Below are positions 1-64,000 of a stretch of 64,000 nucleotides of DNA, piece by piece. The translations under genes and the position numbers were made by a program. How positions within the stretch are numbered: position 1 is the stretch's first letter; each line of letters opens with the position of its first letter. The stretch covers positions 6,790,501 through 6,854,500 of the forward strand of contig NZ_CP108462.1 of NCBI RefSeq assembly GCF_036226365.1. The letters are read 5' to 3'. The DNA comes from Streptomyces sp. NBC_01262 (GTDB lineage Bacteria > Actinomycetota > Actinomycetes > Streptomycetales > Streptomycetaceae). The notes under the pieces were generated by a model. It saw nothing but the letters and a program-made list of their open reading frames with translations. It was not told where the DNA came from and made no database searches.

Positions 1-777
1 CGCCAGAACACGATCCTCACCGAGCATCTGCCCGGCCTGCTGGCCCAGTTCGAGCAACCGCCCTCCTGGTGGTACGTCCGGTTCCGCGATCCCGACCATC
101 ACCTGCGGCTGCGCATCGCCCTGCCCGAGGTGTCCGCGTTCGGCGAGGTGGCCCGCACGGTGAGCATCTGGGCCGACGAACTGCATCAAGCCGGCCTTCT
201 TCGGGAAGTGCGGTATCCCACTTCCTACCCGGAGACCGGCCGCTGGGGCTCCGGCCCGGCGTGGGACGCGGCCGAGGAAGTCTTCCGCCGCGACTCCCAA
301 GCTCTGCTCATCCAGCTCGGCCTTCCCGAACTCCAGCGCCCGCACCGGCAGGCGCTGGTGGTCGCTAACACTGTCGCCATCGCCATCGCCTTCACCGGCA
401 GCACCGCCGCAGGCATGCAGTGGCTCCTCGACCACGTCCCTGCCACCGCTCCCTCACCCGTTCCGCGTCCAGTGTTCGACGAGGCGCGCCGCATCGCCGA
501 CCCGCGCGACGACTGGGCGGCGCTGCGCGCGGCCCCGGGCGGTGCCGCCGTCGCCGACGCCTGGGCGGGGCGCGACCAGGCCCTGGCCGACTACAGCACC
601 CACCTGCCCGGACCCGATACCGCAGGCGTCGACCGGGACGACGCCCTCGGCTCCCTCCTGCACACCCACTTCGTCCGGGAGGTCGGCATCGACTTCGATG
701 ACGAGGCCGCCTGCCTGTACCTGGCGCGGGCCGCCGCACTCGCCTGGACCGCCCGCACCGCCGGAGGCCGCCGATGA
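1..777 (+). CDS. Lantibiotic dehydratase C-terminal (SpaB-C / thiopeptide-type bacteriocin) domain, 5' end outside window
   Basis: The reading frame is open from base 1, so the N-terminus lies upstream of the window. The visible 258 residues have the features of the small glutamate-elimination (SpaB-C) domain of class I lanthipeptide dehydratases: an early WWYVRFRDPDHHLRLR strand with the family's RxxDPxxHLRLR-type signature, an EVRYPTSYPETGRWG segment, and a helical second half. In the family this domain removes glutamate from glutamylated Ser/Thr to give dehydroamino acids. The stop overlaps the LanC start (ATGA at 774-777), so the two are coupled. Whether this is the tail of a full LanB or a split stand-alone domain cannot be seen. 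Confidence 0.85.
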   Translation, partial: RQNTILTEHLPGLLAQFEQPPSWWYVRFRDPDHHLRLRIALPEVSAFGEVARTVSIWADELHQAGLLREVRYPTSYPETGRWGSGPAWDAAEEVFRRDSQALLIQLGLPELQRPHRQALVVANTVAIAIAFTGSTAAGMQWLLDHVPATAPSPVPRPVFDEARRIADPRDDWAALRAAPGGAAVADAWAGRDQALADYSTHLPGPDTAGVDRDDALGSLLHTHFVREVGIDFDDEAACLYLARAAALAWTARTAGGRR

Positions 778-2042
778 CCCACGAGCACCAGGCCCTCGAC
801 TTGGTGGGCGTGATCGCCGACTATCTGGCCCATCCTGACACCACACCCGCCCTGCCGACCCGCAAGCCCTGGTGGCCGCAGCTCCTTGCCCATGGGGTGC
901 CGGGCATCGCCCTGCTGCACATCGAACTCGCCGCCGCCGAACTTGGGCCGTGGCAGCGTGCCCATGACTGGCTGGCCTGCGCCACCCGTACGCCGGTCAC
1001 CACCGGAGCCGACAGCCACCTCTACTACGGGGCCCCGGCCATCGCCCACGCCCTCGCCTGCGCCGCCGACGCCCGGCCCGGCGCCTTCGGGCAGGCCCTG
1101 GACTCCCTCGACCAGACGATCGCATCCGACACCCGCCGCCGCGTCGACGCCGCGCATCGCCGCATCGAGCGCGGTGAGCTTCCCAACCTGGCCGAGTTCG
1201 ACGTGATCCGGGGCCTGTCCGGCCTGGGCTCCCACCTGTTGCGCCGCGACCCTGACGGCGAGGCGGTCAGAGCCGTCCTTGAGTACCTGGTACGTCTGAC
1301 CGAGCCGGTGAAATCGGGCGGGGAGCTGTTACCGGGCTGGTGGACAGCGGCAGGCCCGTCAGGACGCGACGACGACCAGTTCACCGGAGGTCACGGCAAC
1401 GCCGGTATGGCCCACGGCATCGCCGGGCCGCTGGCCGCCCTTGCCCTGGCCGCGTTGGGCGGGGTCACCGTAGACGGCCACCTGGAGGCGATCGGCCGGA
1501 TCTGCGCGTGGCTCGACCAGTGGCGCACCGATACAGACACCGGCCCCATCTGGCCCTACATGGTCAAGCTCCCCGAACTCCATGACGGATGCCTGAACGC
1601 CCCCGGCAGCCGTCGCCCGAGCTGGTGTTACGGCACCGCCGGACTGGCCCGCGCCCAGCAACTCGCCGCCCTGGCCACCGGGGATGACGACCGTCGGCAC
1701 ATGGCGGAGGACGCGCTGATCCGGGCTCTGGCCGACCCCGTCCAGCTCGCGGCGACCACCGACGCCTCGCTGTGCCACGGATACGCCGGGCTCGCACACA
1801 TCGCCGTCCGTACCGCCGCCGACGCCACCGAGGCCGCCGCCGCGCGACTGTACGCCCTCGTCCCCGGCCTGCTGGACGCCGTTCAGCCCGCCGACACCGA
1901 CCCCCAGCTCACGGCCGCTGCCCTCCTGGAAAGCGACCCGGGATTCCTCGAAGGCGCCGCCGGCGTCGCGCTGGCCGCACTCGCCCCCGCCACCAACACA
2001 GTGCCCCTCTCCCACTGGGACGCCTGCCTACTCATCGACTGA
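774..2042 (+). CDS. LanC-type lanthipeptide cyclase
   Basis: This 422-residue protein is of normal LanC length. Zinc ligands are visible as Cys285 in SWCYGTAG and Cys334-His335 in LCHGYAG, with an upstream GHGNAGMAHGIAGPLA segment typical of the alpha/alpha toroid. LanC enzymes catalyse Michael addition of cysteine thiols to dehydroamino acids, forming (methyl)lanthionine rings. The start overlaps the preceding dehydratase stop by 4 bp. The next gene begins 33 bp downstream, so the three form one operon. No precursor peptide gene is visible here; it should lie upstream. Confidence 0.92.
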   Translation: MTHEHQALDLVGVIADYLAHPDTTPALPTRKPWWPQLLAHGVPGIALLHIELAAAELGPWQRAHDWLACATRTPVTTGADSHLYYGAPAIAHALACAADARPGAFGQALDSLDQTIASDTRRRVDAAHRRIERGELPNLAEFDVIRGLSGLGSHLLRRDPDGEAVRAVLEYLVRLTEPVKSGGELLPGWWTAAGPSGRDDDQFTGGHGNAGMAHGIAGPLAALALAALGGVTVDGHLEAIGRICAWLDQWRTDTDTGPIWPYMVKLPELHDGCLNAPGSRRPSWCYGTAGLARAQQLAALATGDDDRRHMAEDALIRALADPVQLAATTDASLCHGYAGLAHIAVRTAADATEAAAARLYALVPGLLDAVQPADTDPQLTAAALLESDPGFLEGAAGVALAALAPATNTVPLSHWDACLLID

Positions 2043-2074
2043 CCGTCATTGCCCACCGAAGGATGCCCCGACCA

Positions 2075-4162
2075 ATGCGAACAGAATGGTGCCAGCGCAG
2101 CATCGTGTTCCCCGACCGCGCCACCGCCGAACACGTCGCCGTCCATGACCTGGGCCCCGCCCTGATCGCCGCCCAGGACGCCGGCCACCTCCACGGCTGG
2201 TGGTACATGAACAAGCAGCCCTGGCAGCTGCGCTACCTGCCCGACGACCCCGCCTCCACCGCCATCAACGACCTGCTGGACAAGCTGGCCGCCGACGGCC
2301 GGATCGTTCGCTGGACGCTCGGGATCTACGAGCCCGAGACGTCGGCCTTCGGCGGCGACGCGGCCATGGACGTTGCCCATGACCTCTTCCACCACGACAG
2401 CCGCCACCTGCTCACCTACGACCCGTCCCTCACCACCCGGCATCTGGGCCGGAGGGAGACCGCGGTCCTGCTGTGCAGCGCGATGATGCGCGCGGCCGAC
2501 CTGGACTGGTACGAGCAGGGCGACGTATGGGCGAAGGTCGCCGCACTGCGCCCGGCCACGAGGGCCCTTCCTTCCGAGCGGGCTGCCGAGATAGCCCCGG
2601 CGATGCGACGACTGATGACCGCCAACATCCGAGCCATGTGCAGCCCGAACGGTCCGCTCACTGGCCACGACGCATGGGTGAACGCCTTCGAGCAGGCCGG
2701 GCAGGCCCTGACCCACCTGGCGCGTAACGGCAGGCTGACACGGGGTCTGCGGGCCGTCCTCGCCCACCATGTGATCTTCCACTCCAACCGCGCCGGCCTC
2801 CCCTTGGAGACCCAAAGCGCCATGTCAGCACTAGCGAAAGAAGTAGTCATGGGAACGAGTGACAACACCGCGTCGGCGCCCGAGCAAGGCCCGCCGAGCA
2901 CTAGCGTCGGCGAGGTGAACAGCGACACGATCGAAGACACCCGCACCCCTGCCGAACGCCTCCGCGACGCCCTGGTTGACCAGGTCATCAAGGAAGGCCG
3001 GGTGCACACACCCCGCGTCGAGGAGGCCCTGCGGACCGTACCCCGCCACCTGTTCGTCCCCGACGCACCTCTCGAGGACGCCTACGCCAACTCGACGGTC
3101 CACGTCAAGCACGACGACGACGGGACGTCGATCAGCTGCGCGTCTCAGCCAGGCGTCGTCGGGCTCATGCTGGAACAGCTCCAACCCCAGCCCGGCGACA
3201 AGGTGCTCGAGCTGGGCGCGGGCACCGGCTACAACGCCGGCCTGCTCGCCACGCTGGTCGGAGACGGCGGCCACGTCACCACGATCGACGTGGACGACGA
3301 CCTCGTCGATGACGCCCGCTCGCACCTGGCCACCGCGGGCATCGAGAACGTCACCGTCATCCTCCGCGACGGTGCCCTCGGCCACCCCGACGGCGCACCC
3401 TACGACCGGATCATCGCCACCGTCGGCGCGCACGGCATCCCCCACGCCTGGATGGACCAACTCGCGCCCGGCGGCCGGCTCCTCGTCCCGCAGCGCCTCC
3501 GGGGCAGCGTCTCCCGCTCGATCGCCTACGAGCGTCAGGGCGACCGCTGGCTCTCGATCGGCAGCGAGATGAACACGTTCATGCCGCTCCGGCGGGGCAT
3601 CGCCGACGACGACCGTCGCATGGTCCCCCTGACCTCGACCGGCTCGGTCCGCCTGCAGACCACTGCGGAACAGCCGGTCGACGCGGACGCCCTGGCCGAC
3701 GTCCTGGACCAGCCCCGCACCGTGGTGTGGTCTGAGGTGATGTACCGCGCCATGGAGTCGCCCGAGTGGATGGAGCTGTGGCTGACCTGCACGCTGCCCA
3801 GCGGCCTGACCCGGATGCCCTTCGAAAAGGAGGCAGTCGGCGGCCTGCTCACCGAGGACCCGTACCCCTCCTCCGGCGCGGCGTTCGACAAGGGTGCCCT
3901 CACCTACCTCGCTCGGCGCCTGTCGACCGAGCGCACCCCGGAGGGCGGCAAGCTGTGGGAGTTCGGAGTCGTCGGGCAGGGCCCCGGCAGCGACGAACTG
4001 GCTGGCCGGGTCGCTGATTCGATGCGCACCTGGGACCGCGAGTACCGCGGCCGTGAAGCGCAGTTCGAGATCCAGCCCCTCGACGCTGAGCCGATCGAGA
4101 CGGGCCCCGGCCGTTTCTCCTTCGACACCGTGCTCAACCGCATCGTCGTCGACTGGCAGTGA
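2075..4162 (+). CDS. FxLD-system fusion: SpaB-C-like domain plus protein-L-isoaspartate O-methyltransferase
   Basis: I chose ATG 2075 (695 aa) because GAAGGA sits about 11 nt upstream; ATG 2063 is in frame but too close to that site. Residues about 1-260 resemble a thiopeptide/SpaB-C-type domain (the WWYMNKQPWQLRYLP strand and a DLFHHDSRHLL segment). From about residue 310 the protein is a PCMT-like methyltransferase with the SAM motif VLELGAGTGYN near residue 378. The last roughly 190 residues are specific to this family. Known relatives in class I lanthipeptide loci methylate an Asp side chain, leading through aspartimide to isoaspartate. Inferred role: a second elimination-like domain plus backbone-editing methyltransferase acting on the lanthipeptide. 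Confidence 0.85.
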   Translation: MRTEWCQRSIVFPDRATAEHVAVHDLGPALIAAQDAGHLHGWWYMNKQPWQLRYLPDDPASTAINDLLDKLAADGRIVRWTLGIYEPETSAFGGDAAMDVAHDLFHHDSRHLLTYDPSLTTRHLGRRETAVLLCSAMMRAADLDWYEQGDVWAKVAALRPATRALPSERAAEIAPAMRRLMTANIRAMCSPNGPLTGHDAWVNAFEQAGQALTHLARNGRLTRGLRAVLAHHVIFHSNRAGLPLETQSAMSALAKEVVMGTSDNTASAPEQGPPSTSVGEVNSDTIEDTRTPAERLRDALVDQVIKEGRVHTPRVEEALRTVPRHLFVPDAPLEDAYANSTVHVKHDDDGTSISCASQPGVVGLMLEQLQPQPGDKVLELGAGTGYNAGLLATLVGDGGHVTTIDVDDDLVDDARSHLATAGIENVTVILRDGALGHPDGAPYDRIIATVGAHGIPHAWMDQLAPGGRLLVPQRLRGSVSRSIAYERQGDRWLSIGSEMNTFMPLRRGIADDDRRMVPLTSTGSVRLQTTAEQPVDADALADVLDQPRTVVWSEVMYRAMESPEWMELWLTCTLPSGLTRMPFEKEAVGGLLTEDPYPSSGAAFDKGALTYLARRLSTERTPEGGKLWEFGVVGQGPGSDELAGRVADSMRTWDREYRGREAQFEIQPLDAEPIETGPGRFSFDTVLNRIVVDWQ

Positions 4163-4266
4163 GCCAGCCGCCACGTAGGCAGTAAGGCGGCTCCCTCTGA
4201 CTGCCCGCCCGCGGCCAGAGGGAACCGTCACCCCGACCACCCTTCACCGTCGTTCGGAAGGAAAAC

Positions 4267-5391
4267 GTGGACCCCAACGGACCGATAGCACGGCGCTTTC
4301 CGCTCGTGGCACGGGTCCGGCCGGTGTGCCTACCGCTCCCCGCCCGTGTCGGCAAGCTCGCAGAACTTGCCGACACGGCGGAGCGGGAGGCGTACCAGGG
4401 CGCGGCTTCCAGCGTCTTCAACCAGGCCGCCCTCATGGCCTCTGACCTTGGCCTGCCGGACTTAGCCCGCCGGTGGTGCCACCGGCACGCCGCCGCCTAC
4501 CTGCAGGCACGCCCCCTGATCGGCATGGACGCGATCCGTGGCCTGGAACCGCTAGTCAACCTGGCCCGGCTGCACATCCGTGCCGGCCGTGGCGACGAGG
4601 GGCACCGGATGCTCCGAGCCCTCTACGAAGCCGTTACCGAGGGCACCGCCGCCGTCCTCGACGGCATTGCCGTGCCGACTGATCTCACCGCTACCGACGC
4701 GGACCGTCAGGAAGTGCGTCAGTGGCTGTGGCGGGTCATCATCGCTGACGGCACCCGTGCTCTGACCGCTGCCGGACGCTGGCAGGACGCCCTCGCCCAT
4801 GTCAAGCAGCACCACGGCATCGGCAAGCACATGCTCGACGGCCGTCAGGTCGCCGTTCTCGCCCGCGCCACCACCGGTGACCACGACAAGGCTCAGCGAC
4901 TACTCGCCGAGACCATCCCGGGCGACCCTTGGGAGAACGCCGTCACCGCCTGCCTCACCGCCTTGTGTATAGCGCCGGACCGTCGGCCTGCCAGCCATGA
5001 GATCGAGGCCCTGCTGGTTTGCTGCCGCCGAGTCGACTTCCAGCCCGACCTCGTGGTCTTCCACACCCGCTTGGCGTTGTCGGCCGTCGACGCCGCCGGT
5101 CGCAGCGGCCATGCCGGGGTGCAGAAGGAGGCATCAGAGTTGGTCGACCGGATCGTGAAGGTTGGCGACGGGTACGCGGCACGTGATGTCCTCGCGCACG
5201 ACGGCTGCGCCAACATGCTCAGTGAGCGGCAGACGCGATGCCTTGCTGAAGTGGTGGACGCATGCGCACTGGGAAGCCGCACCCTACCCGCAGGGCTGCG
5301 AGGTGACCTTTCGACTGCGCTGGGAATCAGCGAAGCCGTGATCACGGGCACGCTGACAGCCCGCCCCCCAGACGCTAACTCGGCGCGGTGA
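4267..5391 (+). CDS. Unassigned helical (TPR-like) protein of the lanthipeptide locus
   Basis: The GTG start has a good GGAAGGAAAAC ribosome site directly upstream. The 374 residues are rich in paired helices with alternating Ala/Leu/Arg (AALMASDLGLPDLARRWCHRHAAAYL and LVNLARLHIRAGRGDEGHRML), resembling the tetratricopeptide part of Streptomyces regulators but with no helix-turn-helix in front. It lies 104 bp after the FxLD methyltransferase on the same strand and probably belongs to the same transcription unit. A regulatory or scaffold role is only a guess from this architecture. Confidence 0.6.
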   Translation: MDPNGPIARRFPLVARVRPVCLPLPARVGKLAELADTAEREAYQGAASSVFNQAALMASDLGLPDLARRWCHRHAAAYLQARPLIGMDAIRGLEPLVNLARLHIRAGRGDEGHRMLRALYEAVTEGTAAVLDGIAVPTDLTATDADRQEVRQWLWRVIIADGTRALTAAGRWQDALAHVKQHHGIGKHMLDGRQVAVLARATTGDHDKAQRLLAETIPGDPWENAVTACLTALCIAPDRRPASHEIEALLVCCRRVDFQPDLVVFHTRLALSAVDAAGRSGHAGVQKEASELVDRIVKVGDGYAARDVLAHDGCANMLSERQTRCLAEVVDACALGSRTLPAGLRGDLSTALGISEAVITGTLTARPPDANSAR

Positions 5392-5654
5392 CCGATCCCG
5401 AGTCTCCCGCGCCTGAGCTGTCGACCACCCGAGGCTTTAAGCCCGGCCAAGGGTTGAAACTGCCCGATCAGGAAACGGCCCCGCCGGACCGCTCCGTTGC
5501 TTTCGGCAGCTGCCAGCTACCGAGGACTGCTCTCTTACAAGTTTGACTGGCTTCGGGGAGGCGCCAGAGACCCTTGTAAACGGGGCGGTGCGACAGCTGT
5601 TCCGTCTGATGTACTCGCCCGGCTGCGCTGGTTGCTCTCTGCCAGGATCTCGGC

Positions 5655-6500
5655 ATGAGACTAAACCTGGGTATCACTCTGGAGTACGCCGACGACGTGC
5701 TCCGCCGAGCGGAGACGACGTGGGGCAACGCGCGTGGCGCGCAGGACTACTACCGCGCCTACACAGATGCGGTCCATGACACTTACCCCACGCTCAAGCA
5801 GGCCTTCGCTGCCCCGGATCTCGGTTCCAGCCTGCACTCTGCGGCCTACTGGAACCTGCTACCGATCGGTGGTGTGCAACCGCAGCATGTCTTCACCACC
5901 GACCCAGACGTGGCAAGGAGTATGCAACGAGCCCAGCGCGCGGAGAACCAGGCGCTCTCCACTGAGATCGAGAACCAGGTGAGGGCCCTAGCACAGGCCC
6001 GCGCCGAGCTTGAGGCGCTGAAGAAGCTCGCCGCCCGGCCCGGCGTGCCCGTTGTCTACGACACCAACATGCTCAACCACTGGCGGCAGCCCGGCGACGT
6101 CCTGTGGCGCGAGGTCTTCAAGGCCCAGGGCGAGAGCGTTCCGCTTACCCGGCTGGTCGTGCCGCTGCGTGTGATCGATGAACTCGATCGGCAGAAGTAT
6201 GGCCAGGGTGAACTCGCTAAGAAAGCCACCACCGCCATCCGCTACCTGGAGCGCGTCCTCAAGGCGGGCCAACCCGGAGCGCCGGTGTCGCTGCGCCAAG
6301 GTGTCACGCTGGAGGTGTGGGTCGACACCGACGACCGTGGCGGTGACGCTGACCTATCGATTCTGCGCTGCGCTGCTGACCTGGACAACCTCCACCCAAA
6401 CGACGGCGTCCGGGTCCTTACCGACGACTTCGGTATGCGTCTGCGCGCCCAGCAGATGGGCTTGAACGTGATGGGCCTGCCGCAGGACCACCGAAAGTGA
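5655..6500 (+). CDS. PIN-domain ribonuclease-like protein
   Basis: ATG 5655 follows AGGAT about 9 nt upstream. The 281-residue protein has a roughly 110-residue helical N-terminal part, a short coiled coil (AQARAELEALKKL) and a C-terminal PIN fold. Acidic residues expected of a metal-dependent RNase are visible: Asp136 in VVYDTNML, Glu176 in VIDELDRQKYG, Asp in GGDADLSIL and Asp-Asp in VLTDDFGMRL. No antitoxin-sized gene is adjacent, and the long N-terminal domain is unlike VapC toxins. The substrate is unknown. It sits between the lanthipeptide locus and the low-G+C module with no sign of belonging to either. Confidence 0.78.
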   Translation: MRLNLGITLEYADDVLRRAETTWGNARGAQDYYRAYTDAVHDTYPTLKQAFAAPDLGSSLHSAAYWNLLPIGGVQPQHVFTTDPDVARSMQRAQRAENQALSTEIENQVRALAQARAELEALKKLAARPGVPVVYDTNMLNHWRQPGDVLWREVFKAQGESVPLTRLVVPLRVIDELDRQKYGQGELAKKATTAIRYLERVLKAGQPGAPVSLRQGVTLEVWVDTDDRGGDADLSILRCAADLDNLHPNDGVRVLTDDFGMRLRAQQMGLNVMGLPQDHRK

Positions 6501-6972
6501 GGCACCGCTCGACGACGTGCCGCCGGAGCATGGGGTCAGGTTCAGCCTCGGGCCTTCGCCAGGGGTGCCGTTCGGTAGGTGATCGCGGAAGGGGAAGCGA
6601 CCAGTGAGAATGAGGATTGCTGAGGCTGGCAGGGACTTCACGACCGTGGGCATCTACGTAGAGATGGCTTCCCCCTCACCGAACCCGTCCTCATGGGTTT
6701 CGCGGAAGCCCCACGCGGCCTGTGAAGCGATAGGCCCCAGCTGATACGGGCCGCGTGAGTTGGGAGGACGGACTAGCTTCCGTCATTCCCCGACCGTCGT
6801 ACGCGTGACCGAATCGGGCGTTCATCGACGCCATTAGTCCACATAGTTACGTCCAGTGGGTTGCAGAAGAGGGTGATGAGGACAGAAGGTATGCATGAGG
6901 GGGGGCTGTCAGTGCCGGCTGCTAGCTTGTGACTTCTGCCTCCCAACGGCCAGCAAGGGGACGGAGTCGATC
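6501..6972. other. Intergenic region, no gene recognised
   Basis: About 470 bp without a convincing reading frame. A start at 6895 upstream of the next gene is in frame, but AAGGGGACGGAG before ATG 6973 argues for the later start. No terminator, RNA gene or repeat was recognised. Confidence 0.5.
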
Positions 6973-8109
6973 ATGGAAAGCGGCGAAGAAGACTACTTTG
7001 CCTTCTTGTCCCTGACCGGCGACCGCTTCGACGCCCCGGGGATGCCCGTCGAGACAGCGCGCGAGGTGGGGAACTTCCGAGAGGCGATCTTGAAGATCGC
7101 TCGAGACCTGTGGATGGATAGCAATCCAGACCGTCAGCGCCTGCCCAACGGATTCTATGAGGCTTTCGATCTGCGTCTAATTGACGTCGAGAGCGGTAGT
7201 GCCAGGCCTAGAATGACGCTACATAGGCCTGCAAGAAAGGTTAGTGACCATGATTGGGATGAGTGGTCCACTTACTACATTCAGGCACGCGATAAACTGA
7301 CCGACTCTCTGCAAAGCGTCGCACAGACCCGACAGGCTCCGATTAATCTTTCACCTGGTGCGATGAGAGCAATCCGCCGCGTGGGTTCGAGCCTTCAAGA
7401 TTCTGAAACCATGATTCTCGGCGATCCGAAGCAGGAGTCTAGACGCGCCGTTATTGATCACGCCGTGCGTGAAATTCTAGAGGAAATCGAGGAACTGGCA
7501 CCCACGTCGGAGTCGGTACAAATCGAGGGCATGATTGTCGAGTACGATGGCTCGACGATGAGCTTTCGGGTGAAGACTAAGGTCGGTACCTCAAGCTGCC
7601 GACTCGACCACGCACGTCATGACTTGGCGGTGCTAGCCAAGGAGTACTTGGCTGCAGATGGAATTACGGCACCAGACGTTTTGATTGGTGGAGAGACCGC
7701 TGACCCTACCCAAAAGAATATCCAGCTCTTCAACGTAACGTCCATCGCGGCCATTCGCTCGATTGAAGAGAAAGCGTTGCTCGCTAATCTCGATCAGATC
7801 AAGGGCCTGCAGGACGGGTGGCTGGGGCCAGCCAGTGAAGCACCTAGCGCGGATGTAGTTGAAAAGGTGCGGCGGGTGATTCCGCGCATTGCTAGCCTAG
7901 GCACTGAAGTCTCAATTGTGCCGAACTCTGATGGAGCAATCGTCATCGAGTGGCGACGAGGCGATGTAGAGATGTCGGCCGCGATCGAAGGTACCGACGA
8001 GCTTTTCCTGTGCGCTGATAACGCCGCCACTGACGCTCTACTGGAAAAACAGACCGAGTTCGACGAAGCCCTTCTGTTGCGTTTTCTAGAGAGCGGGAGT
8101 ATGAAGTGA
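6973..8109 (+). CDS. Unknown protein A of a low-G+C two-gene module
   Basis: ATG 6973 is preceded by AAGGGGACGGAG, giving 378 residues (an upstream in-frame ATG at 6895 lacks a ribosome site). Base composition drops: 7201-7260 is 50% G+C in an otherwise strongly G+C-rich region, which suggests transfer. The N-terminal two thirds are not recognisable. Near residue 280 there is an LQDGWLGPASEAPSADVVEK segment followed by VSIVPNSDGAIVIEW. I recall this kind of 'DGW ... P..DG.v.iEW' block from uncharacterised bacterial proteins encoded beside partners like the next gene. The stop overlaps the next start (GTGA), implying a stoichiometric pair. Confidence 0.7.
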   Translation: MESGEEDYFAFLSLTGDRFDAPGMPVETAREVGNFREAILKIARDLWMDSNPDRQRLPNGFYEAFDLRLIDVESGSARPRMTLHRPARKVSDHDWDEWSTYYIQARDKLTDSLQSVAQTRQAPINLSPGAMRAIRRVGSSLQDSETMILGDPKQESRRAVIDHAVREILEEIEELAPTSESVQIEGMIVEYDGSTMSFRVKTKVGTSSCRLDHARHDLAVLAKEYLAADGITAPDVLIGGETADPTQKNIQLFNVTSIAAIRSIEEKALLANLDQIKGLQDGWLGPASEAPSADVVEKVRRVIPRIASLGTEVSIVPNSDGAIVIEWRRGDVEMSAAIEGTDELFLCADNAATDALLEKQTEFDEALLLRFLESGSMK

Positions 8110-8510
8110 CGCAACCTCCAGACGCCCCTCTGATTGGGGATGCGAGCGAGACTCTACTCCGCCAAATACATCCCTCCCAGTTCCCAGCCGGGGCACCTTC
8201 GAGCGAAGCATTTGTTCCATCAGAACGCGACAAATACCTTCTCTCTACTATGCGAGAAAGAGTAGGTGCACAAGAGGCTCACCGCCGTTGGACTGAGGAG
8301 TTGGAAAAAGAATCCGTTGGCACTTTCGGTATATCTGTGGGAGAAATACGGTCCGAAGGACTCACTGCAATTGATGACGCGGAGGCTAGCGCCCAACCGG
8401 ACCACGCGTCAGTGGACTTTACGGCAGTGCCGTCCAAGGGTAAGCGGAAGCAAATTGGCCGAAGGCTGAGGGACGCAGCCGTAGCTCGCGGCTGCCTGTT
8501 TCAGCCGTGA
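8106..8510 (+). CDS. Unknown protein B of the two-gene module
   Basis: GTG 8106 overlaps the stop of protein A by 4 bp; the product is 134 residues. It has a LRQIHPSQFPAGAPSSEAFVPSERDKYLLS block, a GTFGISVGEI core and a C-terminal KRKQIGRRLRDAAVARGCLF tail. This layout (Q[VI]HP at the start, RLRDAAxARGCLF at the end) looks like a conserved but unnamed family. No catalytic motif is evident. Lower G+C than neighbours, like protein A. A toxin-antitoxin, defence or substrate-adaptor role is possible but not shown. Confidence 0.7.
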   Translation: MTQPPDAPLIGDASETLLRQIHPSQFPAGAPSSEAFVPSERDKYLLSTMRERVGAQEAHRRWTEELEKESVGTFGISVGEIRSEGLTAIDDAEASAQPDHASVDFTAVPSKGKRKQIGRRLRDAAVARGCLFQP

Positions 8511-8805
8511 GCGCGGTTGGGCCAAAAGCGTGCCACATCGAGCGGTGAACTAAGGCTCTTAGAGCGCGCTAGGGCTTTTCTGTTGAATCAACGTGCGGAC
8601 CCAAAGCAAGATGCCTCCCAGGTGGAGTCGGCGGGTGGCGGTCTCTTCCCGCCAGCGATCAGGGTGGGGACCGCCTAATTGGAAGGCCGCGACAGGATGC
8701 CGCCCAAGCCCGCCCCCGCGCGACGCCAGGCCGTCTGGGCGCGCTGCCGCCCACGGAGGGCGGACATTTGCCGGGCTGTCTGTACCACCCTCTACGCTCG
8801 AACAC
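8511..8805. other. Junction between accessory module and phage tail region
   Basis: About 295 bp without a clear gene. A short frame starting at the ATG near 8699 and running about 130 bp is basic and low-complexity and could be the tail of a deleted phage head gene. I cannot support it as a CDS. The expected upstream phage genes (terminase, portal, capsid) are missing at exactly this point. Confidence 0.4.
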
Positions 8806-9240
8806 ATGAGCGTTCCTGTGAATGAGGGGCTGACCCTGGGGGCCGTCAGCGCGATCGTTGAGAGAAAGGTTCTCACCGATACGGTGAGGATCTACCGGCC
8901 TGGTGATCTGGTGTTCAATCCGGAGACCGGTCAGTACGAGCCGGGCCCGCCCGTTACCGTCCATGAAGGTTCAGGCGCTGTGTTCTCAAGCGGTGGGCCG
9001 GGCATCGTCCTGAATCTTGAGGGTCAGGCGTACGTGGATGACACGACCTCGAGGTATCGCTTGCTGACGCCTCTGGCTGCGGCTGTTGCCTCCCGAGGGG
9101 ACTTCGTGACTGTCCTGGCGTCGCAGGACGCCGGCATGGTGGGGCGGATCTGGAAGGCCATGGACCTCGGCGATACCAACACCCTGTCCGTGGTCCGCAC
9201 GACGTGGCTGGACCAGCAGACCCAGACCACCGGGGGTTGA
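8806..9240 (+). CDS. Phage neck/connector-region protein, DUF6093 type (copy 1)
   Basis: The product is 144 residues from ATG 8806. The VLTDTVRIYRPGD start, a YRLLTP motif and the W-K/Q-x-x-D segment near the end are features I associate with the DUF6093 family, found before HK97-gp10-like genes in actinophages and prophages. It is the first recognisable gene of the phage module. The product is probably a head-tail interface component. A diverged paralogue follows after 5 bp. Confidence 0.65.
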   Translation: MSVPVNEGLTLGAVSAIVERKVLTDTVRIYRPGDLVFNPETGQYEPGPPVTVHEGSGAVFSSGGPGIVLNLEGQAYVDDTTSRYRLLTPLAAAVASRGDFVTVLASQDAGMVGRIWKAMDLGDTNTLSVVRTTWLDQQTQTTGG

Positions 9241-9245
9241 GGGGC

Positions 9246-9671
9246 GTGACGACTGCTGTAGATCCGGAGGAGGCTCGCCAGGAACTGGAGGCCAAGTTGC
9301 TGGTGGACACCGTGCGCATCACTCACCCCACCAGCACGCCAGTCCTGGACGTGGTTACTGGGCTGATCGGCCCGGTCCCCGTGGAACTCGTCTACGAAGG
9401 CCCCGGCGCGGTGTTGTCGGGGCACGGTCAGGTCACTGCCCAGCACCTCCTCGGGTTGGAGTGGCTGGACGACACTGTGTCGTGGTACCGGCTGCTTACC
9501 CCCATCTCAGCGCCCCTGCCTGCCCGTTACGACCGGGTGGAGGTCATCGCGGCGGCTGCGGAGCATTCGGCGACGCTGGGTCGTGTGTGGCAGGTCCTTG
9601 ATCCGTCAGAGGCATCGACCGTCGAGATCGCTCGGGTGACGCGCCTGGACGAGATCACGACGCCTGGCTGA
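9246..9671 (+). CDS. Phage neck/connector-region protein, DUF6093 type (copy 2)
   Basis: GTG 9246 gives 141 residues, only 5 bp after copy 1. Shared landmarks with copy 1 include L(T/V)DTVRI, a VYEGPGAVLS/VHEGSGAVFS strand, WYRLLTP/RYRLLTP and GR(V/I)WQ/WK-x-x-D. A tandem pair is unusual, because I expect one such gene per phage, so it probably arose by duplication or by recombination between related phages. Confidence 0.62.
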   Translation: MTTAVDPEEARQELEAKLLVDTVRITHPTSTPVLDVVTGLIGPVPVELVYEGPGAVLSGHGQVTAQHLLGLEWLDDTVSWYRLLTPISAPLPARYDRVEVIAAAAEHSATLGRVWQVLDPSEASTVEIARVTRLDEITTPG

Positions 9672-9741
9672 CCAGTGAGCCTGCTGGCGGCAAACGCATA
9701 AGCTGAGATATGTGCCAACGTTGGAGAGTGGAGGACCTATT

Positions 9742-10143
9742 TTGGCCGCCGAGGTGCACCCGGTGAAGGTGACCGCCCGCGCCGGTGAGGCTGTGGTGGA
9801 GGTCGGCGGGCACGATGTGTCCCGGTTTTTGGCCGCCTACACGATCACTCAGCGGGCCGGTGCCGAAGCCGAGATGGTGGTGTTCCTCGCGGCGAATGCG
9901 GCCGGGGCCGCCGTGTTCGAGGGAACGGTGCGCGTTGTGGTCGGCGAGCCGCCGGACCCTGGCCCGGCGGCCGCCGCGTTTCTGGAGGCGATGGACGCGG
10001 CGCAGTTGGAGAAGAGCGTGCTGGCGCGGCATGACCTGATGGATGGCGGTCCGCATGAATTGACCCGTGCCATGCTCGCTCAACTTCGCGAATGGGCGCT
10101 TGGCCAGTGGCATCCCGATGGGCACCAGGAGCAGGAGGAGTAG
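9742..10143 (+). CDS. Small phage structural-region protein
   Basis: I prefer TTG 9742, which has GGAGG 8 nt upstream; GTG 9712 is an in-frame alternative without a ribosome site. The 133 residues include a beta-rich N-terminus (VKVTARAGEAVVEVGGHDVSRFL) and a helical C-terminus (GPHELTRAMLAQLREWA). It matches no named family I know, but its position between connector-type and gp10-type genes suggests a head-tail joining or tail-assembly role. Confidence 0.55.
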   Translation: MAAEVHPVKVTARAGEAVVEVGGHDVSRFLAAYTITQRAGAEAEMVVFLAANAAGAAVFEGTVRVVVGEPPDPGPAAAAFLEAMDAAQLEKSVLARHDLMDGGPHELTRAMLAQLREWALGQWHPDGHQEQEE

Positions 10144-10146
10144 ACC

Positions 10147-10584
10147 GTGGCGTCCTCGCTCAATCCACAGCCGAATGCGCACGCGCTCGCGGGCGTGTAC
10201 AGCAACGCTGCGCAGGTCGCAGCCAGGCTGGACGCTCGCGCTGCGAGCACCCTGCCGGAGGTGACGGGCGTGGTGCAGCACTACGCGATGCTGCTGGAGA
10301 CCCGGATCAAGGCCAATGCGTCCGGTCGGCCGGGCCCGAATGCCCCGACCGGTGACTATCGCAGGTCGTGGACGCACGAAGTGTCCTCGGACGGGGTGAA
10401 CGTCACTGCGGTTGTCGGCACCAACAAGCCGCAGGCCCAGCGCCTTGAGTACGGCTTCACCGGAGCGGACTCGCTCGGGCGTGTCTTCAACCAGCCTCCC
10501 TATCCCCATGTCGGCCCTGCGCTGGAGGAGATCCGGCCGCTGTTCCTGGCCGCGCTCGACCAGGCGATCGGCGACCGCGCGTGA
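10147..10584 (+). CDS. HK97 gp10-like head-tail joining protein
   Basis: The product is 145 residues from GTG 10147. The C-terminal pattern AQRLEYGF...NQPPYPHVGPALEE is characteristic of the HK97 gp10 family of tail-attachment/completion proteins. An N-terminal helical region and a GRPGPNAPTGDYRRSW segment also fit. The stop overlaps the next start by GTGA. Confidence 0.8.
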   Translation: MASSLNPQPNAHALAGVYSNAAQVAARLDARAASTLPEVTGVVQHYAMLLETRIKANASGRPGPNAPTGDYRRSWTHEVSSDGVNVTAVVGTNKPQAQRLEYGFTGADSLGRVFNQPPYPHVGPALEEIRPLFLAALDQAIGDRA

Positions 10585-10840
10585 GCGACGGCACGTTCAC
10601 CGCCGACCGGCATGCGGCGGTTGCCGAGGTGTGCCAACGGCACGGGTACGGGCTGTTGTCCCGCATGGTCATGGCCGCCGAAGTCGTGGACGACGACGGA
10701 TCGATAGGTCTGTTGGTTGGCACGTCCCGTCCGAGATGGCGGTGTGGGACCGGATGGGGATGCTCAGCTACGGCTGCGGGACGCGGAGGCCGGCGTCATC
10801 GCCGGACGCCTCCACGATGGGTGACGACGAAGAGGAGTGA
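10581..10840 (+). pseudogene. Broken phage tail-region gene (apparent indels)
   Basis: Coding potential starts at GTG 10581 (VSDGTFTADRH...EVVDDDGSIGLLV). It continues in the -1 frame from about 10725 (WHVPSEMAVWDRMGMLSYG), then for a stretch in a further -1 frame (LRDAEAGVIAGRLHD, 10766-10818). A return to the middle frame would end GDDEEE at 10840, right before the next gene. At least two single-base losses are implied, one of them plausibly a lost C in GGCCTG near 10766. No single frame gives a sensible protein. Either the gene is decayed or the sequence contains base-call errors. Confidence 0.6.
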
Positions 10841-10842
10841 AG

Positions 10843-11280
10843 ATGCCCGTCTCCGGACGGCTGGTATCCCTGGCGGTGCAGTCGATGCTGGCCACCACGA
10901 CGACCCGATCTTGCGGATACGGCACTGCGCCGATCTCGACCAGCACGCCCACTGGGGCGACTGTGCCGTACAGCGTGTTGTATCCACTGGGCGTCACAAC
11001 CTCCGGGCCTCCATACGGCGATGGGGACGCTGACGCGCGTGTGTTGTTCCAGGTCACCTCAGTCGCCTCCACAGCCGAGCAGGTGGAATGGATGGCCGAC
11101 AAGGTCCGTACGGCTCTGCTTGGCCGGACAACGGGTGGTGACTTCGCCACGGCGATCACTGTCGCTGGGTGCTTGGTGATCGGCCGGGAGCTGGACAAGG
11201 AGGAAGGCATCAGTGTCAGCGGTGGCGTATACAGTTATGTACAGCGGTACGTCGTCACCGTGACCACTCTTGGGTCCTGA
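10843..11280 (+). CDS. Phage tail terminator/completion-like protein
   Basis: ATG 10843 follows GAGGAG by about 6 nt and gives 145 residues. The order of segments, VQSMLATTTTRSCGYGTAP then VPYSVLYPLG then ADARVLFQVTSVASTAEQVEWMADKVR then a beta-rich end with YVQRYVV, fits minor tail-completion proteins lying between gp10-type and tail-tube genes. The function is inferred mainly from position and fold-like pattern. Confidence 0.6.
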   Translation: MPVSGRLVSLAVQSMLATTTTRSCGYGTAPISTSTPTGATVPYSVLYPLGVTTSGPPYGDGDADARVLFQVTSVASTAEQVEWMADKVRTALLGRTTGGDFATAITVAGCLVIGRELDKEEGISVSGGVYSYVQRYVVTVTTLGS

Positions 11281-11425
11281 CGTATCGGCTACCTCACCGC
11301 GGAGGCCCTCTCGCGGACGCCCGGCCACACCGGCACGGGCCGCATCCCCTTTCGCGTTATGCGATTTTCGGGGACGGGCCTCCGGCGTGTGCTCTGGGGG
11401 CTGGGTCCTCAGAGAGTGAATCTAC

Positions 11426-11911
11426 GTGGGCACCACGCAGCAGCGGTTCATGCGCCGCGGAATCACCAAGTTCTACTTCATCAAGGCAATCGCCGCATCC
11501 AGCAACATCCCCTCGCGCGCCGAACTGACCGGCGCTACCGACCTGTCCGGCGCCATCTCGGACGTGGAGGGATGGGCGCTGGAGAACACCCCGCTCGATA
11601 CCCCGGACATGGGGAGCACCTTCAGCACCTCCATTCCGGGAGAGGACAAGGCGGACAACAGCTCGCTGACCTTCTACGAGGACAAGGTCAGCGACACCCT
11701 GGAGACGCTGCTGCCCAAGGGCGTTGAGGGGTACGTCGTCATCCTCCGCAAGGGCGACATCATCGGCAGCAAGAGCATGGACACCTTTCCCGTTCGCGTC
11801 GGAAGCCGCGCCGCTGCCTACACGGCGTCGGCGGAGCCCGCGAAGTTCAAGGTGGCGTTCTCGATCTCCGACGAGCCCGTCCTTGACGCCGCCGTGCCGG
11901 CCGCGGCCTGA
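11426..11911 (+). CDS. Phage major tail (tube) protein
   Basis: GTG 11426 starts a 161-residue protein whose N-terminus (GTTQQRFMRRGITKFYFIKAI) and repeated beta-strand/turn pattern (DLSGAISDVEGWALENTPLDTPDMGSTFSTSIPGEDKADNSSLTFYED) are typical of siphophage tail-tube subunits. Its slot just before the frameshifted chaperone pair and the tape measure gene supports this strongly. Confidence 0.78.
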   Translation: MGTTQQRFMRRGITKFYFIKAIAASSNIPSRAELTGATDLSGAISDVEGWALENTPLDTPDMGSTFSTSIPGEDKADNSSLTFYEDKVSDTLETLLPKGVEGYVVILRKGDIIGSKSMDTFPVRVGSRAAAYTASAEPAKFKVAFSISDEPVLDAAVPAAA

Positions 11912-11927
11912 GGGAAGGGGATGCCGC

Positions 11928-12542
11928 ATGACCACCACCATCAGTCTGCCTGAGCCTCCGGCCGCCGTCGTTGCCCGTGATCCGCACTGGGCGGCGAAGA
12001 TGGCCCGGTTGCGGGCCCGCAAGCTCCCCGAGCGCATCCTGTCCTTCGTCGACGACCAGGCCCTCAAGCAAGCTCTGTCGGATGCCGCGTTGGCGCTGGC
12101 GAAGGTCCGCGCAGCTGCCAACGCCGCGTCGATCGAACAAGAGGTGCCTGAGGAACAGCGTGAGGAGTGGGTGCAGGCTCAGCCTGAGGTGCTGGCCGCC
12201 TCCGCCGCGCTGGACGAGGCGCAGCGCGTTTTGGCCGAGGCGACGCTGACTCTGACGTTCCGGGGACTGCCCCGTCCGGTGTGGGAGCAGCTGCTTCGTG
12301 AGCATCCGCCGACGGAGGCGCAGGCCGACGCCGGGATGGAGTACAACGTCGAGACCTTCCCCGCCGCTTTGATCTCCGCCAGCCATGTCGAGCGGGACGA
12401 GGCGGACGCAGAGGTGCCCGGCATGAGCGTGGAGGACGCGCAGGAACTCTTGGACGCCTGGCCGGACAGTGAGGCCAAGGCGCTGTTCACGGCGGCGCTC
12501 ATGGTGAACCAGACCCTTCGGGCGGACCTGGGAAAAGGCTGA
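11928..12542 (+). CDS. Tail assembly chaperone (gpG-like)
   Basis: ATG 11928 follows GGAAGGGG and gives 204 residues. The C-terminal half carries a TFRGLPRPVWEQLLREHPPTEAQADAG...FPAALISA segment typical of actinophage tail chaperones. It ends in CTG-GGA-AAA-GGC-TGA, placing a G-GGA-AAA slippery heptamer two codons before the stop. A fraction of ribosomes should shift to the -1 frame and make a fused 314-residue GT-type chaperone. Confidence 0.8.
   Translation: MTTTISLPEPPAAVVARDPHWAAKMARLRARKLPERILSFVDDQALKQALSDAALALAKVRAAANAASIEQEVPEEQREEWVQAQPEVLAASAALDEAQRVLAEATLTLTFRGLPRPVWEQLLREHPPTEAQADAGMEYNVETFPAALISASHVERDEADAEVPGMSVEDAQELLDAWPDSEAKALFTAALMVNQTLRADLGKG
12530..12536 (+). promoter_or_regulatory. 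Programmed -1 frameshift slippery heptamer G-GGA-AAA
   Basis: The heptamer GGGAAAA is phased as G-GGA-AAA relative to the upstream gene, 3 nt before its TGA. Slipping back one base enters the frame of 12536-12871, which is open without interruption. This has the X-XXY-YYZ form and closely resembles the lambda G/GT site (G-GGA-AAG). Confidence 0.85.
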
Positions 12543-12871
12543 TCGCAGACCCCGGGTTTCGGGCGGAGATGGAGGTGTGCGCCTCCTACGGCATTCCGCA
12601 CTCGAAGTTCCTGGGGGCTGGTGACGGCCGCTGGACGGGACTGGACCGGGCCAAGGCGGTCGCGTATCTGGCCTACACGCGGGCGGTGTGCGAGGGCTGT
12701 GGAACCCGCGCGGCTGAGTGGGACGACGAGAGCGGCGGCGACCGGTTCGCATACGTGCCGTTCACGTCCCGCTGTCCGGGGTGCGAGCTGATCGAGATGG
12801 AGCGGGAGCAGGTTCCAGAGGGTGCAGAGGCGCGCGGGGTCAAGATCGGGCTCAAGCCCAGAGAGGGATGA
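12536..12871 (+). CDS. -1 frame extension of the tail assembly chaperone (T part)
   Basis: From the slip site the -1 frame is open for 111 residues: RLIADPGFRAEMEVCASYGIPHSKFLG, then a CEGCGTRAAEW ... CPGCEL pair of CxxC motifs that could bind zinc. An internal ATG at 12569 lacks a clear ribosome site, so fusion through frameshifting is the likelier route. The stop overlaps the tape-measure start (ATGA). Confidence 0.78.
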   Translation, partial: RLIADPGFRAEMEVCASYGIPHSKFLGAGDGRWTGLDRAKAVAYLAYTRAVCEGCGTRAAEWDDESGGDRFAYVPFTSRCPGCELIEMEREQVPEGAEARGVKIGLKPREG

Positions 12872-15800
12872 ACGTGGCCTCCGGCTACACCCTGTACGTC
12901 AACCTCCTCGCCAACACTGGCGGGCTGACCAGCGGCCTGCGAGGCGCGGCGGGGCAGCTTCGGTCATTCGACGGACAGCTTGCGGGGCTGGGCGGGCGTC
13001 TGGGCGCGGTGCAGACCGCTACCCGGCAGCTCGCTCGTGCCCATGCCGCTGCTTCGGCGGAGCTCGTTCGCTCCCAGGCTCGGGTAGCGCAGGCATCGCA
13101 GCGTGCGGCCACCGCCCAGCAGGTGGTCGCACGAGCGAACAGGGCGCAGGCACTGGCGGCGTCCCTCGCTGCACGGGCCCAGGCGGCGCAAAGCGTACAG
13201 GCAGCGGCGGGCGAGCGGGCCGCGCGAGCCCAGTCCGTCGCGCAGACGATGGCCGCTCGCGCCCAGGCCACCGCCGGGCGGGGCGCCGCCGCAGCGGCTC
13301 GTACGGCTGCGGCGGCGCAGGCCGCCGCGACGAGCGCCGCCCAGGCGCACGCCGCCGCTCAGGCGCGAGCGGTGACGTTGCAACAGGCGGCCACCCGCTC
13401 CGCCGGTGTCGCACGGCGCGCGTCGGTAGGGCTTGCGGACTCGGAAGCGCGGGCCCTCGCGGCGGTTGCCGCTCGGGATGAAGCGCAGCGGGCCGCCGCC
13501 CGCACCGCGCTGGCGTCGGCGGGGCAGGTGGCCCGCGCCGAGGGTCAGCTCGCGACGGCCCGATCCGCGAACACGGCACGTCTCGCGCAACAAGGACTCG
13601 TGATTGGCGCTGTCCTCGGTTTCGGGGTCGCCAACGCCATCGCTCTGGAGCGGGCGATGGCCAACGTCCTGGCGATCTCGCGGCAGATCACCAGCGACAA
13701 CGTCGAGGCCTTGACCGACCAGATCGTGCGGTTGTCCACCGAACTGCCGCAGAGCGCCGAGCAACTGGCCGAGGGCCTGTACCAGATCGTCTCCACCGGC
13801 TTTGACGGGTCGGACGCCATGAGCATTCTGACGGTCGCGGCGCGCGGCGCGGCAGCTGGCCTGACGACGACGGAGACCTCCGCCCGCGCGCTGCTGGGTG
13901 TCCTGAAGGCGTACGGCATGCCTGCCTCGCAGGCCGCCGACGTGATGGACACGATGTTCCAGACCGTCAACCTGGGCGTCATCTCCTTCGAGGAGCTGGC
14001 GCAGCAGCTCGGCGATGTCGTGCCGATGGCGGCCGCCGCCGGCGTCGAGTTCGATGACCTGTCCAGCGCGCTTGCGGCGATCACCCTGGCGGGCATACCC
14101 GCAGCCGAAGGCGCGACCGCGCTGAACATGCTGATGACCCGGCTCATGAAGCCCACCCAGGAGCTGCGGGAGGCCATCAAGGGTCTGGGGTACGAGTCGG
14201 CGGCTTCGGCGGTCCAGCAGGACGGCCTCTACGTGGTGATCGGCAAGCTGAACACGGTCACCAACGGCAGCGCCGAGGCGATCACCAACATGTTCAAGGA
14301 CATCCGAGCTGTGCGGGCCGTGCTCGCGCTCGTTGCGGCGGATGGGCAGAACTACGCGTCCACCTACGAGGGGATCTCCAGCGAAGTCGAGCGGGCGGGG
14401 GCGACGCAGCGCGCGTACGCGATCCAGATGGACACGACCGCAGGGCAGTGGTCATTGTTCGCGAACCAGGCTCGCGCGCTGGGCATCGACCTGGGCCGGG
14501 CGTTGCTGCCCGCGCTGCGGGCGGTCGGAGAGGCGCTGAACATCTACGGCAGCGCGGTCAACGACCTGCCGGGCCCGGTCAAGACCCTCATCGGGGTACT
14601 AGCGGCACTCACGGCTGCCGGGCTGCTGGCTAGCGCCGGATTCATGAAGCTGACCACGCAGGTGGCCGCCTTCCGCACGCAACTTGCCGTGGCCCGTGCC
14701 GGCGGCGCCCTGATGCCCGCAGTGATGGCTGGCGCGGGTCTGGCCGTGGCGGGCCTGACGGGAATCCTCGCCGTTGCCACGATCGGCTACGCCGCCTACT
14801 CGGCGTCCAAGCAGCAGGCGAAGGACGCCACCGAGGACCTGGTGGCCGCCCTGAAGTCCGAGCGGGAAGAAGGCGACGCCGGAGGCGGCATCCGCAAGCT
14901 GACCGAGCAGGTCACCGGCGGGAACTTCGCGGACTACATGCGGGCCATCGGCGTGGACATTGACGAGGCCGTGGATGCGATCGCGTCCGGCGGGGCAAAG
15001 CTCGACGCGCTCTATGCCAAGGCCCGGACCTTGCGGAACAAGGGCTTGGGAATCGTCGACTCCGACATGACGCCGGACGAGAAGGAACGCGCTCTGTCCG
15101 ATGCCCGCAACGCCGAGAAGGTCCTCAAGCAGCGGCGGGATATCTGGACGACCGCCGTTAAGAAGGAAGCCGACCTCGCCGAGCAGATGGCGATCGTCCA
15201 GGCGAAGATCAACCAGCAGAAGACGGGTGCCTTCGGGCAGTGGACCCCGGACATGCTGCTGCCCACTGACAAGAACGGGGCTCCCCAGTACACCAAGGAG
15301 ATGGAAGCCCTCGCCAAGGCCGTGGGCGATGCCGTGGACCCTGCGCGAGCGTTCCAAAAGGCACAGAGTGCTGCGGCCGAGGCGATGCGCAAGGCGGGCA
15401 AGAACGCCGACGACGCCAAGGTCAAGCTCCGCGACTACATGAGGGAGTTGCGTGAGCAGCGCGACGCGCAGCGCGACTTCCAGAGCAATCTGTCCGAGCT
15501 GGCGCTGGCCGGCTACACGCCGCTGGTGGACCACTTTGCTGAGCTGGGCGTGGAGTCCGCGCCGATGCTGGCCGAGCTGGTGAAGGACCTGAAGAACGGC
15601 AAGACGAAGATCGTCGACGAGATGCAGTCGATCATCGAGGAGGACGCCAGCCGCACCACCGAGGCATACCGGCTCAGCCTGGAGCAGTTGCCGGGGATCG
15701 CCGCCCGCTACGGCGAGAAGATCGCGCGGGCGTGGGCCAAGGCAGGCGAGACCAACGACTCGGCCGCGTTCGGGAAAGTCACCAAGCAGGTGGCCATGCT

Positions 15801-17688
15801 GGACCTCGGCAAGGCGGTGCAGCAGTCCAGCGAGAAGGCGCGGGCGGAGTTCAGCCGCGGCATGGACCTGATCGCCCAGGTCGCGAAGCGGAAGGGCAAG
15901 GACGCCGCCGACGTTCTGAAGCAGGCCCTCCTCAAGGGCGATGTGCAGGGCGCCATGTCGCAGCTGCAGGCGACGTATGGCGCAGACCTGCCGATCACCG
16001 CTCCCGACCTGTCGAAGGTCGTCGGAGCGTTCAAGGCAGCGGGCAAGGACTCGAACGCCGAGTGGGCGGCGATGCTCGACGTGATCGCCCAGGTATCCCG
16101 GACGAAGGGCACCCAGGCAGCTGCCGCGCTCACCGCCGCGCTGCTGTCGGGCGATATGGCGGCGGTCCAGCAGCAGCTGAACGACATCGGCGTCGCGGTG
16201 TGGCGCATCCCGGGTCAGAAGCAGATCAGCGTCTCCGTGAACGCGCCGAGCCAGGTGACCATCCCGGTCGTCCTCCTGCGGAAGGCCTCGTCGTGGGACC
16301 AGGACGCCAATGGTGTCCCGGACACGATCCAAAAGCGCGCTGACGGCGCAGTCGTGGACTACTACGCGAACGGCGGAGTGCGCCATGAACGGCACGTCGC
16401 GCAGATCGCCCCGGCTGGCGCGTGGCGCGTGTGGGCGGAAGAATCCACCGGCGGGGAAGCCTATATTCCGCTCGCGTCGTCCAAGCGGGGCCGCTCTCGG
16501 GCGATCGCCGAGGAAACGGTTCGGCGGCTCGGCGGCAAGGGCGTCCAGTGGTACGCCGACGGCGGCCTCACCGGCTGGTCCTACAGCCCGGCCTCGCTCT
16601 ACACCCTGTCCGGGATTGCTTCGGACTCCAAGGACAGCAAGGACAAGTTCAGCCTGGCCAAGTTCACCAAGAACCTGCGGACTTCCCTGAAGACCGCAGA
16701 CCGCTGGCGGCGGGACCTGGCAACGGTGGCCCGGCGTGCCGGCCAGGACGTCGCGGACGCCCTGGCCGATATGGGTGAGGACGGCATCGCCCTGACCCGC
16801 AAGATGGCCACCGGCAGCTCCAAATACCTCAAGCAGATGACGAAGGAACTGGAGGCGCTGGCGGCGGCATCGAGAGCATCGCTGGGCGATTTCACCACGC
16901 AGCTCAAGGCAGCGGTGAAGGACCAGCAGGCTTTCGAGGCCAACATCTCCAAGCTCGCAGCGATGGGCTACGGCGACCTGGCCCTGATGCTCGCTGAACA
17001 GGGCGACGAGGACGCCGAGGATCTGGCTGCCCAGGCGGTGAAGAGCAAGAAGAAGGCCAAAGCCGCGAACACGGCAGCGAAGGCCGCGGGCAAGACGCTC
17101 TCCGACGACGACCTCGCGGACCTGGTGCGCATCATCGGTGCGATCACATCCGGCAAGACCGGCATCCACGACGTGGCGGAGAAGACCGAGCTCGACGAGG
17201 ACCGCATCATCGAGGTCGCCAATCTCGGCAAGACCCGCATCAGCAAGGCTCTCGGCGGCAAGGCCAAGCAGTTCCTCGCCGACCTCACCCGCGCGAACAA
17301 GGGCCTGTCCTACGAGAACGGCGGCATCCTCACCCCCGGCATCTACGCCACCTCGGGCGGGATCGTGAAGTTCGCCGAACCCCAGAGCGGCGGTGAGGCA
17401 TTCATCCCGCTCGGCGGCAGCAAACGCGGCTCGGCGACCGCCGTCCTTGAGGACGTTGCGGCCAGATTCGGGTACGGGCTCACCTACGCATCGGCCAGCT
17501 CCGCCCGCCTGGTCGAGGCCCGCCCTGCCGGGGCCGTGCAGGTCGTGGTCGTGCGGGAGAAGCCCGAGGCGCTGATCGGCTCCATGCCGGTCACCGTCAA
17601 CGGTGGCGGCGACAAGAACACCGCGAGCGAGGTCGGCGCGGAGATCATGCGCCGCATCCGCAACGCCCAGCGAGGAGGACGCATCTGA
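12868..17688 (+). CDS. Phage tail tape measure protein
   Basis: 1606 residues from ATG 12868. There is a long Ala-rich coiled-coil N-terminus, a TP901-type core at about 260-500 (TDQIVRLSTELPQSAEQLAEGLYQIVSTGFDG ... TSARALLGVLKAYGM) and hydrophobic segments near 590-670 (LIGVLAALTAAGLLASAGF and AGAGLAVAGLTGILAVATIGY). The C-terminal half has two related blocks, each with a GGEAYIPL/GGEAFIPL-type motif followed by SKRG. Length sets tail length, so this predicts a long flexible siphophage tail. The stop overlaps the next start (TGATG). Confidence 0.92.
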   Translation: MNVASGYTLYVNLLANTGGLTSGLRGAAGQLRSFDGQLAGLGGRLGAVQTATRQLARAHAAASAELVRSQARVAQASQRAATAQQVVARANRAQALAASLAARAQAAQSVQAAAGERAARAQSVAQTMAARAQATAGRGAAAAARTAAAAQAAATSAAQAHAAAQARAVTLQQAATRSAGVARRASVGLADSEARALAAVAARDEAQRAAARTALASAGQVARAEGQLATARSANTARLAQQGLVIGAVLGFGVANAIALERAMANVLAISRQITSDNVEALTDQIVRLSTELPQSAEQLAEGLYQIVSTGFDGSDAMSILTVAARGAAAGLTTTETSARALLGVLKAYGMPASQAADVMDTMFQTVNLGVISFEELAQQLGDVVPMAAAAGVEFDDLSSALAAITLAGIPAAEGATALNMLMTRLMKPTQELREAIKGLGYESAASAVQQDGLYVVIGKLNTVTNGSAEAITNMFKDIRAVRAVLALVAADGQNYASTYEGISSEVERAGATQRAYAIQMDTTAGQWSLFANQARALGIDLGRALLPALRAVGEALNIYGSAVNDLPGPVKTLIGVLAALTAAGLLASAGFMKLTTQVAAFRTQLAVARAGGALMPAVMAGAGLAVAGLTGILAVATIGYAAYSASKQQAKDATEDLVAALKSEREEGDAGGGIRKLTEQVTGGNFADYMRAIGVDIDEAVDAIASGGAKLDALYAKARTLRNKGLGIVDSDMTPDEKERALSDARNAEKVLKQRRDIWTTAVKKEADLAEQMAIVQAKINQQKTGAFGQWTPDMLLPTDKNGAPQYTKEMEALAKAVGDAVDPARAFQKAQSAAAEAMRKAGKNADDAKVKLRDYMRELREQRDAQRDFQSNLSELALAGYTPLVDHFAELGVESAPMLAELVKDLKNGKTKIVDEMQSIIEEDASRTTEAYRLSLEQLPGIAARYGEKIARAWAKAGETNDSAAFGKVTKQVAMLDLGKAVQQSSEKARAEFSRGMDLIAQVAKRKGKDAADVLKQALLKGDVQGAMSQLQATYGADLPITAPDLSKVVGAFKAAGKDSNAEWAAMLDVIAQVSRTKGTQAAAALTAALLSGDMAAVQQQLNDIGVAVWRIPGQKQISVSVNAPSQVTIPVVLLRKASSWDQDANGVPDTIQKRADGAVVDYYANGGVRHERHVAQIAPAGAWRVWAEESTGGEAYIPLASSKRGRSRAIAEETVRRLGGKGVQWYADGGLTGWSYSPASLYTLSGIASDSKDSKDKFSLAKFTKNLRTSLKTADRWRRDLATVARRAGQDVADALADMGEDGIALTRKMATGSSKYLKQMTKELEALAAASRASLGDFTTQLKAAVKDQQAFEANISKLAAMGYGDLALMLAEQGDEDAEDLAAQAVKSKKKAKAANTAAKAAGKTLSDDDLADLVRIIGAITSGKTGIHDVAEKTELDEDRIIEVANLGKTRISKALGGKAKQFLADLTRANKGLSYENGGILTPGIYATSGGIVKFAEPQSGGEAFIPLGGSKRGSATAVLEDVAARFGYGLTYASASSARLVEARPAGAVQVVVVREKPEALIGSMPVTVNGGGDKNTASEVGAEIMRRIRNAQRGGRI

Positions 17689-18590
17689 TGGCGACGATTA
17701 CCGGTGACTGGCAGATCGACTTCGCCGGGGTCCTCCTCGGCCCCGACACCCCCTACTGGGTCAGTGACGTGACCGGTCTGGGCGCGCCGGAACTGCGCAC
17801 TCAGGACGTGGCCTTGGCCACCGATGATGGCGCGTTCCCCGGCGTGGACTACTACAGCCCGAGGATCGTGCAGATCGAGGCCGGCATCCGTACCCCCGGT
17901 GACGCAGCTGCAGCAGCGGACGCGCTGGCCGCTCTGCACCAGGCCGCCGCCGACCCGGACGTACGCAAGACCGCTGGTGCGCTGGCGGTGCTGCGGGTGC
18001 TGTGGCCAGGTCGCCAGGCGCGCCGCCTGTACGGCAGGGTGCGCAGAGTGGAGGAGATCTCGGCCGCGCAGACCATCTACGGCTGGATCCCTCTCACCCT
18101 GGAGTTCCACGCCACCGATCCCAGGTGGCACGACGACACGCCCCAGCAGGTGACGCTGCCGCTGGACATCTCCCAGGACGCGGAAGGGTTCAAGGCGCCG
18201 CTGGTGGCACCGATCACCACCGGCATAGCGGACCCCGAAACCCGGCCCGGCTGGGTCACCAACACCGGTGACCTGCCCGCCTGGCCCTCCATCAAGATCA
18301 CTGGCCCTGTCAGCAACCCGAGGGTGTGGATCGTGGAGACCGGGCAGGCGCTGGAGCTGTCGATCACCCTCGGGGTCGGGGAGTACGTGCAGATGGACAC
18401 GCGGCCCGGCACGCGCTGGGTGCTGCGCAACGGCTCCGGCAACGCCTCCTCCGCTCTCACCACGAGCTCACGCCTGGACCTGTTCACCATCCCGGCCGGG
18501 AAAACCAGCGAAGTGCGCTGGACCGCCACGGACTACACCAACACCAGCCGCCTCGCCATCGCTTGGCGGGACGCCTACACCGCGTTGTAA
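17688..18590 (+). CDS. Distal tail protein-like (Dit/phage tail family)
   Basis: A 300-residue protein starting at ATG 17688 within the tape-measure stop. The N-terminal segment WQIDFAGVLLGPDTPYWVSDVTGLGAPELRTQDVALATDDGAFPGVDYYSPR and the following LPLxLEFHATDPRW-type strand match the actinophage distal-tail proteins that connect tube to tip. Its position after the tape measure gene agrees. Confidence 0.75.
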   Translation: MATITGDWQIDFAGVLLGPDTPYWVSDVTGLGAPELRTQDVALATDDGAFPGVDYYSPRIVQIEAGIRTPGDAAAAADALAALHQAAADPDVRKTAGALAVLRVLWPGRQARRLYGRVRRVEEISAAQTIYGWIPLTLEFHATDPRWHDDTPQQVTLPLDISQDAEGFKAPLVAPITTGIADPETRPGWVTNTGDLPAWPSIKITGPVSNPRVWIVETGQALELSITLGVGEYVQMDTRPGTRWVLRNGSGNASSALTTSSRLDLFTIPAGKTSEVRWTATDYTNTSRLAIAWRDAYTAL

Positions 18591-18604
18591 GGAGCAGCAA
18601 ACCC

Positions 18605-19534
18605 ATGGCGCTGATACAGCCCCCCATGATGGTTCACGGAGGCACCCACCCTGCCCGCACCATGCGCATGATGATCCGCGACATGGCGCGCGGCTCGCAG
18701 GGCGTGACCGAAGGCAACGACCTCAAGGTCAAGCCACTCGCCACGCCCGGCGCCGGCGTGCGGGTCGGCGACGGCTCCGGCACGATCCGGGGCGCGGCGG
18801 CCTGGCAGGGCTCCTACACCCAGTACAACGTCGGCGACGCCACCGTTCCCATCGCCGCCACCGGCGCCAACGCCCGATCCGACCTGGTGGTACTCCGGAT
18901 CGAGGACCCGGAGTACGAGGGCAACCGCGACCCGGCGGCCGACGACATCGGCTACTTCCACGTCGTATCCGGCGTCTCGGCCACAGCCACGGCCGTGCCG
19001 GCCGGAATGACCGCGATTCCCCTGGCTCGCCTCGACCTGCCCGCGAACACCGCGACCGTCACGGAGGCGATGATCACTGACCTGCGGCAGATCGCCAACC
19101 CACGCCGTACCCGTGTGCTGCACACCGCGTTCCCCAGCGCCCTGTCCCGAATGGTCAACTCCGCCGGTGTGTGGGCAAACTGGCCGGCCGCGGCCTCCTG
19201 GGCCGTTGCCGTTCCGTCCTGGGCGGTCACAGCGAAGATCGTGGTCACTGTCGCGGGGCTGCGCATGGACAGCGCGGACGTGTTCGCCAGCATGCAGACG
19301 CTGCTCGGCAGCGACGCGGGGCAGACCACCGCCATCGACGACGACCAGGGCGCCAACATCCGGCGCTCCACCGTGGTGCTGGCCGACTCCATCCCGCTGT
19401 CCGCCGCTGTCCGCGGCACCACCCAGACCTTGAAGCTGCGTACGCAGATGTCCAAGTCCGAGACCGGCAACCTCGGTGTGGATGCCGCGACCTCGCTCAT
19501 CGCCGACGTCGAGTTCACCGAGGGCGTCATCTGA
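18605..19534 (+). CDS. Phage tail-tip/baseplate protein, unassigned family
   Basis: ATG 18605 follows AAGGAG; 309 residues. A beta-rich N-terminal half (GTIRGAAAWQGSYTQYNVGDATVPIAATGANARSDLVVLRIEDPEYEG) resembles minor tail proteins of Streptomyces phages, where the pattern 'R.DLVV.RV.DPE' recurs. The C-terminal part is beta-sandwich-like. No enzymatic motif is evident. Confidence 0.6.
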   Translation: MALIQPPMMVHGGTHPARTMRMMIRDMARGSQGVTEGNDLKVKPLATPGAGVRVGDGSGTIRGAAAWQGSYTQYNVGDATVPIAATGANARSDLVVLRIEDPEYEGNRDPAADDIGYFHVVSGVSATATAVPAGMTAIPLARLDLPANTATVTEAMITDLRQIANPRRTRVLHTAFPSALSRMVNSAGVWANWPAAASWAVAVPSWAVTAKIVVTVAGLRMDSADVFASMQTLLGSDAGQTTAIDDDQGANIRRSTVVLADSIPLSAAVRGTTQTLKLRTQMSKSETGNLGVDAATSLIADVEFTEGVI

Positions 19535-19536
19535 CC

Positions 19537-20625
19537 ATGCCGTCCTACCGCTACCTCACCCAGCACGCCCTCACCGGCGAACTCCTCGCCCTCGACCTGC
19601 CGCTGTCCAAGGTCGAGTTCGGGCCCGAGCTCAACGGGCCGGGCAGCTTCACCGCCACCGTCGAGCCGCGCCTGGCGCACCTGGCCCAGTCCCAGCTCGA
19701 CCCGGGCAACACCCTGCTGTTCGCGGAACGGGACCGCACCCTGCTGTGGGGCGGCCTGGTATGGCGGGCCGAGCCGGAGGGGCAGGAGTTCCGGATCGAG
19801 GCAGCCGGCTTCGGCTCCTACCCCCACAAACGCTTCGACGCGCACGGCAACCTCAACGGGCGCGGCCCCTACACCTACGCCGACCCATGCACGGTGATCC
19901 GGGACGCGTGGGCATACCTGCAGGAGCAGCCGGACGGCGACCTCGGCGTACACGTCGACGCCACGACCTCGAAAGTCACGGTCGGCACCCCGGCCGAGCC
20001 GTACGCCATCGACTGGTGGGAGGCGCCCTCCCTTGGCTCGGTCATCGCCGACATGGTGGCCGTCGAGGGTGGCCCGGAGTGGACCGAGCAGGTCGCCTGG
20101 TCCGGCGGCACACCGGCTCGGCGGATCAATGTCGGCTGGCCGCGGCTGGGTGCCCGCCGCACCGACATCAGCCTGACCTCGGGCATCAACATCGCCGCCA
20201 CCGTGCCGGTGACCTACGACGCGGACGAGTACGCCCAGGTCGTCATCGGTCTGGGTGCCGGTGAGGGACGTAATCGCCGCCGCGCCATCAACGCCACGCG
20301 CAACGGGCGGCTGCGGCTGGAGCACGTCCTCGAGGTGCTCAGCGAGAAGAGCAACGAACGCCTGGCGGCCCGCACCAGCACTGAGCGCACCGCCCGCCAG
20401 GTCATCGGCGAGGTCACCGAACTCGTCATCCGAGACCACCCCGCCGCCCGGCTCGGCGCCTTCCAGATCGGCGACGACATCCGTGTCCGCGTCCACGACC
20501 AGTGGTCGGAGTTCGACGGCTGGGCCCGCGTCACCGCCTGGACCGTCGCCCCGCCCCAGGACGACCAGCAAGAACGCGTGACTGTCCAGTTGCAGCGCGC
20601 CGACCGCTTCACCTACGGAGGCTGA
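19537..20625 (+). CDS. Tail hub/baseplate protein, ReqiPepy6 Gp37-like
   Basis: 362 residues from ATG 19537, 2 bp after the previous stop. The opening YRYLTQHALTGELLALDLPLSKVEFGPELNGPGSFTATVEP and the LLWGGLVWRAEPEG segment are features of the Gp37-like family encoded after Dit-type proteins in actinophages. It probably forms part of the tail tip that carries the fibre protein encoded next. Confidence 0.68.
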   Translation: MPSYRYLTQHALTGELLALDLPLSKVEFGPELNGPGSFTATVEPRLAHLAQSQLDPGNTLLFAERDRTLLWGGLVWRAEPEGQEFRIEAAGFGSYPHKRFDAHGNLNGRGPYTYADPCTVIRDAWAYLQEQPDGDLGVHVDATTSKVTVGTPAEPYAIDWWEAPSLGSVIADMVAVEGGPEWTEQVAWSGGTPARRINVGWPRLGARRTDISLTSGINIAATVPVTYDADEYAQVVIGLGAGEGRNRRRAINATRNGRLRLEHVLEVLSEKSNERLAARTSTERTARQVIGEVTELVIRDHPAARLGAFQIGDDIRVRVHDQWSEFDGWARVTAWTVAPPQDDQQERVTVQLQRADRFTYGG

Positions 20626-20634
20626 ACCCCCTTC

Positions 20635-23600
20635 ATGACCGACACGCTAGCCCGCCTCGCCGCCCGCCTGGCCAAGCTGGAACGTCGCCTGGCCGCCACT
20701 ACCCGCACCGCCCAACTCGCCTACTCCTCGATCGAAGACGGAGCCGTCGAGGTCTACGACTCCGAGGGCTCGCTGCGCGCGGTCATCGGCCAGCAAGGCG
20801 ACGGAACCTCCGGGCTCGCCGTCGTCAACGGCCCGCCCCCGCCCCAGCCCACCGCCCCCGTCGTCGTGTCCATCCTCGGCGGCCTCGCCGTCAGCTGGCC
20901 CGGCACCTTCGCCGACGGCTCGGTGGTACCGCTGGACTGGTCCCGCCTGGAAATCCACGCCTCCACCGCCGACGGCTTCGAGCCGGTCTCGGCGACGCTG
21001 CGAGGGACGCTGGAATCTCCCCAGGGCGGCACCCTCACCGTCCCCACGGACGAGCCGCTGTACGTACGGCTCCTCGGCCGCAACACCTCCGGCACCGCTT
21101 CCATCCCCTCGGATCAGACCGGTCCGCTCGGTCCCGAGCCGGTGGTGGCACAGGCGGTCCTCGACGGCATCATCACGACCGCAGCCCTGGCCGATGACGC
21201 TGTGACCAGCGCGAAGGTCGCCGTTGCCGCCATCGATGCCAGGGCCCTGGCCGAAGCCGCCGTGACCGCTGAGAAGATCAGCCAAGCCGCCGTCACCTCC
21301 ACCGCGATCGAGGCCGGCGCGGTGCTGTCCGAAGCCCTCGCGGCCAACGCCGTGACCCTCGGCAAGATCGCCGAAAACGCCGTGACCGACCTCCAGCTCG
21401 CCGAAGAAGCCGTCACCACCGCCAAGATCGCCACCGGCGCCGTCACCGCGAACGAACTCACCGTCGGCTCCACCCTCAACCTGATCCCCGACCCGGGCTT
21501 CGAAGGCACCTACACCGAGCAGCGGCGCACTGGCGGCGTGCGGTCGGTCGTCGACGGCGGCAACGGGTCGCCCAAGGCCCTGCAGATCACCTTCCCCGCT
21601 GGCGAGGAGGACTTCGAGGACTGGCTGCCCCTGCTGGTCAGGGAACCGATCTTCGGCGGTGGCCAGCTCTACCTGTCGCTGGATACCACCGCCGGCGGGG
21701 ACTTCCACGTCTTCTTCTACGACGCCAACGGAGCGGAAGCCGACTTCGTCGACACCGGCACTCTCACCGCCATCCCGGGCACCTCCTGGTATCAGCTGTG
21801 GGCCACCGTCGAAGTCCCGGACGTCGCAGCCACCATGACGCTGGAGGTGAACACCTCGGGCAACGGCACCACCAATCGGTTCGACAATGCCGTCGCCCGG
21901 CAGCTGATGGGCGCGGCCCAGATCGCCGCCGGTGCGGTCACCACTGTGAAGATGACCGCGAACGGCATCAACGGCGACCGCATCACGGCGGGCACCCTGG
22001 CAGCCGCAAAGATCATCTCGAAGTCGATCACAGCGGCCCAGATCTACGGCGGCACGATCACCGCCGCCGAGATCGCCGCAGGCTCTCTGACCGCCAACAC
22101 GATCGCCGCCGGCGCCATCACCGCTGACAAGCTCACCATCGCGGGCGGCACCAACGCGCTGTCCGACCCCAGCTTCGAAGGCCCGTACAGCGCCGCCCTG
22201 GTGACGGCCGCCGGAGCGAGCTGGAGCATCATCACCCCCGGCAACGGCTCGGCGAAGGCCGTGCGCGTCAACGCCGTCTCCGCCACGGTGGTCACCCGTA
22301 GCCTCGCCCTCACCACCATCCCGGTCCTGGCCGGAGAGCAGCTGTACTTGGCGGTCGACTACCAGGCGTCAGCCGACTGGGCCGGCCAAGCCATCAAGTT
22401 CTACGCGCGCTGGGTCGACGGTACGGATACCACCCTTGGCTACGGCGTCGCGCAGACCACCGCTCCCGTCCTCGGCTCCACCTGGCAGCGACTGGCCGTC
22501 ACCGTTACTGCCCCGGCCGGAACGGTCCAGGGCGTGATCATCCTGGAGAGTTTCCAAGCCACGACCGGTACGGTCTCGTGGGACAACGCCGTGGTGCGCC
22601 CGGTGGTCTCCGGCGTGCAGATTGCCGACGGCGCGATCACCGCCCCGAAGATCACCGCGGGTTCGATCACCGCAGCCCTGATCGCCGCGAACACCATCAC
22701 GGCCGGAAACCTCGCCGCGTCCTCCGTCACTGCTGCCGCCCTGGCCGCCGGGACCGTGCAGACCGCCGCCCTGGCCGCCGACTCCGTGGCAGCGGGCAAG
22801 ATCTCCGCCGGCGCAGTCACCGCCCGCGAGATCGCCGCCCTCGCCATCACCGCCGACAAGATCGCCGCGAACAGCATCACCGCCGGGAAGCTCGCCGCCG
22901 GATCAGTCACCGCCGCCTCGCTGGCGGCCGACGCCATCAACGGCAAGACCATCACCGGGGTGACCGTGACCGGCGGCACGGTCACCGGCGGAATCGTGGA
23001 GACTGCCGCCACCGGCCAGCGCATCAAACTCGTCCCCGCCACCGACTTCGACGTCATCGACCTCGGCGGCGGCGCGATCAACCCGCCCGGCATCGAGTTC
23101 TACTCCGGCGACACCGCCGAGCAAGAACCCGGGTACCTGGTCTCCTACTCCGGCGACGAGTTCGGCGGTACCGTCACCGAACTCAGCACCCCCGACGTCG
23201 GCCACGGCACAGCCAACCTGCAACTGGTCGGCGGCGACGCCTACGGCCGCGTTGCGAACTTCACCGGCGTCGCCGGCGGCGCGGTCACCTGGCTCGACCC
23301 CACCACCTTCGTCGCCCGCCTCAACGACGGCACCCAGCTCGCCGTCGGCTACCAGTTCGGCGCCAACGCCGACGGCGTCTACGCCTCCCTGTGCAACATC
23401 TACACCGCCACCACCGCAGTCCACTTCGCGCTCGGTGGTGCTGTGATTTACGCGCCCGGCGGCACCATCGCCAAATGGCAGACGGTGACGACCTTCGGCA
23501 CAAGCTGGGCCACCGGAGCGACCTCGGGCACCTACCAGGCCATCCGCTACCGGCGTGACGCCCAGGACAACGTCCACATCCAGGGCACCATGCACACCAC

Positions 23601-23814
23601 CGCAGCCAGCGCCGCCTCCACCGCCTGGACCCTGGCCACCGGATACCGGCCCGTCACCGCCCAGCGCATCCCCGTCGCCATCTACACCTCCACCACCGCT
23701 TCAGCAGGTATGGCCACCATCGCCACCACCGGCGCCGTCACCATCACCCCCACCCCAGCGGCCTCGGCCGACGTCTACTTCAACGCCTTCCTGCCGCTCG
23801 GCAACATCTTGTGA
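20635..23814 (+). CDS. Tail fibre / receptor-binding protein with AxTAxKIAxG repeats
   Basis: 1059 residues. After a short helical attachment region, three blocks of short repeats of the type AVTAEKI-A-GAITADKL (about 180-280, 430-500, 655-790) alternate with two related beta modules that begin IPDPGFEG (about 285) and LSDPSFEG (about 505) and resemble carbohydrate-binding sandwiches. The C-terminal about 250 residues contain a beta-rich region with GTWATGATSGTYQAIRYRRDAQDNVHIQG-like strands, typical of fibre tips. Host-surface binding is inferred from position and repeats. Confidence 0.75.
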   Translation: MTDTLARLAARLAKLERRLAATTRTAQLAYSSIEDGAVEVYDSEGSLRAVIGQQGDGTSGLAVVNGPPPPQPTAPVVVSILGGLAVSWPGTFADGSVVPLDWSRLEIHASTADGFEPVSATLRGTLESPQGGTLTVPTDEPLYVRLLGRNTSGTASIPSDQTGPLGPEPVVAQAVLDGIITTAALADDAVTSAKVAVAAIDARALAEAAVTAEKISQAAVTSTAIEAGAVLSEALAANAVTLGKIAENAVTDLQLAEEAVTTAKIATGAVTANELTVGSTLNLIPDPGFEGTYTEQRRTGGVRSVVDGGNGSPKALQITFPAGEEDFEDWLPLLVREPIFGGGQLYLSLDTTAGGDFHVFFYDANGAEADFVDTGTLTAIPGTSWYQLWATVEVPDVAATMTLEVNTSGNGTTNRFDNAVARQLMGAAQIAAGAVTTVKMTANGINGDRITAGTLAAAKIISKSITAAQIYGGTITAAEIAAGSLTANTIAAGAITADKLTIAGGTNALSDPSFEGPYSAALVTAAGASWSIITPGNGSAKAVRVNAVSATVVTRSLALTTIPVLAGEQLYLAVDYQASADWAGQAIKFYARWVDGTDTTLGYGVAQTTAPVLGSTWQRLAVTVTAPAGTVQGVIILESFQATTGTVSWDNAVVRPVVSGVQIADGAITAPKITAGSITAALIAANTITAGNLAASSVTAAALAAGTVQTAALAADSVAAGKISAGAVTAREIAALAITADKIAANSITAGKLAAGSVTAASLAADAINGKTITGVTVTGGTVTGGIVETAATGQRIKLVPATDFDVIDLGGGAINPPGIEFYSGDTAEQEPGYLVSYSGDEFGGTVTELSTPDVGHGTANLQLVGGDAYGRVANFTGVAGGAVTWLDPTTFVARLNDGTQLAVGYQFGANADGVYASLCNIYTATTAVHFALGGAVIYAPGGTIAKWQTVTTFGTSWATGATSGTYQAIRYRRDAQDNVHIQGTMHTTAASAASTAWTLATGYRPVTAQRIPVAIYTSTTASAGMATIATTGAVTITPTPAASADVYFNAFLPLGNIL

Positions 23815-23880
23815 GCGCGCTGTCGCCGACGGGCCGTAAGATCGTGATCAGGCGTGGGGCCGACCAGCGAGGAGACCGCG

Positions 23881-24240
23881 GTGACTCTGCCGCCCGGCGC
23901 CGAACCCACTCTGTGGGAGCTGCACCGCACCATGGCGCAGCTGCGCGAGGACCAGCGCGGCGGTATCGCCCAGCTCCGCGATGACCTGCGCGCCGACATC
24001 GCATCGCTGGCAGCACGCCTGGACCAGGTCGTCACCGAAGAGGTCTACCGGGCCGACCAGCGCACCGTCCTCCAGCGCCTGGAGATCCTGGAGCGGGATC
24101 TCGCCGCCGCGCAGCGGCACCGCGAGGACGATCAGGCCCAGCAGACCACCAACCGACGCCTGATCATCTCCGCGTTCGTCGCCCCGCTGGTGGTTTACGC
24201 ACTCCAGCTGTGGCAGGCATCGCGCGGAGCCGGCCCGTAG
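23881..24240 (+). CDS. Coiled-coil protein with C-terminal membrane segment, XhlA-like
   Basis: GTG 23881 was chosen for GAGGAG 6 nt upstream; 119 residues. Residues about 10-85 form an amphipathic coiled coil (REDQRGGIAQLRDDLRADIASLAARLDQVV ... RLEILERDLAAAQRH). A hydrophobic stretch follows (RLIISAFVAPLVVYALQLW). This layout, just before an endolysin and a holin-like gene, fits haemolysin XhlA-type holin accessory proteins. Confidence 0.6.
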   Translation: MTLPPGAEPTLWELHRTMAQLREDQRGGIAQLRDDLRADIASLAARLDQVVTEEVYRADQRTVLQRLEILERDLAAAQRHREDDQAQQTTNRRLIISAFVAPLVVYALQLWQASRGAGP

Positions 24241-24309
24241 GAGGCGGGCAGGCAGCTCGAAGAACGGCATCATCGATTCAGGCGCGGGGGAGAAGGCAGT
24301 ACGCGCCCG

Positions 24310-25173
24310 ATGACAGTAAGAGGAGTCGACGTCGCCTCGTACCAGGCGACCGACTACAGCATCCGCGGACTCGACTTCGCGTTCATCAAGATCACTGAGG
24401 GCACCACCTACACGAATCCGAAGTGGGTTGCGGAGCGCAAGACCGCCCGCGACGCCGGCTTGGTCACCGGCTTCTACCACTTCATCCGGCCCGGCAACGT
24501 GACCAAGCAGGCCGACTATTTCCTGTCGAAGATCACACTTCGCGCTGGTGACATCCTCGCCCTCGACTGGGAAGACCCCGGGGTGACCTGCGCCCAGAAG
24601 GACGCCTGGATTCGGTACGTGCAGAAGAAGACACCCGGCCACCGGGTGATCCTCTACTGCAACTACGACTACTGGACCAACCGCGACACGACCTCGTTCG
24701 CGGGCGACGGCCTGTGGATCGCCCGTTACAACGGCAAGCCCGGACAGCCCGGCATCAAAGCGGCGTGGCGCTTCCACCAGTACACCAGCACCCCGATCGA
24801 CACCAACGTCGGGAACTTCACGGACAAGGCCGCGCTCCGCACCTGGGCCGGTGCCTCGTCCAGCGCGACCGGATCGGCGCCCAAGCCCACGCCTCCCAAG
24901 CCCGCGTACGTCCCGCCGGCGTTCCCGGCCGGGCTCGCCCCCGGCAAGAGCAAGCCGTCTGCGATGGCCCTGCAGAAGGCGCTGCGGGGATCTGGGTTTC
25001 TGACGATCACCGACGCCGATCTATCGGCGAACTACGGGCCTCGCACCCAGGCCGCCGTCGCCAAGTACCTCGAAAAGTACCCGCAGTACAAGGCCAAGGG
25101 CGTCAAGCATGACGTGGCGATCGGACCGAAGGGCTGGGCCCACCTGCACCGGCTCGCATACGGCAAGAAGTAA
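24310..25173 (+). CDS. Endolysin: GH25 muramidase with C-terminal binding domain
   Basis: 287 residues. The GH25 fold is seen as GVDVASYQ at the start, FAFIKITEGTTY, GFYHFIRPG, LALDWEDPG (candidate catalytic Asp/Glu) and VILYCNYDYW, followed by a Pro-rich linker (APKPTPPKPAYVPP) and a C-terminal domain (KSKPSAMALQKALRGSGFL...NYGPRTQAAVAKYLEKYPQ) resembling peptidoglycan-binding repeats. No signal peptide is visible, so export would need the holin. The ribosome site is weak. Confidence 0.9.
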   Translation: MTVRGVDVASYQATDYSIRGLDFAFIKITEGTTYTNPKWVAERKTARDAGLVTGFYHFIRPGNVTKQADYFLSKITLRAGDILALDWEDPGVTCAQKDAWIRYVQKKTPGHRVILYCNYDYWTNRDTTSFAGDGLWIARYNGKPGQPGIKAAWRFHQYTSTPIDTNVGNFTDKAALRTWAGASSSATGSAPKPTPPKPAYVPPAFPAGLAPGKSKPSAMALQKALRGSGFLTITDADLSANYGPRTQAAVAKYLEKYPQYKAKGVKHDVAIGPKGWAHLHRLAYGKK

Positions 25174-25185
25174 GAGAGGAGCGGC

Positions 25186-25440
25186 ATGAACGTGTACGTA
25201 TCACTGCTGCGCACCGGTGTCCCGACTGCCGCCGGTTGGCTGATCGCCCTGGCTGCCGCGCACGGCCTGGACCTGGATGCCGGTGCCGTCGCTGGTGTCC
25301 TGACCCCGGTCACGACGTTCGTCTACTACGGCGTCTTCCGGTTCGCCGAGGAGCACCTATCGCCTCGGTTCGGGTGGCTGCTCGGCTACGCTCGTCCGCC
25401 GAAGTACGACAGCGCGTCGCTCACACTGCCGCGCACCTGA
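25186..25440 (+). CDS. Small membrane protein, probable holin
   Basis: 84 residues, ATG preceded by AGAGGAGCGGC. Two hydrophobic segments (GVPTAAGWLIALAAAHG and AGVLTPVTTFVYYGVFRF) and a charged tail ending in ARPPKYDSASL fit holins found directly after actinophage endolysins. It is 12 bp downstream of the lysin, and a strong terminator follows. Confidence 0.72.
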   Translation: MNVYVSLLRTGVPTAAGWLIALAAAHGLDLDAGAVAGVLTPVTTFVYYGVFRFAEEHLSPRFGWLLGYARPPKYDSASLTLPRT

Positions 25441-25485
25441 CCCGTGACGGGGTGACGTCGAGTAGCTCCCGAGCCAGCATGGAAG

Positions 25486-25526
25486 AAGGCCCCCGTCTCG
25501 CGACGGGGGCCTTCGACCTCTTGGAG
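25486..25526 (+). terminator. Strong hairpin plus GACCTCTTGGAG motif at the end of the late operon
   Basis: A perfect 12-bp stem AAGGCCCCCGTC/GACGGGGGCCTT with a 4-nt loop (25486-25513) closes the tail-lysis operon. One base later comes GACCTCTTGGAG (25515-25526), the motif that elsewhere sits at ribosome sites in this element. Here no start codon follows at a usable distance, so the motif is not simply a Shine-Dalgarno sequence. Confidence 0.8.
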
Positions 25527-25580
25527 CACTCACCCTACCGTCTCTCCGGCGGGTTCGGACTCTGCTTCCACGTTGGTTAC

Positions 25581-25591
25581 AATCTATATGC
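25581..25591 (-). promoter_or_regulatory. Inverted copy of the GCATATAGA regulatory repeat
   Basis: Read on the minus strand the bases are GCATATAGATT, and the extension TGTAACC compares with the GCATATAGAATAGAACC form seen downstream on the plus strand. It lies 29 bp before the regulator gene at 25620, as expected for an operator or a minus-strand promoter element. Confidence 0.45.
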
Positions 25592-25619
25592 GGACGTGCC
25601 GTGAGCTGGAGGCGATGGA

Positions 25620-26204
25620 GTGGCAGAGGACAAGAGGCCGGCGGGAAGGAAGCCGTACCTCGCCGGCGGAGCTGAGTTCGCCGCGCTGTACGACGTGAAG
25701 CGGCTCCAGGTCAGTCAGTGGATCAGTCGGGACCACACGCTCGACTACCGCTACGCCAAGATCATCAGTGGGTCGCCGTACTGGCTCCTCCAGTTCGTGA
25801 AGGGCTTCGGAGAGACGACACCGCGACCGAAGCACCTCAATGAGACGGAGCTTGCGCGACTGGTCAAGGAGCAGGATCCGGGCTACTGGGTGGGGGAGGT
25901 TAGCCAACTCCCCCCGCTGGTGGGGCAGGCAGAGTTGGTGGCCCTGTTCCGGTTGCCGTCCGGCGCGCTTCTGCGGAAGGCGATGAGTACGGGCCGGTTC
26001 CGGCCCGCCGACTACACGCTGTCCGGATCGCCGATCTGGCTCCTGGCACCGGTCGTTGAAGATGCGCCCGCGCTGCAAGCCGGTGCGCGTGGAGTGGACT
26101 GGGCGATCGATGAGAAGGTCTTGGCTGCCCTGCGTGACGGCGGCTACGAGGGACCCGGAGCCAGGATCGTGCCGCGCGGCAAAGCCGCGAGCAAGCCCGC
26201 CTAG
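25620..26204 (+). CDS. Two-domain DNA-binding regulator (tandem winged-helix-like repeats)
   Basis: GTG 25620 follows GGAGG by 8 nt; 194 residues. Two halves align by eye: LAGGAEFAALYDVKRLQVSQWISR...IISGSPYWLLQFV and LVGQAELVALFRLPSGALLRKAMSTGRF...TLSGSPIWLLAPV. Each resembles the MerR/excisionase-type winged helix used by phage DNA-binding proteins. It sits between the late and early operons and is flanked by an inverted and a direct copy of the TGCATATAGA repeat. A repressor or activator of the element's promoters is the natural inference. Confidence 0.6.
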   Translation: MAEDKRPAGRKPYLAGGAEFAALYDVKRLQVSQWISRDHTLDYRYAKIISGSPYWLLQFVKGFGETTPRPKHLNETELARLVKEQDPGYWVGEVSQLPPLVGQAELVALFRLPSGALLRKAMSTGRFRPADYTLSGSPIWLLAPVVEDAPALQAGARGVDWAIDEKVLAALRDGGYEGPGARIVPRGKAASKPA

Positions 26205-26231
26205 TAATCCCAGGTCAGGGGTGGCTAGTCC

Positions 26232-26287
26232 TTGATCTAACCCTTAATTGCATATAGAATGGAAGCGTGCCCGTGGGGGTGCGCTTC
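26232..26287 (+). promoter_or_regulatory. Early promoter P1 with leader hairpin
   Basis: TTGATC (26232-26237), a 17-nt spacer and TAGAAT (26255-26260) within the shared block TGCATATAGAAT. Directly after it GAAGCG...CGCTTC (26262-26287) can form a stem with inner GCCC/GGGG pairs, so the transcript would begin with a hairpin. It drives 26425 and the recombination genes. Confidence 0.7.
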
Positions 26288-26370
26288 TCTTCGTTTGGGG
26301 GTTTCGTGCAGCGATCCAGGGGGCCACCGGAGGGTGCTCGGCGGCGTTGTCGATCGACATTCGCTCTGCC

Positions 26371-26413
26371 CAGAGATAGATTCCAACACTCCAGTGTGTT
26401 CGTGTTATCTCTG
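26371..26413 (+). promoter_or_regulatory. Leader hairpin before the 26425 gene
   Basis: CAGAGATA (26371-26378) pairs perfectly with TATCTCTG (26406-26413), with an inner ACACT/AGTGT stem. The loop arm contains GATAGATTCCAAC, nearly repeated at 30698-30710 (GATAGATCCCAAC). The 3' arm abuts the ribosome site GAGGGGGGAG, so the fold could control translation. Confidence 0.5.
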
Positions 26414-26424
26414 AGGGGGGAGCC

Positions 26425-26769
26425 TTGCTGATCGAACAGCCGCCGTTGTTCGGCACCATCCAGCCCGTTCGCCACCCCGCCGACGTCGGCGGCCTGACTA
26501 TCCAGCAGCGATTCGAGGCGTTCCACGCGCTCAACCCCTGGGTTCTCAGGGCGCTGTCCCGGATGACCGCCGACTGCGCGGAGAAGGGGTTCGGCCGCAT
26601 CGGTATCGGGATGCTCTTCGAGCTCCTGCGCTACCAGTACGGCGCGGCGACCCGAGGCGACGAGTTCGCGCTGAACAACGACTACCGCTCCCGGTACGTA
26701 CGGCTCCTGCTGGCCGAACACCCGGAGTGGTCACCTCTCTTCGAAGTCCGGGCCCTGCGCGCGGACTGA
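26425..26769 (+). CDS. Conserved phage protein of unknown function (114 aa)
   Basis: TTG start with GAGGGGGGAG immediately upstream. The central pattern FEAFHALNPWVLRALSRMTADCAEKGFGRIGIGMLFELLRYQYG...LNNDYRSRYVRLL is widespread in prophages of many phyla, usually near replication genes, but I know no function. No catalytic residues are evident. Confidence 0.68.
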   Translation: MLIEQPPLFGTIQPVRHPADVGGLTIQQRFEAFHALNPWVLRALSRMTADCAEKGFGRIGIGMLFELLRYQYGAATRGDEFALNNDYRSRYVRLLLAEHPEWSPLFEVRALRAD

Positions 26770-26792
26770 CCACGACCTCTTGGAGCCAGATC

Positions 26793-27884
26793 GTGAACGC
26801 ACCAGCGGGCCCGGCAAAGCCGCCCGCAGTAAAGCTCAAAACCCGCAAGCCGACGGGGATCGTCCCATGGCCTCTCCTGCTCATTGAGGGCGAGGAGGGC
26901 GCCGGCAAGAGCTATGCAGCCGCCGAGTTCTCCAGTAGTGCCCGCATCGGGCAGATGTACTGGATCGACCTCGACGAGGGGTCGGCCGACGAGTACGCGG
27001 CCATCGAGGGTGCCGACTACGAGGTCATTGACCACGACGGAACGTACCGAGACATCCTCGAACAGGTGGAAGCCGTGCACGCCGAGGCCCGGCGCGCGGC
27101 AGCAGCGGGGGAACCTCCGGTCGTCCTGACCATCGACTCGGGGTCGGCCCTGTGGCGGATGCTCACCAACTGGACTTACGAGCGGGGCCGCCGAACAAAG
27201 AAGAACCGGGCGCTGCTCCAGGAGGACCCGGACGCGGCGTACGACATCGGCCGGAACCTGTGGAACGACGCCACGGAGCGGTGGAACAGGATCATCTACC
27301 TGTTGCGCACGCTGCCTGGAATCGCCATCGTGCTGGCCCGCGGTAAGCAGGTCAGCGCGACGGACGACAACGGCCAGCCGATCCAGAACAAGAGCGAGTG
27401 GAAGGTGTCGGCCCAGAAAGACCTGGGCTTCGATTCGTCGTGCTGGGTGCGCATGAAGCGCAACGCTGACCCGCAGGTCATCAAAGTCCGGTCACTGCGG
27501 ATGCGTGTCGATCAGCGGAAGCCGCTGACGCTTCGGGATTTCACCATCGAGGACCTGGTCTTCAACAGGCTGGGCTGCTCCGTCCAGTCCCAGCCGCGCA
27601 TCATGCCCGCGCTCGTCGGCGACCTCGTACAGCCCTGGCTCGCCCGCATCGCCGGGCTCACGGACAGGAAGCAACTTGAGGCGCTGTGGCGTGCCGTCCC
27701 GGATCCGGTGAACCGCCTCAGCCACGACGAGATCCTCACCGTCCGGGCCGCCGCCGAACAGAGAGCCGCCGAACTCGACAGTCCGAGACGGGAGATGGGG
27801 GACGGCCCGCTGTCCGACGCCGACAAGCTCCGTGCCGCAGCCCAGCGCAAGGCCGCCGAGCAGGACGCGGACGCCGAGCAGTGA
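26793..27884 (+). CDS. Phage P-loop ATPase, Sak4/RecA-like recombination protein
   Basis: GTG 26793 is 7 nt after GACCTCTTGGAG (26774-26785); 363 residues. Walker A is IEGEEGAGKS with Lys39, Walker B is VVLTIDS with Asp115. The length and the partnership with a RecB/Cas4-like exonuclease next door fit the AAA_24/Sak4 single-strand annealing ATPases of phages. The C-terminal about 100 residues are charged and probably disordered. Confidence 0.75.
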   Translation: MNAPAGPAKPPAVKLKTRKPTGIVPWPLLLIEGEEGAGKSYAAAEFSSSARIGQMYWIDLDEGSADEYAAIEGADYEVIDHDGTYRDILEQVEAVHAEARRAAAAGEPPVVLTIDSGSALWRMLTNWTYERGRRTKKNRALLQEDPDAAYDIGRNLWNDATERWNRIIYLLRTLPGIAIVLARGKQVSATDDNGQPIQNKSEWKVSAQKDLGFDSSCWVRMKRNADPQVIKVRSLRMRVDQRKPLTLRDFTIEDLVFNRLGCSVQSQPRIMPALVGDLVQPWLARIAGLTDRKQLEALWRAVPDPVNRLSHDEILTVRAAAEQRAAELDSPRREMGDGPLSDADKLRAAAQRKAAEQDADAEQ

Positions 27885-27915
27885 CCGGCCCACACTCACC
27901 TCTTGGAGAACTCCC

Positions 27916-29043
27916 ATGTCCGTAGCCACCGTTGACGGTGTCGCACCCTCCATCTGGGATGCCGCACACGACGTGGACGCCCGCCGCCCCCGTTCCCGTC
28001 AGACCCAGCTCGGCGCGTCCGACACCGTGTGCGGCCGACGCGCCGCCTACATCCTGCACGGCGTCACACCGACCGATCACCCCGACAAGCGAGCCGCGAT
28101 CCTCGGCACGTTCATCCACTACGGGCTGCTGGAGTCGGCGCGCACGGAGTACGGATGGCTGGTGGAGCGCAGCGTCCAGGACGACCTGATCCGGGGGCAC
28201 GTCGATGTCGTACAACTCGACGCGGCCACCGCCGCTCGCCTGCCCGCTCGACACAGACCGGCGATACCCGCCGATGTGCTCACCGTGGAGGACGTGAAGA
28301 CCAAGTCCACGTATCTGTGGGACCGCGTCCTTCGCTACGGTGCCACAGCCGCCGAGCTGCGACAGGTCCACCTGTACGCGGGCGCGCTGTCGGAGGCCGG
28401 GTTCGAGGACATTCCCGGCCAGCGATACCTGTCCCGCCTGGGGCCGCTGGACATCGGCCGCCTCCGCTTCCGCTTCATCAACCGCGACAGCGGCGCGGAG
28501 CACGTTCAGGAGATCGCCTTCGACCCCCAGCGCGCGGCAGAGGCCCAGTGGTGGGTGGAGCGTGTGCGCGAGACTGGCAGCCCCGAGGAGATGCCCCGCG
28601 ACTTCAACGGCCCAGGTCTGGACGCCATCTGCGGCTACTGCCCGTTCCGCTCCCTGTGCTGGCCCGGGACAGCTCCGGGCGTGCCCGAGCAGACGGCGCT
28701 CATCCGCAACGACGCCGACCGCGAACAGGCGCTGATCGACTACGTGAATGGACACGAGCTCTCCAGCGAGGGCGAAAGGACCAAGAAGTTCGCGCGCAAG
28801 AAGCTCGACCGGTCCCCGGAGGGGATCTACGGCCCCAACAGGCTGTCCTGGCGCGGAGGCAACGACGAGGAGAAGGACGACGTGGAGGCGATGGTCGACC
28901 TGCACGAGATCGCTGGAATCCCGGTCCCGATGACGCCGGACGTCAACCGCATGGTCAAGAACCTCAAGGACGCAGGACTGGCGATCCCTCGGCGGAAGAC
29001 CGGCAAGAAGACACCCGCGGTCATCAACATCGCGCCGGCCTGA
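27916..29043 (+). CDS. Cas4/RecB-like PD-(D/E)XK exonuclease with Fe-S cysteines
   Basis: ATG 27916, 7 nt after CACCTCTTGGAG (27897-27908); 375 residues. Four cysteines, Cys39 and Cys239-x2-Cys242-x5-Cys248, match the iron-sulphur clamp of Cas4/AddB nucleases. The nuclease core is GHVDVVQLD followed by VLTVEDVKTKS (D...ExxK-type). With the ATPase before it this forms a phage recombination pair. Confidence 0.82.
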   Translation: MSVATVDGVAPSIWDAAHDVDARRPRSRQTQLGASDTVCGRRAAYILHGVTPTDHPDKRAAILGTFIHYGLLESARTEYGWLVERSVQDDLIRGHVDVVQLDAATAARLPARHRPAIPADVLTVEDVKTKSTYLWDRVLRYGATAAELRQVHLYAGALSEAGFEDIPGQRYLSRLGPLDIGRLRFRFINRDSGAEHVQEIAFDPQRAAEAQWWVERVRETGSPEEMPRDFNGPGLDAICGYCPFRSLCWPGTAPGVPEQTALIRNDADREQALIDYVNGHELSSEGERTKKFARKKLDRSPEGIYGPNRLSWRGGNDEEKDDVEAMVDLHEIAGIPVPMTPDVNRMVKNLKDAGLAIPRRKTGKKTPAVINIAPA

Positions 29044-29063
29044 CCCGACCCCGATGAGTCTCA

Positions 29064-29091
29064 GCCCCGCCCGGGAGCGACCGGGCGGGGC
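29064..29091 (+). terminator. GC-rich hairpin after the exonuclease gene
   Basis: Perfect 11-bp stem GCCCCGCCCGG/CCGGGCGGGGC with a 6-nt loop, 21 bp after the stop. No T-run, so termination strength is uncertain. Confidence 0.6.
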
Positions 29092-29132
29092 ACCCCGTCC
29101 TGCCGCCGTGCCTGTACCGCCCAAGGGGAACC

Positions 29133-30113
29133 GTGTCCATCCAACTGATGATCGCTGCGGCGTACTTGCCGCCTGACGTGCTCAGCCAGAGCCAGAAACT
29201 CGCCCTCATGAAGATCGCGGACAGTGCCGACGACGAGACGCGCCTCGCACGCCCCGGCCTTACCCGCCTCGCGGCCTGGGTCGGCGTGACCGACAAGCGC
29301 GCCATCACCATCGTCACGGAGCTGATAGCCAAAGGGCTTGTCGAGCGCGTGGAGATCGGCAAGGCGTCACGCGCTGCGGTTTACCGGGTCTTCCCTCTCG
29401 GGGTACCGCCCACGCCGACCACGCTGGAACTCAAGGAGCGACTGGAGGCCCGCAAGGCCGCTCCGAAGAACGCCAACAAGGCCCGCCCCGGAGTGACGCG
29501 TTCGGCGCCCGCAAAGCCTGCGATGACCTATCAGGACATCGAAAACCGTGAGGCCGCCCGCCGAGAGAAGGTCGAATCTTCGCAGGTCGAGGCTGGGTTC
29601 CACGCGGGGAACCCAGGTGAGGAGGCAGGGTTCCACGCGGGGAACCCAGATGGGCAGGACGACCGGGTTTCACCGGTGGAACCCGGTGAGTTTCACGGGG
29701 GGAACCCACTGGGTTCCAGCGGTGGAACCCCTTCCTTTCCTGGTTCTTCCTCTGTCCTTCCTTTCCCCCCTACCCCCACGGCTGACGCCGCAGGGGAGCC
29801 CGTGTCCGCTCCAACAGACGGCTCTGCCTCGGAGCACGGGGAGCCATCAAGGGGCTGCACGAAGCACCGAGGGCGCCCCGCTGCCTCCTGTCGTGGGTGC
29901 GGCACCAACCTGCGCGCGGGACGCCGGAGGGAGCAGGTGGAGGCCAAGGAGGAGGAGCACCGGGAGCACGGGCGCTTCTGGGATGAGTGGCACGAGGACG
30001 CCGCCAGGCGCCGCCAACGGGTCGAGGAGCACCCGGAGGCGACCGAAGACGCGCGCAGAGCTGCGCGCGAGGCCGTACGGGCGCGAAGGGACGGCGGCCA
30101 GCGAAAAACTTAG
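29133..30113 (+). CDS. Replication initiation protein (helix-turn-helix) with embedded origin
   Basis: GTG 29133 after AAGGGGAA; 326 residues. Residues about 15-85 form a helix-turn-helix domain (LSQSQKLALMKIADSADDETRLARPGLTRLAAWVGVTDKRAITIVTELIAKGLVERV) like phage replication initiators. About 155-215 is a low-complexity Gly/Asn/Pro linker encoded by the iteron array. A CxxH...CxxC ribbon (CTKHRGRPAASCRGCG) follows, then a charged coiled coil. No helicase is visible nearby, so host DnaB recruitment is likely. Confidence 0.75.
   Translation: MSIQLMIAAAYLPPDVLSQSQKLALMKIADSADDETRLARPGLTRLAAWVGVTDKRAITIVTELIAKGLVERVEIGKASRAAVYRVFPLGVPPTPTTLELKERLEARKAAPKNANKARPGVTRSAPAKPAMTYQDIENREAARREKVESSQVEAGFHAGNPGEEAGFHAGNPDGQDDRVSPVEPGEFHGGNPLGSSGGTPSFPGSSSVLPFPPTPTADAAGEPVSAPTDGSASEHGEPSRGCTKHRGRPAASCRGCGTNLRAGRRREQVEAKEEEHREHGRFWDEWHEDAARRRQRVEEHPEATEDARRAAREAVRARRDGGQRKT
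29595..29776. repeat. Five palindromic 20-bp iterons plus pyrimidine tract: candidate replication origin
   Basis: Units lie at 29595-29614, 29628-29647, 29665-29684, 29688-29707 and 29711-29730. The first two are identical, GGGTTCCACGCGGGGAACCC. The others keep the GGGTT(C/T)C...GGAACCC arms; the fourth is the most degenerate. A nearly pure pyrimidine run follows (29731-29776, interrupted only by a few G/A). Iterons inside the initiator gene next to a biased strand recall the lambda O-gene origin. Confidence 0.75.
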
Positions 30114-30142
30114 GCTCCCGAAAGAAAATTTCACCAGGAATA

Positions 30143-30203
30143 TGGACATCCCTGGCAATGCATATAGAATAGAACCATAAAGAGCGGGAGAGGCCCCCTC
30201 TTT
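30143..30203 (+). promoter_or_regulatory. Early promoter P2 with leader hairpin
   Basis: TGGACA (30143-30148), 16-nt spacer, TAGAAT (30165-30170) in the block TGCATATAGAATAGAACCAT. The leader AAAGAG...CTCTTT with inner GGG/CCC (30179-30203) folds into a hairpin just before the ribosome site of 30219. Confidence 0.75.
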
Positions 30204-30218
30204 AATCAGGAGGACGAC

Positions 30219-30668
30219 ATGAACTACCTGCCCATCCTTCGTCGCGGACATAAGGGCGCGCTCATGCTCGACAGCACTAGCGCCGCCCATGAGCAGATCC
30301 GCAGCCTCGCCGACCTCTACCGTCAAGATCCCGAGGGTGTCGGCGACATGCTCATCCAGATCGCCGACCTCAAGGATCGGGTCGAGTGTGAGCGTGAACT
30401 CGACGGACTCGGGCATGCCGAGCATGTGCGGGACGAGATCGTCGGCGAACTCCTCGATGACATCGGCGGCGCGAGGGTCCACCTCGACCACCGCGCGAAC
30501 CACCGGGCACTCATGCAGGCCCGCGACCTTGCCCATCAGGCGATGCACATCGCGGGGGCGGCCCAGCGGCGCGCCGAGGAGCTGGCGGTGCTGACCGCGG
30601 TCGCCCGGCAGGTGCGGGAGGAGCGGCGCAAGTCCCCGCGCCTGGTGGTCGTCACTGGCTGGTGGTGA
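30219..30668 (+). CDS. Unassigned early protein (149 aa, helical)
   Basis: ATG 30219 with AGGAGG 6 nt upstream, first gene after promoter P2. The product is almost entirely helical, with many Asp/Glu/Arg and conserved-looking heptads (EQIRSLADLYRQDPEGVGDMLIQIADLKDRVE ... ALMQARDLAHQAMHIAGAAQRRAEELAVL). No known family recognised. Confidence 0.6.
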   Translation: MNYLPILRRGHKGALMLDSTSAAHEQIRSLADLYRQDPEGVGDMLIQIADLKDRVECERELDGLGHAEHVRDEIVGELLDDIGGARVHLDHRANHRALMQARDLAHQAMHIAGAAQRRAEELAVLTAVARQVREERRKSPRLVVVTGWW

Positions 30669-30682
30669 GTGCGTCGAGGCGC

Positions 30683-30704
30683 ATCTATCTGACCATAGAT
30701 AGAT
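30683..30704. promoter_or_regulatory. Inverted repeat ATCTATC/GATAGAT before the 30753 gene
   Basis: Seven-base arms at 30683-30689 and 30698-30704 with an 8-nt spacer. The right arm is part of GATAGATCCCAAC, matching GATAGATTCCAAC at 26376. It could be an operator or leader hairpin for the genes that follow. Confidence 0.45.
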
Positions 30705-30752
30705 CCCAACTCTGTACTGTTGATCGGCACAAGACCTCTTGGAGACGGAACT

Positions 30753-31343
30753 GTGAGCATCGACCCCGCGCGCATGGCCCCGATGCCCGTGCACCGCGAC
30801 ACCGACGACCCGCTGTGGCGGAAGCTGTGGAGCGCGTACGAGCCCGTCATCACCGCCCTGCGCCGCATCCCGCTCGTCACCAACGTCGAGACCAGCGGCG
30901 GCATGTTCGGCATCACGACCGAACTCACTGACGGCTCGTACCTGTGGATCTCCTCGGTCGAGGAGCTGCCCATTGACCCGAGCGAGGCGAAGGGCTTCCA
31001 CGTCAAGCGAGTCCACGACGACACCCCGACCATTGACGAGATCGTCTACGACTCCACCCTGGACGGGGAGCAGTCCGAGCACGGCAACAACGTCGTCCCC
31101 CTTGTCCAGGCGATCGTCGCCTTCGTCACCGAGCGGCACCTCGCGCTCCGCCTCACGGCGGAGGAGACCGGCAAGCGCCGCTGCGCCTGCGTCATGGCCC
31201 ATCCGCAGGACGACGACGAGCGAGCCCGGGTCCGAGCCGCGCTGGACAACGCACTCGCGACCGGCGACGCCCACGCGGTGTTCGTCGCCTGCATGCAGCT
31301 CCTGCCGCCCTGCCCGGCTCGCTATGAGGTGGTGGCGCGGTGA
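30753..31343 (+). CDS. Unassigned early protein (196 aa)
   Basis: GTG 30753, 8 nt after GACCTCTTGGAG (30733-30744). The middle of the protein is a compact alpha/beta region (GGMFGITTELTDGSYLWISSVEELP ... GFHVKRVHDDTPTIDEIVYDSTLDG). The C-terminus contains a paired-Cys motif (RRCACVM) and helices. No family recognised. The stop overlaps the next small gene by GTGA. Confidence 0.58.
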   Translation: MSIDPARMAPMPVHRDTDDPLWRKLWSAYEPVITALRRIPLVTNVETSGGMFGITTELTDGSYLWISSVEELPIDPSEAKGFHVKRVHDDTPTIDEIVYDSTLDGEQSEHGNNVVPLVQAIVAFVTERHLALRLTAEETGKRRCACVMAHPQDDDERARVRAALDNALATGDAHAVFVACMQLLPPCPARYEVVAR

Positions 31344-31504
31344 GCGCGACGACCGTGACGTCCGCGTTGCTTGCGCTCGCCCTGGGCGTCGGCGCCGGCC
31401 TCGCTGTGCTCGTCATCGAAGAACTCCGCTGGGAGGCCCGCAGGCGGGTCCCGCGCTGCATGACCTGCGGCGAAGTCCACCGCCTCCACGCCGCCCACCG
31501 CTGA
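31340..31504 (+). CDS. Small membrane protein with Cys/His tail (54 aa)
   Basis: GTG 31340 overlaps the previous stop. A hydrophobic N-terminal segment (SALLALALGVGAGLAVLVIEEL) is followed by a basic stretch and CMTCGEVHRLHAAH, a CxxC...HxxH-like arrangement that could bind metal. Coupling to the preceding gene supports expression. Confidence 0.55.
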   Translation: MSATTVTSALLALALGVGAGLAVLVIEELRWEARRRVPRCMTCGEVHRLHAAHR

Positions 31505-31509
31505 CCGCG

Positions 31510-31554
31510 CTGCCCGGCCCGGTTTTGGGCCGGGCAGTCGCAGACCTCTTGGAG
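31510..31554 (+). terminator. Hairpin plus GACCTCTTGGAG cassette
   Basis: Perfect 11-bp stem CTGCCCGGCCC/GGGCCGGGCAG (31510-31537) six bases after a stop, then GACCTCTTGGAG (31543-31554) leading into GTG 31563. The same hairpin-then-motif order recurs at 25486, 32058 and 41033. Confidence 0.65.
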
Positions 31555-31562
31555 AACACCCC

Positions 31563-32045
31563 GTGGGAAACGACGTCTACATCCAGACCCCCGACGGCAA
31601 GCCCGCCGAAGGGGCCGGGAACTACTTCCGGTTTGCCTACACCGCGTTGCCGCGCACCCTCGACGCGATGAACAACTTCGGGATGCTCGTCGAGCTGCCC
31701 ATCCCCTCCTACCCGCAGTTGTCCGCCTACGGGCTGGCAGGCGTGGACCTCCGGCCCGGCGTCAAACATGACGCGAGCACGGCGAATCTCATCGCCGAGT
31801 TTCGGACCGCGTACCACGCAGTCAAGGACGCCTCCGAGGCAGTGCCGACCGGCATCCCCAGGTACAAGCTCGACTCCAACGACGGCTTCCTTGTGACGGT
31901 CGCCGAGATCACCGCTGCCCTCACCACGTACGGCGCCCACCCGGGCGTGGCCATCGCCGAGATGCCCGTGGGCGACCCGACGTGGGGGAACTGGATCGCC
32001 TTCCTGCGCCGCGCGCAGGCACACAGCGGCCTCCGCACTCACTGA
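31563..32045 (+). CDS. Unassigned early protein (160 aa)
   Basis: GTG 31563, 8 nt after the GACCTCTTGGAG motif. The opening GNDVYIQTPDGKPAEGAGNYFRFAYTALPRTLDAMNNFGMLVE and the closing GDPTWGNWIAFLRRAQAHSGLRTH have the compact look of small phage proteins, but no function is known to me. Confidence 0.58.
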   Translation: MGNDVYIQTPDGKPAEGAGNYFRFAYTALPRTLDAMNNFGMLVELPIPSYPQLSAYGLAGVDLRPGVKHDASTANLIAEFRTAYHAVKDASEAVPTGIPRYKLDSNDGFLVTVAEITAALTTYGAHPGVAIAEMPVGDPTWGNWIAFLRRAQAHSGLRTH

Positions 32046-32057
32046 TCTCAGCCGCTG

Positions 32058-32101
32058 CCCGGCCCCGCGACGCGGGGCCGGGACCTGCAAACCTCTTGGA
32101 G
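32058..32101 (+). terminator. Hairpin plus AACCTCTTGGAG cassette
   Basis: Near-continuous palindrome CCCGGCCCCGCG-A-CGCGGGGCCGGG (32058-32082) follows the previous stop by 12 bases, then AACCTCTTGGAG (32090-32101) before the methyltransferase start at 32116. Confidence 0.65.
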
Positions 32102-32115
32102 ACCCGACCACCACC

Positions 32116-33621
32116 ATGGCCACCTTTATCGACCTGCTGTGCGGTGCCGGCGGCAGTAGCACCGGGCTCGTCGAAGCCGGGCACGAACTGATCCTCGGTA
32201 TCAACCATTGGCGCTTGGCGATCGAGACGCACGCTGCCAACCACCCCAAGTGCGAACACGCCGTCATGAGCCTCACCGACGGCTTCCCGATGCGCATGCT
32301 GCCCAATGCCGACGCCCTATGGGCATCTGTCATCTGCACCGAGATCAGCCCCGCGGGCGGGAAGCCCCGAGAGACGAACCAGCTGGACCTGCTGGACCTG
32401 TTGCAAGAGGAACGCGACGAGTGGGAGTCCCTGACCAAGGACGCCTTCGAGGCAACCCGCGTCACCGCCTGGTGCGTCGTACGAGCCGCTGAGGCGAAGC
32501 GGTTCAAGGCCATCGTCGTCGAGAACGTTGTCGAATTCGGCCTCGACTGGATCCTGTTCATGACGTGGCTCCAAGCCATGGAACTGCTCGGATACCGGTA
32601 CCAGATCGTGTGCGTCAGCAGTGCCCACGTCGGTGACGACGTCAACCTGCGCGCCCCACAGTGGCGTGACCGGATGTACGTGGTCTTCACCCTCAAGACC
32701 ATGCGCAAGCCCGACCTGGAGCCCAGGCCGCTCGCTCCCTGCGTCGACTGCGGTGAGGACGTGCACGCGGTCCAGTCGTGGACCAAGACCGAGGGCCTGC
32801 GCATCGGGAAGTACCGGCGCGACTACATCTACCGCTGCCCCAACACCCGCTGCCGCCACGCCATGGTCGAACCGTACGTACGCCCGGCCAGCGACATCAT
32901 CGACTTCAGCGACCTCGGGAAACGGATCGGCGACCGCAAGAAGCCCCTCGCGGACACCACCATGGACCGCATCCGCGCGGGCCGTCGCAAGTTCCCCTGG
33001 CGCCCCTACTCGATCTCGCTCACCCACGGCAAGGACGGTGGGGACAGGGCGTACGCAGTCGAGGACCGGCCCATGCCCGCGCGGACGGTGAAACAGGGCG
33101 ACGCGCTCCTGGTGCCGACCGGCGGCTCATGGAACACCGACGCCGTCCCCCTCAACGTGCCAATGCGTACTCGCACCACCCGCGAGAGCGAAGCCCTCCT
33201 GACGATGGACCCGTTCATCATCGAGTACCGCAACCACGCCACCGCCAGCCCCGCGAGCGACCCGCTCAGCGTCGTCACCGCACAGGGCAACCACCACGGC
33301 CTTGTCACCCACGCCGACACAGTGCCCGACCGCGCGCGGAACACCCTCGTCGTGCCGTACCGCAAAGCCGCGGTGAAGACGGCCGCCGAACCCGTCCATA
33401 CCCTCTCCACCCGCGACTCGGCCGCTCTGGTGCAAAACGCCCCGGACATCAACGACTGCTACTTCCGGATGCTCAAGCCCCGCGAACAGCTCGAAGGGCA
33501 GCGGTTCCCCGCCAAGTACGTCGTCTACGGCAACCAGGCTGAGCAGACCGCGCAGGCAGGCAACGCGGTCTCGGTCAACGTCGCTCGGTGGATCGGCCAG
33601 CGATTGGAGCCCGTCCTGTGA
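32116..33621 (+). CDS. DNA cytosine-5 methyltransferase
   Basis: 501 residues from ATG 32116. Motif I is FIDLLCGAGGSSTGL, motif VI AIVVENVVEFG, motif VIII-like APQWRDRMYVVF and motif X GNAVSVNVARWI. The catalytic cysteine is best placed at Cys74 in ASVICTEISPAGG, where most enzymes have a PCQ motif; the SPxCT-like variant occurs in phage enzymes. A Cys-rich insert (CVDCGEDVHAV ... YRCPNTRCRHAM) could bind zinc. There is no restriction partner, so self-protection of phage DNA is the likely role. Overlaps WhiB by GTGA. Confidence 0.85.
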   Translation: MATFIDLLCGAGGSSTGLVEAGHELILGINHWRLAIETHAANHPKCEHAVMSLTDGFPMRMLPNADALWASVICTEISPAGGKPRETNQLDLLDLLQEERDEWESLTKDAFEATRVTAWCVVRAAEAKRFKAIVVENVVEFGLDWILFMTWLQAMELLGYRYQIVCVSSAHVGDDVNLRAPQWRDRMYVVFTLKTMRKPDLEPRPLAPCVDCGEDVHAVQSWTKTEGLRIGKYRRDYIYRCPNTRCRHAMVEPYVRPASDIIDFSDLGKRIGDRKKPLADTTMDRIRAGRRKFPWRPYSISLTHGKDGGDRAYAVEDRPMPARTVKQGDALLVPTGGSWNTDAVPLNVPMRTRTTRESEALLTMDPFIIEYRNHATASPASDPLSVVTAQGNHHGLVTHADTVPDRARNTLVVPYRKAAVKTAAEPVHTLSTRDSAALVQNAPDINDCYFRMLKPREQLEGQRFPAKYVVYGNQAEQTAQAGNAVSVNVARWIGQRLEPVL

Positions 33622-34073
33622 CCGGATCGAGAAGCAACCTGACCGGCACCCACGTCACCTCCCACGCCCCGTGCTTCGGCGACGAGGACTTCGCCGTCGC
33701 CGACGACAGATGGAAGAACGGCAAGGACCTGGTCGCCATCTGCGAACCCGTCCTTTACGTCTGCGGCGGCTGCCCATACCGGGCCGCCTGCATCCGGCAA
33801 GTCGTCCCAGCCAAGAGCGAGTTCACCGGTGTCTGCGGCGGTCGGATCTGGCTCAACGGCGTGATCGTCCACGAGCTGCCGGACGCCGACCCCAGCGAGC
33901 TGCCAGTCCCGGTCATCCGCAAGTCGTGCGGCACGGCCGCCGGATCGCGCGCTCACCGCAGGGCCGTAGAGCAGCAGTGCCCCCGGTGCTTGCCCTACTA
34001 CCGCCCCGGACCGAACCCGCTGGATGCAGAGGACCAGGCGGCGCAGCAGCTCGAACTCCCCGACGTCCCCTGA
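33618..34073 (+). CDS. WhiB-like Fe-S protein
   Basis: GTG 33618 overlaps the methyltransferase stop; 151 residues. Cys19, Cys49-x2-Cys52-x5-Cys58 reproduce the four-Cys WhiB layout, with an extra Cys42. The usual G[VI]WGG turn is GVCGG here (followed by RIW). A second Cys pair, QQCPRC, lies near residue 120. Phage WhiB proteins can interfere with host WhiB regulators; which host target is meant cannot be said. Confidence 0.72.
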   Translation: MTGSRSNLTGTHVTSHAPCFGDEDFAVADDRWKNGKDLVAICEPVLYVCGGCPYRAACIRQVVPAKSEFTGVCGGRIWLNGVIVHELPDADPSELPVPVIRKSCGTAAGSRAHRRAVEQQCPRCLPYYRPGPNPLDAEDQAAQQLELPDVP

Positions 34074-34092
34074 CCAACCGAGAGGAATCACA

Positions 34093-34362
34093 GTGCAACA
34101 ACTGACCGCAATATGCACCGGCACGCCAGACGGCTACCGGCTTCGAGTTCTGGCCGAGGACCACGACAGCGACCTGTTGGACCTCCCCCTCGACTGGGAC
34201 AGCTTCCGCCCGGCCAGCGCCGGTCACCGGCTGATCGAACACGGCTACATGATTCGACCTGACGCTCGAACCCCAGAGACGGTGAACGGCTGGCGAGAGG
34301 ACCCGGGCCAGCCCGATACCTGGTCCGTGCCTGTCATGCCGACGAACGGAGCAGCCCAGTGA
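34093..34362 (+). CDS. Unassigned early protein (89 aa)
   Basis: GTG 34093 after GAGAGGAATCA. A compact alpha/beta sequence (YRLRVLAEDHDSDLLDLPLDWDSFRPASAGHRLIEHGYMIRPDA...NGWREDPGQPDTWSVPV), rich in Asp. Overlaps the next start by GTGA. No family recognised. Confidence 0.55.
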   Translation: MQQLTAICTGTPDGYRLRVLAEDHDSDLLDLPLDWDSFRPASAGHRLIEHGYMIRPDARTPETVNGWREDPGQPDTWSVPVMPTNGAAQ

Positions 34363-34796
34363 CGCGCCCGATGGTCACCGAGCGCCTCGTCGAGGCGGTT
34401 GCCCACTGGACGGAAGGGCGCCACGACGAGGCCCAGGAGATCCTGGCGGACCTTGCGCGGACCGGGACACCCTCGCTGATGTACGGCGTCGCGACGGGGC
34501 TCGCGGTCATGGCGAAGGCCGCACTTGTGAAGATGCACGGACTCGATGGCGAGACGGTGTCCTGGATCATTCTGACCCCTGACGGCAGCCGCCCCGAGGA
34601 CAGCGTCCCGCCGCCGCACCTCTTCGCCGCACGCTTCATCACTGCGTTCGCCAACGGGGACATCGCGACCACGCTCGCACTTTACGGGGCCGCCTTCACC
34701 GCGCCCGACCCCGAACTGTGGCCCGCCTGCATGCAGATGCTGCTGGCAGCCACCGGTGAGGCAGTGCGCGCCGCCACCCCGGGGGATGACCGATGA
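34359..34796 (+). CDS. Unassigned early protein (145 aa)
   Basis: GTG 34359 in the previous stop, stop in the next start (ATGA): part of a tightly coupled run from 34093 to 35361. Mostly helical with a short strand pair (GETVSWIILTPDGSRP) in the middle. No recognised family or motif. Confidence 0.55.
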   Translation: MTRPMVTERLVEAVAHWTEGRHDEAQEILADLARTGTPSLMYGVATGLAVMAKAALVKMHGLDGETVSWIILTPDGSRPEDSVPPPHLFAARFITAFANGDIATTLALYGAAFTAPDPELWPACMQMLLAATGEAVRAATPGDDR

Positions 34797-35140
34797 CCAG
34801 CTCTGCCACGTACTCGTCCGACGGGCTGCGCCACGACGTTGCCGACCCCGCGACATGGAGCGTCCGGATTTGCGCAAGGCGATGCGGCACGTGCATCTTC
34901 CGGCCGGGCAACCTGATGCGCCTGGAAGAGGGGCGAGTGGCAGAGATGATCGCCAACGCCATTGCCGAGGAGGGGCACATCGTCGGCCACGCCACGCTCG
35001 GCACCGAAGCCCCCGCCATCTGTGCGGGCTTCGCCGCCCACCGGAACGGCAGTGCCGCTTCCCTTGCCCTTCGCCTCGCCCGAACCGGCGTCCTTCGAAC
35101 CGCCTGGGTTCACGTCGACAGCGGAAAGGTGGAGTCGTGA
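34793..35140 (+). CDS. Conserved actinophage protein with CxxxCxxC and FRPGN motif (115 aa)
   Basis: ATG 34793 overlaps upstream. The pattern CARRCGTCIFRPGNLMRLEEGRVAEMIANAIAEEGHIVGHATL...ICAGF is one I recall from many actinophage genomes. The clustered cysteines plus a distal Cys suggest metal or Fe-S binding. No function is assigned. Confidence 0.62.
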   Translation: MTSSATYSSDGLRHDVADPATWSVRICARRCGTCIFRPGNLMRLEEGRVAEMIANAIAEEGHIVGHATLGTEAPAICAGFAAHRNGSAASLALRLARTGVLRTAWVHVDSGKVES

Positions 35141-35361
35141 CCGGACTGCTCGCCCTGCTCGTCCTGCTCGCATGGGCAGCAGGAGTCGTGGCACTGGCGG
35201 GCGCCTTCCGGGGGCTGCTCGCCGACAACCTGGCCCTGCGCCTCCTCTGCCAACTATGTCCGGGTGCCGTCGCCTTGTACCTCGCGGTGATCATCGTTGC
35301 GTGGCCGGCGGCGGTTGTGGCGAAGGTCCTGTCGGACCTATTCGATCGGACCCGCGCGTGA
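35137..35361 (+). CDS. Small membrane protein (74 aa)
   Basis: GTG 35137 overlaps the previous stop (GTGA) and its own stop overlaps the next start. Two hydrophobic segments (LLALLVLLAWAAGVVALAGAF and PGAVALYLAVIIVAWPAAVVA) with a short charged tail. Unknown function; an anti-host membrane effector is one possibility. Confidence 0.55.
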   Translation: MTGLLALLVLLAWAAGVVALAGAFRGLLADNLALRLLCQLCPGAVALYLAVIIVAWPAAVVAKVLSDLFDRTRA

Positions 35362-36046
35362 CCCATATCAAGGCCGGACGGGTCTTTGTGGCCTGCGACC
35401 CGCGGGACAGCATTCGCATAAGGATCGAGCAGTACAAGCAGGGGGATATGCGCGCCCTGGTCGCCGACGCCGCGACCGGCCGGAGGCGCCGCCTCATGCT
35501 CATCTCCGCCTTGCACGCGTCGGCAATCTCCAACGCCGGCGTGCCGCGCCGGAGCGGATACGCTCCCGAGACACCAGAGTTGGGAACGCCCCAAGCTGTT
35601 CCGCCGGTCGACGTACCGAGGCAGGAGGAACCGGACTGGTTCGAGGGGATGCCAGGTCGCCAGTTTCGGGTCGCCCTGCCTCCACGGCTGACGCTCCTGA
35701 ACGCCAACCAGCGGCTCCTCCCCCACACCATCAGCGCGCGGAGATCACCAGGGTGCTGCGGCGCGCGGCCTGGGCCGCCTCGCGCGGAGTGCCGCACCTG
35801 GAACGGGTCCACATCATCGGCGTCCTGCACCCCGAAGACAGGCAGAGGAGAGACCCGGCCAACTGGTACCCCAGCTTCAAGGCGTGCATCGACGGGCTGG
35901 TGGACCAAGGTGTCCTGGACGACGACGACCACACGCGCGTCGTCGGCCCGGACATGCGCATGGGGCACGTGGTCGAGGGCGCGCGGCTTGTCCTCCATAT
36001 CCGTGACCTCACCCCTGTGGATATAGCTGCTGGCCTGCGGAAATAA
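35358..36046 (+). pseudogene. RusA-like Holliday-junction resolvase, frameshifted
   Basis: The N-terminal frame starts at GTG 35358 and is sensible up to LPPRLTLLNANQRLLPH. The typical RusA-like second half (AEITRVLRRAAWAASRG ... DPANWYPSFKACIDGLVDQGVLDDDDHTRVVGPDMRMG) lies in the -1 frame and ends at 36046. The frames join at a C5 run, 35720-35724, so one lost C, a base-call error or ribosomal slipping would explain it. The catalytic acidic patch (DDDDHT) is intact. Confidence 0.65.
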
Positions 36047-36081
36047 AGCGTTCCGGTGATCAAGGAAATCCACCGTAATTC

Positions 36082-36143
36082 TTGCCCTCCTCCCAAATGC
36101 ATATAGAATAGAACCATAAGGAAGGGGGAGTGGCCCCCTTCTT
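36082..36143 (+). promoter_or_regulatory. Early promoter P3 with leader hairpin
   Basis: TTGCCC (36082-36087), 16-nt spacer, TAGAAT (36104-36109) in the same 20-base block as P2. AAGGAAGGGGG...CCCCCTTCTT (36118-36143) forms the leader hairpin. The stem sequence differs from P2 while the pairing is kept. Confidence 0.75.
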
Positions 36144-36161
36144 AAACCGTCAGGAGAGACC

Positions 36162-36464
36162 GTGAAAGGCCCCTTCAGCCCCGAGAGCATCCGCCAGCGC
36201 CTGAGCGTCGAACAGATCAGTCCCGCCCAGGCGGACCGACTGGCCGAGGCGATCGCGGCTTCCCTCCAGCGGACCTGCAAGGAGTGGTTCCCCGGCACCG
36301 ACTACGAGAACTGGCGGCAGATGCTCCCCGAACCGCTGCTCGACGTCCTGGTCCAGCTCCTCACCTGGAGCGAGGACGGTCAGATCGTGGCCGACCACCT
36401 GCCGACGGCCGCAGCCGCCTGCATCTTCCTGGACCTGCAGAACTCCGCCATCCCCGTCGGCTGA
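36162..36464 (+). CDS. Unassigned early protein (100 aa)
   Basis: GTG 36162 with AGGAGA upstream, first gene after P3. Helical, acidic (PAQADRLAEAIAASLQRTCKEWFPGTDYENWRQMLPEPLLDVLVQLLTWSEDG). No family recognised. Confidence 0.55.
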   Translation: MKGPFSPESIRQRLSVEQISPAQADRLAEAIAASLQRTCKEWFPGTDYENWRQMLPEPLLDVLVQLLTWSEDGQIVADHLPTAAAACIFLDLQNSAIPVG

Positions 36465-36545
36465 CGCCGTCAACGACCCCGCCCGGCGACCGGTGACCGC
36501 CACATCCCGGCCGCCGGGCGGCCTTACGCCAAGGAGGTACGTGAA

Positions 36546-36941
36546 GTGCAAGACCCCTGTTCGCTGGCGGACCAGCGGGTGTGCGAGGCCACCCGGGAAC
36601 TCGCTCGCGCCGTGCTGAGACGCATGGCCGTGACGGCGACCGCGATCGAGCCGCGCATTAGGACCCTCGTCGCCACCCGCGAAGACCCCGGCTATGTCCT
36701 GTGGCGTCTGCATGGCGCCGGCGGGCGGCTGCTGCTCTGGTTCGACCTGACCAAGCAGCCGGACCCCATCTGGAACAAGCTCACCGCCGACCTGTGCCTC
36801 CTCGCTCGGCTCGCAGACCTGCGCACGCACCCGCCCGGCTACTACTACGTGCACCCGCTGACCGACTCCCGCGACATCGCTGTCCCCCTACCCGCCAACC
36901 CCCGGGGGCTCCCCCCTCGCACGATTGGACCCCTCCAGTGA
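36546..36941 (+). CDS. Unassigned early protein (131 aa)
   Basis: GTG 36546 is 8 nt after AAGGAGG; another GTG at 36541 is out of frame. Helical N-terminus with an alpha/beta middle (TLVATREDPGYVLWRLHGAGGRLLLWFDLTKQPDP). The stop overlaps the PP2C start (GTGA), so the two are co-translated and may work together. Function unknown. Confidence 0.55.
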   Translation: MQDPCSLADQRVCEATRELARAVLRRMAVTATAIEPRIRTLVATREDPGYVLWRLHGAGGRLLLWFDLTKQPDPIWNKLTADLCLLARLADLRTHPPGYYYVHPLTDSRDIAVPLPANPRGLPPRTIGPLQ

Positions 36942-38008
36942 TCGCCACGACACCGGCCCTACTGGTTTCCCCGGACGGTGAAGTCGAAGAGCTGCTGCTC
37001 GACTCGCGCCACGCCGACCAGCTGCGCTGCATCAGGTTCCACGTCCAAGGCTCCAGCGTCCACCCGCTCGGCCGCAGGGCGGTCGTCCATGTCGGGCACG
37101 GTGGCCAGTCGGTGAATGACGTCGCCGGACAGGCGTGGATGAGTATCGCCGGGGGAAGCCGGCCGCCGGTCCTGCGAGGGCCCGTCGTCATCACGGGTGC
37201 CGCCGACCGTGCTGGCGACTTCATGCCCTTGCCTGAATTCAGCGCCCAGGCCGTGCGGCGCGCGGCCAACCTGCTCGGCGGCGCGATCGGATTGCCGTTC
37301 AGCGTGAGTGCGGTGCAGCGACACGGCGGGCGCCGGTATCAATGTGACGCCTACGCGATCAAGCGTGACAAGACCAGCGGCCGTTGGGCCTTCGTCGTCC
37401 TCGACGGGGTCGGCGACCGCCCTGCCGTCCAACGCTTCGCCCAGAAGTTCGCGCCGCGCATCGCCCGCGCTGCAGCCGGGCACGGCGACCCCGCCCGCGC
37501 CCTGGCTGCGGTACGAGTCCAGGCCAGGGATGAGCTCCACTGGGATTTCGACCCCCGCACTGACCCCAGTGCCGTCGCGGTCGTCGCCACGGTCGACCAC
37601 CGGTCGCCCCTCATCCGGCTCGCCTGGACCGGTGACGCGCGGGCTTACCGGGGAACCTTGATCGGAACTGCGGAGCCCGCCACCCAAGACCACAACTACG
37701 CCCAGAAGTTGCGCAGTCGAGGACGCGTCCCCGGACGGTACGACCGGAACTTCATCACGTCCTGTCTGATGACCGGCTCCATCGGCACGGCGGTGATCGA
37801 GAAGAAGCACACTCGCCGGCTGCTGCTGTGCAGCGACGGTGTCTACGCGCCGCTCGCGGAAGAGGGGCCGGACATCGGCGGAATCCTCGACTTCGCCGAC
37901 GACGCGAAGGACGCCGCCACGATGCTCGTCGACGACGCGATAGCCGCCAGCAAGGACGACTACCCCGACAACGCCACGGCGCTCGTGGTCGACATCACTC
38001 CGGTCTGA
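36938..38008 (+). CDS. PP2C-type Ser/Thr protein phosphatase with extra N-terminal domain
   Basis: 356 residues from GTG 36938. The PP2C core begins near residue 140: FVVLDGVGDRP (Asp156, Asp160 as metal ligands), VAVVATVDHRSPLIRLAWTGDARAYR, RLLLCSDGVYAPL and the closing DNATALVVDI. The first about 115 residues form a separate alpha/beta domain with a VNDVAGQAWMSIAGG segment. Phage-encoded PP2C enzymes are uncommon. It could reverse host Ser/Thr kinase signalling or a kinase-based defence; that is inference. Confidence 0.8.
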   Translation: MIATTPALLVSPDGEVEELLLDSRHADQLRCIRFHVQGSSVHPLGRRAVVHVGHGGQSVNDVAGQAWMSIAGGSRPPVLRGPVVITGAADRAGDFMPLPEFSAQAVRRAANLLGGAIGLPFSVSAVQRHGGRRYQCDAYAIKRDKTSGRWAFVVLDGVGDRPAVQRFAQKFAPRIARAAAGHGDPARALAAVRVQARDELHWDFDPRTDPSAVAVVATVDHRSPLIRLAWTGDARAYRGTLIGTAEPATQDHNYAQKLRSRGRVPGRYDRNFITSCLMTGSIGTAVIEKKHTRRLLLCSDGVYAPLAEEGPDIGGILDFADDAKDAATMLVDDAIAASKDDYPDNATALVVDITPV

Positions 38009-38051
38009 CCCCCCCGTACTGCTCCATGAAGGGGCCGCAATATCCCCCGAA

Positions 38052-38063
38052 TGCATATAGAAA
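38052..38063 (+). promoter_or_regulatory. Degenerate promoter/operator P4 (TGCATATAGAAA)
   Basis: The shared block ends AAA instead of AAT, there is no convincing -35 at 16-17 nt, and no leader hairpin. It lies 41 bp before GTG 38104. It may be a weak promoter or only a binding site. Confidence 0.5.
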
Positions 38064-38103
38064 AGAAGCTCTCCGTTCCCTTTCGTCCTCACCGGAGGTA
38101 TCC

Positions 38104-38451
38104 GTGCCCGCTCGCCCCTCTATACCGATCATCGACACACCGGACCACCACTTCGGCGCCATGTTCCTGATCCTTCTCACCCGTGCGCCCGACGACGACA
38201 CGCTCCGCGCCGCCGCGCGCCTCGCAGACAACGCCGCAGTCGCCTCTTGGGCGCTGCGCCCAGACGACCTCGCGACGCTCTCCGTCGATCAGTACCGGCA
38301 GCTGCTCGACTACGCCGCAGCCCCCGAAGTCCTCGACCTGGCCCTCTATCTGCGGGGTGACAAGAAGCGCATCCGCACGCTCATGGACCACATCACTCGG
38401 GAGATTGCGGAAGTCCTGTCCCACTACTCCCCGCCGAACCCCCAGGCCTGA
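38104..38451 (+). CDS. Unassigned early protein (115 aa)
   Basis: GTG 38104 with GGAGG 5 nt upstream and P4 before it. All-helical (DDDTLRAAARLADNAAVASWALRPDDLATLSVDQYRQLLDYAAAPEVLDLALYLRGDKKRIRTLMDHITREIAEVLSHY). No recognised family. Confidence 0.55.
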   Translation: MPARPSIPIIDTPDHHFGAMFLILLTRAPDDDTLRAAARLADNAAVASWALRPDDLATLSVDQYRQLLDYAAAPEVLDLALYLRGDKKRIRTLMDHITREIAEVLSHYSPPNPQA

Positions 38452-38480
38452 CACACGCCGACGGATACCGAAGGAGAACT

Positions 38481-38768
38481 ATGCCCAGTCCAGACGAACG
38501 GCAGTGGTGGGCCGTCTACCGGGAGCCGACCCCCGCCGAGATGGAGGTCGTCGCCGTCGAAACCCCTCCCAGTGACGACGCCGCCCACGACAGACGGTGC
38601 GCCGAACTGGAGGCATCCGGCCACTACGCCTACGTCATCACCGCATCCGACGAGAACGAGGCAAGGGGCATCGCCCTGCGGATCTGGGCGGAAGAACTCG
38701 TCGCCAGCCCAACACGCCTGGCGGCCGCCAACGCTCACCTCGCTACCCGCAACCGGCCGACCAACTAG
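38481..38768 (+). CDS. Unassigned early protein (95 aa)
   Basis: ATG 38481 after AAGGAGAACT. An alpha/beta sequence (RQWWAVYREPTPAEMEVVAVETPP ... GHYAYVITASDENEARGIALRIWAEELV) reminiscent of small ferredoxin-like folds. No function known. Confidence 0.55.
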   Translation: MPSPDERQWWAVYREPTPAEMEVVAVETPPSDDAAHDRRCAELEASGHYAYVITASDENEARGIALRIWAEELVASPTRLAAANAHLATRNRPTN

Positions 38769-38783
38769 ACCTCTGGAAACCAC

Positions 38784-39380
38784 ATGAGCCTGATGACCTT
38801 GCACACCCTGTCCGCCCGTGTCGCCCAAGAACTCGGCGTCCACCCGGACGCCGCCGCCCGCGCACTGCGTGCCGCGCTCGGCCTGTTCCGCGCCCAGGCC
38901 CACCACCCCGTGATCGCCAACACCGGCATGACGCCCGCCGAATACCTCGGCCTGGCGCTCCAGAGCGACCGATTCACGGCCCTGCTCATCGCCGCCACCC
39001 TGACGGCCGCTGGCCGGGACGCTGACGCCCGCCTCGCCTGGGCTGCTTACCTCGACCGGGAGATGTCGGCCACCAAGCTCGCCCACGAGGCCGTACCGGC
39101 GACCGCCATCCTCGGCAACGCGGACGCCATCCACCGCATCGGCCGCCAACTTGGCCTCGCCGACGAGCACACCGACCGGCTCATACCCGGGCTGGTCTTC
39201 ACCATCGCGACCGGCTACCCCTACCGCGCGGCAAATATGCGGCACCTCAGCCTCACCGGCGTCCTCGCGCAGCTCACCGCAGAGGACCTTACGGAATTGC
39301 TGCAGCACGCCGCGCTCGTCGACGCCGGACGCACCGAGCATGCCGCCGTCTTGCTCCGCCGCATCCAGCACTCCCGTTGA
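38784..39380 (+). CDS. Unassigned early protein (198 aa, helical)
   Basis: ATG 38784, with a degenerate GACCTCTGGAAA (38768-38779) in place of the usual leader motif. Composed of helices with Ala/Leu/Asp/His patterns. No motif recognised. Confidence 0.52.
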   Translation: MSLMTLHTLSARVAQELGVHPDAAARALRAALGLFRAQAHHPVIANTGMTPAEYLGLALQSDRFTALLIAATLTAAGRDADARLAWAAYLDREMSATKLAHEAVPATAILGNADAIHRIGRQLGLADEHTDRLIPGLVFTIATGYPYRAANMRHLSLTGVLAQLTAEDLTELLQHAALVDAGRTEHAAVLLRRIQHSR

Positions 39381-39458
39381 CGGCCTCGCGTGTCGGTCGG
39401 CGCCCACGCGGGCCGACACGCGACCCCGAGCGCAGACCTACGAGCCAGGAGAACCAGC

Positions 39459-40520
39459 ATGAGCCAACTCGACCTGTTCGCCGACGCCGACGGGCCCGAC
39501 CAGCCACCCGCGCCGATCACACCGGCAGCCCCGCTCCGCAGGTATCTCACCAACCTCCCGCCGGCGCCCACGCCCGTGACCATCTCGGTTGCCCAGCCTC
39601 GCCCGGCGCTCGTCGCGGTCAAGCGCACGCTGAACCACTACCGCCCGTCGCAGCGCAACCCACACGCGCACGCGTTCGAGATCGCGGAAGCCGTCAACTA
39701 CGCCTGGCATCACGCACACGGGGGGAGCAGCATCGAAATCCCTATCGGAGTGGTCGCCACGCTCGCCCTGTGGCCCCTGCGTGGGCCGGACGCCTACCTT
39801 GCCGCCGACTGGTGGCTCAGCCTCGACGACACCGAGCTGCTGACCGCGTTCCGCGAGTGCTGGGCCCGCTGGTGGATCACGCGGCCCGACCTCATCGACC
39901 GGGCCACGCCCCTGCACAAGTGGGTCGACGGCGAGAAGCCCGACGCTGGGCGAGCCGGTGCCGTACGCGCAGTCGTCGAGGCCGCGCTCACCAACGGGCT
40001 CCTGCACCTGACAACCAGCGATGACCCCGATCTCCGCTCCACCACCGACCTGATTGGAACCCTGCTCGCCATCATGCGCTCCCAGGGGGCTCACGACGCG
40101 CTCGCGGAGGTACACACGCCGCCGGAGGTCGCCTATCTGATGGCCAGGATGCTGCTCGACGACATGTCGCTTGAGCCCGGCATGAAGTTCGACGAGCCCG
40201 CGGGCGGGACCGGTGGCATGTACCGCGCCGCCGTACAGGTCATGCGCGAACGCGGCGTCGACCCGCACCAGTTCGGATGGTCGCTGACGGACATTGACCC
40301 CATCGCGGCGGCGGGCGCGGCCGTCAATGCGATCCTCTGGGACCTCGGCCCGCACGTGCTCATCGGGTGCGGCGACACCCTTCACGAGGGCAACGTGCCC
40401 GCCAGGGCTGTCCGGGAGGCGCGCGAGTCCCTGGAGCGGCGCGATCGACTGCACTCGCAGGCCGTCTTCCTCGCGGCCATCCAGCAGGTCGAAGCTCTGA
40501 TACGCGACGTAGCGGCCTGA
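39459..40520 (+). CDS. N6-adenine methyltransferase-like protein lacking a visible NPPY motif
   Basis: ATG 39459 follows CCAGGAGAACC; 353 residues. The HsdM-like region is EVHTPPEVAYLMARMLL then a motif-I variant FDEPAGGTGGMYRAA and LIGCGDTLHEGN. In active enzymes NPP(F/Y) follows soon after, but here the protein ends about 45 residues later without it. It may be inactive, or use a variant. Function in the element is unclear. Confidence 0.65.
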   Translation: MSQLDLFADADGPDQPPAPITPAAPLRRYLTNLPPAPTPVTISVAQPRPALVAVKRTLNHYRPSQRNPHAHAFEIAEAVNYAWHHAHGGSSIEIPIGVVATLALWPLRGPDAYLAADWWLSLDDTELLTAFRECWARWWITRPDLIDRATPLHKWVDGEKPDAGRAGAVRAVVEAALTNGLLHLTTSDDPDLRSTTDLIGTLLAIMRSQGAHDALAEVHTPPEVAYLMARMLLDDMSLEPGMKFDEPAGGTGGMYRAAVQVMRERGVDPHQFGWSLTDIDPIAAAGAAVNAILWDLGPHVLIGCGDTLHEGNVPARAVREARESLERRDRLHSQAVFLAAIQQVEALIRDVAA

Positions 40521-40556
40521 CCTGCGGAAACTCTTCGAAATCTCTCTTAGGAGATC

Positions 40557-40585
40557 TTGAACCCTCCCCTAAATGCATATAGAAT
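40557..40585 (+). promoter_or_regulatory. Early promoter P5
   Basis: TTGAAC (40557-40562), 17-nt spacer, TAGAAT (40580-40585) in the block shared with P2 and P3. No leader hairpin; the ribosome site of 40608 follows directly. Confidence 0.72.
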
Positions 40586-40607
40586 AGAACCATCAGGAGA
40601 GGGGGTC

Positions 40608-40749
40608 ATGGAGGAGCCACCGTTCACCTTCCCGTACTTGCCGCAGTCACGACGTCCGGTGCCCGGAACTGGGCTGCGGTGCTTGCGCCTGCGACCACTG
40701 CTTCGACTGCGGAGCCTGCCCCACTGAGGACTGCGACCACGACGCCTAG
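40608..40749 (+). pseudogene. Small Cys-rich (zinc-finger-like) ORF, apparently frameshifted
   Basis: ATG 40608 has an excellent AGGAGAGGGGG site but runs into a stop within 40 codons as a basic, Leu/Arg-rich sequence. In the +1 frame the distal part reads CPELGCGACACDHCFDCGACP then TEDCDHDA and a stop at 40749. That Cys/His density is unlikely by chance, yet this frame has no start. One extra base, or a sequencing error, would join them. Confidence 0.4.
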
Positions 40750-40836
40750 CAGGCGGCCCGGTGACGGCCCCGTCATTCGGCGGGGCCGACCGGCGGCCCA
40801 CCACGACTTCCACAACACATCACGGCTGGAGCGCAG

Positions 40837-41025
40837 ATGACCTACAAGAAGGGCGACCGCATCGCCCTCGTTCACACCACCGACTCGCACACCGATCTCA
40901 AACCCGGCGACGAAGGCACCGTCCACCGGTTCGACGCCAGTCTCTCCATTCTCTCCGTGGACTGGGACAGCGGCTCCACCCTCTCGATGCTCCTCGACGA
41001 CGGCGACGAAGTGCGCCTCGCGTAG
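40837..41025 (+). CDS. DUF4314-like small protein (62 aa)
   Basis: ATG 40837 after GGAGCGCAG. The whole protein follows the DUF4314 pattern: KGDRIALVHTTDSHTDLKPGDEGTVHRFDAS then LSVDWDSGSTLSMLLDDGDEV. The family is common in phages and mobile elements; its function is unknown. Confidence 0.75.
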   Translation: MTYKKGDRIALVHTTDSHTDLKPGDEGTVHRFDASLSILSVDWDSGSTLSMLLDDGDEVRLA

Positions 41026-41032
41026 CTAACCC

Positions 41033-41085
41033 GGGCCCGCCCCTGCGGGGGCGGGCCCACCGCTTCACCCGCAGACCTCTTGGAG
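41033..41085 (+). terminator. Hairpin plus GACCTCTTGGAG cassette
   Basis: GGGCCCGCCCC (41033-41043) pairs with GGGGCGGGCCC (41048-41058), loop TGCG. GACCTCTTGGAG follows at 41074-41085, 8 nt before ATG 41094. Confidence 0.65.
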
Positions 41086-41093
41086 AACCACAC

Positions 41094-41927
41094 ATGCTCA
41101 TCACCGACGCCGCAGTCCGAGAAGCCGCGGCCAATCTCGCCCAAAGCCTCGGCGGAGACTGGGCGATCGACCCCGAAGCGCCCGCCGACGGCGCAGCCCA
41201 CCTCATCTACAGCGACGGACGAGGTATCAGCTTCCGCCCCATCTTCGGCGGGACCACCGTCCAACTCTGGATCACCGGCAGCGCCGCACCCCCGCTCCCC
41301 GACGGTGCCACCCTTGCCGAGCAAGGCGTCTACGAAGCGCAAGTCGCCGCGCGTCTCCCCGAAGGGCACCACTACAACAAGTCGGCCAACCTCGTCACCG
41401 AGGTCGACGAAGATCCGGAACACATCATCATGCGCACCCTCGAAGACGACCTTCTCCCCGCCTTCGAGTACAAACCCCGCTACGTCGGCCACCGGCCTTG
41501 GATAGACCTCTTCGACAGCGCACTGTCCCAAGTGATGGATGAGGCGACGCCGGCCACGGTCACCTCGCTGCGCGACTGCGGCCTGGAGGCGCACACAACG
41601 CCGCGCGACGCCGGTGAAGACACTGAGTCCGACGCCGACAGCGACCCGGCGATCGAGCGCGATCCAGCCCCGGCGACTGACTGCGACCAGCAGCCCCAAA
41701 GCCCCACCGCTGACGAGTCACAGGAGGGTGAGCCGTCGCCCGAGGAAGAACCCGAACCCGAAGTCACCCAGCTCCCGAGTGCCGAGGCTGAGCCCGAGTC
41801 CGCTCCGGAGCCGAGCTCCGCCGACGAGGTCGGCGGCGAAGTGGACGACCAACCCGCAGCCGAGACCAGCCCCACCATGAAACGGCACCCCCGCACCAAG
41901 CGCCGACCGAAGGCAAGCGCCACCTGA
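41094..41927 (+). CDS. Unassigned phage protein with acidic tail (277 aa)
   Basis: ATG 41094 after the GACCTCTTGGAG motif. Residues 1-165 are a folded-looking alpha/beta region (GISFRPIFGGTTVQLWITG). Residues about 166-260 are Glu/Asp/Ser/Pro-rich and probably disordered, and the last residues are basic (MKRHPRTKRRPKASAT). The acidic tail could mimic DNA, but no evidence beyond composition. Last recognisable gene of the early region. Confidence 0.55.
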   Translation: MLITDAAVREAAANLAQSLGGDWAIDPEAPADGAAHLIYSDGRGISFRPIFGGTTVQLWITGSAAPPLPDGATLAEQGVYEAQVAARLPEGHHYNKSANLVTEVDEDPEHIIMRTLEDDLLPAFEYKPRYVGHRPWIDLFDSALSQVMDEATPATVTSLRDCGLEAHTTPRDAGEDTESDADSDPAIERDPAPATDCDQQPQSPTADESQEGEPSPEEEPEPEVTQLPSAEAEPESAPEPSSADEVGGEVDDQPAAETSPTMKRHPRTKRRPKASAT

Positions 41928-42436
41928 CCCCGTACAGCTCGACCTGGGAGGGCGGCGCATGCCGCGCTCCCTCCGGAGCGCCATGACCAACGACACCGGA
42001 GCCATCGCCCGCCAACGCCACTTCACCCCCCAAGGGGTAGTTCGGCGCCGGCGGGCCGCTCCGCCTGTACGCTGATCCGCCCTTCGACCGGCCCGAAGCC
42101 GGGAAAGCCCCCGGCGTCGGGTCGCTCGACCTGGTGTAGTGCGCCGTTGATCGAAATCCTGTTCGCAGAGGTCCGGCCTGCGACAACAGCCAAGAGGCTC
42201 CGCCCCCGAAGACCGAGGCGGAGCCTCTGCGCGTTGGAAGGGAAATCCGCTGCGCGAAGGTTCCGTCAACTTTGGCCTGGTACAGCCCTGTGAGCCGGAA
42301 ACCGGAAGTCTTGGCACCGTCAGTATCGTGGATGAGTAAGCTCACCCCACGCTCTGCGACCGCCCTGTTCGCGGGGTTTGAGAGCGGTCGCATCGTCGGG
42401 AGCATGACGGCAGACTCTGAGCACCGGGACTCGCAC
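41928..42436. other. Intergenic end of the phage element; contains hairpin and a fragment of the R repeat
   Basis: A perfect 12-bp inverted repeat AGAGGCTCCGCC/GGCGGAGCCTCT (42193-42228) could end transcription from either side. From 42217 to about 42263 the sequence matches the start of the roughly 600-bp repeat R at 47195 and 57963 (GGCGGAGCCTCTGCGC-TTGGAAGGG), then diverges. No gene is convincing. Confidence 0.6.
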
Positions 42437-42715
42437 CTACACCTGGCTTTCCAGCAGGCGTAGCCGCCTGTCCATATTCTCGGCCTCGACAATTTCGCCT
42501 TGGCCGCGGGCATCCTTAATGCCTTTTCTGATTACTTGACGAGCCTGCTCGGTGAGCAGCCCCGGGTTCTGTTGTAGGACTTGCATGGCAGCTTGGTCGG
42601 TCGGCGCCCTCATGAAGCTGTTGATGCCATCAAACATCGGCTGCATGGCATTACCCACCAGTTCAGCCATTTGACGGGCGAACTCTTCATCGCTTGGGTC
42701 GGGTTGCGTTGACAT
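42437..42715 (-). CDS. Small helical protein beside the CHAT protease gene (92 aa)
   Basis: Minus-strand ATG at 42715 with GAGGTGG about 8 nt upstream. The sequence includes EEFARQMAELVGNAMQPMFDGINSFMRAPTDQAAMQVLQQNPGLLTEQARQVIRKGIKDARGQGE. The QxNPxLLTExAxxxIxxxIxxARxxG block resembles segments found inside Streptomyces TPR/CHAT proteins. Divergent from the CHAT gene with a 370-bp gap. An adaptor or substrate of the protease is possible. Confidence 0.6.
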   Translation of the reverse strand: MSTQPDPSDEEFARQMAELVGNAMQPMFDGINSFMRAPTDQAAMQVLQQNPGLLTEQARQVIRKGIKDARGQGEIVEAENMDRRLRLLESQV

Positions 42716-43085
42716 CGCGTCCCACCTCACTGTAACCAGGAATGCAATCTTCTTTACTAGGACCGCCTGAAGAGGCGAGCTGACCCCCCATCCAGACCAA
42801 CACACTCGTGGACACCCTGCAACTTTCTGAGTTTCTATCTGGATCACCGTCAGAATACGGCCTCATTAGTGATCTTGTCAGGTGATGATGGAGCGGCTGA
42901 TCATGTGTCCGAATCATCTGGATACCCTCCATTCACCGCGCAGGGGGCGCGCTGCTTCACCAAGATGCGGCGATGAGCGCGTGGGCAGATACTGGGAGTA
43001 GTCATGGTTTGGGGGGCCAGGCTGCTGAATCTTTGGTTACAGAGGTTTCGCACACAACCGTGGTGGCGTAGATCAGCTCGGTGGC
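42716..43085. other. Divergent promoter region between the small gene and the CHAT gene
   Basis: About 370 bp of lower G+C sequence. ATCTGGAT occurs twice (about 42838 and 42918). No clear -35/-10 pair or terminator was identified. It must hold the promoters of both flanking genes. Confidence 0.4.
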
Positions 43086-46000
43086 GTGACAGCTAATTCT
43101 TCTGACACCAGTGACGACCACGCGCCATCGGGTGAAGTCGCCGAGCTGCGGCGACGCGTTGGAGTGAATTCGATGACAAATGCAGGCTTCCCAGAAGGTG
43201 CTGGTGCTGAGTACGAGGAGGATCGCGCTCGGCTAGAGAGGCTGCTGAGGGATAGGTCAGGACCACCTCAGGCTCAGGCCCATGCGTTGCTTGAGTTCGC
43301 AACGGAGCTTTTGGTGGCTGCTCGCAATCTCGATTTCGGGCAGCAAGCCTCGACTGCTGCCCTGCAACGTTTGGAGCAAGAGGAGGACACCGACTTTGTA
43401 CTCCGTAGCTACGCCCATATGCAGGTGGGTGGGCTAGCCCTGATCCAAGGAGACCAGGAGCAGGCCCGGTTGCATGTGGAACGGATGCGGCACTTTGCTG
43501 AGATTGCTGGGGAGTCCGAGGCGCAGACACAAGCTGAGATGTTGCTGGCTAACCTGGCCCAGGCCCGGGGCGACCTAGCACAGGCACAGCAGCACTGGGG
43601 GCAAGTGCTCCGCTTGAGCGCGAGGGCTGAGGACGTGGATCAGCAAGCTGCCGCGAACTGGTTCATCGGCATGCTCGCCGTTGACCAGGGAAAACTAGCG
43701 GAGGCGAGACGCCACGTGGAGCAGGTGCTGGCGTTGACGGAGAATCCGCTACTACTAGGCGGGGCCGAGCTACTCCTCGGCGGACTCGCGCGGCGCCATG
43801 GCAATCTCGCGAAGGCCAAGCAGCATGCGCGGCGATCGGTGGAGTTGGCGGAGGCTGCGAATAGCGTGCTCGGACGAGGGGATTCTTGCCTTTTCGCGGC
43901 TCAGCTGTCGCGGGACGAGGGGAATCTGGCCGAGGCGCAACGGCTTGCCGAGCAGGCATTGAACCTGGCCGAGGCGGCTGGCGACGAGCTGGAGCCTGAG
44001 GAGTCACTTCGATTTTTGAGCCAAGCCCATTGTGTTGCAGGGACGTTGGCCAGGGAACGGGGGGATCTTACCGAGGGGCAACGGCTTGCTGAGAAGGCGT
44101 TGGAGCTGGCCGAGACCGCTGGAAGTCGTGGGATGCAGGCCGATGCTCACGACCTACTGGCATTGATTGCGGGGCATGAATGGGGGGATCTTTCTCGGGC
44201 ACGGCAGCATGCGGAGCGGGCGTTGGAGCTGGCCGAGGCTACGGGTGATGTACTGCAGCAGAGTCGAGCTCAAAACAAGCTGGGTGAGCTGGCTGGGCAT
44301 CAGTCTGGTGATCTGACCCAGGCACGAGAGCAAGTGCAGCGGGCGTTGCAGCTGGCCGAGGCCGCCGAGGACGTATTCGAACAAGCCCACGACCATGCAA
44401 TGCTCGGCGAGATAGCCCGGGTCCAGGGTGACCCCAGCGTGTTTGAAGAGCATGTGAAGCAGGCACTGGAGCTGGCCGAGGCTGTCCACCACAGGGTGGG
44501 TCAGGGCAACGCCCACCACCTTCTTGCCGAGCTGCACTACCAGCGGGGCCAAGTCCCGCAGGCGCGAGAACACCTGGAACAGGCTCTGTCGCTTGCTAAG
44601 AGTGCTGGGGATACGCCGGAGCAGAGCAAGGCACACTTGATGCTCGGCGACCTCGCTCGCCTGCGCCATGAATATCCTTCCGCCTGCAATCATGCTCAGA
44701 AGGCCCTCGAGTTGGCAGCGGAGGCGGGGGATGATATCGGTGCAGCCAAGGCCCACGTAGTCCTGTCGAATACGCTAGTAGCAGACTCGCCTTGGGAGCT
44801 AGCGACTGCGCTCAAACACATGATGGCAGCGATCCGCACACGGGAAAGAGTGCGACTGCGAGTAGGCAGTTCTGCCGACCGGGCGCGCATCCTCGCCGAT
44901 TCTGCGGACTGGGACCAGGTAGCTCTATCACAGGCGGCAAGCCTTGGTGATGGATGGGCTGGCCTGGAACTTGCAGAGATCGGCCGGGGAGAGGCGTTGG
45001 CGCAACTTCTGCACTCCCGCGGCACTTACGGTGACGCGCCAGAACCGGTACGAGCCCTCCTACACGATCTGGACGAGGTGCACTCCCGCAGGGGGGCACT
45101 GCTCGACCCGCGGCCCATCGCTGACGAGCGTGTCATCGACCCGGGACTGCTGCGCGCCCGTAAGGAGGCCCAGGAGGAACTCGACGAGCGGATCGCACAA
45201 CTTCACAGGGAACTGGCCACGGCCGTGGGCAGCGCGTTCCAGCGCGCCTTCACGGCTGAGCCGATTGCCGCCGACAGCTTGCGGGCGCGTCTGCGTGGAA
45301 ACGTCCATGCGCTACTGCTCAGACTCTTTCCACTTCCACACGGCGAGGGGTCTGGCGGCCGGCTGCTGTACTCCGTGTGGGTGCCTCCGGAACCGACCAA
45401 ATCGCCAGTCATTGAGGAGAAGGAGCTAACTGCGGAGCAGGTCAACTGGCTGACTGACCTAACGAGTCCGAGAGACGCACACCTAGCCGGTTGGCGTCTA
45501 CTAGAAGACACCGGACATCGCTGGCGCCGTGAGCTGGGCGAATGTTTGCTGCCCGCAGAGTTGCGCACGCACTTGAGCGAGCTGAGCCGGAGCACGGAAG
45601 GAGAACCGCCAACCCTGCTGATCGTGCCTAGCGGGGAACTTTGGGGGCTGCCATTCGCCACCCTTGACGTTAGCGGGCGCTGCCTGCTGGATCTCGCTGC
45701 CCTAACCTTGCTGCCTGCTTTGCGGATGCTGCCCGAAACCCCGCCGTTGAGGCAACCACACAAAGACGGCGGAGGGTCAGCGCAAGCCCTGGCATACATA
45801 ACCAGACCAGACGCGCAAGCCGAACGCGACCAGCTCGCCCACGACTACGGAAGCCAACTAGATGTAGAAACCGACCCCCAACAGCTGGTGACCAAGCTAC
45901 GCAACGGCGACCGTTACCAACTTGGAGTTCTGTCCGTACACGGGGACGCGGAGCTCGGACTGGCGCACAGCATCGAACTCCAGCACGATCCGCCCCACAA

Positions 46001-46391
46001 ACTGTCCGCCGCCCGCCTCCTCGGCCTCAGCCTTCCGCCGCGTCTAGTGATCGGTGCCTGCTGGTCAACGCGCGTGTCGTCTGGTCCAGGCGAGGAGCCG
46101 ATTGGACTGCCCACTGTGGCCCTCACTCGCGGCGCTACCTCGCTCACGACTGCGCTTTACCCGGTCCCCGACAAGGCTACGGGAACTATTCTTGCCGCCT
46201 ATTACCAGCAACTGGCTGCCGGCGTGCCGCCCGTTCACGCCTTGCGCAACGCGCAGAGAGGTTACATCGCCGCTGCGCAGCACGACGATTCTCCCGACTG
46301 GGAGCTTGGAGGGACTCCTGGGTACTGGGCAGGCCTGACGCTACTCACCATCGAACCCGGGCTGCAAGGCTCTGGCGATCGCGATGGATGA
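43086..46391 (+). CDS. TPR-CHAT caspase-like protease
   Basis: 1101 residues from GTG 43086 (GTG 43081 is out of frame). About a dozen TPR units fill residues 60-590, with repeated LAEARRHVEQVLALTE / LAEAQRLAEQALNLAEAAG patterns. The CHAT domain is at about 790-1090: His952 in VLSVHGDAE and Cys992 in LVIGACWST form the expected dyad, followed by IGLPTVALTRGATSLTTALYPV and the AAYYQQLAAGVPPVHALRNAQRGY end. CHAT proteases act in abortive-infection-type defence with partners such as gasdermins or type III-E CRISPR. No such partner is recognisable here, only the two small minus-strand genes. Confidence 0.85.
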   Translation: MTANSSDTSDDHAPSGEVAELRRRVGVNSMTNAGFPEGAGAEYEEDRARLERLLRDRSGPPQAQAHALLEFATELLVAARNLDFGQQASTAALQRLEQEEDTDFVLRSYAHMQVGGLALIQGDQEQARLHVERMRHFAEIAGESEAQTQAEMLLANLAQARGDLAQAQQHWGQVLRLSARAEDVDQQAAANWFIGMLAVDQGKLAEARRHVEQVLALTENPLLLGGAELLLGGLARRHGNLAKAKQHARRSVELAEAANSVLGRGDSCLFAAQLSRDEGNLAEAQRLAEQALNLAEAAGDELEPEESLRFLSQAHCVAGTLARERGDLTEGQRLAEKALELAETAGSRGMQADAHDLLALIAGHEWGDLSRARQHAERALELAEATGDVLQQSRAQNKLGELAGHQSGDLTQAREQVQRALQLAEAAEDVFEQAHDHAMLGEIARVQGDPSVFEEHVKQALELAEAVHHRVGQGNAHHLLAELHYQRGQVPQAREHLEQALSLAKSAGDTPEQSKAHLMLGDLARLRHEYPSACNHAQKALELAAEAGDDIGAAKAHVVLSNTLVADSPWELATALKHMMAAIRTRERVRLRVGSSADRARILADSADWDQVALSQAASLGDGWAGLELAEIGRGEALAQLLHSRGTYGDAPEPVRALLHDLDEVHSRRGALLDPRPIADERVIDPGLLRARKEAQEELDERIAQLHRELATAVGSAFQRAFTAEPIAADSLRARLRGNVHALLLRLFPLPHGEGSGGRLLYSVWVPPEPTKSPVIEEKELTAEQVNWLTDLTSPRDAHLAGWRLLEDTGHRWRRELGECLLPAELRTHLSELSRSTEGEPPTLLIVPSGELWGLPFATLDVSGRCLLDLAALTLLPALRMLPETPPLRQPHKDGGGSAQALAYITRPDAQAERDQLAHDYGSQLDVETDPQQLVTKLRNGDRYQLGVLSVHGDAELGLAHSIELQHDPPHKLSAARLLGLSLPPRLVIGACWSTRVSSGPGEEPIGLPTVALTRGATSLTTALYPVPDKATGTILAAYYQQLAAGVPPVHALRNAQRGYIAAAQHDDSPDWELGGTPGYWAGLTLLTIEPGLQGSGDRDG

Positions 46392-46393
46392 CC

Positions 46394-46702
46394 TCAGCCA
46401 CCTGCAGTCTCGCCATCGGCTGGGTGCCAGAGCCAGCACTTCGAGCCATGGTTGAAGCTCAGAGTTCCGGACGCGAAGCGTGACAGATCCAGACTGTGGA
46501 GTTGCTCATAAGCTTCTTCGGGAAGACCTGGCTCGAGGAGTACCTGCAGCTCCGTTCCCCTGTCCTGGAACGCCGCTTTGTGACCTCCGGCACCGGATGC
46601 TTGGAAAAGATCCTCAATTGCTTGCCGAAGTGCTCGGTAGGCATCTTCGCCCATGCTGCTGAGAAACGCCTGCAGCGGAAGAATTACAAGAATTAACAAC
46701 AT
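46394..46702 (-). CDS. Small protein convergent with the CHAT gene (102 aa)
   Basis: I chose the minus-strand ATG at 46702 (MLLILVILPLQAFLSSMGEDAYRALRQAIEDLF); an upstream in-frame ATG at 46897 would add an unconvincing 65 residues. A hydrophobic start is followed by helices and a beta C-terminus (GTLSFNHGSKCWLWH). Its stop is 2 bp from the CHAT stop. I recall similar small proteins near Streptomyces TPR/CHAT genes, but no function is known. Confidence 0.5.
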   Translation of the reverse strand: MLLILVILPLQAFLSSMGEDAYRALRQAIEDLFQASGAGGHKAAFQDRGTELQVLLEPGLPEEAYEQLHSLDLSRFASGTLSFNHGSKCWLWHPADGETAGG

Positions 46703-47014
46703 CTCGATACTGCGCACATTTGGGCGGGGGCTAGGTGCGTGGACGCCCAACGCCGACAACGTGCCGAGGAAACGCTGACTCATGTCTCTTGGCATGTCTC
46801 TGCCGAAGCTGACATCTGCCTCTATGACATCTGGCCTGCTCACGAACCCTCCTTCGCTGCGTCGTGCCCGCCATTCGATTAGTTGGCGAGCAGACATCGG
46901 ATTGCGCCAAGTAACCTCCCCCCACCTAGGTCAGCACACTCTCGTGTGCCTCGCACCCTTTGAACAGCACAACGGAGCAATCCAGAGTGATTTCCACTTG
47001 CTCTTCTCCAGCGC

Positions 47015-47117
47015 ATGCCTCTGGCCACGCTGGGGCAGCTGGCCAAGCTCCGCTGGCGCATCGAGCACGACTACCGCGAGATAAAGCAGGTCCTGGGCCT
47101 GGCCCACTTCGAGGGCC
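47015..47117 (+). pseudogene. IS701-type transposase C-terminal fragment
   Basis: A single open stretch reads LGQLAKLRWRIEHDYREIKQVLGLAHFEGLT. This is the conserved RWRIEHDYRExK...GLxHFEGR segment of IS701-family transposases. Homology stops abruptly on both sides and no inverted repeats were found, so it is a relic. Confidence 0.72.
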
Positions 47118-47194
47118 TCACCGGGAAATCGGTTTCCTGTTTCGGAAGATCCCCTGGCCTACGACAACGGCCACGGAAGCTCCGCTCCCGAGTA

Positions 47195-47795
47195 CGGGGG
47201 CGGGGCCTCTGCGCATTGGAAGGGGAATCCGCTGCGGCATGGTTCGACCGCGTCTGCTGAGCTGGAGCGACGTCCACGAGTTCGTATCGGGCAGGTCTCT
47301 CAGGGAGCGGCAGGGACCACGGAGGGACCGCAAGGACAGGAACCAACCGACAAGGAACGCGCAAGGCTGACATGGATGCACACGTCTGACCTGCAAGAAC
47401 GGCGTGAATCGGCAAGGATCGGCAAGGACTGCCAAGATCCTCAATGGACTCATAATCCGTCGGTCGTGGGTTCGAGTCCCACCCGCCCCACCGTGCAGGT
47501 CGCTGACCTGCGAAAACGTCTCATCATGGGCGTGGGTTCAGGACTTTGGCCCAACGGATTGAATCCGCTGCTCGCGAGTTCGAAATCTCGTGGGTCTCGT
47601 GCTGTTCGGAAGTACCTTGACGGCTCTGACCTGCGACGGAACAGGTAGCCAAGATTATTGTCGGCCTCTGGGACCGCTGCCCTGGGGCTCGAGGCCGAGG
47701 TCCAGGGACCAGACAGGGACCAAGACGGCGCCGATGCGTCGCGTGTGTGGGATCCAAGGCCGGGGCACTTCTCATTCGCTGGCTGTGGGCCGTCG
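47195..47795 (+). repeat. Repeat R, copy A (about 600 bp)
   Basis: Closely matches 57963-58568 over its whole length. It starts at GGGGCGGGGCCTCTGCGCATTGG and ends at GGGCCGTCG, after which the copies diverge abruptly. It contains the 46-bp tRNA fragment near its middle. It also has short GGCAAGGAC-type direct repeats before the fragment that could be integrase arm sites, and a second tRNA-like fragment (CGGATTGAATCCG ... CGAGTTCGAAATCTCG). No conserved reading frame explains it. Confidence 0.8.
47446..47491 (+). repeat. tRNA 3' fragment / att-like core, copy A
   Basis: 46 bp from the anticodon arm (GGACTCATAATCC, anticodon CAT) through a T arm GTGGGTTCGAGTCCCAC to CCGCCCCAC. No matching 5' half (GGGGCGG...) lies upstream, so it is not a functional tRNA. 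Identical copies are at 58212 and 63855, as expected for attachment-site duplications. Confidence 0.85.
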
Positions 47796-48050
47796 TCCGC
47801 AGTGCGTCCGGTCGGGTTCCGCGCGCACCGGTCGTAAGTGGATGCTGGTGCGTTTGGTGCTGCCAGTGGTGGAGCGGCGCGTGTTGCTGATGTTGTGGCC
47901 GATTGGCGATCCCGGTTATTGAGGGTCCGCTGCGCCGGAGGGTGGTGGTCGCCATTGCCCGCTCAGTGATCGTGGCGCCGGCGAGCGCGCTGGACTGTCC
48001 GGAAACGGCCCGAACAGAAAACGGCCCTGTTTCGGGTCACGCAGTGCGTA

Positions 48051-51000
48051 GTGTCTGCAGATGTGGAAGGGGCGGGTGCTGTGGCCGAGGCAGGCGGGGG
48101 CGGGGGCCGGTACCCATGGACACGTCGTGTTCATGGGAGTGGCTCCCCGCCCGAAGTCGACCGCTTCGGCTGGGTGGTCGACACTCCGTGGGCGCGGACG
48201 GGGGACTCGCTGGCCGATCGGCGCGAGGACGCGCTGCTCGTGGTGCTGGGCGAGCGGGGATCCGGCAAGAGCGACCTGTTCATTCAGGAAGCCGCGGCGC
48301 TGCAGTCTGAGGGGCACACCGTGGGCCTGGTCGACCTGAAGGAGCGTGGCCGCTTCTACGAAACAGGCAGCGCGCGCCAGGAGTTGGGTGCTGTCCTGGA
48401 GCGGGCTTCTGAGGGGGAGCCGGGGTACGTCCTGTTGGACAGTCTCGATGAGGGACTGGACCGGCTCGGGATTCTGGACGAGGTCCTGATTGCCTGTCTG
48501 AAGGAACTCGGCAGGGAGCGGCGGAGTCGACTGCGGCTGCGCATCGCCTGCCGCTCGGGCCGGTGGCCCCGGGGGCTGGAAAGAGATCTGGAGTTGCTGT
48601 CGGCGCCTGGGGTGGTTTCGGTAGTCGGTGTGACGTCGCTGAGCCGTTCCGACGTAGAGATGGCTGCCGCCTTCGATGGTCTCGACGGCCGTAGGGTCAT
48701 CCAGCGGCTTCAACAGAAGGGGGCGGTGGCTCTGGCCCGGTCCCCGATCACCTTGAAACCGCTGCTGGAAGCCGAACGGGAAGGATGGGGCCTGCCCTCC
48801 ACGGTGGCTGCCGCCTACCGGCTTGCCTGCCGGCAGTTGTGTTCCCACGGCCACCGCGACGGGAATCCGCTGACTCCTGATCATCTGACGGCGCTCGCAG
48901 GTCGAGTGGCCGGGGCCCTGCAGTTCGGCCACTACGTGGCTGTGCACGACACCCCCAGCGCCACGGAGGCGGACGTGGCGCTGGCTGACCTGGATGGCGG
49001 CGACGAGCCGGGCCCGGTGGGGACGCTGTACCACTGCGGGATGCGGGAGTTGCTGGCGCTGGTGGATTCCGGGCTGATGGTCGAGGTCGGGCTGCGGCGC
49101 TGGGCCTTCGCCCACGACAGCTACCAGCAGTATCTGGCTGCCCAGTTCCTGGACCGCCACCGCATGCGTGGCGGCGCACAGCGGCAGCTGCTGTGGGTCG
49201 GAGACGGCACGTCCCGGCACGTCGTGGCACGGCACCGCGAGGTGGCTGCGTGGCGGGTGGTGGACGATCCTGCGCTGTTCTACGAGGTCCTGCGGGACGA
49301 CCCCGAGGTGCTGCTGTTGGCCGACCTTACCGCGCTCCGCGGTGAGCAGCGCGAGGCCGTGGTGGGCCGGCTCCTCGACCTGGTGCGAAGCGATGACACG
49401 GTGCGACTGGACCGGTGGCTGCTGCACCGTCTGAAGCATCCGGGGCTGGCCGCTCAGCTGCGTCCCCTCCTGCACCCTTCTACAGCAGGTTCTGTGCTCT
49501 CTGCCGCGCTCAGCATCGCCCGTGCCTGCCGACTGCCCGAACTCAACGATCAGTTGCTGACCGTGGCCGAGACGCTGACGGCCGATCCGGTCCTGCGCCG
49601 GCGAGCCGTCCAGGCACTCGCCGAGGAGTTGGACGCGGACCAGGTGGCCCGGCTCAGGGCGTTGGCCGAGCACAACGACGCGGACCTTGGCCGGGTGCCG
49701 GTCCAGGAGCTGGACCCGGAGCACGTAGCCTTGCTGAGGGCACTGGCCTGGCGCGGCGATGCGGACCTGGCCGCAGCCGCGCTGGAACGGTTGTGGCCGC
49801 AGCATTTACGACTCCCCGAGTTCCTGGACCTGATCCCACCCGCAGGCAACCCAACCCAGATCCGTGCCGCATGGCTCCTGATCCAGCAGGTTCCGGACCG
49901 GCTGAGACCCGAAGACATCGACGACGCCGTAGCGTGGGCGACTCGGATTCTGGGCTCCCGGCATCCCCGGGCCGGCCTGACCCCGTCCGGCGAGGTGCAG
50001 CTGTCCGTGCGGTTGCCGGTGCGCATCCTCGCCCGGGCAATCGCGCTCCTCGACGAAGACGACACAAACAGCGACGCTGCGCACCGGGACAGGCGGCTCG
50101 ACCAGGTCGCCGATGTCCTGCTCACCCTGGCGGGACGTACCGATTTCCACGACCGGCACCGGCTGGCCCAACCGGTGGGCGAGGTGCTGGTGACCCGGCC
50201 GGGCATCCGCCGAGAGCTGGGCCGCCGTGTTCTGGAACGCGGTGATGACCGCCAAGTCACCCGGCTGCTGTCCCGGCCGGGCAGCCCCGCCCTGTTCGCC
50301 ACCGATGAGGCGGTGTACTGGGCCCTGCAATGGTCCACGTTGAGCCCGGACGCGCGCCGGCGCGCCGCGTGGCTGGTGCCGGCGTGGCCCGATCCAGCGG
50401 ATCCGGACCTGCCGTCCGCCCTCGAACTGCGCGAGCGTTACCCGGACCTGAAGGCCGCCACCGCACGGTGGGACACCCGCGCGGAGGAAGAAGCTCAACA
50501 ACAGCGCGAACAGGAAGAACAGCGCCACCGCCTGACATTTAACGAGGAACACGTACGGCAGGCCCTCACCGCGCTCAGCACAGGGGTGGGGCCACCTGAG
50601 CCTCTGTGGCAGCAGATCACCATCGAGCTGTACCGCACCGCGGACGGCAGCGAGGTAACTCAGGACAGGTGGCTGGGCGCCGTGGCAGCGGCACCGTCCT
50701 TCCCACCCGAGGACAGCGAGCTACACCGCCTGCTGCTGGACGCAGCCGCTACCGTCACCCACCGCTCAGCCGCCCTCAGCGCCGGAGCAGCCACTCCGGC
50801 CGCAGCAGACTGGAACCGGGCCGCGACCGCGTTGACCGCTCTGGCCTTGCTGGACGCCCCACGCCTGGCCGAGGCATTCGACCACCAACCCCATCGAACC
50901 GCTGCTGCCGCCGTGGCACTGGCAGCCCACGAGTGCCACCACCCCGACGACACCGCACTACAGCGCACGCTGATCACCCGCTGCACCCGACTGGCTGGCC

Positions 51001-52397
51001 AGGGCCTGCCGACCCTGCTCTACCAGGCGCTGGACGGCTGCAGCGAGCCGGAACTGACCAGTCTGGCCGATGCCTTCGTCCACACCGCCGTTCCTGCAGC
51101 CGTCCAGACCATGCGTGACTGGGCCCACGCTTTGGGACGCACCGACCTGCAGTGGGCGGCCGTCCTGTCCGCACTAGCCCTGGCGGGAGACCGACCGTCT
51201 CAGGAAGACCTGTGCACCGCCGTGGCCGACCCTGACGTTCAACGAGACGCCGCACGGAGCAGTTCACGCTGGGCCCGCGCCGCCGCGGCGGTGATGGGAT
51301 GCCCTCAACTGCCCGCGACCTGGCCCGCCGTCAAGGCCACCCTGGCCACCCCTGGCGTTCTGGCTGCCCTCCTCGAGCGCATCATCGCCACCGGCCCTCG
51401 GGGATCTTGGCCGACCGAGACCGGTCAGCTGCCTGAGGCCGACCTCGCCGACCTATACACCAGGGTTACCGACCACATCGGTATCTCCCGCCTCGTGGAC
51501 AACCAGTTCGAGGGCGGCTTCTTCACCGACGCTCCCAGCAATCTGCACCGAGAACTGCTGGGCCTGCTGATCTCCAAGAACACCCCCGAAGCGGTCCGTG
51601 AGCTGACCGACCTCGCCACACGCCATCCCGAACTTGCGGACCTGCGCTGGCACGCCAAGGCCACCGCCCGCGCCGTCGCCGAGCTCCAGGCCCAACCCCC
51701 GGTACCGGAACAATTGCGGCGCCTGGCCGCAGACACCAACCTGCGCGCCGTCACCGATGCACGCCACCTTCAGGAGATCGTGCTAGCCAGCCTAGACCGC
51801 CTCCAGGCCATCCTTCAGGGACCCAACGGCCTTGTGGTCAACTTGTGGAACCGGAAGACAGCAGCAGTCGATCACACCGACTGGTGGCCGTGCTGGGAAG
51901 AAGACTTCAGCGACCTAATCGCCATCCTCCTGCGCCAGGACATCGGTGGCCACCGCGTCGTGATCAACCGCGAAGTCCAGATCGACCGCCCCGGCTTCCC
52001 CGGCAGACGCACCGACATCCAGATCCAGGCCACCGCCCCGCCCACCGACGGCGACGACCCACTAACCGTCGTCATCGAATGCAAAGGATGCTGGAACCAG
52101 GACCTACCGACCGCGCTGGCCAGCCAACTCGTCCGCGACTACCTGCGCACCCCCCGCACCGCGGGCATCTACCTCATCGGCTACTTCGACTGCGACCGCT
52201 GGAGCCACGAAGAGCGAAGGAAGCGACACCGCGCACCACGGGATCACACGATCCCCACCCTGCAACATGAACAGGATGCGCGTGCGCAGGAACAACGCGA
52301 CCAACACGGCGTCATCGTGACGGCGAAAGTTCTCGACTGCCGTCTCCCCGGAGCTGCCGACCCGTGGCGCGCCGAGCCCGACACTCCTGTCGCGTAA
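48051..52397 (+). CDS. STAND/NACHT-like NTPase with C-terminal PD-(D/E)XK nuclease motif
   Basis: 1448 residues (GTG 48051; later GTGs are also possible). Residues about 65-380 are a STAND-type NTPase: Walker A VVLGERGSGKS with Lys73, Walker B YVLLDSLDEG, and an AFAHDSYQQYLAAQFL end typical of NACHT winged helices. A very long helical repeat sensor region follows. Near the C-terminus Asp1322, Glu1343 and Lys1345 (RRTDIQIQ ... VIECKG) form a D-x20-E-x-K nuclease signature. Avs-type defence proteins combine the same parts, but usually with the nuclease at the N-terminus. Confidence 0.78.
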   Translation: MSADVEGAGAVAEAGGGGGRYPWTRRVHGSGSPPEVDRFGWVVDTPWARTGDSLADRREDALLVVLGERGSGKSDLFIQEAAALQSEGHTVGLVDLKERGRFYETGSARQELGAVLERASEGEPGYVLLDSLDEGLDRLGILDEVLIACLKELGRERRSRLRLRIACRSGRWPRGLERDLELLSAPGVVSVVGVTSLSRSDVEMAAAFDGLDGRRVIQRLQQKGAVALARSPITLKPLLEAEREGWGLPSTVAAAYRLACRQLCSHGHRDGNPLTPDHLTALAGRVAGALQFGHYVAVHDTPSATEADVALADLDGGDEPGPVGTLYHCGMRELLALVDSGLMVEVGLRRWAFAHDSYQQYLAAQFLDRHRMRGGAQRQLLWVGDGTSRHVVARHREVAAWRVVDDPALFYEVLRDDPEVLLLADLTALRGEQREAVVGRLLDLVRSDDTVRLDRWLLHRLKHPGLAAQLRPLLHPSTAGSVLSAALSIARACRLPELNDQLLTVAETLTADPVLRRRAVQALAEELDADQVARLRALAEHNDADLGRVPVQELDPEHVALLRALAWRGDADLAAAALERLWPQHLRLPEFLDLIPPAGNPTQIRAAWLLIQQVPDRLRPEDIDDAVAWATRILGSRHPRAGLTPSGEVQLSVRLPVRILARAIALLDEDDTNSDAAHRDRRLDQVADVLLTLAGRTDFHDRHRLAQPVGEVLVTRPGIRRELGRRVLERGDDRQVTRLLSRPGSPALFATDEAVYWALQWSTLSPDARRRAAWLVPAWPDPADPDLPSALELRERYPDLKAATARWDTRAEEEAQQQREQEEQRHRLTFNEEHVRQALTALSTGVGPPEPLWQQITIELYRTADGSEVTQDRWLGAVAAAPSFPPEDSELHRLLLDAAATVTHRSAALSAGAATPAAADWNRAATALTALALLDAPRLAEAFDHQPHRTAAAAVALAAHECHHPDDTALQRTLITRCTRLAGQGLPTLLYQALDGCSEPELTSLADAFVHTAVPAAVQTMRDWAHALGRTDLQWAAVLSALALAGDRPSQEDLCTAVADPDVQRDAARSSSRWARAAAAVMGCPQLPATWPAVKATLATPGVLAALLERIIATGPRGSWPTETGQLPEADLADLYTRVTDHIGISRLVDNQFEGGFFTDAPSNLHRELLGLLISKNTPEAVRELTDLATRHPELADLRWHAKATARAVAELQAQPPVPEQLRRLAADTNLRAVTDARHLQEIVLASLDRLQAILQGPNGLVVNLWNRKTAAVDHTDWWPCWEEDFSDLIAILLRQDIGGHRVVINREVQIDRPGFPGRRTDIQIQATAPPTDGDDPLTVVIECKGCWNQDLPTALASQLVRDYLRTPRTAGIYLIGYFDCDRWSHEERRKRHRAPRDHTIPTLQHEQDARAQEQRDQHGVIVTAKVLDCRLPGAADPWRAEPDTPVA

Positions 52398-52752
52398 ACA
52401 ACTTCACCTGGCACGGACAGCGGGCCCTGGCCCCTCCTTGCAGTTCGAAGCCGCATGGCTGGAGCCCTACTCCTGGCCGATGCCCAGCGTGGCAGACCTT
52501 GTCGTAGCCCCGTCTGAGAACCACCGCCTTGTGCCACTGTCCAACGTCGACCATTACTACTGGTAGGCGATGCAGCCGGAGCTCCAGTTCTTCACGGAGC
52601 TGCTGTTGACCTGCGATCCAGGTTCGCGAAGCAGCACGCTGAAACCTTTTCTACGCGCGAGCCAAGCTGCCGGCGCAGACCCCGGCAAAGTGCTTCCTTG
52701 CCGACGACACGAGGGCGAACGCCGAGGCCCCGGGCTGTAAGAGCAGAGGCGG
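52398..52752. other. Intergenic region between convergent defence genes
   Basis: A frame from about 52437 to 52566 encodes FEAAWLEPYSWPMPSVADLVVAP...NVDHYYW and looks protein-like, but it has only a TTG start without a ribosome site. It may be the tail of a lost gene. Nothing else recognised. Confidence 0.35.
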
Positions 52753-55700
52753 TCAGAAGTCCAGCGGACCCCCCAGCAGACGGCCTGCCAGCCCTTCACG
52801 GATGCGTACCGCCTTGTCGTGCTGGATACGCCGATCGGCCTGCTCCGCCGCGAGGCGAGCGATCTCGTCAACCAGGCGCTGCTGTGCCTCCAGACCGGGG
52901 AGCTCGATGTCAGAATTGAGTAGATCCCTGTCCAAAGACGTCGGTGACGCCGTCGTCAATGCTTCGACACGCCGCCGTACCAAGGGGTGACGAAGCCAGG
53001 CAGCCAGGTAGTCCGGCAACAGGCGGGCCGGGTCGGGTATCAGGTGCAGCACATGGGGCGAGTGGGTGGCTTCGGGGAGTTCGCCGCGCCACACCGCCAC
53101 GCGATAGGCCCGACCAATGCGGTCCGACCTGCGCAGGCCGCCCAGCAGTACGTCACCGGGCGCCAGCCGGTGTCCCACCCTCCCGCTGCCGATGAGGTAC
53201 CGGAGGTTGGTGAGGTCGAGCCCGGCCCCAGTCATATTGCTCGGCCAGATCACGGGAAGCCCGCTCGTATCGGTGGAAGACGGTCCGGCGGCACCCCTGG
53301 TGAGAGAGAGCACGACATCGCCCAGGGACAGCCGTTCCACGTCGGAGCTCCGCCCGTCAACGGCGTCGAGAACGGGCAGCAGGGCAAAGTGCTGTTTGAT
53401 GTCGAGTTTGGCGATCTCGCCCTTGATGGCCCCTTCGGCCTCGATGACGTTGAAGAGAAGTTCGGCGTCCCGGTGCCGGGGATCCACGCCGCTCTGTTGC
53501 GACCATGGGGTCTGCCGCAGGGCGCGGGAGGTGGCCGAGAAGCCCGGCAAGCGGCCCTCGATCTCCTGGAAGGACAGCCCGTACTTGGCGTCCCACGCCT
53601 CGTACAGCGCGGTGAATTCCGAACGGCGCTCGCCCAGAATTCTCGTCAGGCGCCCGGAGAGATCGTCCCGCAGGACGCCGAGGACGACGGCCCGAGCGCC
53701 CTCAGCGTCCAGCGCACGGCGAGCTTCTTCGAGCGGCATGTCCGCTTCCAGTTCGCGTACCCGACGGACTGCCGCCGAACGAGCCCTGCGCAAGGCGGGC
53801 AGCCCCGCCAAGACGTCGGAATAGAGGTCGGCCTCCCCCTGCTCCTCCGCGGCCTTCGCGTCTTTGAGCTGGGCGGAGAGTTCATCGGCCCGCTCCCGGG
53901 CGGCGGAGAGTTCACTTAGGAAGCCCGGCAGGAGGGCCGGGACGACCGGATGTTCAAGAGCAGTATCGAGTTCGTAGCGCCCCCTGGGCCGCGCGGCGGT
54001 CAGCCTGTCGTCCACGTCCGCGCACCAGTCGTCGACGACGGCCGCGAAGCCCCGGGCGGCGAGTGTCCTGTACGTCGCTTCACTCTGCCCCAGCCAGTCT
54101 TCGACCAGACCGTCCACGGCATAGCTGTCCAGCAGGCCGATCTGGGCGAGCGGCATCCGGACGGTGTCGGCTACTGCGGTACGTAGAGCTGCCCACGGCA
54201 CTCGGCCCGGCTGCCCCGGAACGCTGCTGCTGTCGAAGCGGAAAGCAGCCGAGATCTGGGCAGTGACGGACTCCCAAGCCTTGTCAAAGGCCTCCCACAA
54301 GGTACTCTCCCGCGTGTGCGCCATGCGGGTCAGCGTGCGCGTGTCCGGGCGCTCTCCCCGGGCACGGAAGTCCAGATACTCGGAATCTCCGGCCCGCTCC
54401 TGGAAGAGATCGGTGGGCTGCACCCCGTACGCGTCCAGCAGCGGCTTCGCCGCGGCGACCTCGACGGCGGGCATACCGCCTTCGAGGTGGGCGCGCAGGT
54501 CCTGCCGTTCCGTCGCCGCCTCGTGCCGCACATAGCGGTGGACGGTGAGGTTGTCGGCGTTCTCCGTCAGTGTCTCGCGCGTTACGAACTTTGAGAATCC
54601 AGGCACTTCCGTGCGGGAATGGAAGGTGGCGGCGATCTTCTCCACATGCTCGGGGAGCAGAACATTCTGCGCCCGCCCGGCGCAGTATTCGCCTTCCGCA
54701 TTGATGAACAGGACGCGGCCCCGATGCCGCGATTCGGGACGCTGGGCGGCCCGGAGCACCAGCACACAGGCGGGAATGCCCGTGCCATAGAAGAGGTTGG
54801 GGGACAGAGCGATGACTGCCTCGATCAGGTCGGCGTCCAGCAGGCGCGTACGGATCTCCCGTTCCCCCGCACCACGGAAGAGAACGCCCTGTGGCATGAC
54901 GGTGACCACGGAACCGTTCCGTCCCTGCGCCATGTGCAGCATGTGTTGGAGGAACATCAGGTCGGCTTTGCCGCGTTCGGACGTCGTTCCGTACGGCATG
55001 CGCTCGGCGGCGTGGGGCACCACCGCCAGGCTGTAGTCCATAGAGAAGGGCGGGTTGCTTACCACCAGGTCGAAGCCGTCACCGGGCGCCTTCGGGTGGG
55101 TGAGCGCGTCCCCTTGAGTCAGCGAGTACCGCTCAGCACCGTGCAACTGCATGTTCAAGCTGGCAAGGAGGAGGCACCCGCTGTTCGCGTCCTGGCCGGC
55201 GAGGAACAGGCTGCCCGCGTCCCCGCCGTGGTCGCGCACGTACCGCCGCGCGTCGATCAGCATGCCGCCCGTTCCCACACACGGGTCGTACACGCGCATA
55301 CCTGCACCCGGCCGTCCGAGTGCCGTCAGCAATCGGACGACGCCGCGAGGAGTGTAGAACTCGCCGCCCTTGCGACTGGCTGCGTCAGCCGACCATCGCA
55401 ACAGTGACTCGAACGCATCGCCCAGCACATCGGGGTGGGCGAGGTCGTCGTCGCCCAGGCGAAGGCGGCCGAAGTGCTCAATCACCCGCGTCATCCCGGC
55501 GTGTGACCGCTTAGTGGTGCCTCCCGGGGGAAGGCTGGCGGCTTCGGCAGACTGCGGCCCCTCATTGGCCAGAGCCGCGAAGACGGCCCGCAGCCGCTCC
55601 TCAGCGGGCAATCCATCCGAGGCCTCGGTCAGTCGGGCCCAGCGTGCCGCCTTCGGCAGGGTGTCGCCGTACCTGTCGTTGGCCTGCTTCAGATGAAGCA

Positions 55701-55806
55701 AGGCGCCGATGACAGGTGCGTACTCCGCCGGCTCCAGCGAGCCGCGCAGTAGATCCGCCGCTTCCATAAGCCGGCGCTCAAGCCGTTCGACCGTCATCCT
55801 GGCCAT
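52753..55806 (-). CDS. Type I-like HsdM-HsdS fusion DNA methyltransferase
   Basis: 1017 residues; minus-strand ATG 55806 is 5 nt after AAGGGGGG (an ATG at 55842 would add 12 residues). HsdM landmarks: GGEFYTPRGVVRLL, motif I YDPCVGTGGML, motif IV VVSNPPFSMDY and GTGIPACVLVL. After about residue 480 come coiled-coil spacers (ERADELSAQLKDAKAAEEQGEADLY) and an HsdS-like target-recognition region with LSLGDVVLSLTRGA, LAPGDVLLGGLRRS and a closing IELPGLEAQQRLVDEIARL. No HsdR is present, so restriction as such is not expected from this gene alone. Confidence 0.8.
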   Translation of the reverse strand: MARMTVERLERRLMEAADLLRGSLEPAEYAPVIGALLHLKQANDRYGDTLPKAARWARLTEASDGLPAEERLRAVFAALANEGPQSAEAASLPPGGTTKRSHAGMTRVIEHFGRLRLGDDDLAHPDVLGDAFESLLRWSADAASRKGGEFYTPRGVVRLLTALGRPGAGMRVYDPCVGTGGMLIDARRYVRDHGGDAGSLFLAGQDANSGCLLLASLNMQLHGAERYSLTQGDALTHPKAPGDGFDLVVSNPPFSMDYSLAVVPHAAERMPYGTTSERGKADLMFLQHMLHMAQGRNGSVVTVMPQGVLFRGAGEREIRTRLLDADLIEAVIALSPNLFYGTGIPACVLVLRAAQRPESRHRGRVLFINAEGEYCAGRAQNVLLPEHVEKIAATFHSRTEVPGFSKFVTRETLTENADNLTVHRYVRHEAATERQDLRAHLEGGMPAVEVAAAKPLLDAYGVQPTDLFQERAGDSEYLDFRARGERPDTRTLTRMAHTRESTLWEAFDKAWESVTAQISAAFRFDSSSVPGQPGRVPWAALRTAVADTVRMPLAQIGLLDSYAVDGLVEDWLGQSEATYRTLAARGFAAVVDDWCADVDDRLTAARPRGRYELDTALEHPVVPALLPGFLSELSAARERADELSAQLKDAKAAEEQGEADLYSDVLAGLPALRRARSAAVRRVRELEADMPLEEARRALDAEGARAVVLGVLRDDLSGRLTRILGERRSEFTALYEAWDAKYGLSFQEIEGRLPGFSATSRALRQTPWSQQSGVDPRHRDAELLFNVIEAEGAIKGEIAKLDIKQHFALLPVLDAVDGRSSDVERLSLGDVVLSLTRGAAGPSSTDTSGLPVIWPSNMTGAGLDLTNLRYLIGSGRVGHRLAPGDVLLGGLRRSDRIGRAYRVAVWRGELPEATHSPHVLHLIPDPARLLPDYLAAWLRHPLVRRRVEALTTASPTSLDRDLLNSDIELPGLEAQQRLVDEIARLAAEQADRRIQHDKAVRIREGLAGRLLGGPLDF

Positions 55807-55911
55807 GTCGGCCCCCCTTGCCAGTGCCTTTGTGCAGCCCATGGACCGCGTGACGTGTCCGGTACATCTCTTCAGATGATTCAGCGGTCCGGAGACCGGT
55901 CCGTCACCGCG

Positions 55912-56622
55912 TCAGTAATCGGCGATGCCGAGGCCATCCTCGACGAACTGCCAGACGTTGGTGTACGGATCCCAGCGGGTTTGATCCGGTCCCCCGTGCT
56001 GGCCATTGATTCGCTCGGCGTACTGGCGGGCCTTCTTGTAGCCGTCGTCCAGCTGGCCGGGCCTGATGCGTTTGGCGTCGTCCGGCGACACCGAACCGGC
56101 CGGACCGTAGCTCTCGATGAACCGCGGGTGGTGCTTCAGTCGGTCCACCACGCTGTCGCAGACGCCGCCGAACGTGCTCGTGTAGTTCTGGAAGTGCAGC
56201 AGCCGCCACAGCTCGAAGCACGGGTGCGAGTACGCGATGCGCACGCCCGCTTGGCGAGCCTCCGCGAAGGCAGTCGGGATGCCCTGGTGCTGATCGCGGT
56301 CGAACAGGCACCACACCTGCGGCCAGTTCCAGGCGTCCTGGCGCAGTCCGGCCTCCTTCGCGGCGCGCTCGGCCTTCTTGAGCTTGTCAACGGCGTCCCT
56401 GACGAGCGGCACTGGCTTGCGTCGGGCACCCGACACCTGAGCATTCGCGATGAAGTGGTGGACCCGGTGCTCCGGAGTCGCGCGGGTGCCGTTTTTGACG
56501 ACCCACTCGACGAATTCGGGCTCTGTGACCTCCCCTTCGGTGAAGACGAAAACCTCGCGCGCACGCTCACCGCGTGGCTGTCTCGCGCGCTGAACCGACT
56601 CCCGCCCCCTGGTCCTGACCAT
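55912..56622 (-). CDS. RloB-family protein (AbiLii-like)
   Basis: 236 residues; the ATG at 56622 shares its A with the upstream stop (TGATG). RloB landmarks: VFVFTEGEVTEPEF near the start, VWCLFDRDQHQGIP in the middle and IAYSHPCFELWRLLHFQNY. The family has a TOPRIM-like acidic core (E...DxD) and is encoded beside AAA ATPases in AbiL-type abortive infection and near type I restriction loci. It probably acts as the nuclease effector of the pair. Confidence 0.8.
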   Translation of the reverse strand: MVRTRGRESVQRARQPRGERAREVFVFTEGEVTEPEFVEWVVKNGTRATPEHRVHHFIANAQVSGARRKPVPLVRDAVDKLKKAERAAKEAGLRQDAWNWPQVWCLFDRDQHQGIPTAFAEARQAGVRIAYSHPCFELWRLLHFQNYTSTFGGVCDSVVDRLKHHPRFIESYGPAGSVSPDDAKRIRPGQLDDGYKKARQYAERINGQHGGPDQTRWDPYTNVWQFVEDGLGIADY

Positions 56623-57875
56623 CAGTCGCGTCCCGTCTCCCCTGCCCGTGCCTTCAGCACCCTGCGTCCGATCTGCCCTTCCGTGACCCGGGGGACCGCT
56701 CCGAAGGATCCCGCGAGATATGAGTCCATGAGGTCCTCCTCCGCGCCCGGCTCCACGTCGCTGAGCGGGTACAACTCAGTCGCTCCCGCGTCGTCCTTCT
56801 GCGTCAGCCAGATCTGTCCAGGCTCCAGAGGACGCCCGCCCCTGGGAGCTCTGAGCAGTGACGGGTCGTGGGAGGTGAAGACGAGCTGTGCACCCTTCGT
56901 ATTGCTCCACGGGGCCTGGAAGAGCCGCACGACCTCGGCGGCGAAACGCGGGTGCAGACTGGCGTCCAGTTCGTCAATCAGCAGGACCGCCCCGTCGTCG
57001 AGGGCCCGCAGCAGCGGCCCGATCAGCGCGAACCACGAGCGGGTCCCGAATGACTCGCTCTGCCAGTCCATCGGGACGGCTTCGCCGCCCTCGCCATGGT
57101 GCAGCAGCCGGACGACGGGGCGCTCACCGAGCCGTTGCTCGACCCTGGCCCCGCTGATACCGAGGTCGGCCACACGCATCAGTTCTTCGATGCGTTCCCG
57201 GAATCTGTCGTCGAGCAGGTGTCCGGCGGTGTAGCCCTCCCGTTCCAGGCGCTCCACCTCCGGATTGATGTCCCACAGGTTGAGCTTGAACCAGTCGTAG
57301 ATCCGGGTGAGCTGCGGGTGGTTGTCATTGGCCGCGCGGGACAGCAGCAGCGCATTTTGCCGAGTCGTCCTGGCCAGCCGTGCACGGTCCTGCACGCGCT
57401 CGCCCGGGAATTCGAAGGGCTCTGCTCGCCTGGCGTCACGGTCGAGCCATACCTGCCGCCGGCCTTTCGGATACGAGTGCAGCCACTCGGCCTCCACCCG
57501 CTCCGCACCCAGCTCGAAGCCGTACGTCCAGCGGACCTGGTCTTCCAGGACGAAGTCGGCTTCGTAAAAGGTGGGTTCGGCGGCGGACTTCGCGTCCAAG
57601 GCGAACTCGTCCCGGGGGATGCCCTGCCGGGAGGTCCACTGCGCGTACGAGCCGAGGACGGCTTCCCGCATCTTCGTGAGAGCGGCGATCACATTCGATT
57701 TGCCGGAGGCGTTCGCGCCGAAGACTCCTACCAGCGGATAGACATCCACGGTCTTGCCGTCAGAGAGTTCCACCGCACGAGCCACGTCGGATTTTTCGCC
57801 GGCAGGCACAACAAAGGAGAGCTCCTGCTCGTCACGCAGCGACCGGACATTCGCCACGCGGAAGCTCAGCAACAT
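56622..57875 (-). CDS. AAA/ABC-type ATPase (RloA/AbiLi-like)
   Basis: 417 residues; minus-strand ATG 57875 is 8 nt after GGGAGG (ATG 57902 would add 9 residues). The N-terminus LLSFRVANVRSLRDEQELSFVV and Walker A VFGANASGKSNVI are typical of RecF/SMC-like AAA_15/21 proteins. Walker B is VLLIDELDASLHPRFA, followed by LVFTSHD. It lies first in a three-gene minus-strand run with RloB and the HsdM-S fusion, suggesting one operon. Confidence 0.84.
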   Translation of the reverse strand: MLLSFRVANVRSLRDEQELSFVVPAGEKSDVARAVELSDGKTVDVYPLVGVFGANASGKSNVIAALTKMREAVLGSYAQWTSRQGIPRDEFALDAKSAAEPTFYEADFVLEDQVRWTYGFELGAERVEAEWLHSYPKGRRQVWLDRDARRAEPFEFPGERVQDRARLARTTRQNALLLSRAANDNHPQLTRIYDWFKLNLWDINPEVERLEREGYTAGHLLDDRFRERIEELMRVADLGISGARVEQRLGERPVVRLLHHGEGGEAVPMDWQSESFGTRSWFALIGPLLRALDDGAVLLIDELDASLHPRFAAEVVRLFQAPWSNTKGAQLVFTSHDPSLLRAPRGGRPLEPGQIWLTQKDDAGATELYPLSDVEPGAEEDLMDSYLAGSFGAVPRVTEGQIGRRVLKARAGETGRD

Positions 57876-57962
57876 GCCGTGATCCTCCCGATCGTCCCGC
57901 ACAGGGTAGCGGCACCATTGATGATGCGCCTACGAAACGACACGCGCCCATGCACGGGGCAG

Positions 57963-58568
57963 GGGGGCGGAGCCGTTGCGCATTGGAAGGGGACTCCGCT
58001 GCGCCATGGTTCGATCGCGTCCGCTGAGCTGGGGTGACGTCCAGGATTCCGTGTCGGGCAGGTCTCTCAGGAGCGTCAGGGACCATGGAGGGACCGCAAG
58101 GACAGGAACCAACCGGCAAGGACCGCGCAAGGCTGACAGAGATGCACACACCTGACCTGCAAGAACGCCGAGAATCGGCACTGATCGGCAAGGACCGCCA
58201 AGATCCCCAATGGACTCATAATCCGTCGGTCGTGGGTTCGAGTCCCACCCGCCCCACTCCGGAAGGCCTCTGACCTGCGGAAACGCTCCTTGTGGGGTGT
58301 TGGAACGTCAACTATGGCTCAGCGGACTGAATCCGCTGCTCGCGAGTTTGGAATCTCGTGGGTCTCGTGCTGTCCGGAAATGCCCTGATGGCTCTGACCT
58401 GCGACGGAACAGGTAATCAAGACTGTCGTCGGCCTCCGGGTCCGCTGCCCTGGGACTCGATGCCAAGGTCCAGGGACCAGACAGGGACCAAGACGGCGCC
58501 GACGCGATGCGTCGAGTGCGTGGGATCCAGAGTCGGGGCACTTCTCATTACCTGGCTGTGGGCCGTCG
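57963..58568 (+). repeat. Repeat R, copy B (about 606 bp)
   Basis: Second long copy of R. Its left edge lies 88 bp from the start of the AbiLi-like gene. Its right edge (GGGCCGTCG at 58568) joins directly to the interior of an RHS coding frame. The embedded tRNA fragment and second tRNA-like fragment are both present. Confidence 0.8.
58212..58257 (+). repeat. tRNA 3' fragment / att-like core, copy B
   Basis: The same 46 bp as copy A without a mismatch; no 5' tRNA half upstream. It forms the right boundary of the defence block and the left boundary of the RHS block. Confidence 0.85.
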
Positions 58569-61500
58569 AAGACCGACTACGTCAACAACGAGGACGCCAA
58601 CATCGTCGGCCTGCCCAAGCAGGTCCGGATGACGGCCACTTCCTGCGCGGACTACGCCTCCGCCGACCCGGCCACCCAGCTCAAGTCCGTCACCCGCACC
58701 AGCTACGACGGCCAGGCCTGGGGCGCCGTCCCTACCAGGGGCCTGCCCACCAGCACCGCCACCCCTGACGGCAAGGGCGCCTGCTGCTCGGTCGTGGTCG
58801 GCACCACGTACGACCCACTGGGCCGGCCCCGCAAAGGTGACCGACCCGCTCAAGGGCGTCGCCGAGACCCAGTACACCCCCGCTGACACGGGCGGCCCGG
58901 TCACCGCGATCAAGACCATCGATCCCAAGGGCTTCACCAGCACCACCACGTACGATCCCGGCCGCGGCCTGGCCCTCGCCGTCACCGACGCCAACGGCAA
59001 GGTCAGCCGGACCGAGTACGACGCCCTCGGCCGCCTGGTGAAGGGCTGGTCAGCCTCCCGTTCCTCCGGCAGTCAGGCACCCGACGTCATCATCACGTAC
59101 CGGCTGGCTGTCGCCACCACGAGCGTCACCAAGCCCACCGCCGTCACCGTCCAGACCCTCAAGGACGACGGCACCACCTACGCCCGTCAGGTCACCCTCT
59201 ACGACGGCCTCGGCCGCGTCTTCCAGACCCAGAGCGAGGCCCACGGCCCGGGTCGCATCATCAGCGACACCCGCTACAACGACCACGGCCTCGTCCGCGA
59301 ACAGACCGGCACCTACCTCGCCAAGGGCGAGCCCGAGGCCGCCCAGTTCAAGCGCAAGACCGACTCCGTCGTGGCCAGCCTGACCCGGACCACGTACGAC
59401 GGCCTGGAACGCCCGGTGAAGACCACCCTGGTCAACAGCGGCAAGGCTGCCTACTCCGACAGCACCACCTACGGCGACAACTGGACGATCTCCCGCCCGG
59501 CCGGCGGCGCCACCCCCGCCGTCAAGACCTGGACCGACGCCCTCGGCCGCGTCAGTCTCATCCAGCACTACACCAACACCGGCCTCAGCCACTGGCGCAA
59601 CACCTCGTACTCCTACGACGCCCGGGGCAACCGCATCGGCGTCAAGGACCAGGCCGGCAACCAGTGGACGTACACCTACGACGCCCGGGGCCGCCTCACC
59701 AACTCGACCGACCCTGACATCGGCAGCGCCTCCTTCTCCTACGACGACCTCGACCGGCAGATCACCGCCACCGACTCGCAGACCCGCACCACCTACACCG
59801 ACTACGACGAGATCGGCCGCATCAAGGCGATCCACGAGGGCTCGGCAACCGCCGCCCCCACCAAGGAGTTCACCTACGACCTGCCCGGCGCGCTCGGCAA
59901 GCCCGCCTCCTCCACCCGGCACGACGCCACCGGCGACTACATCGAGCGCGTCACCGGCTACGACAGCGAATACCGGCCCACCGGGCGAGAGATCGTCATC
60001 CCCTCGAACGACGCCACCGCCGGGCTGTCCGGCACCTACAAGTACGACTACACCTACACGCCCAGCGGCAAGCCGCTCACCACCACCCTCCCGGCGGTCG
60101 GCGGCCTCGCCCGCGAGAAGGTCGTCACCCGCTACGACAGCGACGGCCTCGCCGAATCCACCTCCGGCCTGACCTGGTACACCAGCGACGTCACCTACTC
60201 CGCCTTCGGAGAGGCGCTGCGCTCGGTCAGCGGCCCCCAGCCCTACCGCGTGTGGACCACCAACTTCATCGACGAGCACACCGGCCGCCTCCAGCGCACC
60301 GTCTGGGACCGGGAGACCGCGAACTCGCACCGCGTCGCCGACTCCTACTACTCCTACGACCGCGCCGGAAACCTCACCTCCAGCGCCCGCAACCTCACCG
60401 ACGGCACCACCTCCGCTTGGGACACCCAGTGCTTCACCTACGACCAACTCGGTGAACTGGCCAACGCCTGGACCTCCACCATCGCCGTCGGCACCTCCGG
60501 CACCGGCTGCAAGTCCGCCTCCGGCACCGTCTGGGGCTACCGGCAGGACGGACAGACCTCGGCGGGCCCGATCGCAGAAGCCCCGGCCACCGACTCCGCA
60601 GGCAACGACATCGACATCTCGGCGTCCCTGGCCGGCGCGGCCCCCGCCTCCGGCACCGTCACCACCGGCTCCACCGCTTACTGGCAGTCCTTCACCTTCG
60701 ACGTCATCGGCAACCGCGCCTCGCTGACCGAGCACAACACCGCCGACTCGACGCAGGACAAGAAGTACACGTACGGCTACGGCAAGACGGTCACCGGCAA
60801 CGGCACCAGCACCCCGACCCTCACCCAGCCGCACACCGTCACCAGCGTCACCCCCTCCGCCGGTACCGCGTCCGCGTACGCCTACGACCCCGGCGGCAAC
60901 AACCAGACCCGCACCGTGGCAGGCGGCACCCAGAACCTGGTGTGGAACGCCGAGAACAAGGTCACCCAGATCAGCGGCTTCGGTGACGGCGCCGGCCCCA
61001 TAGCGGGCCTGTCCGGCAAGTGCCTGGACGACGCCGGCGCCTCCACCGCCGACGGCAGCCCGATCCAGCTCTACCGTTGCAACAACACTGTGGCCCAGCA
61101 GTGGAAGCTCACCGGCGACACCCTCCAAGTCATGGGCAAGTGCGCCGCCGCCAACGGAACCGCCAACGGTACCAAGATCCTCCTTGCCACCTGCGACGGC
61201 AGCGCCGCCCAGAAGTTCACCGTCCGTTCCGCGGACAAGAGCCTCTACAACCCTGCCTCCGGCAAGTGCATCGACGTCCCCAGTGCCAACGACACCGACA
61301 GCACCGACCTTCAGCTCTACACCTGCAACGCCACAGCGGGTCAGCAGTGGACCCCCGGTGACCGCACCACCTACGTCTACGACGCCACCGGCAACCGGAT
61401 CCTCCAGCACAGCGCCGCCGGCAGCGTCCTCTACCTCGGCGAGACCGAGATCTCCGCCGACAACAAGGGCAACGTCCAGAACGCCAGCCGCAGCTACGCC

Positions 61501-62781
61501 CAGTCCGGCGCCCCGACCGTCGTCCGCTCCACCCAGTACGGCAACACCACCGGCCACAAGCTCAGCGTCCTGCTCAGCGACGCCCTCGGCACCGCCACCA
61601 CCTCCGTCAACGAGGCCGAGGGCCAGGCCCTCACCCGCCGCTCCTTCAAGCCCTTCGGCGAGACCCGGGGCACGAAGCCCGCCGTCTGGCCGAACAAGCG
61701 TTCCTACCTCGGATCCGGCGTCGACGACACGACCACGGCCCTCACCCACCTTGGTGCCCGCGAGTACGACCCGGCCACCGGACACTTCCTGTCCGCTGAC
61801 CCGGTCATCGACCCCTCCAATCCGCTCTCGATCAACGGGTACACGTACGCCAACAACAACCCGGTGACCAAGAGCGACCCAGACGGCCTCCAGCCCATCG
61901 AGTGCTGGGAAGGCGAAGCCGTTTGCAGAGGCGGCAAGATCGTCTCGGCCCTGCCGCCGCCGGAGGTCAACCCCGCCAAGGCGCTCACGGCGGATACCTC
62001 GCACGGCAGAAACGTCATCTACGACGAGCGCGGCGTGCCCCACACCCTGACCGGGGCGACCAAGAACGTCTCCGAGAACGTCGCCTTCGACTACATGAAC
62101 GAGGACCTGCGCAACGCGGGCAAGTACTACGACGGTTCCGCGAAGGGCAGCGGCTCCCAGTACCTCTGGCAGGACGACAATGGTGTCATTCCCAAGAAGG
62201 GACTCTGGCACGGTGCCGACGGTAACCACACAGCGGCCGGGGCGACAGCCGACTTCATCAAGGTGACCTGGAAGAACGGCAAGATCGTCAGCGTCGCGAC
62301 ATGGGACGCCAACGAGAGCAATGCCAAGGTGTTCAACGCGGACAACACCGCCAAGACCGTCAACGGCAAGATGGACCCCCAGGCGAAGGGCCAGACCCAG
62401 AACGTGGTCTACGTGGCGAAGAGCCAGGCCGAGGCGGAGGCGATCCGGGACCGCTTCGTAGGGAACAAGAATGTCCGTGTGATCTTCCCTGACAACGAAT
62501 TCGACACTCATCGCCTTCAGCCGCTGGTCCGCAAGGTCAGCGGCGGAACCCTCACCATCATCCCCGGCGAGCAAGCCGGCAAGACCCCGAGAACGCCTAC
62601 CGTCGCCGAACCGGAGACCGGGGGCGGCGGAGGTCGCATGGGTAAAATGATGGGTGCCTTCGGTGTCGTGGGCGAACTCTTCACCATCTACGGCGCGATG
62701 CGCGATTACCAGTACTGGGAGGAGACCGGCTGTGACCCGTCCGGGCTCATGGGCGGCTGCGGCCCCCAGCACGAGTCCTAG
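58569..62781 (+). CDS. 5'-truncated RHS/YD-repeat toxin with ricin-type lectin insert
   Basis: The frame is already inside an RHS protein when it emerges from repeat R (TDYVNNEDANIVGLPKQV). It shifts by one base at a C4 run, 58827-58830 (YDPLGRP then AKVTDPLKGVAETQY), and continues from 58837 to the stop. Many YD repeats follow (YDARGRLTNSTDPDIGSASFSYDDLDRQ). A ricin-B-like module (about 61000-61365: LSGKCLDDAG ... VAQQWKL, GKCIDVPSA ... GQQWTPG) interrupts them. The RHS core ends with LGAREYDPATGHFLSADPVIDP...NPVTKSDPDGLQP. The remaining about 300 residues are the toxin domain, of no family I recognise, ending in a GGCGPQHES tail. No N-terminal signal or start is visible. Confidence 0.78.
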
Positions 62782-62811
62782 AAATACGAGAGAGAAGCAG
62801 TCAGAGCGCCC

Positions 62812-63534
62812 ATGGCGAAAGAAAAAGTGACGGTGTGCCTTCCCCCCTGCGACAGGGGGGAGGTCCACGAGGCCATCAGCGCGGCCATGGCCCCCTACGA
62901 CTACAACCGCGAGGACGTCCCCGACGACCCCGAGTGGATGGGTGAGTGGGACTACTGGCAGATCGACGGCCGTGGATGCGAGTTCCCCGTGCTCCTCGGA
63001 TCCGAAGACGACCCGCGCCTCATCAGGGGCGAGCTGGACCTACGAGGCGTGCCCCGCGTCTTCCCGCCCGGCACCTGCGACGGCGGCCCCCGAGGGCTCC
63101 TGGACTTCGACGCCGCCCGTCGGCCAGTGGCCGCTGCGGCCGCCCGGGACTTCCACGACTGGCACGACTTCGCAGCCCGCCACCCCGTCGCCCACCCGCT
63201 GGAATTCTTCTCGGAGAAGCACCGGGGAGACCCTGCCTATCCGCCCCGCCGCGTTCACGAGGAGTATCTCGGCCAGGCCGTCATCAAGGCTCTCCACGAC
63301 GAACGGCCCGATCTGCGTGATCGGATCGGAAGCTACCCGGTGGGCGGTATAGGCGACGACCTCACCGCCTACGTGGAGGAGCGGGCCTCGGACGTCCTGC
63401 CCACCAGCGCCCTGCTTACCCTGGACGGCCAATGGCGCGGCATCGCGGGCCTGGAGCTGCGCCGCTATTTCAACGCCTACCTCGATGAGCTGCCGGCCGA
63501 CGCGATCGTCGTCCGCGTCCTGTACCACGGGTAG
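62812..63534 (+). CDS. Probable immunity protein for the RHS toxin
   Basis: ATG 62812, 30 bp after the RHS stop; 240 residues, acidic and rich in Trp/Asp/Tyr (MAPYDYNREDVPDDPEWMGEWDYWQIDG). The position straight after a polymorphic toxin end and the size fit an immunity protein. I do not recognise the immunity family. A hairpin follows 147 bp downstream. Confidence 0.6.
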   Translation: MAKEKVTVCLPPCDRGEVHEAISAAMAPYDYNREDVPDDPEWMGEWDYWQIDGRGCEFPVLLGSEDDPRLIRGELDLRGVPRVFPPGTCDGGPRGLLDFDAARRPVAAAAARDFHDWHDFAARHPVAHPLEFFSEKHRGDPAYPPRRVHEEYLGQAVIKALHDERPDLRDRIGSYPVGGIGDDLTAYVEERASDVLPTSALLTLDGQWRGIAGLELRRYFNAYLDELPADAIVVRVLYHG

Positions 63535-63680
63535 GGCGGAGCGAGGGATCCATGGTCGCCCACGAGTCGAGTCAGGTGCTCCAGTCGGCCGTCGACAGGT
63601 TGCCTCGGAGCTTTCTCCGTCCGTGGGTAAGGCAATCCGCTGTGCGGGTTCATGGGCACCCTCCGCCAGCTCGAAGAAGC

Positions 63681-63715
63681 CCCCCGGAGACCCCGCGCAG
63701 GTCTGTCTCCGGGGG
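63681..63715. terminator. Hairpin after the immunity gene
   Basis: CCCCCGGAGAC (63681-63691) pairs with GTCTCCGGGGG (63705-63715), a perfect 11-bp stem, 13-nt loop. A bidirectional terminator is likely; no T-run. Confidence 0.65.
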
Positions 63716-63854
63716 TGTGATGGGGACGCTGTGGGGACGCAAGGGTGATCAAAGACAGACGAAGCCCGTGCAAGGTGAGTAACTTGAACGAGCTTTGACC
63801 AGTCAGAACGCCTAAAACTGAGGAAGATCGACAAGGGTGGGCACGATCTTCGTC

Positions 63855-63900
63855 GGACTCATAATCCGTCGGTCGTGGGTTCGAGTCCCACCCGCCCCAC
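63855..63900 (+). repeat. tRNA 3' fragment / att-like core, copy C
   Basis: Third identical 46-bp copy. Here the upstream bases (CGTC) extend the anticodon-stem pairing slightly further than in copies A and B, but there is still no 5' half. It may mark the right end of the RHS block or the start of a further block beyond the window. Confidence 0.85.
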
Positions 63901-64000
63901 GCTGCAGGCCCGTGACCTGCGGAAACGTCTCAACGAGAGCCCAGATTCAGGATCTTGACCCAACGGACTGAATCCGCTGCGCATGAGTTCGACAGCGTTG

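Follow-up and report, generated by a model that had tools for sequence, protein, structure and literature searches.

An array of five palindromic iterons in the genome of Streptomyces sp. NBC_01262 very probably serves as the origin of lytic replication for a Streptomyces-type prophage, lying inside the gene for its own initiator, the protein that we propose binds it. We base this on sequence comparisons, and an in-gene origin of the lambda type is the best-supported explanation because the encoded protein matches O-like initiator families, the array recurs in 45 of 46 distinct homologous genes, the synonymous codons of the element are conserved, and its parts follow one another in the order found in lambda. 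Throughout, "the window" denotes the 64,000-nucleotide stretch of DNA that we analyzed, positions 6,790,501 to 6,854,500 of this 9.7-Mb single-contig genome, and the features discussed below are numbered from its first letter (Table 1).

Table 1. Features of the initiator gene and its candidate origin, in window coordinates
Feature	Position	Strand	Remarks
Initiator gene	29133-30113	+	326 aa, GTG start; HTH_36, disordered linker, C-terminal Cys/His motif and long helices
Iteron 1	29595-29614	strandless	Confined to the window's group; 17-18 of 46 genes
Iteron 2	29628-29647	strandless	Kept in 45 of 46 genes
Iteron 3	29665-29684	strandless	Second reading frame; kept in 45 of 46 genes
Iteron 4	29688-29707	strandless	Most degenerate; kept in 45 of 46 genes with up to 3 of 10 arm bases mismatched
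Iteron 5	29711-29730	strandless	Third reading frame; kept in 46 of 46 genes
Pyrimidine-rich, weakly paired tract	29731-29777	+	Candidate unwinding element; ends in CCCCCCTACCCCC
Inverted repeat	29773-29796	better paired on minus strand	10-nt arms and TGAC loop; absent from the first-pass annotation
C-terminal domain coding sequence	29844-30110	+	Invariant C, H, C, R, C, G, T; no Pfam family

The initiator and its prophage setting

The only Pfam family found in the protein was the winged helix HTH_36, which matched residues 17 to 70 (E = 7.9e-7); the same resource returned no RepA_N domain. The best PHROG matches were to replication initiation families, all of them in the N-terminal part, and two of these families, 391 and 8540, carry the name "replication initiation O-like" (E = 1.1e-7). 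Together, the HTH_36 and O-like matches uphold the view of the first-pass annotation that the palindromes lie inside a replication gene. The structural model contained a fairly confident winged helix over about residues 1 to 90 (block means of 73 to 90), while residues 150 to 241, which form the linker, had pLDDT values below 50, and it is this linker, predicted to be disordered, that the iterons encode. When we searched a viral library with Foldseek, a protein named replication protein O was the second-best match, at low TM-scores (0.24/0.34), and the Foldseek matches in the PDB, many of them MarR-type folds, included 4pql and 4pt7, which are N-domains of plasmid initiators. The structure searches indicated a generic winged helix, with VIA-align Z values of 9.6 at most and many near ties.

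In the model, the C-terminal domain consists of a small pair of strands and, after it, two long helices, and its alignment revealed invariant Cys, His, Cys-Arg, and Cys-Gly-Thr positions. In Pfam the window's row of this alignment was unmatched, and six families matched one of the 18 rows each, with E values of at least 0.013.

We assigned the locus to a prophage because genes upstream of the initiator gene match PHROG families of tail tape measure, minor tail, and tail fiber proteins, and because a Sak4-like ATPase, a PD-(D/E)XK nuclease, and a C5 DNA methylase are encoded around it. The nuclease gene and two upstream genes were found in the same orientation at all 41 related loci examined, with the methylase present at 37 and the ATPase at 18 of these 41. 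Scans of the neighboring genes with Pfam and PHROG recognized no helicase loader or DnaB, and the next gene (30219-30668), which bears on the question of a P-type loader, had no PHROG match and no Pfam match above the cutoff. GC skew showed no turn at the iteron site. To the right of the prophage genes discussed here, positions 43086-46391 of the window hold a gene for a TPR-CHAT protein of 1,101 aa.

A conserved DNA element within the coding sequence

The five 20-bp palindromes within 136 bp that had been reported earlier are present at the coordinates given, all of them inside the 326-codon gene. Iterons 1, 2, 3, and 5 have 9 of 10 positions paired; iteron 4 (GAGTTTC.../GGAACCC) is a poor dyad with 6 of 10 pairs, as counted by eye. 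They had also been described as in frame, which is incorrect: their gene offsets of 463, 496, 533, 556, and 579 correspond to frames 0, 0, 1, 0, and 2, and the iteron DNA in its three frames encodes GFHAGNP, RVSPVEP, and GSSGGTP. That copies occur in all three frames makes the case for selection on DNA stronger. The original form of that case, an appeal to low-complexity peptides of the GFHAGNP type, holds for three of the five copies (G/EFHxGNP) and not for the other two, and the use of three frames is the better argument.

We compared the gene with 3,000 codon shuffles in which both the protein and the codon usage were fixed. The gene contains five palindromes with at least 9 of 10 positions paired, four of which are iterons, and this number was reached in none of the shuffles (mean of 0.17 per gene, maximum of 2). 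At a laxer cutoff of 8 of 10, the observed five palindromes were matched or exceeded in 14 of the 3,000, and the likeness of the copies to one consensus was reached in 74. Applied to five relatives, the 8-of-10 test gave 0, 3, 17, 96, and 103 of 1,000 shuffles, so that in L016 and L039, with 103 and 96, the palindrome test alone is not significant.

Relatives of the initiator are encoded at 25 viral loci and 15 genome loci, and further searches added more. A phylum-wide search matched 9 of 396 genomes, namely the initiator's own genome and eight weak matches (E = 1e-5 to 9e-4), and another genome search matched 28 of 391, many over part of the protein alone; among 50,697 phage records, in a search that may omit very near records, the initiator had no DNA or protein match. 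We retained 46 distinct homologous genes for comparison of the array, after dropping the identical L085-L089 and leaving out the frame-broken L076. Kept outside this set were L080 and L084, which have other arms, and L097, L098, L101, L106, and L133, which have another N-domain. On the basis of their translations, L081, L082, and L105-L110 were set aside as weakly related or unrelated.

Four sites with a spacing of 37-23-23, the same frames, and no more than 3 of 10 arm bases changed were present in 45 of the 46 distinct genes, the exception being L096, in which the reading frame is disturbed and two sites are left. As a background, we scanned the first 380 bases of the 46 genes, where none of 17,480 positions came within 2 mismatches. 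Positions 7 and 14, which played no part in site selection, were C and G, respectively, in 93 of 96 distinct sites each, and the spacing of the array was unchanged between groups with about 50% identity in protein.

Several observations on individual loci accompany this comparison. Initiator reading frames are apparently broken in L015, L076, L095, and L096, and the iteron array is retained in two of these, L015 and L095. At L058, a truncated extra copy of the N-terminal winged helix (5001-5312) lies just upstream of the full initiator gene (5309-6232), and this copy could compete for iterons. We also considered covariation of the recognition helix with iteron position 8 (A or C) and rejected it: L126 and L077 share helix residues and differ at that position.

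The tract that follows the iterons had been described as pyrimidine-only. The stretch 29731-29776 in fact contains 42 pyrimidines in 46 nucleotides. No other 46-nt stretch of the 64 kb has at least 42 pyrimidines or purines, and 42 was reached in 0 of 3,000 codon shuffles. GC3 in the tract was 0.50 in group A and 0.40 in group B, versus 0.82 and 0.89 upstream. The least stable 36-mer of the gene fell within the tract in 42 of 46 genes; near position 30,100, at and beyond the end of the gene, the window's DNA is even less stable than the tract.

The inverted repeat beyond the tract folds better on the minus strand than on the plus strand (-10.5 versus -8.2 kcal/mol), with equally good folding in 4 and 5 of 200 shuffles. 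We examined it in 50 genes, comprising the 46 array genes together with L097, L101, L106, and L133. All ten pairs can form on the minus strand, with G-T allowed, in 42 of these genes and in 13 of 21 distinct sequences, and changes on both sides relative to the commonest pair were seen at pair 8 in L031 and pair 9 in L043. The hairpin is not universal, since in eight genes (L029, L039, L041, L042, L095, L096, L106, and L205) the set of ten pairs is incomplete in this register.

We assessed DNA-level constraint by comparing codon pairs that encode the same amino acid in 35 of 41 genes (15 of group A and 20 of group B), leaving out L015 and L024, whose frames are broken, and L032, L037, L038, and L044, which are identical to others. 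Synonymous codon identity was 0.90 in group A and 0.88 in group B for iteron codons and 0.98 and 0.87 for the tract. The corresponding values were 0.69 and 0.76 for the stretches between iterons and ranged from 0.64 to 0.73 for the helix-turn-helix, the N-side linker, and the C-terminal parts. For the element as a whole, identity was 0.930 (A) and 0.880 (B), versus maxima of 0.769 and 0.732 over the 191 shifts of the mask that avoid the element; with overlapping shifts included, the observed value was reached by 1 of 325 in each group. The iterons alone gave 0.904 and 0.881, versus non-overlapping maxima of 0.820 and 0.764, and the observed values were reached by 27 and 12 of 325 shifts when those partly covering the element were counted. 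The margin for the tract alone was small in group B (0.878 versus 0.851). Across both groups, codon identity dropped from 0.94 at residue 222 to 0.36 at residue 223, which places the 3' edge of the conserved element at about 29798, a boundary that the first-pass annotation had not noted, and synonymous conservation thus spans 29595 to about 29798. The conserved synonymous codons and the presence of copies in all three frames bear out the proposal that selection acts here on DNA rather than on protein.

Alternative explanations and known in-gene origins

If the array is an origin, the N-terminal winged helix of the initiator would bind each 20-bp dyad as a dimer, and the array, with its closely spaced sites, would gather four or five dimers into an O-some-like complex. 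Strain from this complex would open the weakly paired pyrimidine tract lying 3' of it, so that single strands, and perhaps the minus-strand hairpin, become exposed, and the C-terminal Cys/His domain would bring in a host helicase or primase.

The dyads might instead be transcription operators, used for autorepression or by another phage regulator, with no origin involved. Such a role would fit the many MarR-type PDB matches of the winged helix, and 20-bp dyads suit a dimeric repressor, but we consider it improbable: the sites are found 460 bp downstream of the start of the gene; the rest of the 9.7-Mb genome contains just two lone matches with no more than one mismatch to the pattern used; the PHROG names refer to replication initiation; and next to the array comes a tract that is conserved and melts easily, accompanied in most genes by an inverted repeat.

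We regard it as very unlikely that the element acts in RNA, whether as mRNA hairpins or as a slippery C run with a hairpin for ribosomal frameshifting. Although the dyads can form hairpins, and CCCCCCT with a hairpin downstream looks like a frameshift site, G-U accounts for 21 of 124 mismatches in the arms, where about 2 in 12 would be expected if mismatch types were equal, and there was no Rfam match at an E value of 0.1. The frameshift version was rejected because the alternative frames are not kept open: of the 36 genes with a result (L021 and L043 falling outside), 29 have a -1 frame that closes after 6 codons, and the +1 frame is not open in every gene.

Iteron arrays also serve in partition, incompatibility, or packaging in plasmids and phages, and the chance that the present array is such a site for another protein seems similarly slight, given that no partition genes were recognized among the neighboring genes scanned and that in 45 of 46 cases the array is part of an O-like initiator gene. 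The least credible alternative is that the repeats arose at the protein level, through selection for a linker peptide or through recent slippage, which would suit the three G/EFHxGNP copies and the 74 shuffles that reach the same consensus likeness but not the different peptides that one DNA sequence yields in three frames, the conserved synonymous sites, the predicted disorder of the region, or a spacing that stays constant between groups whose proteins are about 50% identical.

The element had been likened at the outset to the origin in lambda O. This comparison stands with respect to the O-like PHROG matches, the array, the synonymous conservation, and the order of the parts, and it fails with respect to the C-terminal domain and a direct match to lambda O. 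In the lambda record (NC_001416), four iterons lie inside O in three frames and are followed by an A+T tract and an inverted repeat (the latter identified by eye). Both origins have mid-gene iterons in more than one frame, located between the DNA-binding and C-terminal coding parts, and in both the iterons are followed by an easily melted, strand-biased tract and then by an inverted repeat. However, the iterons are 20-bp GGGTTCC/GGAACCC dyads here and 18 bp long in lambda, the coding strand of the tract is rich in pyrimidines here and the tract only relatively rich in A+T, whereas lambda has a purine-rich A+T tract, and no P-like gene was recognized among the neighboring genes scanned here. 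A comparison of a single lambda O sequence with the initiator profile by hhalign gave a probability of 0.1 and no match. Residues 140 to 292 of lambda O match positions 133-288 of PHROG 391, while the window protein matches positions 1-156 only; since lambda O matches this family C-terminally, the link to lambda runs via the O-like families and not via the N-domain of lambda O. The C-terminal domain is unlike that of lambda O, and the likeness to lambda O, as far as the sequences indicate, is confined to the N-terminal part.

Plasmid initiators offer a second comparison. The rep gene of pSK41 contains four centrally located Rep boxes that are bound by the N-domain, and the linker encoded by these boxes is dispensable provided that the origin is present at another site (PMC5703833). 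In pPR9, a PF13730 N-domain has replaced the pSK41-type N-domain together with the origin (PMC5703833). Our locus resembles pSK41, where the origin lies in rep and the boxes encode the linker between an N-terminal winged helix-turn-helix and a C-terminal domain, and it resembles pPR9 in that PF13730 is the Pfam family of the initiator described here and that the array in the gene is a candidate origin. In contrast, pSK41 and pPR9 are low-GC Firmicutes plasmids, the RepA_N domain of pSK41 was not found here, and their C-terminal domain binds DnaG. The C-terminal domain of our initiator has no Pfam match. The Stx-phage origins of P27 and 933W are lambdoid and in-gene, with an iteron number of 4 or 6 (PMC7466680); a variable iteron number is shared with the 4 or 5 sites seen here, although these phages are enterobacterial and have clear relatives of lambda O.

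We did not class the initiator as a member of the lambda O or RepA_N families, because its C-terminal domain is unlike that of lambda O, no direct similarity to lambda O was found, and Pfam returned no RepA_N domain, but by analogy the layout of initiator and origin appears to work like the lambda and pSK41/pPR9 systems. In-gene iteron origins are already known from lambda and pSK41, and the present case would be a variant of these. Judging by titles and the starts of abstracts, we found no description of an in-gene origin in a Streptomyces phage or prophage; the nearest paper concerns mycobacterial prophages (PMC7157519).

Other actinobacterial initiators and a possible bipartite origin

Repeats within initiator genes also occur in more distant relatives. 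L080 is 37% identical to the window protein, and L084 is 40% identical to L080 in the best segment; both have in-gene repeats with GGGTCC/GGACCC arms (by eye) and a CCCCCCAACCCCCC tract. The gene at 1393-2457 of L099 encodes an O-like initiator with seven to eight in-gene repeats of the CAGTGTCCGGAAATCCCGGACACTG type, as do L100, L102, L103, and L104; the C-terminal part of L099 matches PHROG 8064, and a CT-rich stretch follows the repeats in L099 and L104. L111 has an initiator-like gene (1366-2328) with five to six in-gene repeats of the GGGGTAGC/GCTACCCC type and then a C/T-rich stretch. What the L099 type, L111, and L080/L084 share with the window is in-gene linker repeats with dyad character, whereas their arm sequences differ, and L099 and L111 also have other C-terminal domains.

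The C-terminal Cys/His domain, for its part, is common to initiators with different N-domains. L097, L133, and L101 differ from the window protein in their N-terminal domain and are without the GGGTTCC array, and the family-profile match of L097 and L101 is limited to the C-terminal part, where these two are 29% and 33% identical to the window's domain (in an alignment without L133). The best PHROG matches of L097 are 37920, 1456, and 4707; L097 and the window protein both match PHROG 270, which makes a distant relation of their winged helices likely. The element formed by the C tract and hairpin agrees with that of the window at 35 of 36 nt in L097 and L133 and at 34 of 36 in L101. In L098, whose N-domain is O-like by PHROG, and in L106, the C tract alone is common with the window.

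We searched 293 genomes for the C-terminal domain, using a profile that contained one mistyped row, and obtained twelve matches, ten of them strong (E < 1e-10). The exact 13-mer lies at the gene in seven of these ten; G297 and G507 carry variants, and G445 has no exact form. By itself, the C6TAC5 13-mer is unspecific, occurring in 66 of the 293 genomes, and a reversed control was about as frequent by eye. Among 139 pattern-found loci examined, which exclude the family's own L122-L145, an in-frame Cys/His motif was present in four, the window among them.

Because a near-identical tract and hairpin recur in initiators with different N-domains, we raise, as a tentative reading that we ourselves think rather doubtful, that the origin could be bipartite and mosaic, with the iterons traveling with their N-terminal reader and the C6-TA-C5 tract and hairpin traveling with the Cys/His domain. 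In such an arrangement, the Cys/His domain may recognize the tract and hairpin, in double- or single-stranded form, and thereby load a helicase or primase. Alternatively, the same pattern would result if the element were inherited along with the C-terminal domain while being constrained at the DNA level.

For a group of Streptomyces prophages whose initiator lacks a counterpart in the cultured-phage collection that we searched, our analysis supplies a candidate origin of 204 bp with exact limits (29595-29798), and with this candidate the in-gene origins of the lambda and pSK41 style are extended to high-GC Actinobacteria. Three-frame coding, together with the reuse of one DNA element across N-domains, makes the co-evolution and shuffling of origins and initiators testable, and the candidate origin could provide replicons for Streptomyces vectors.
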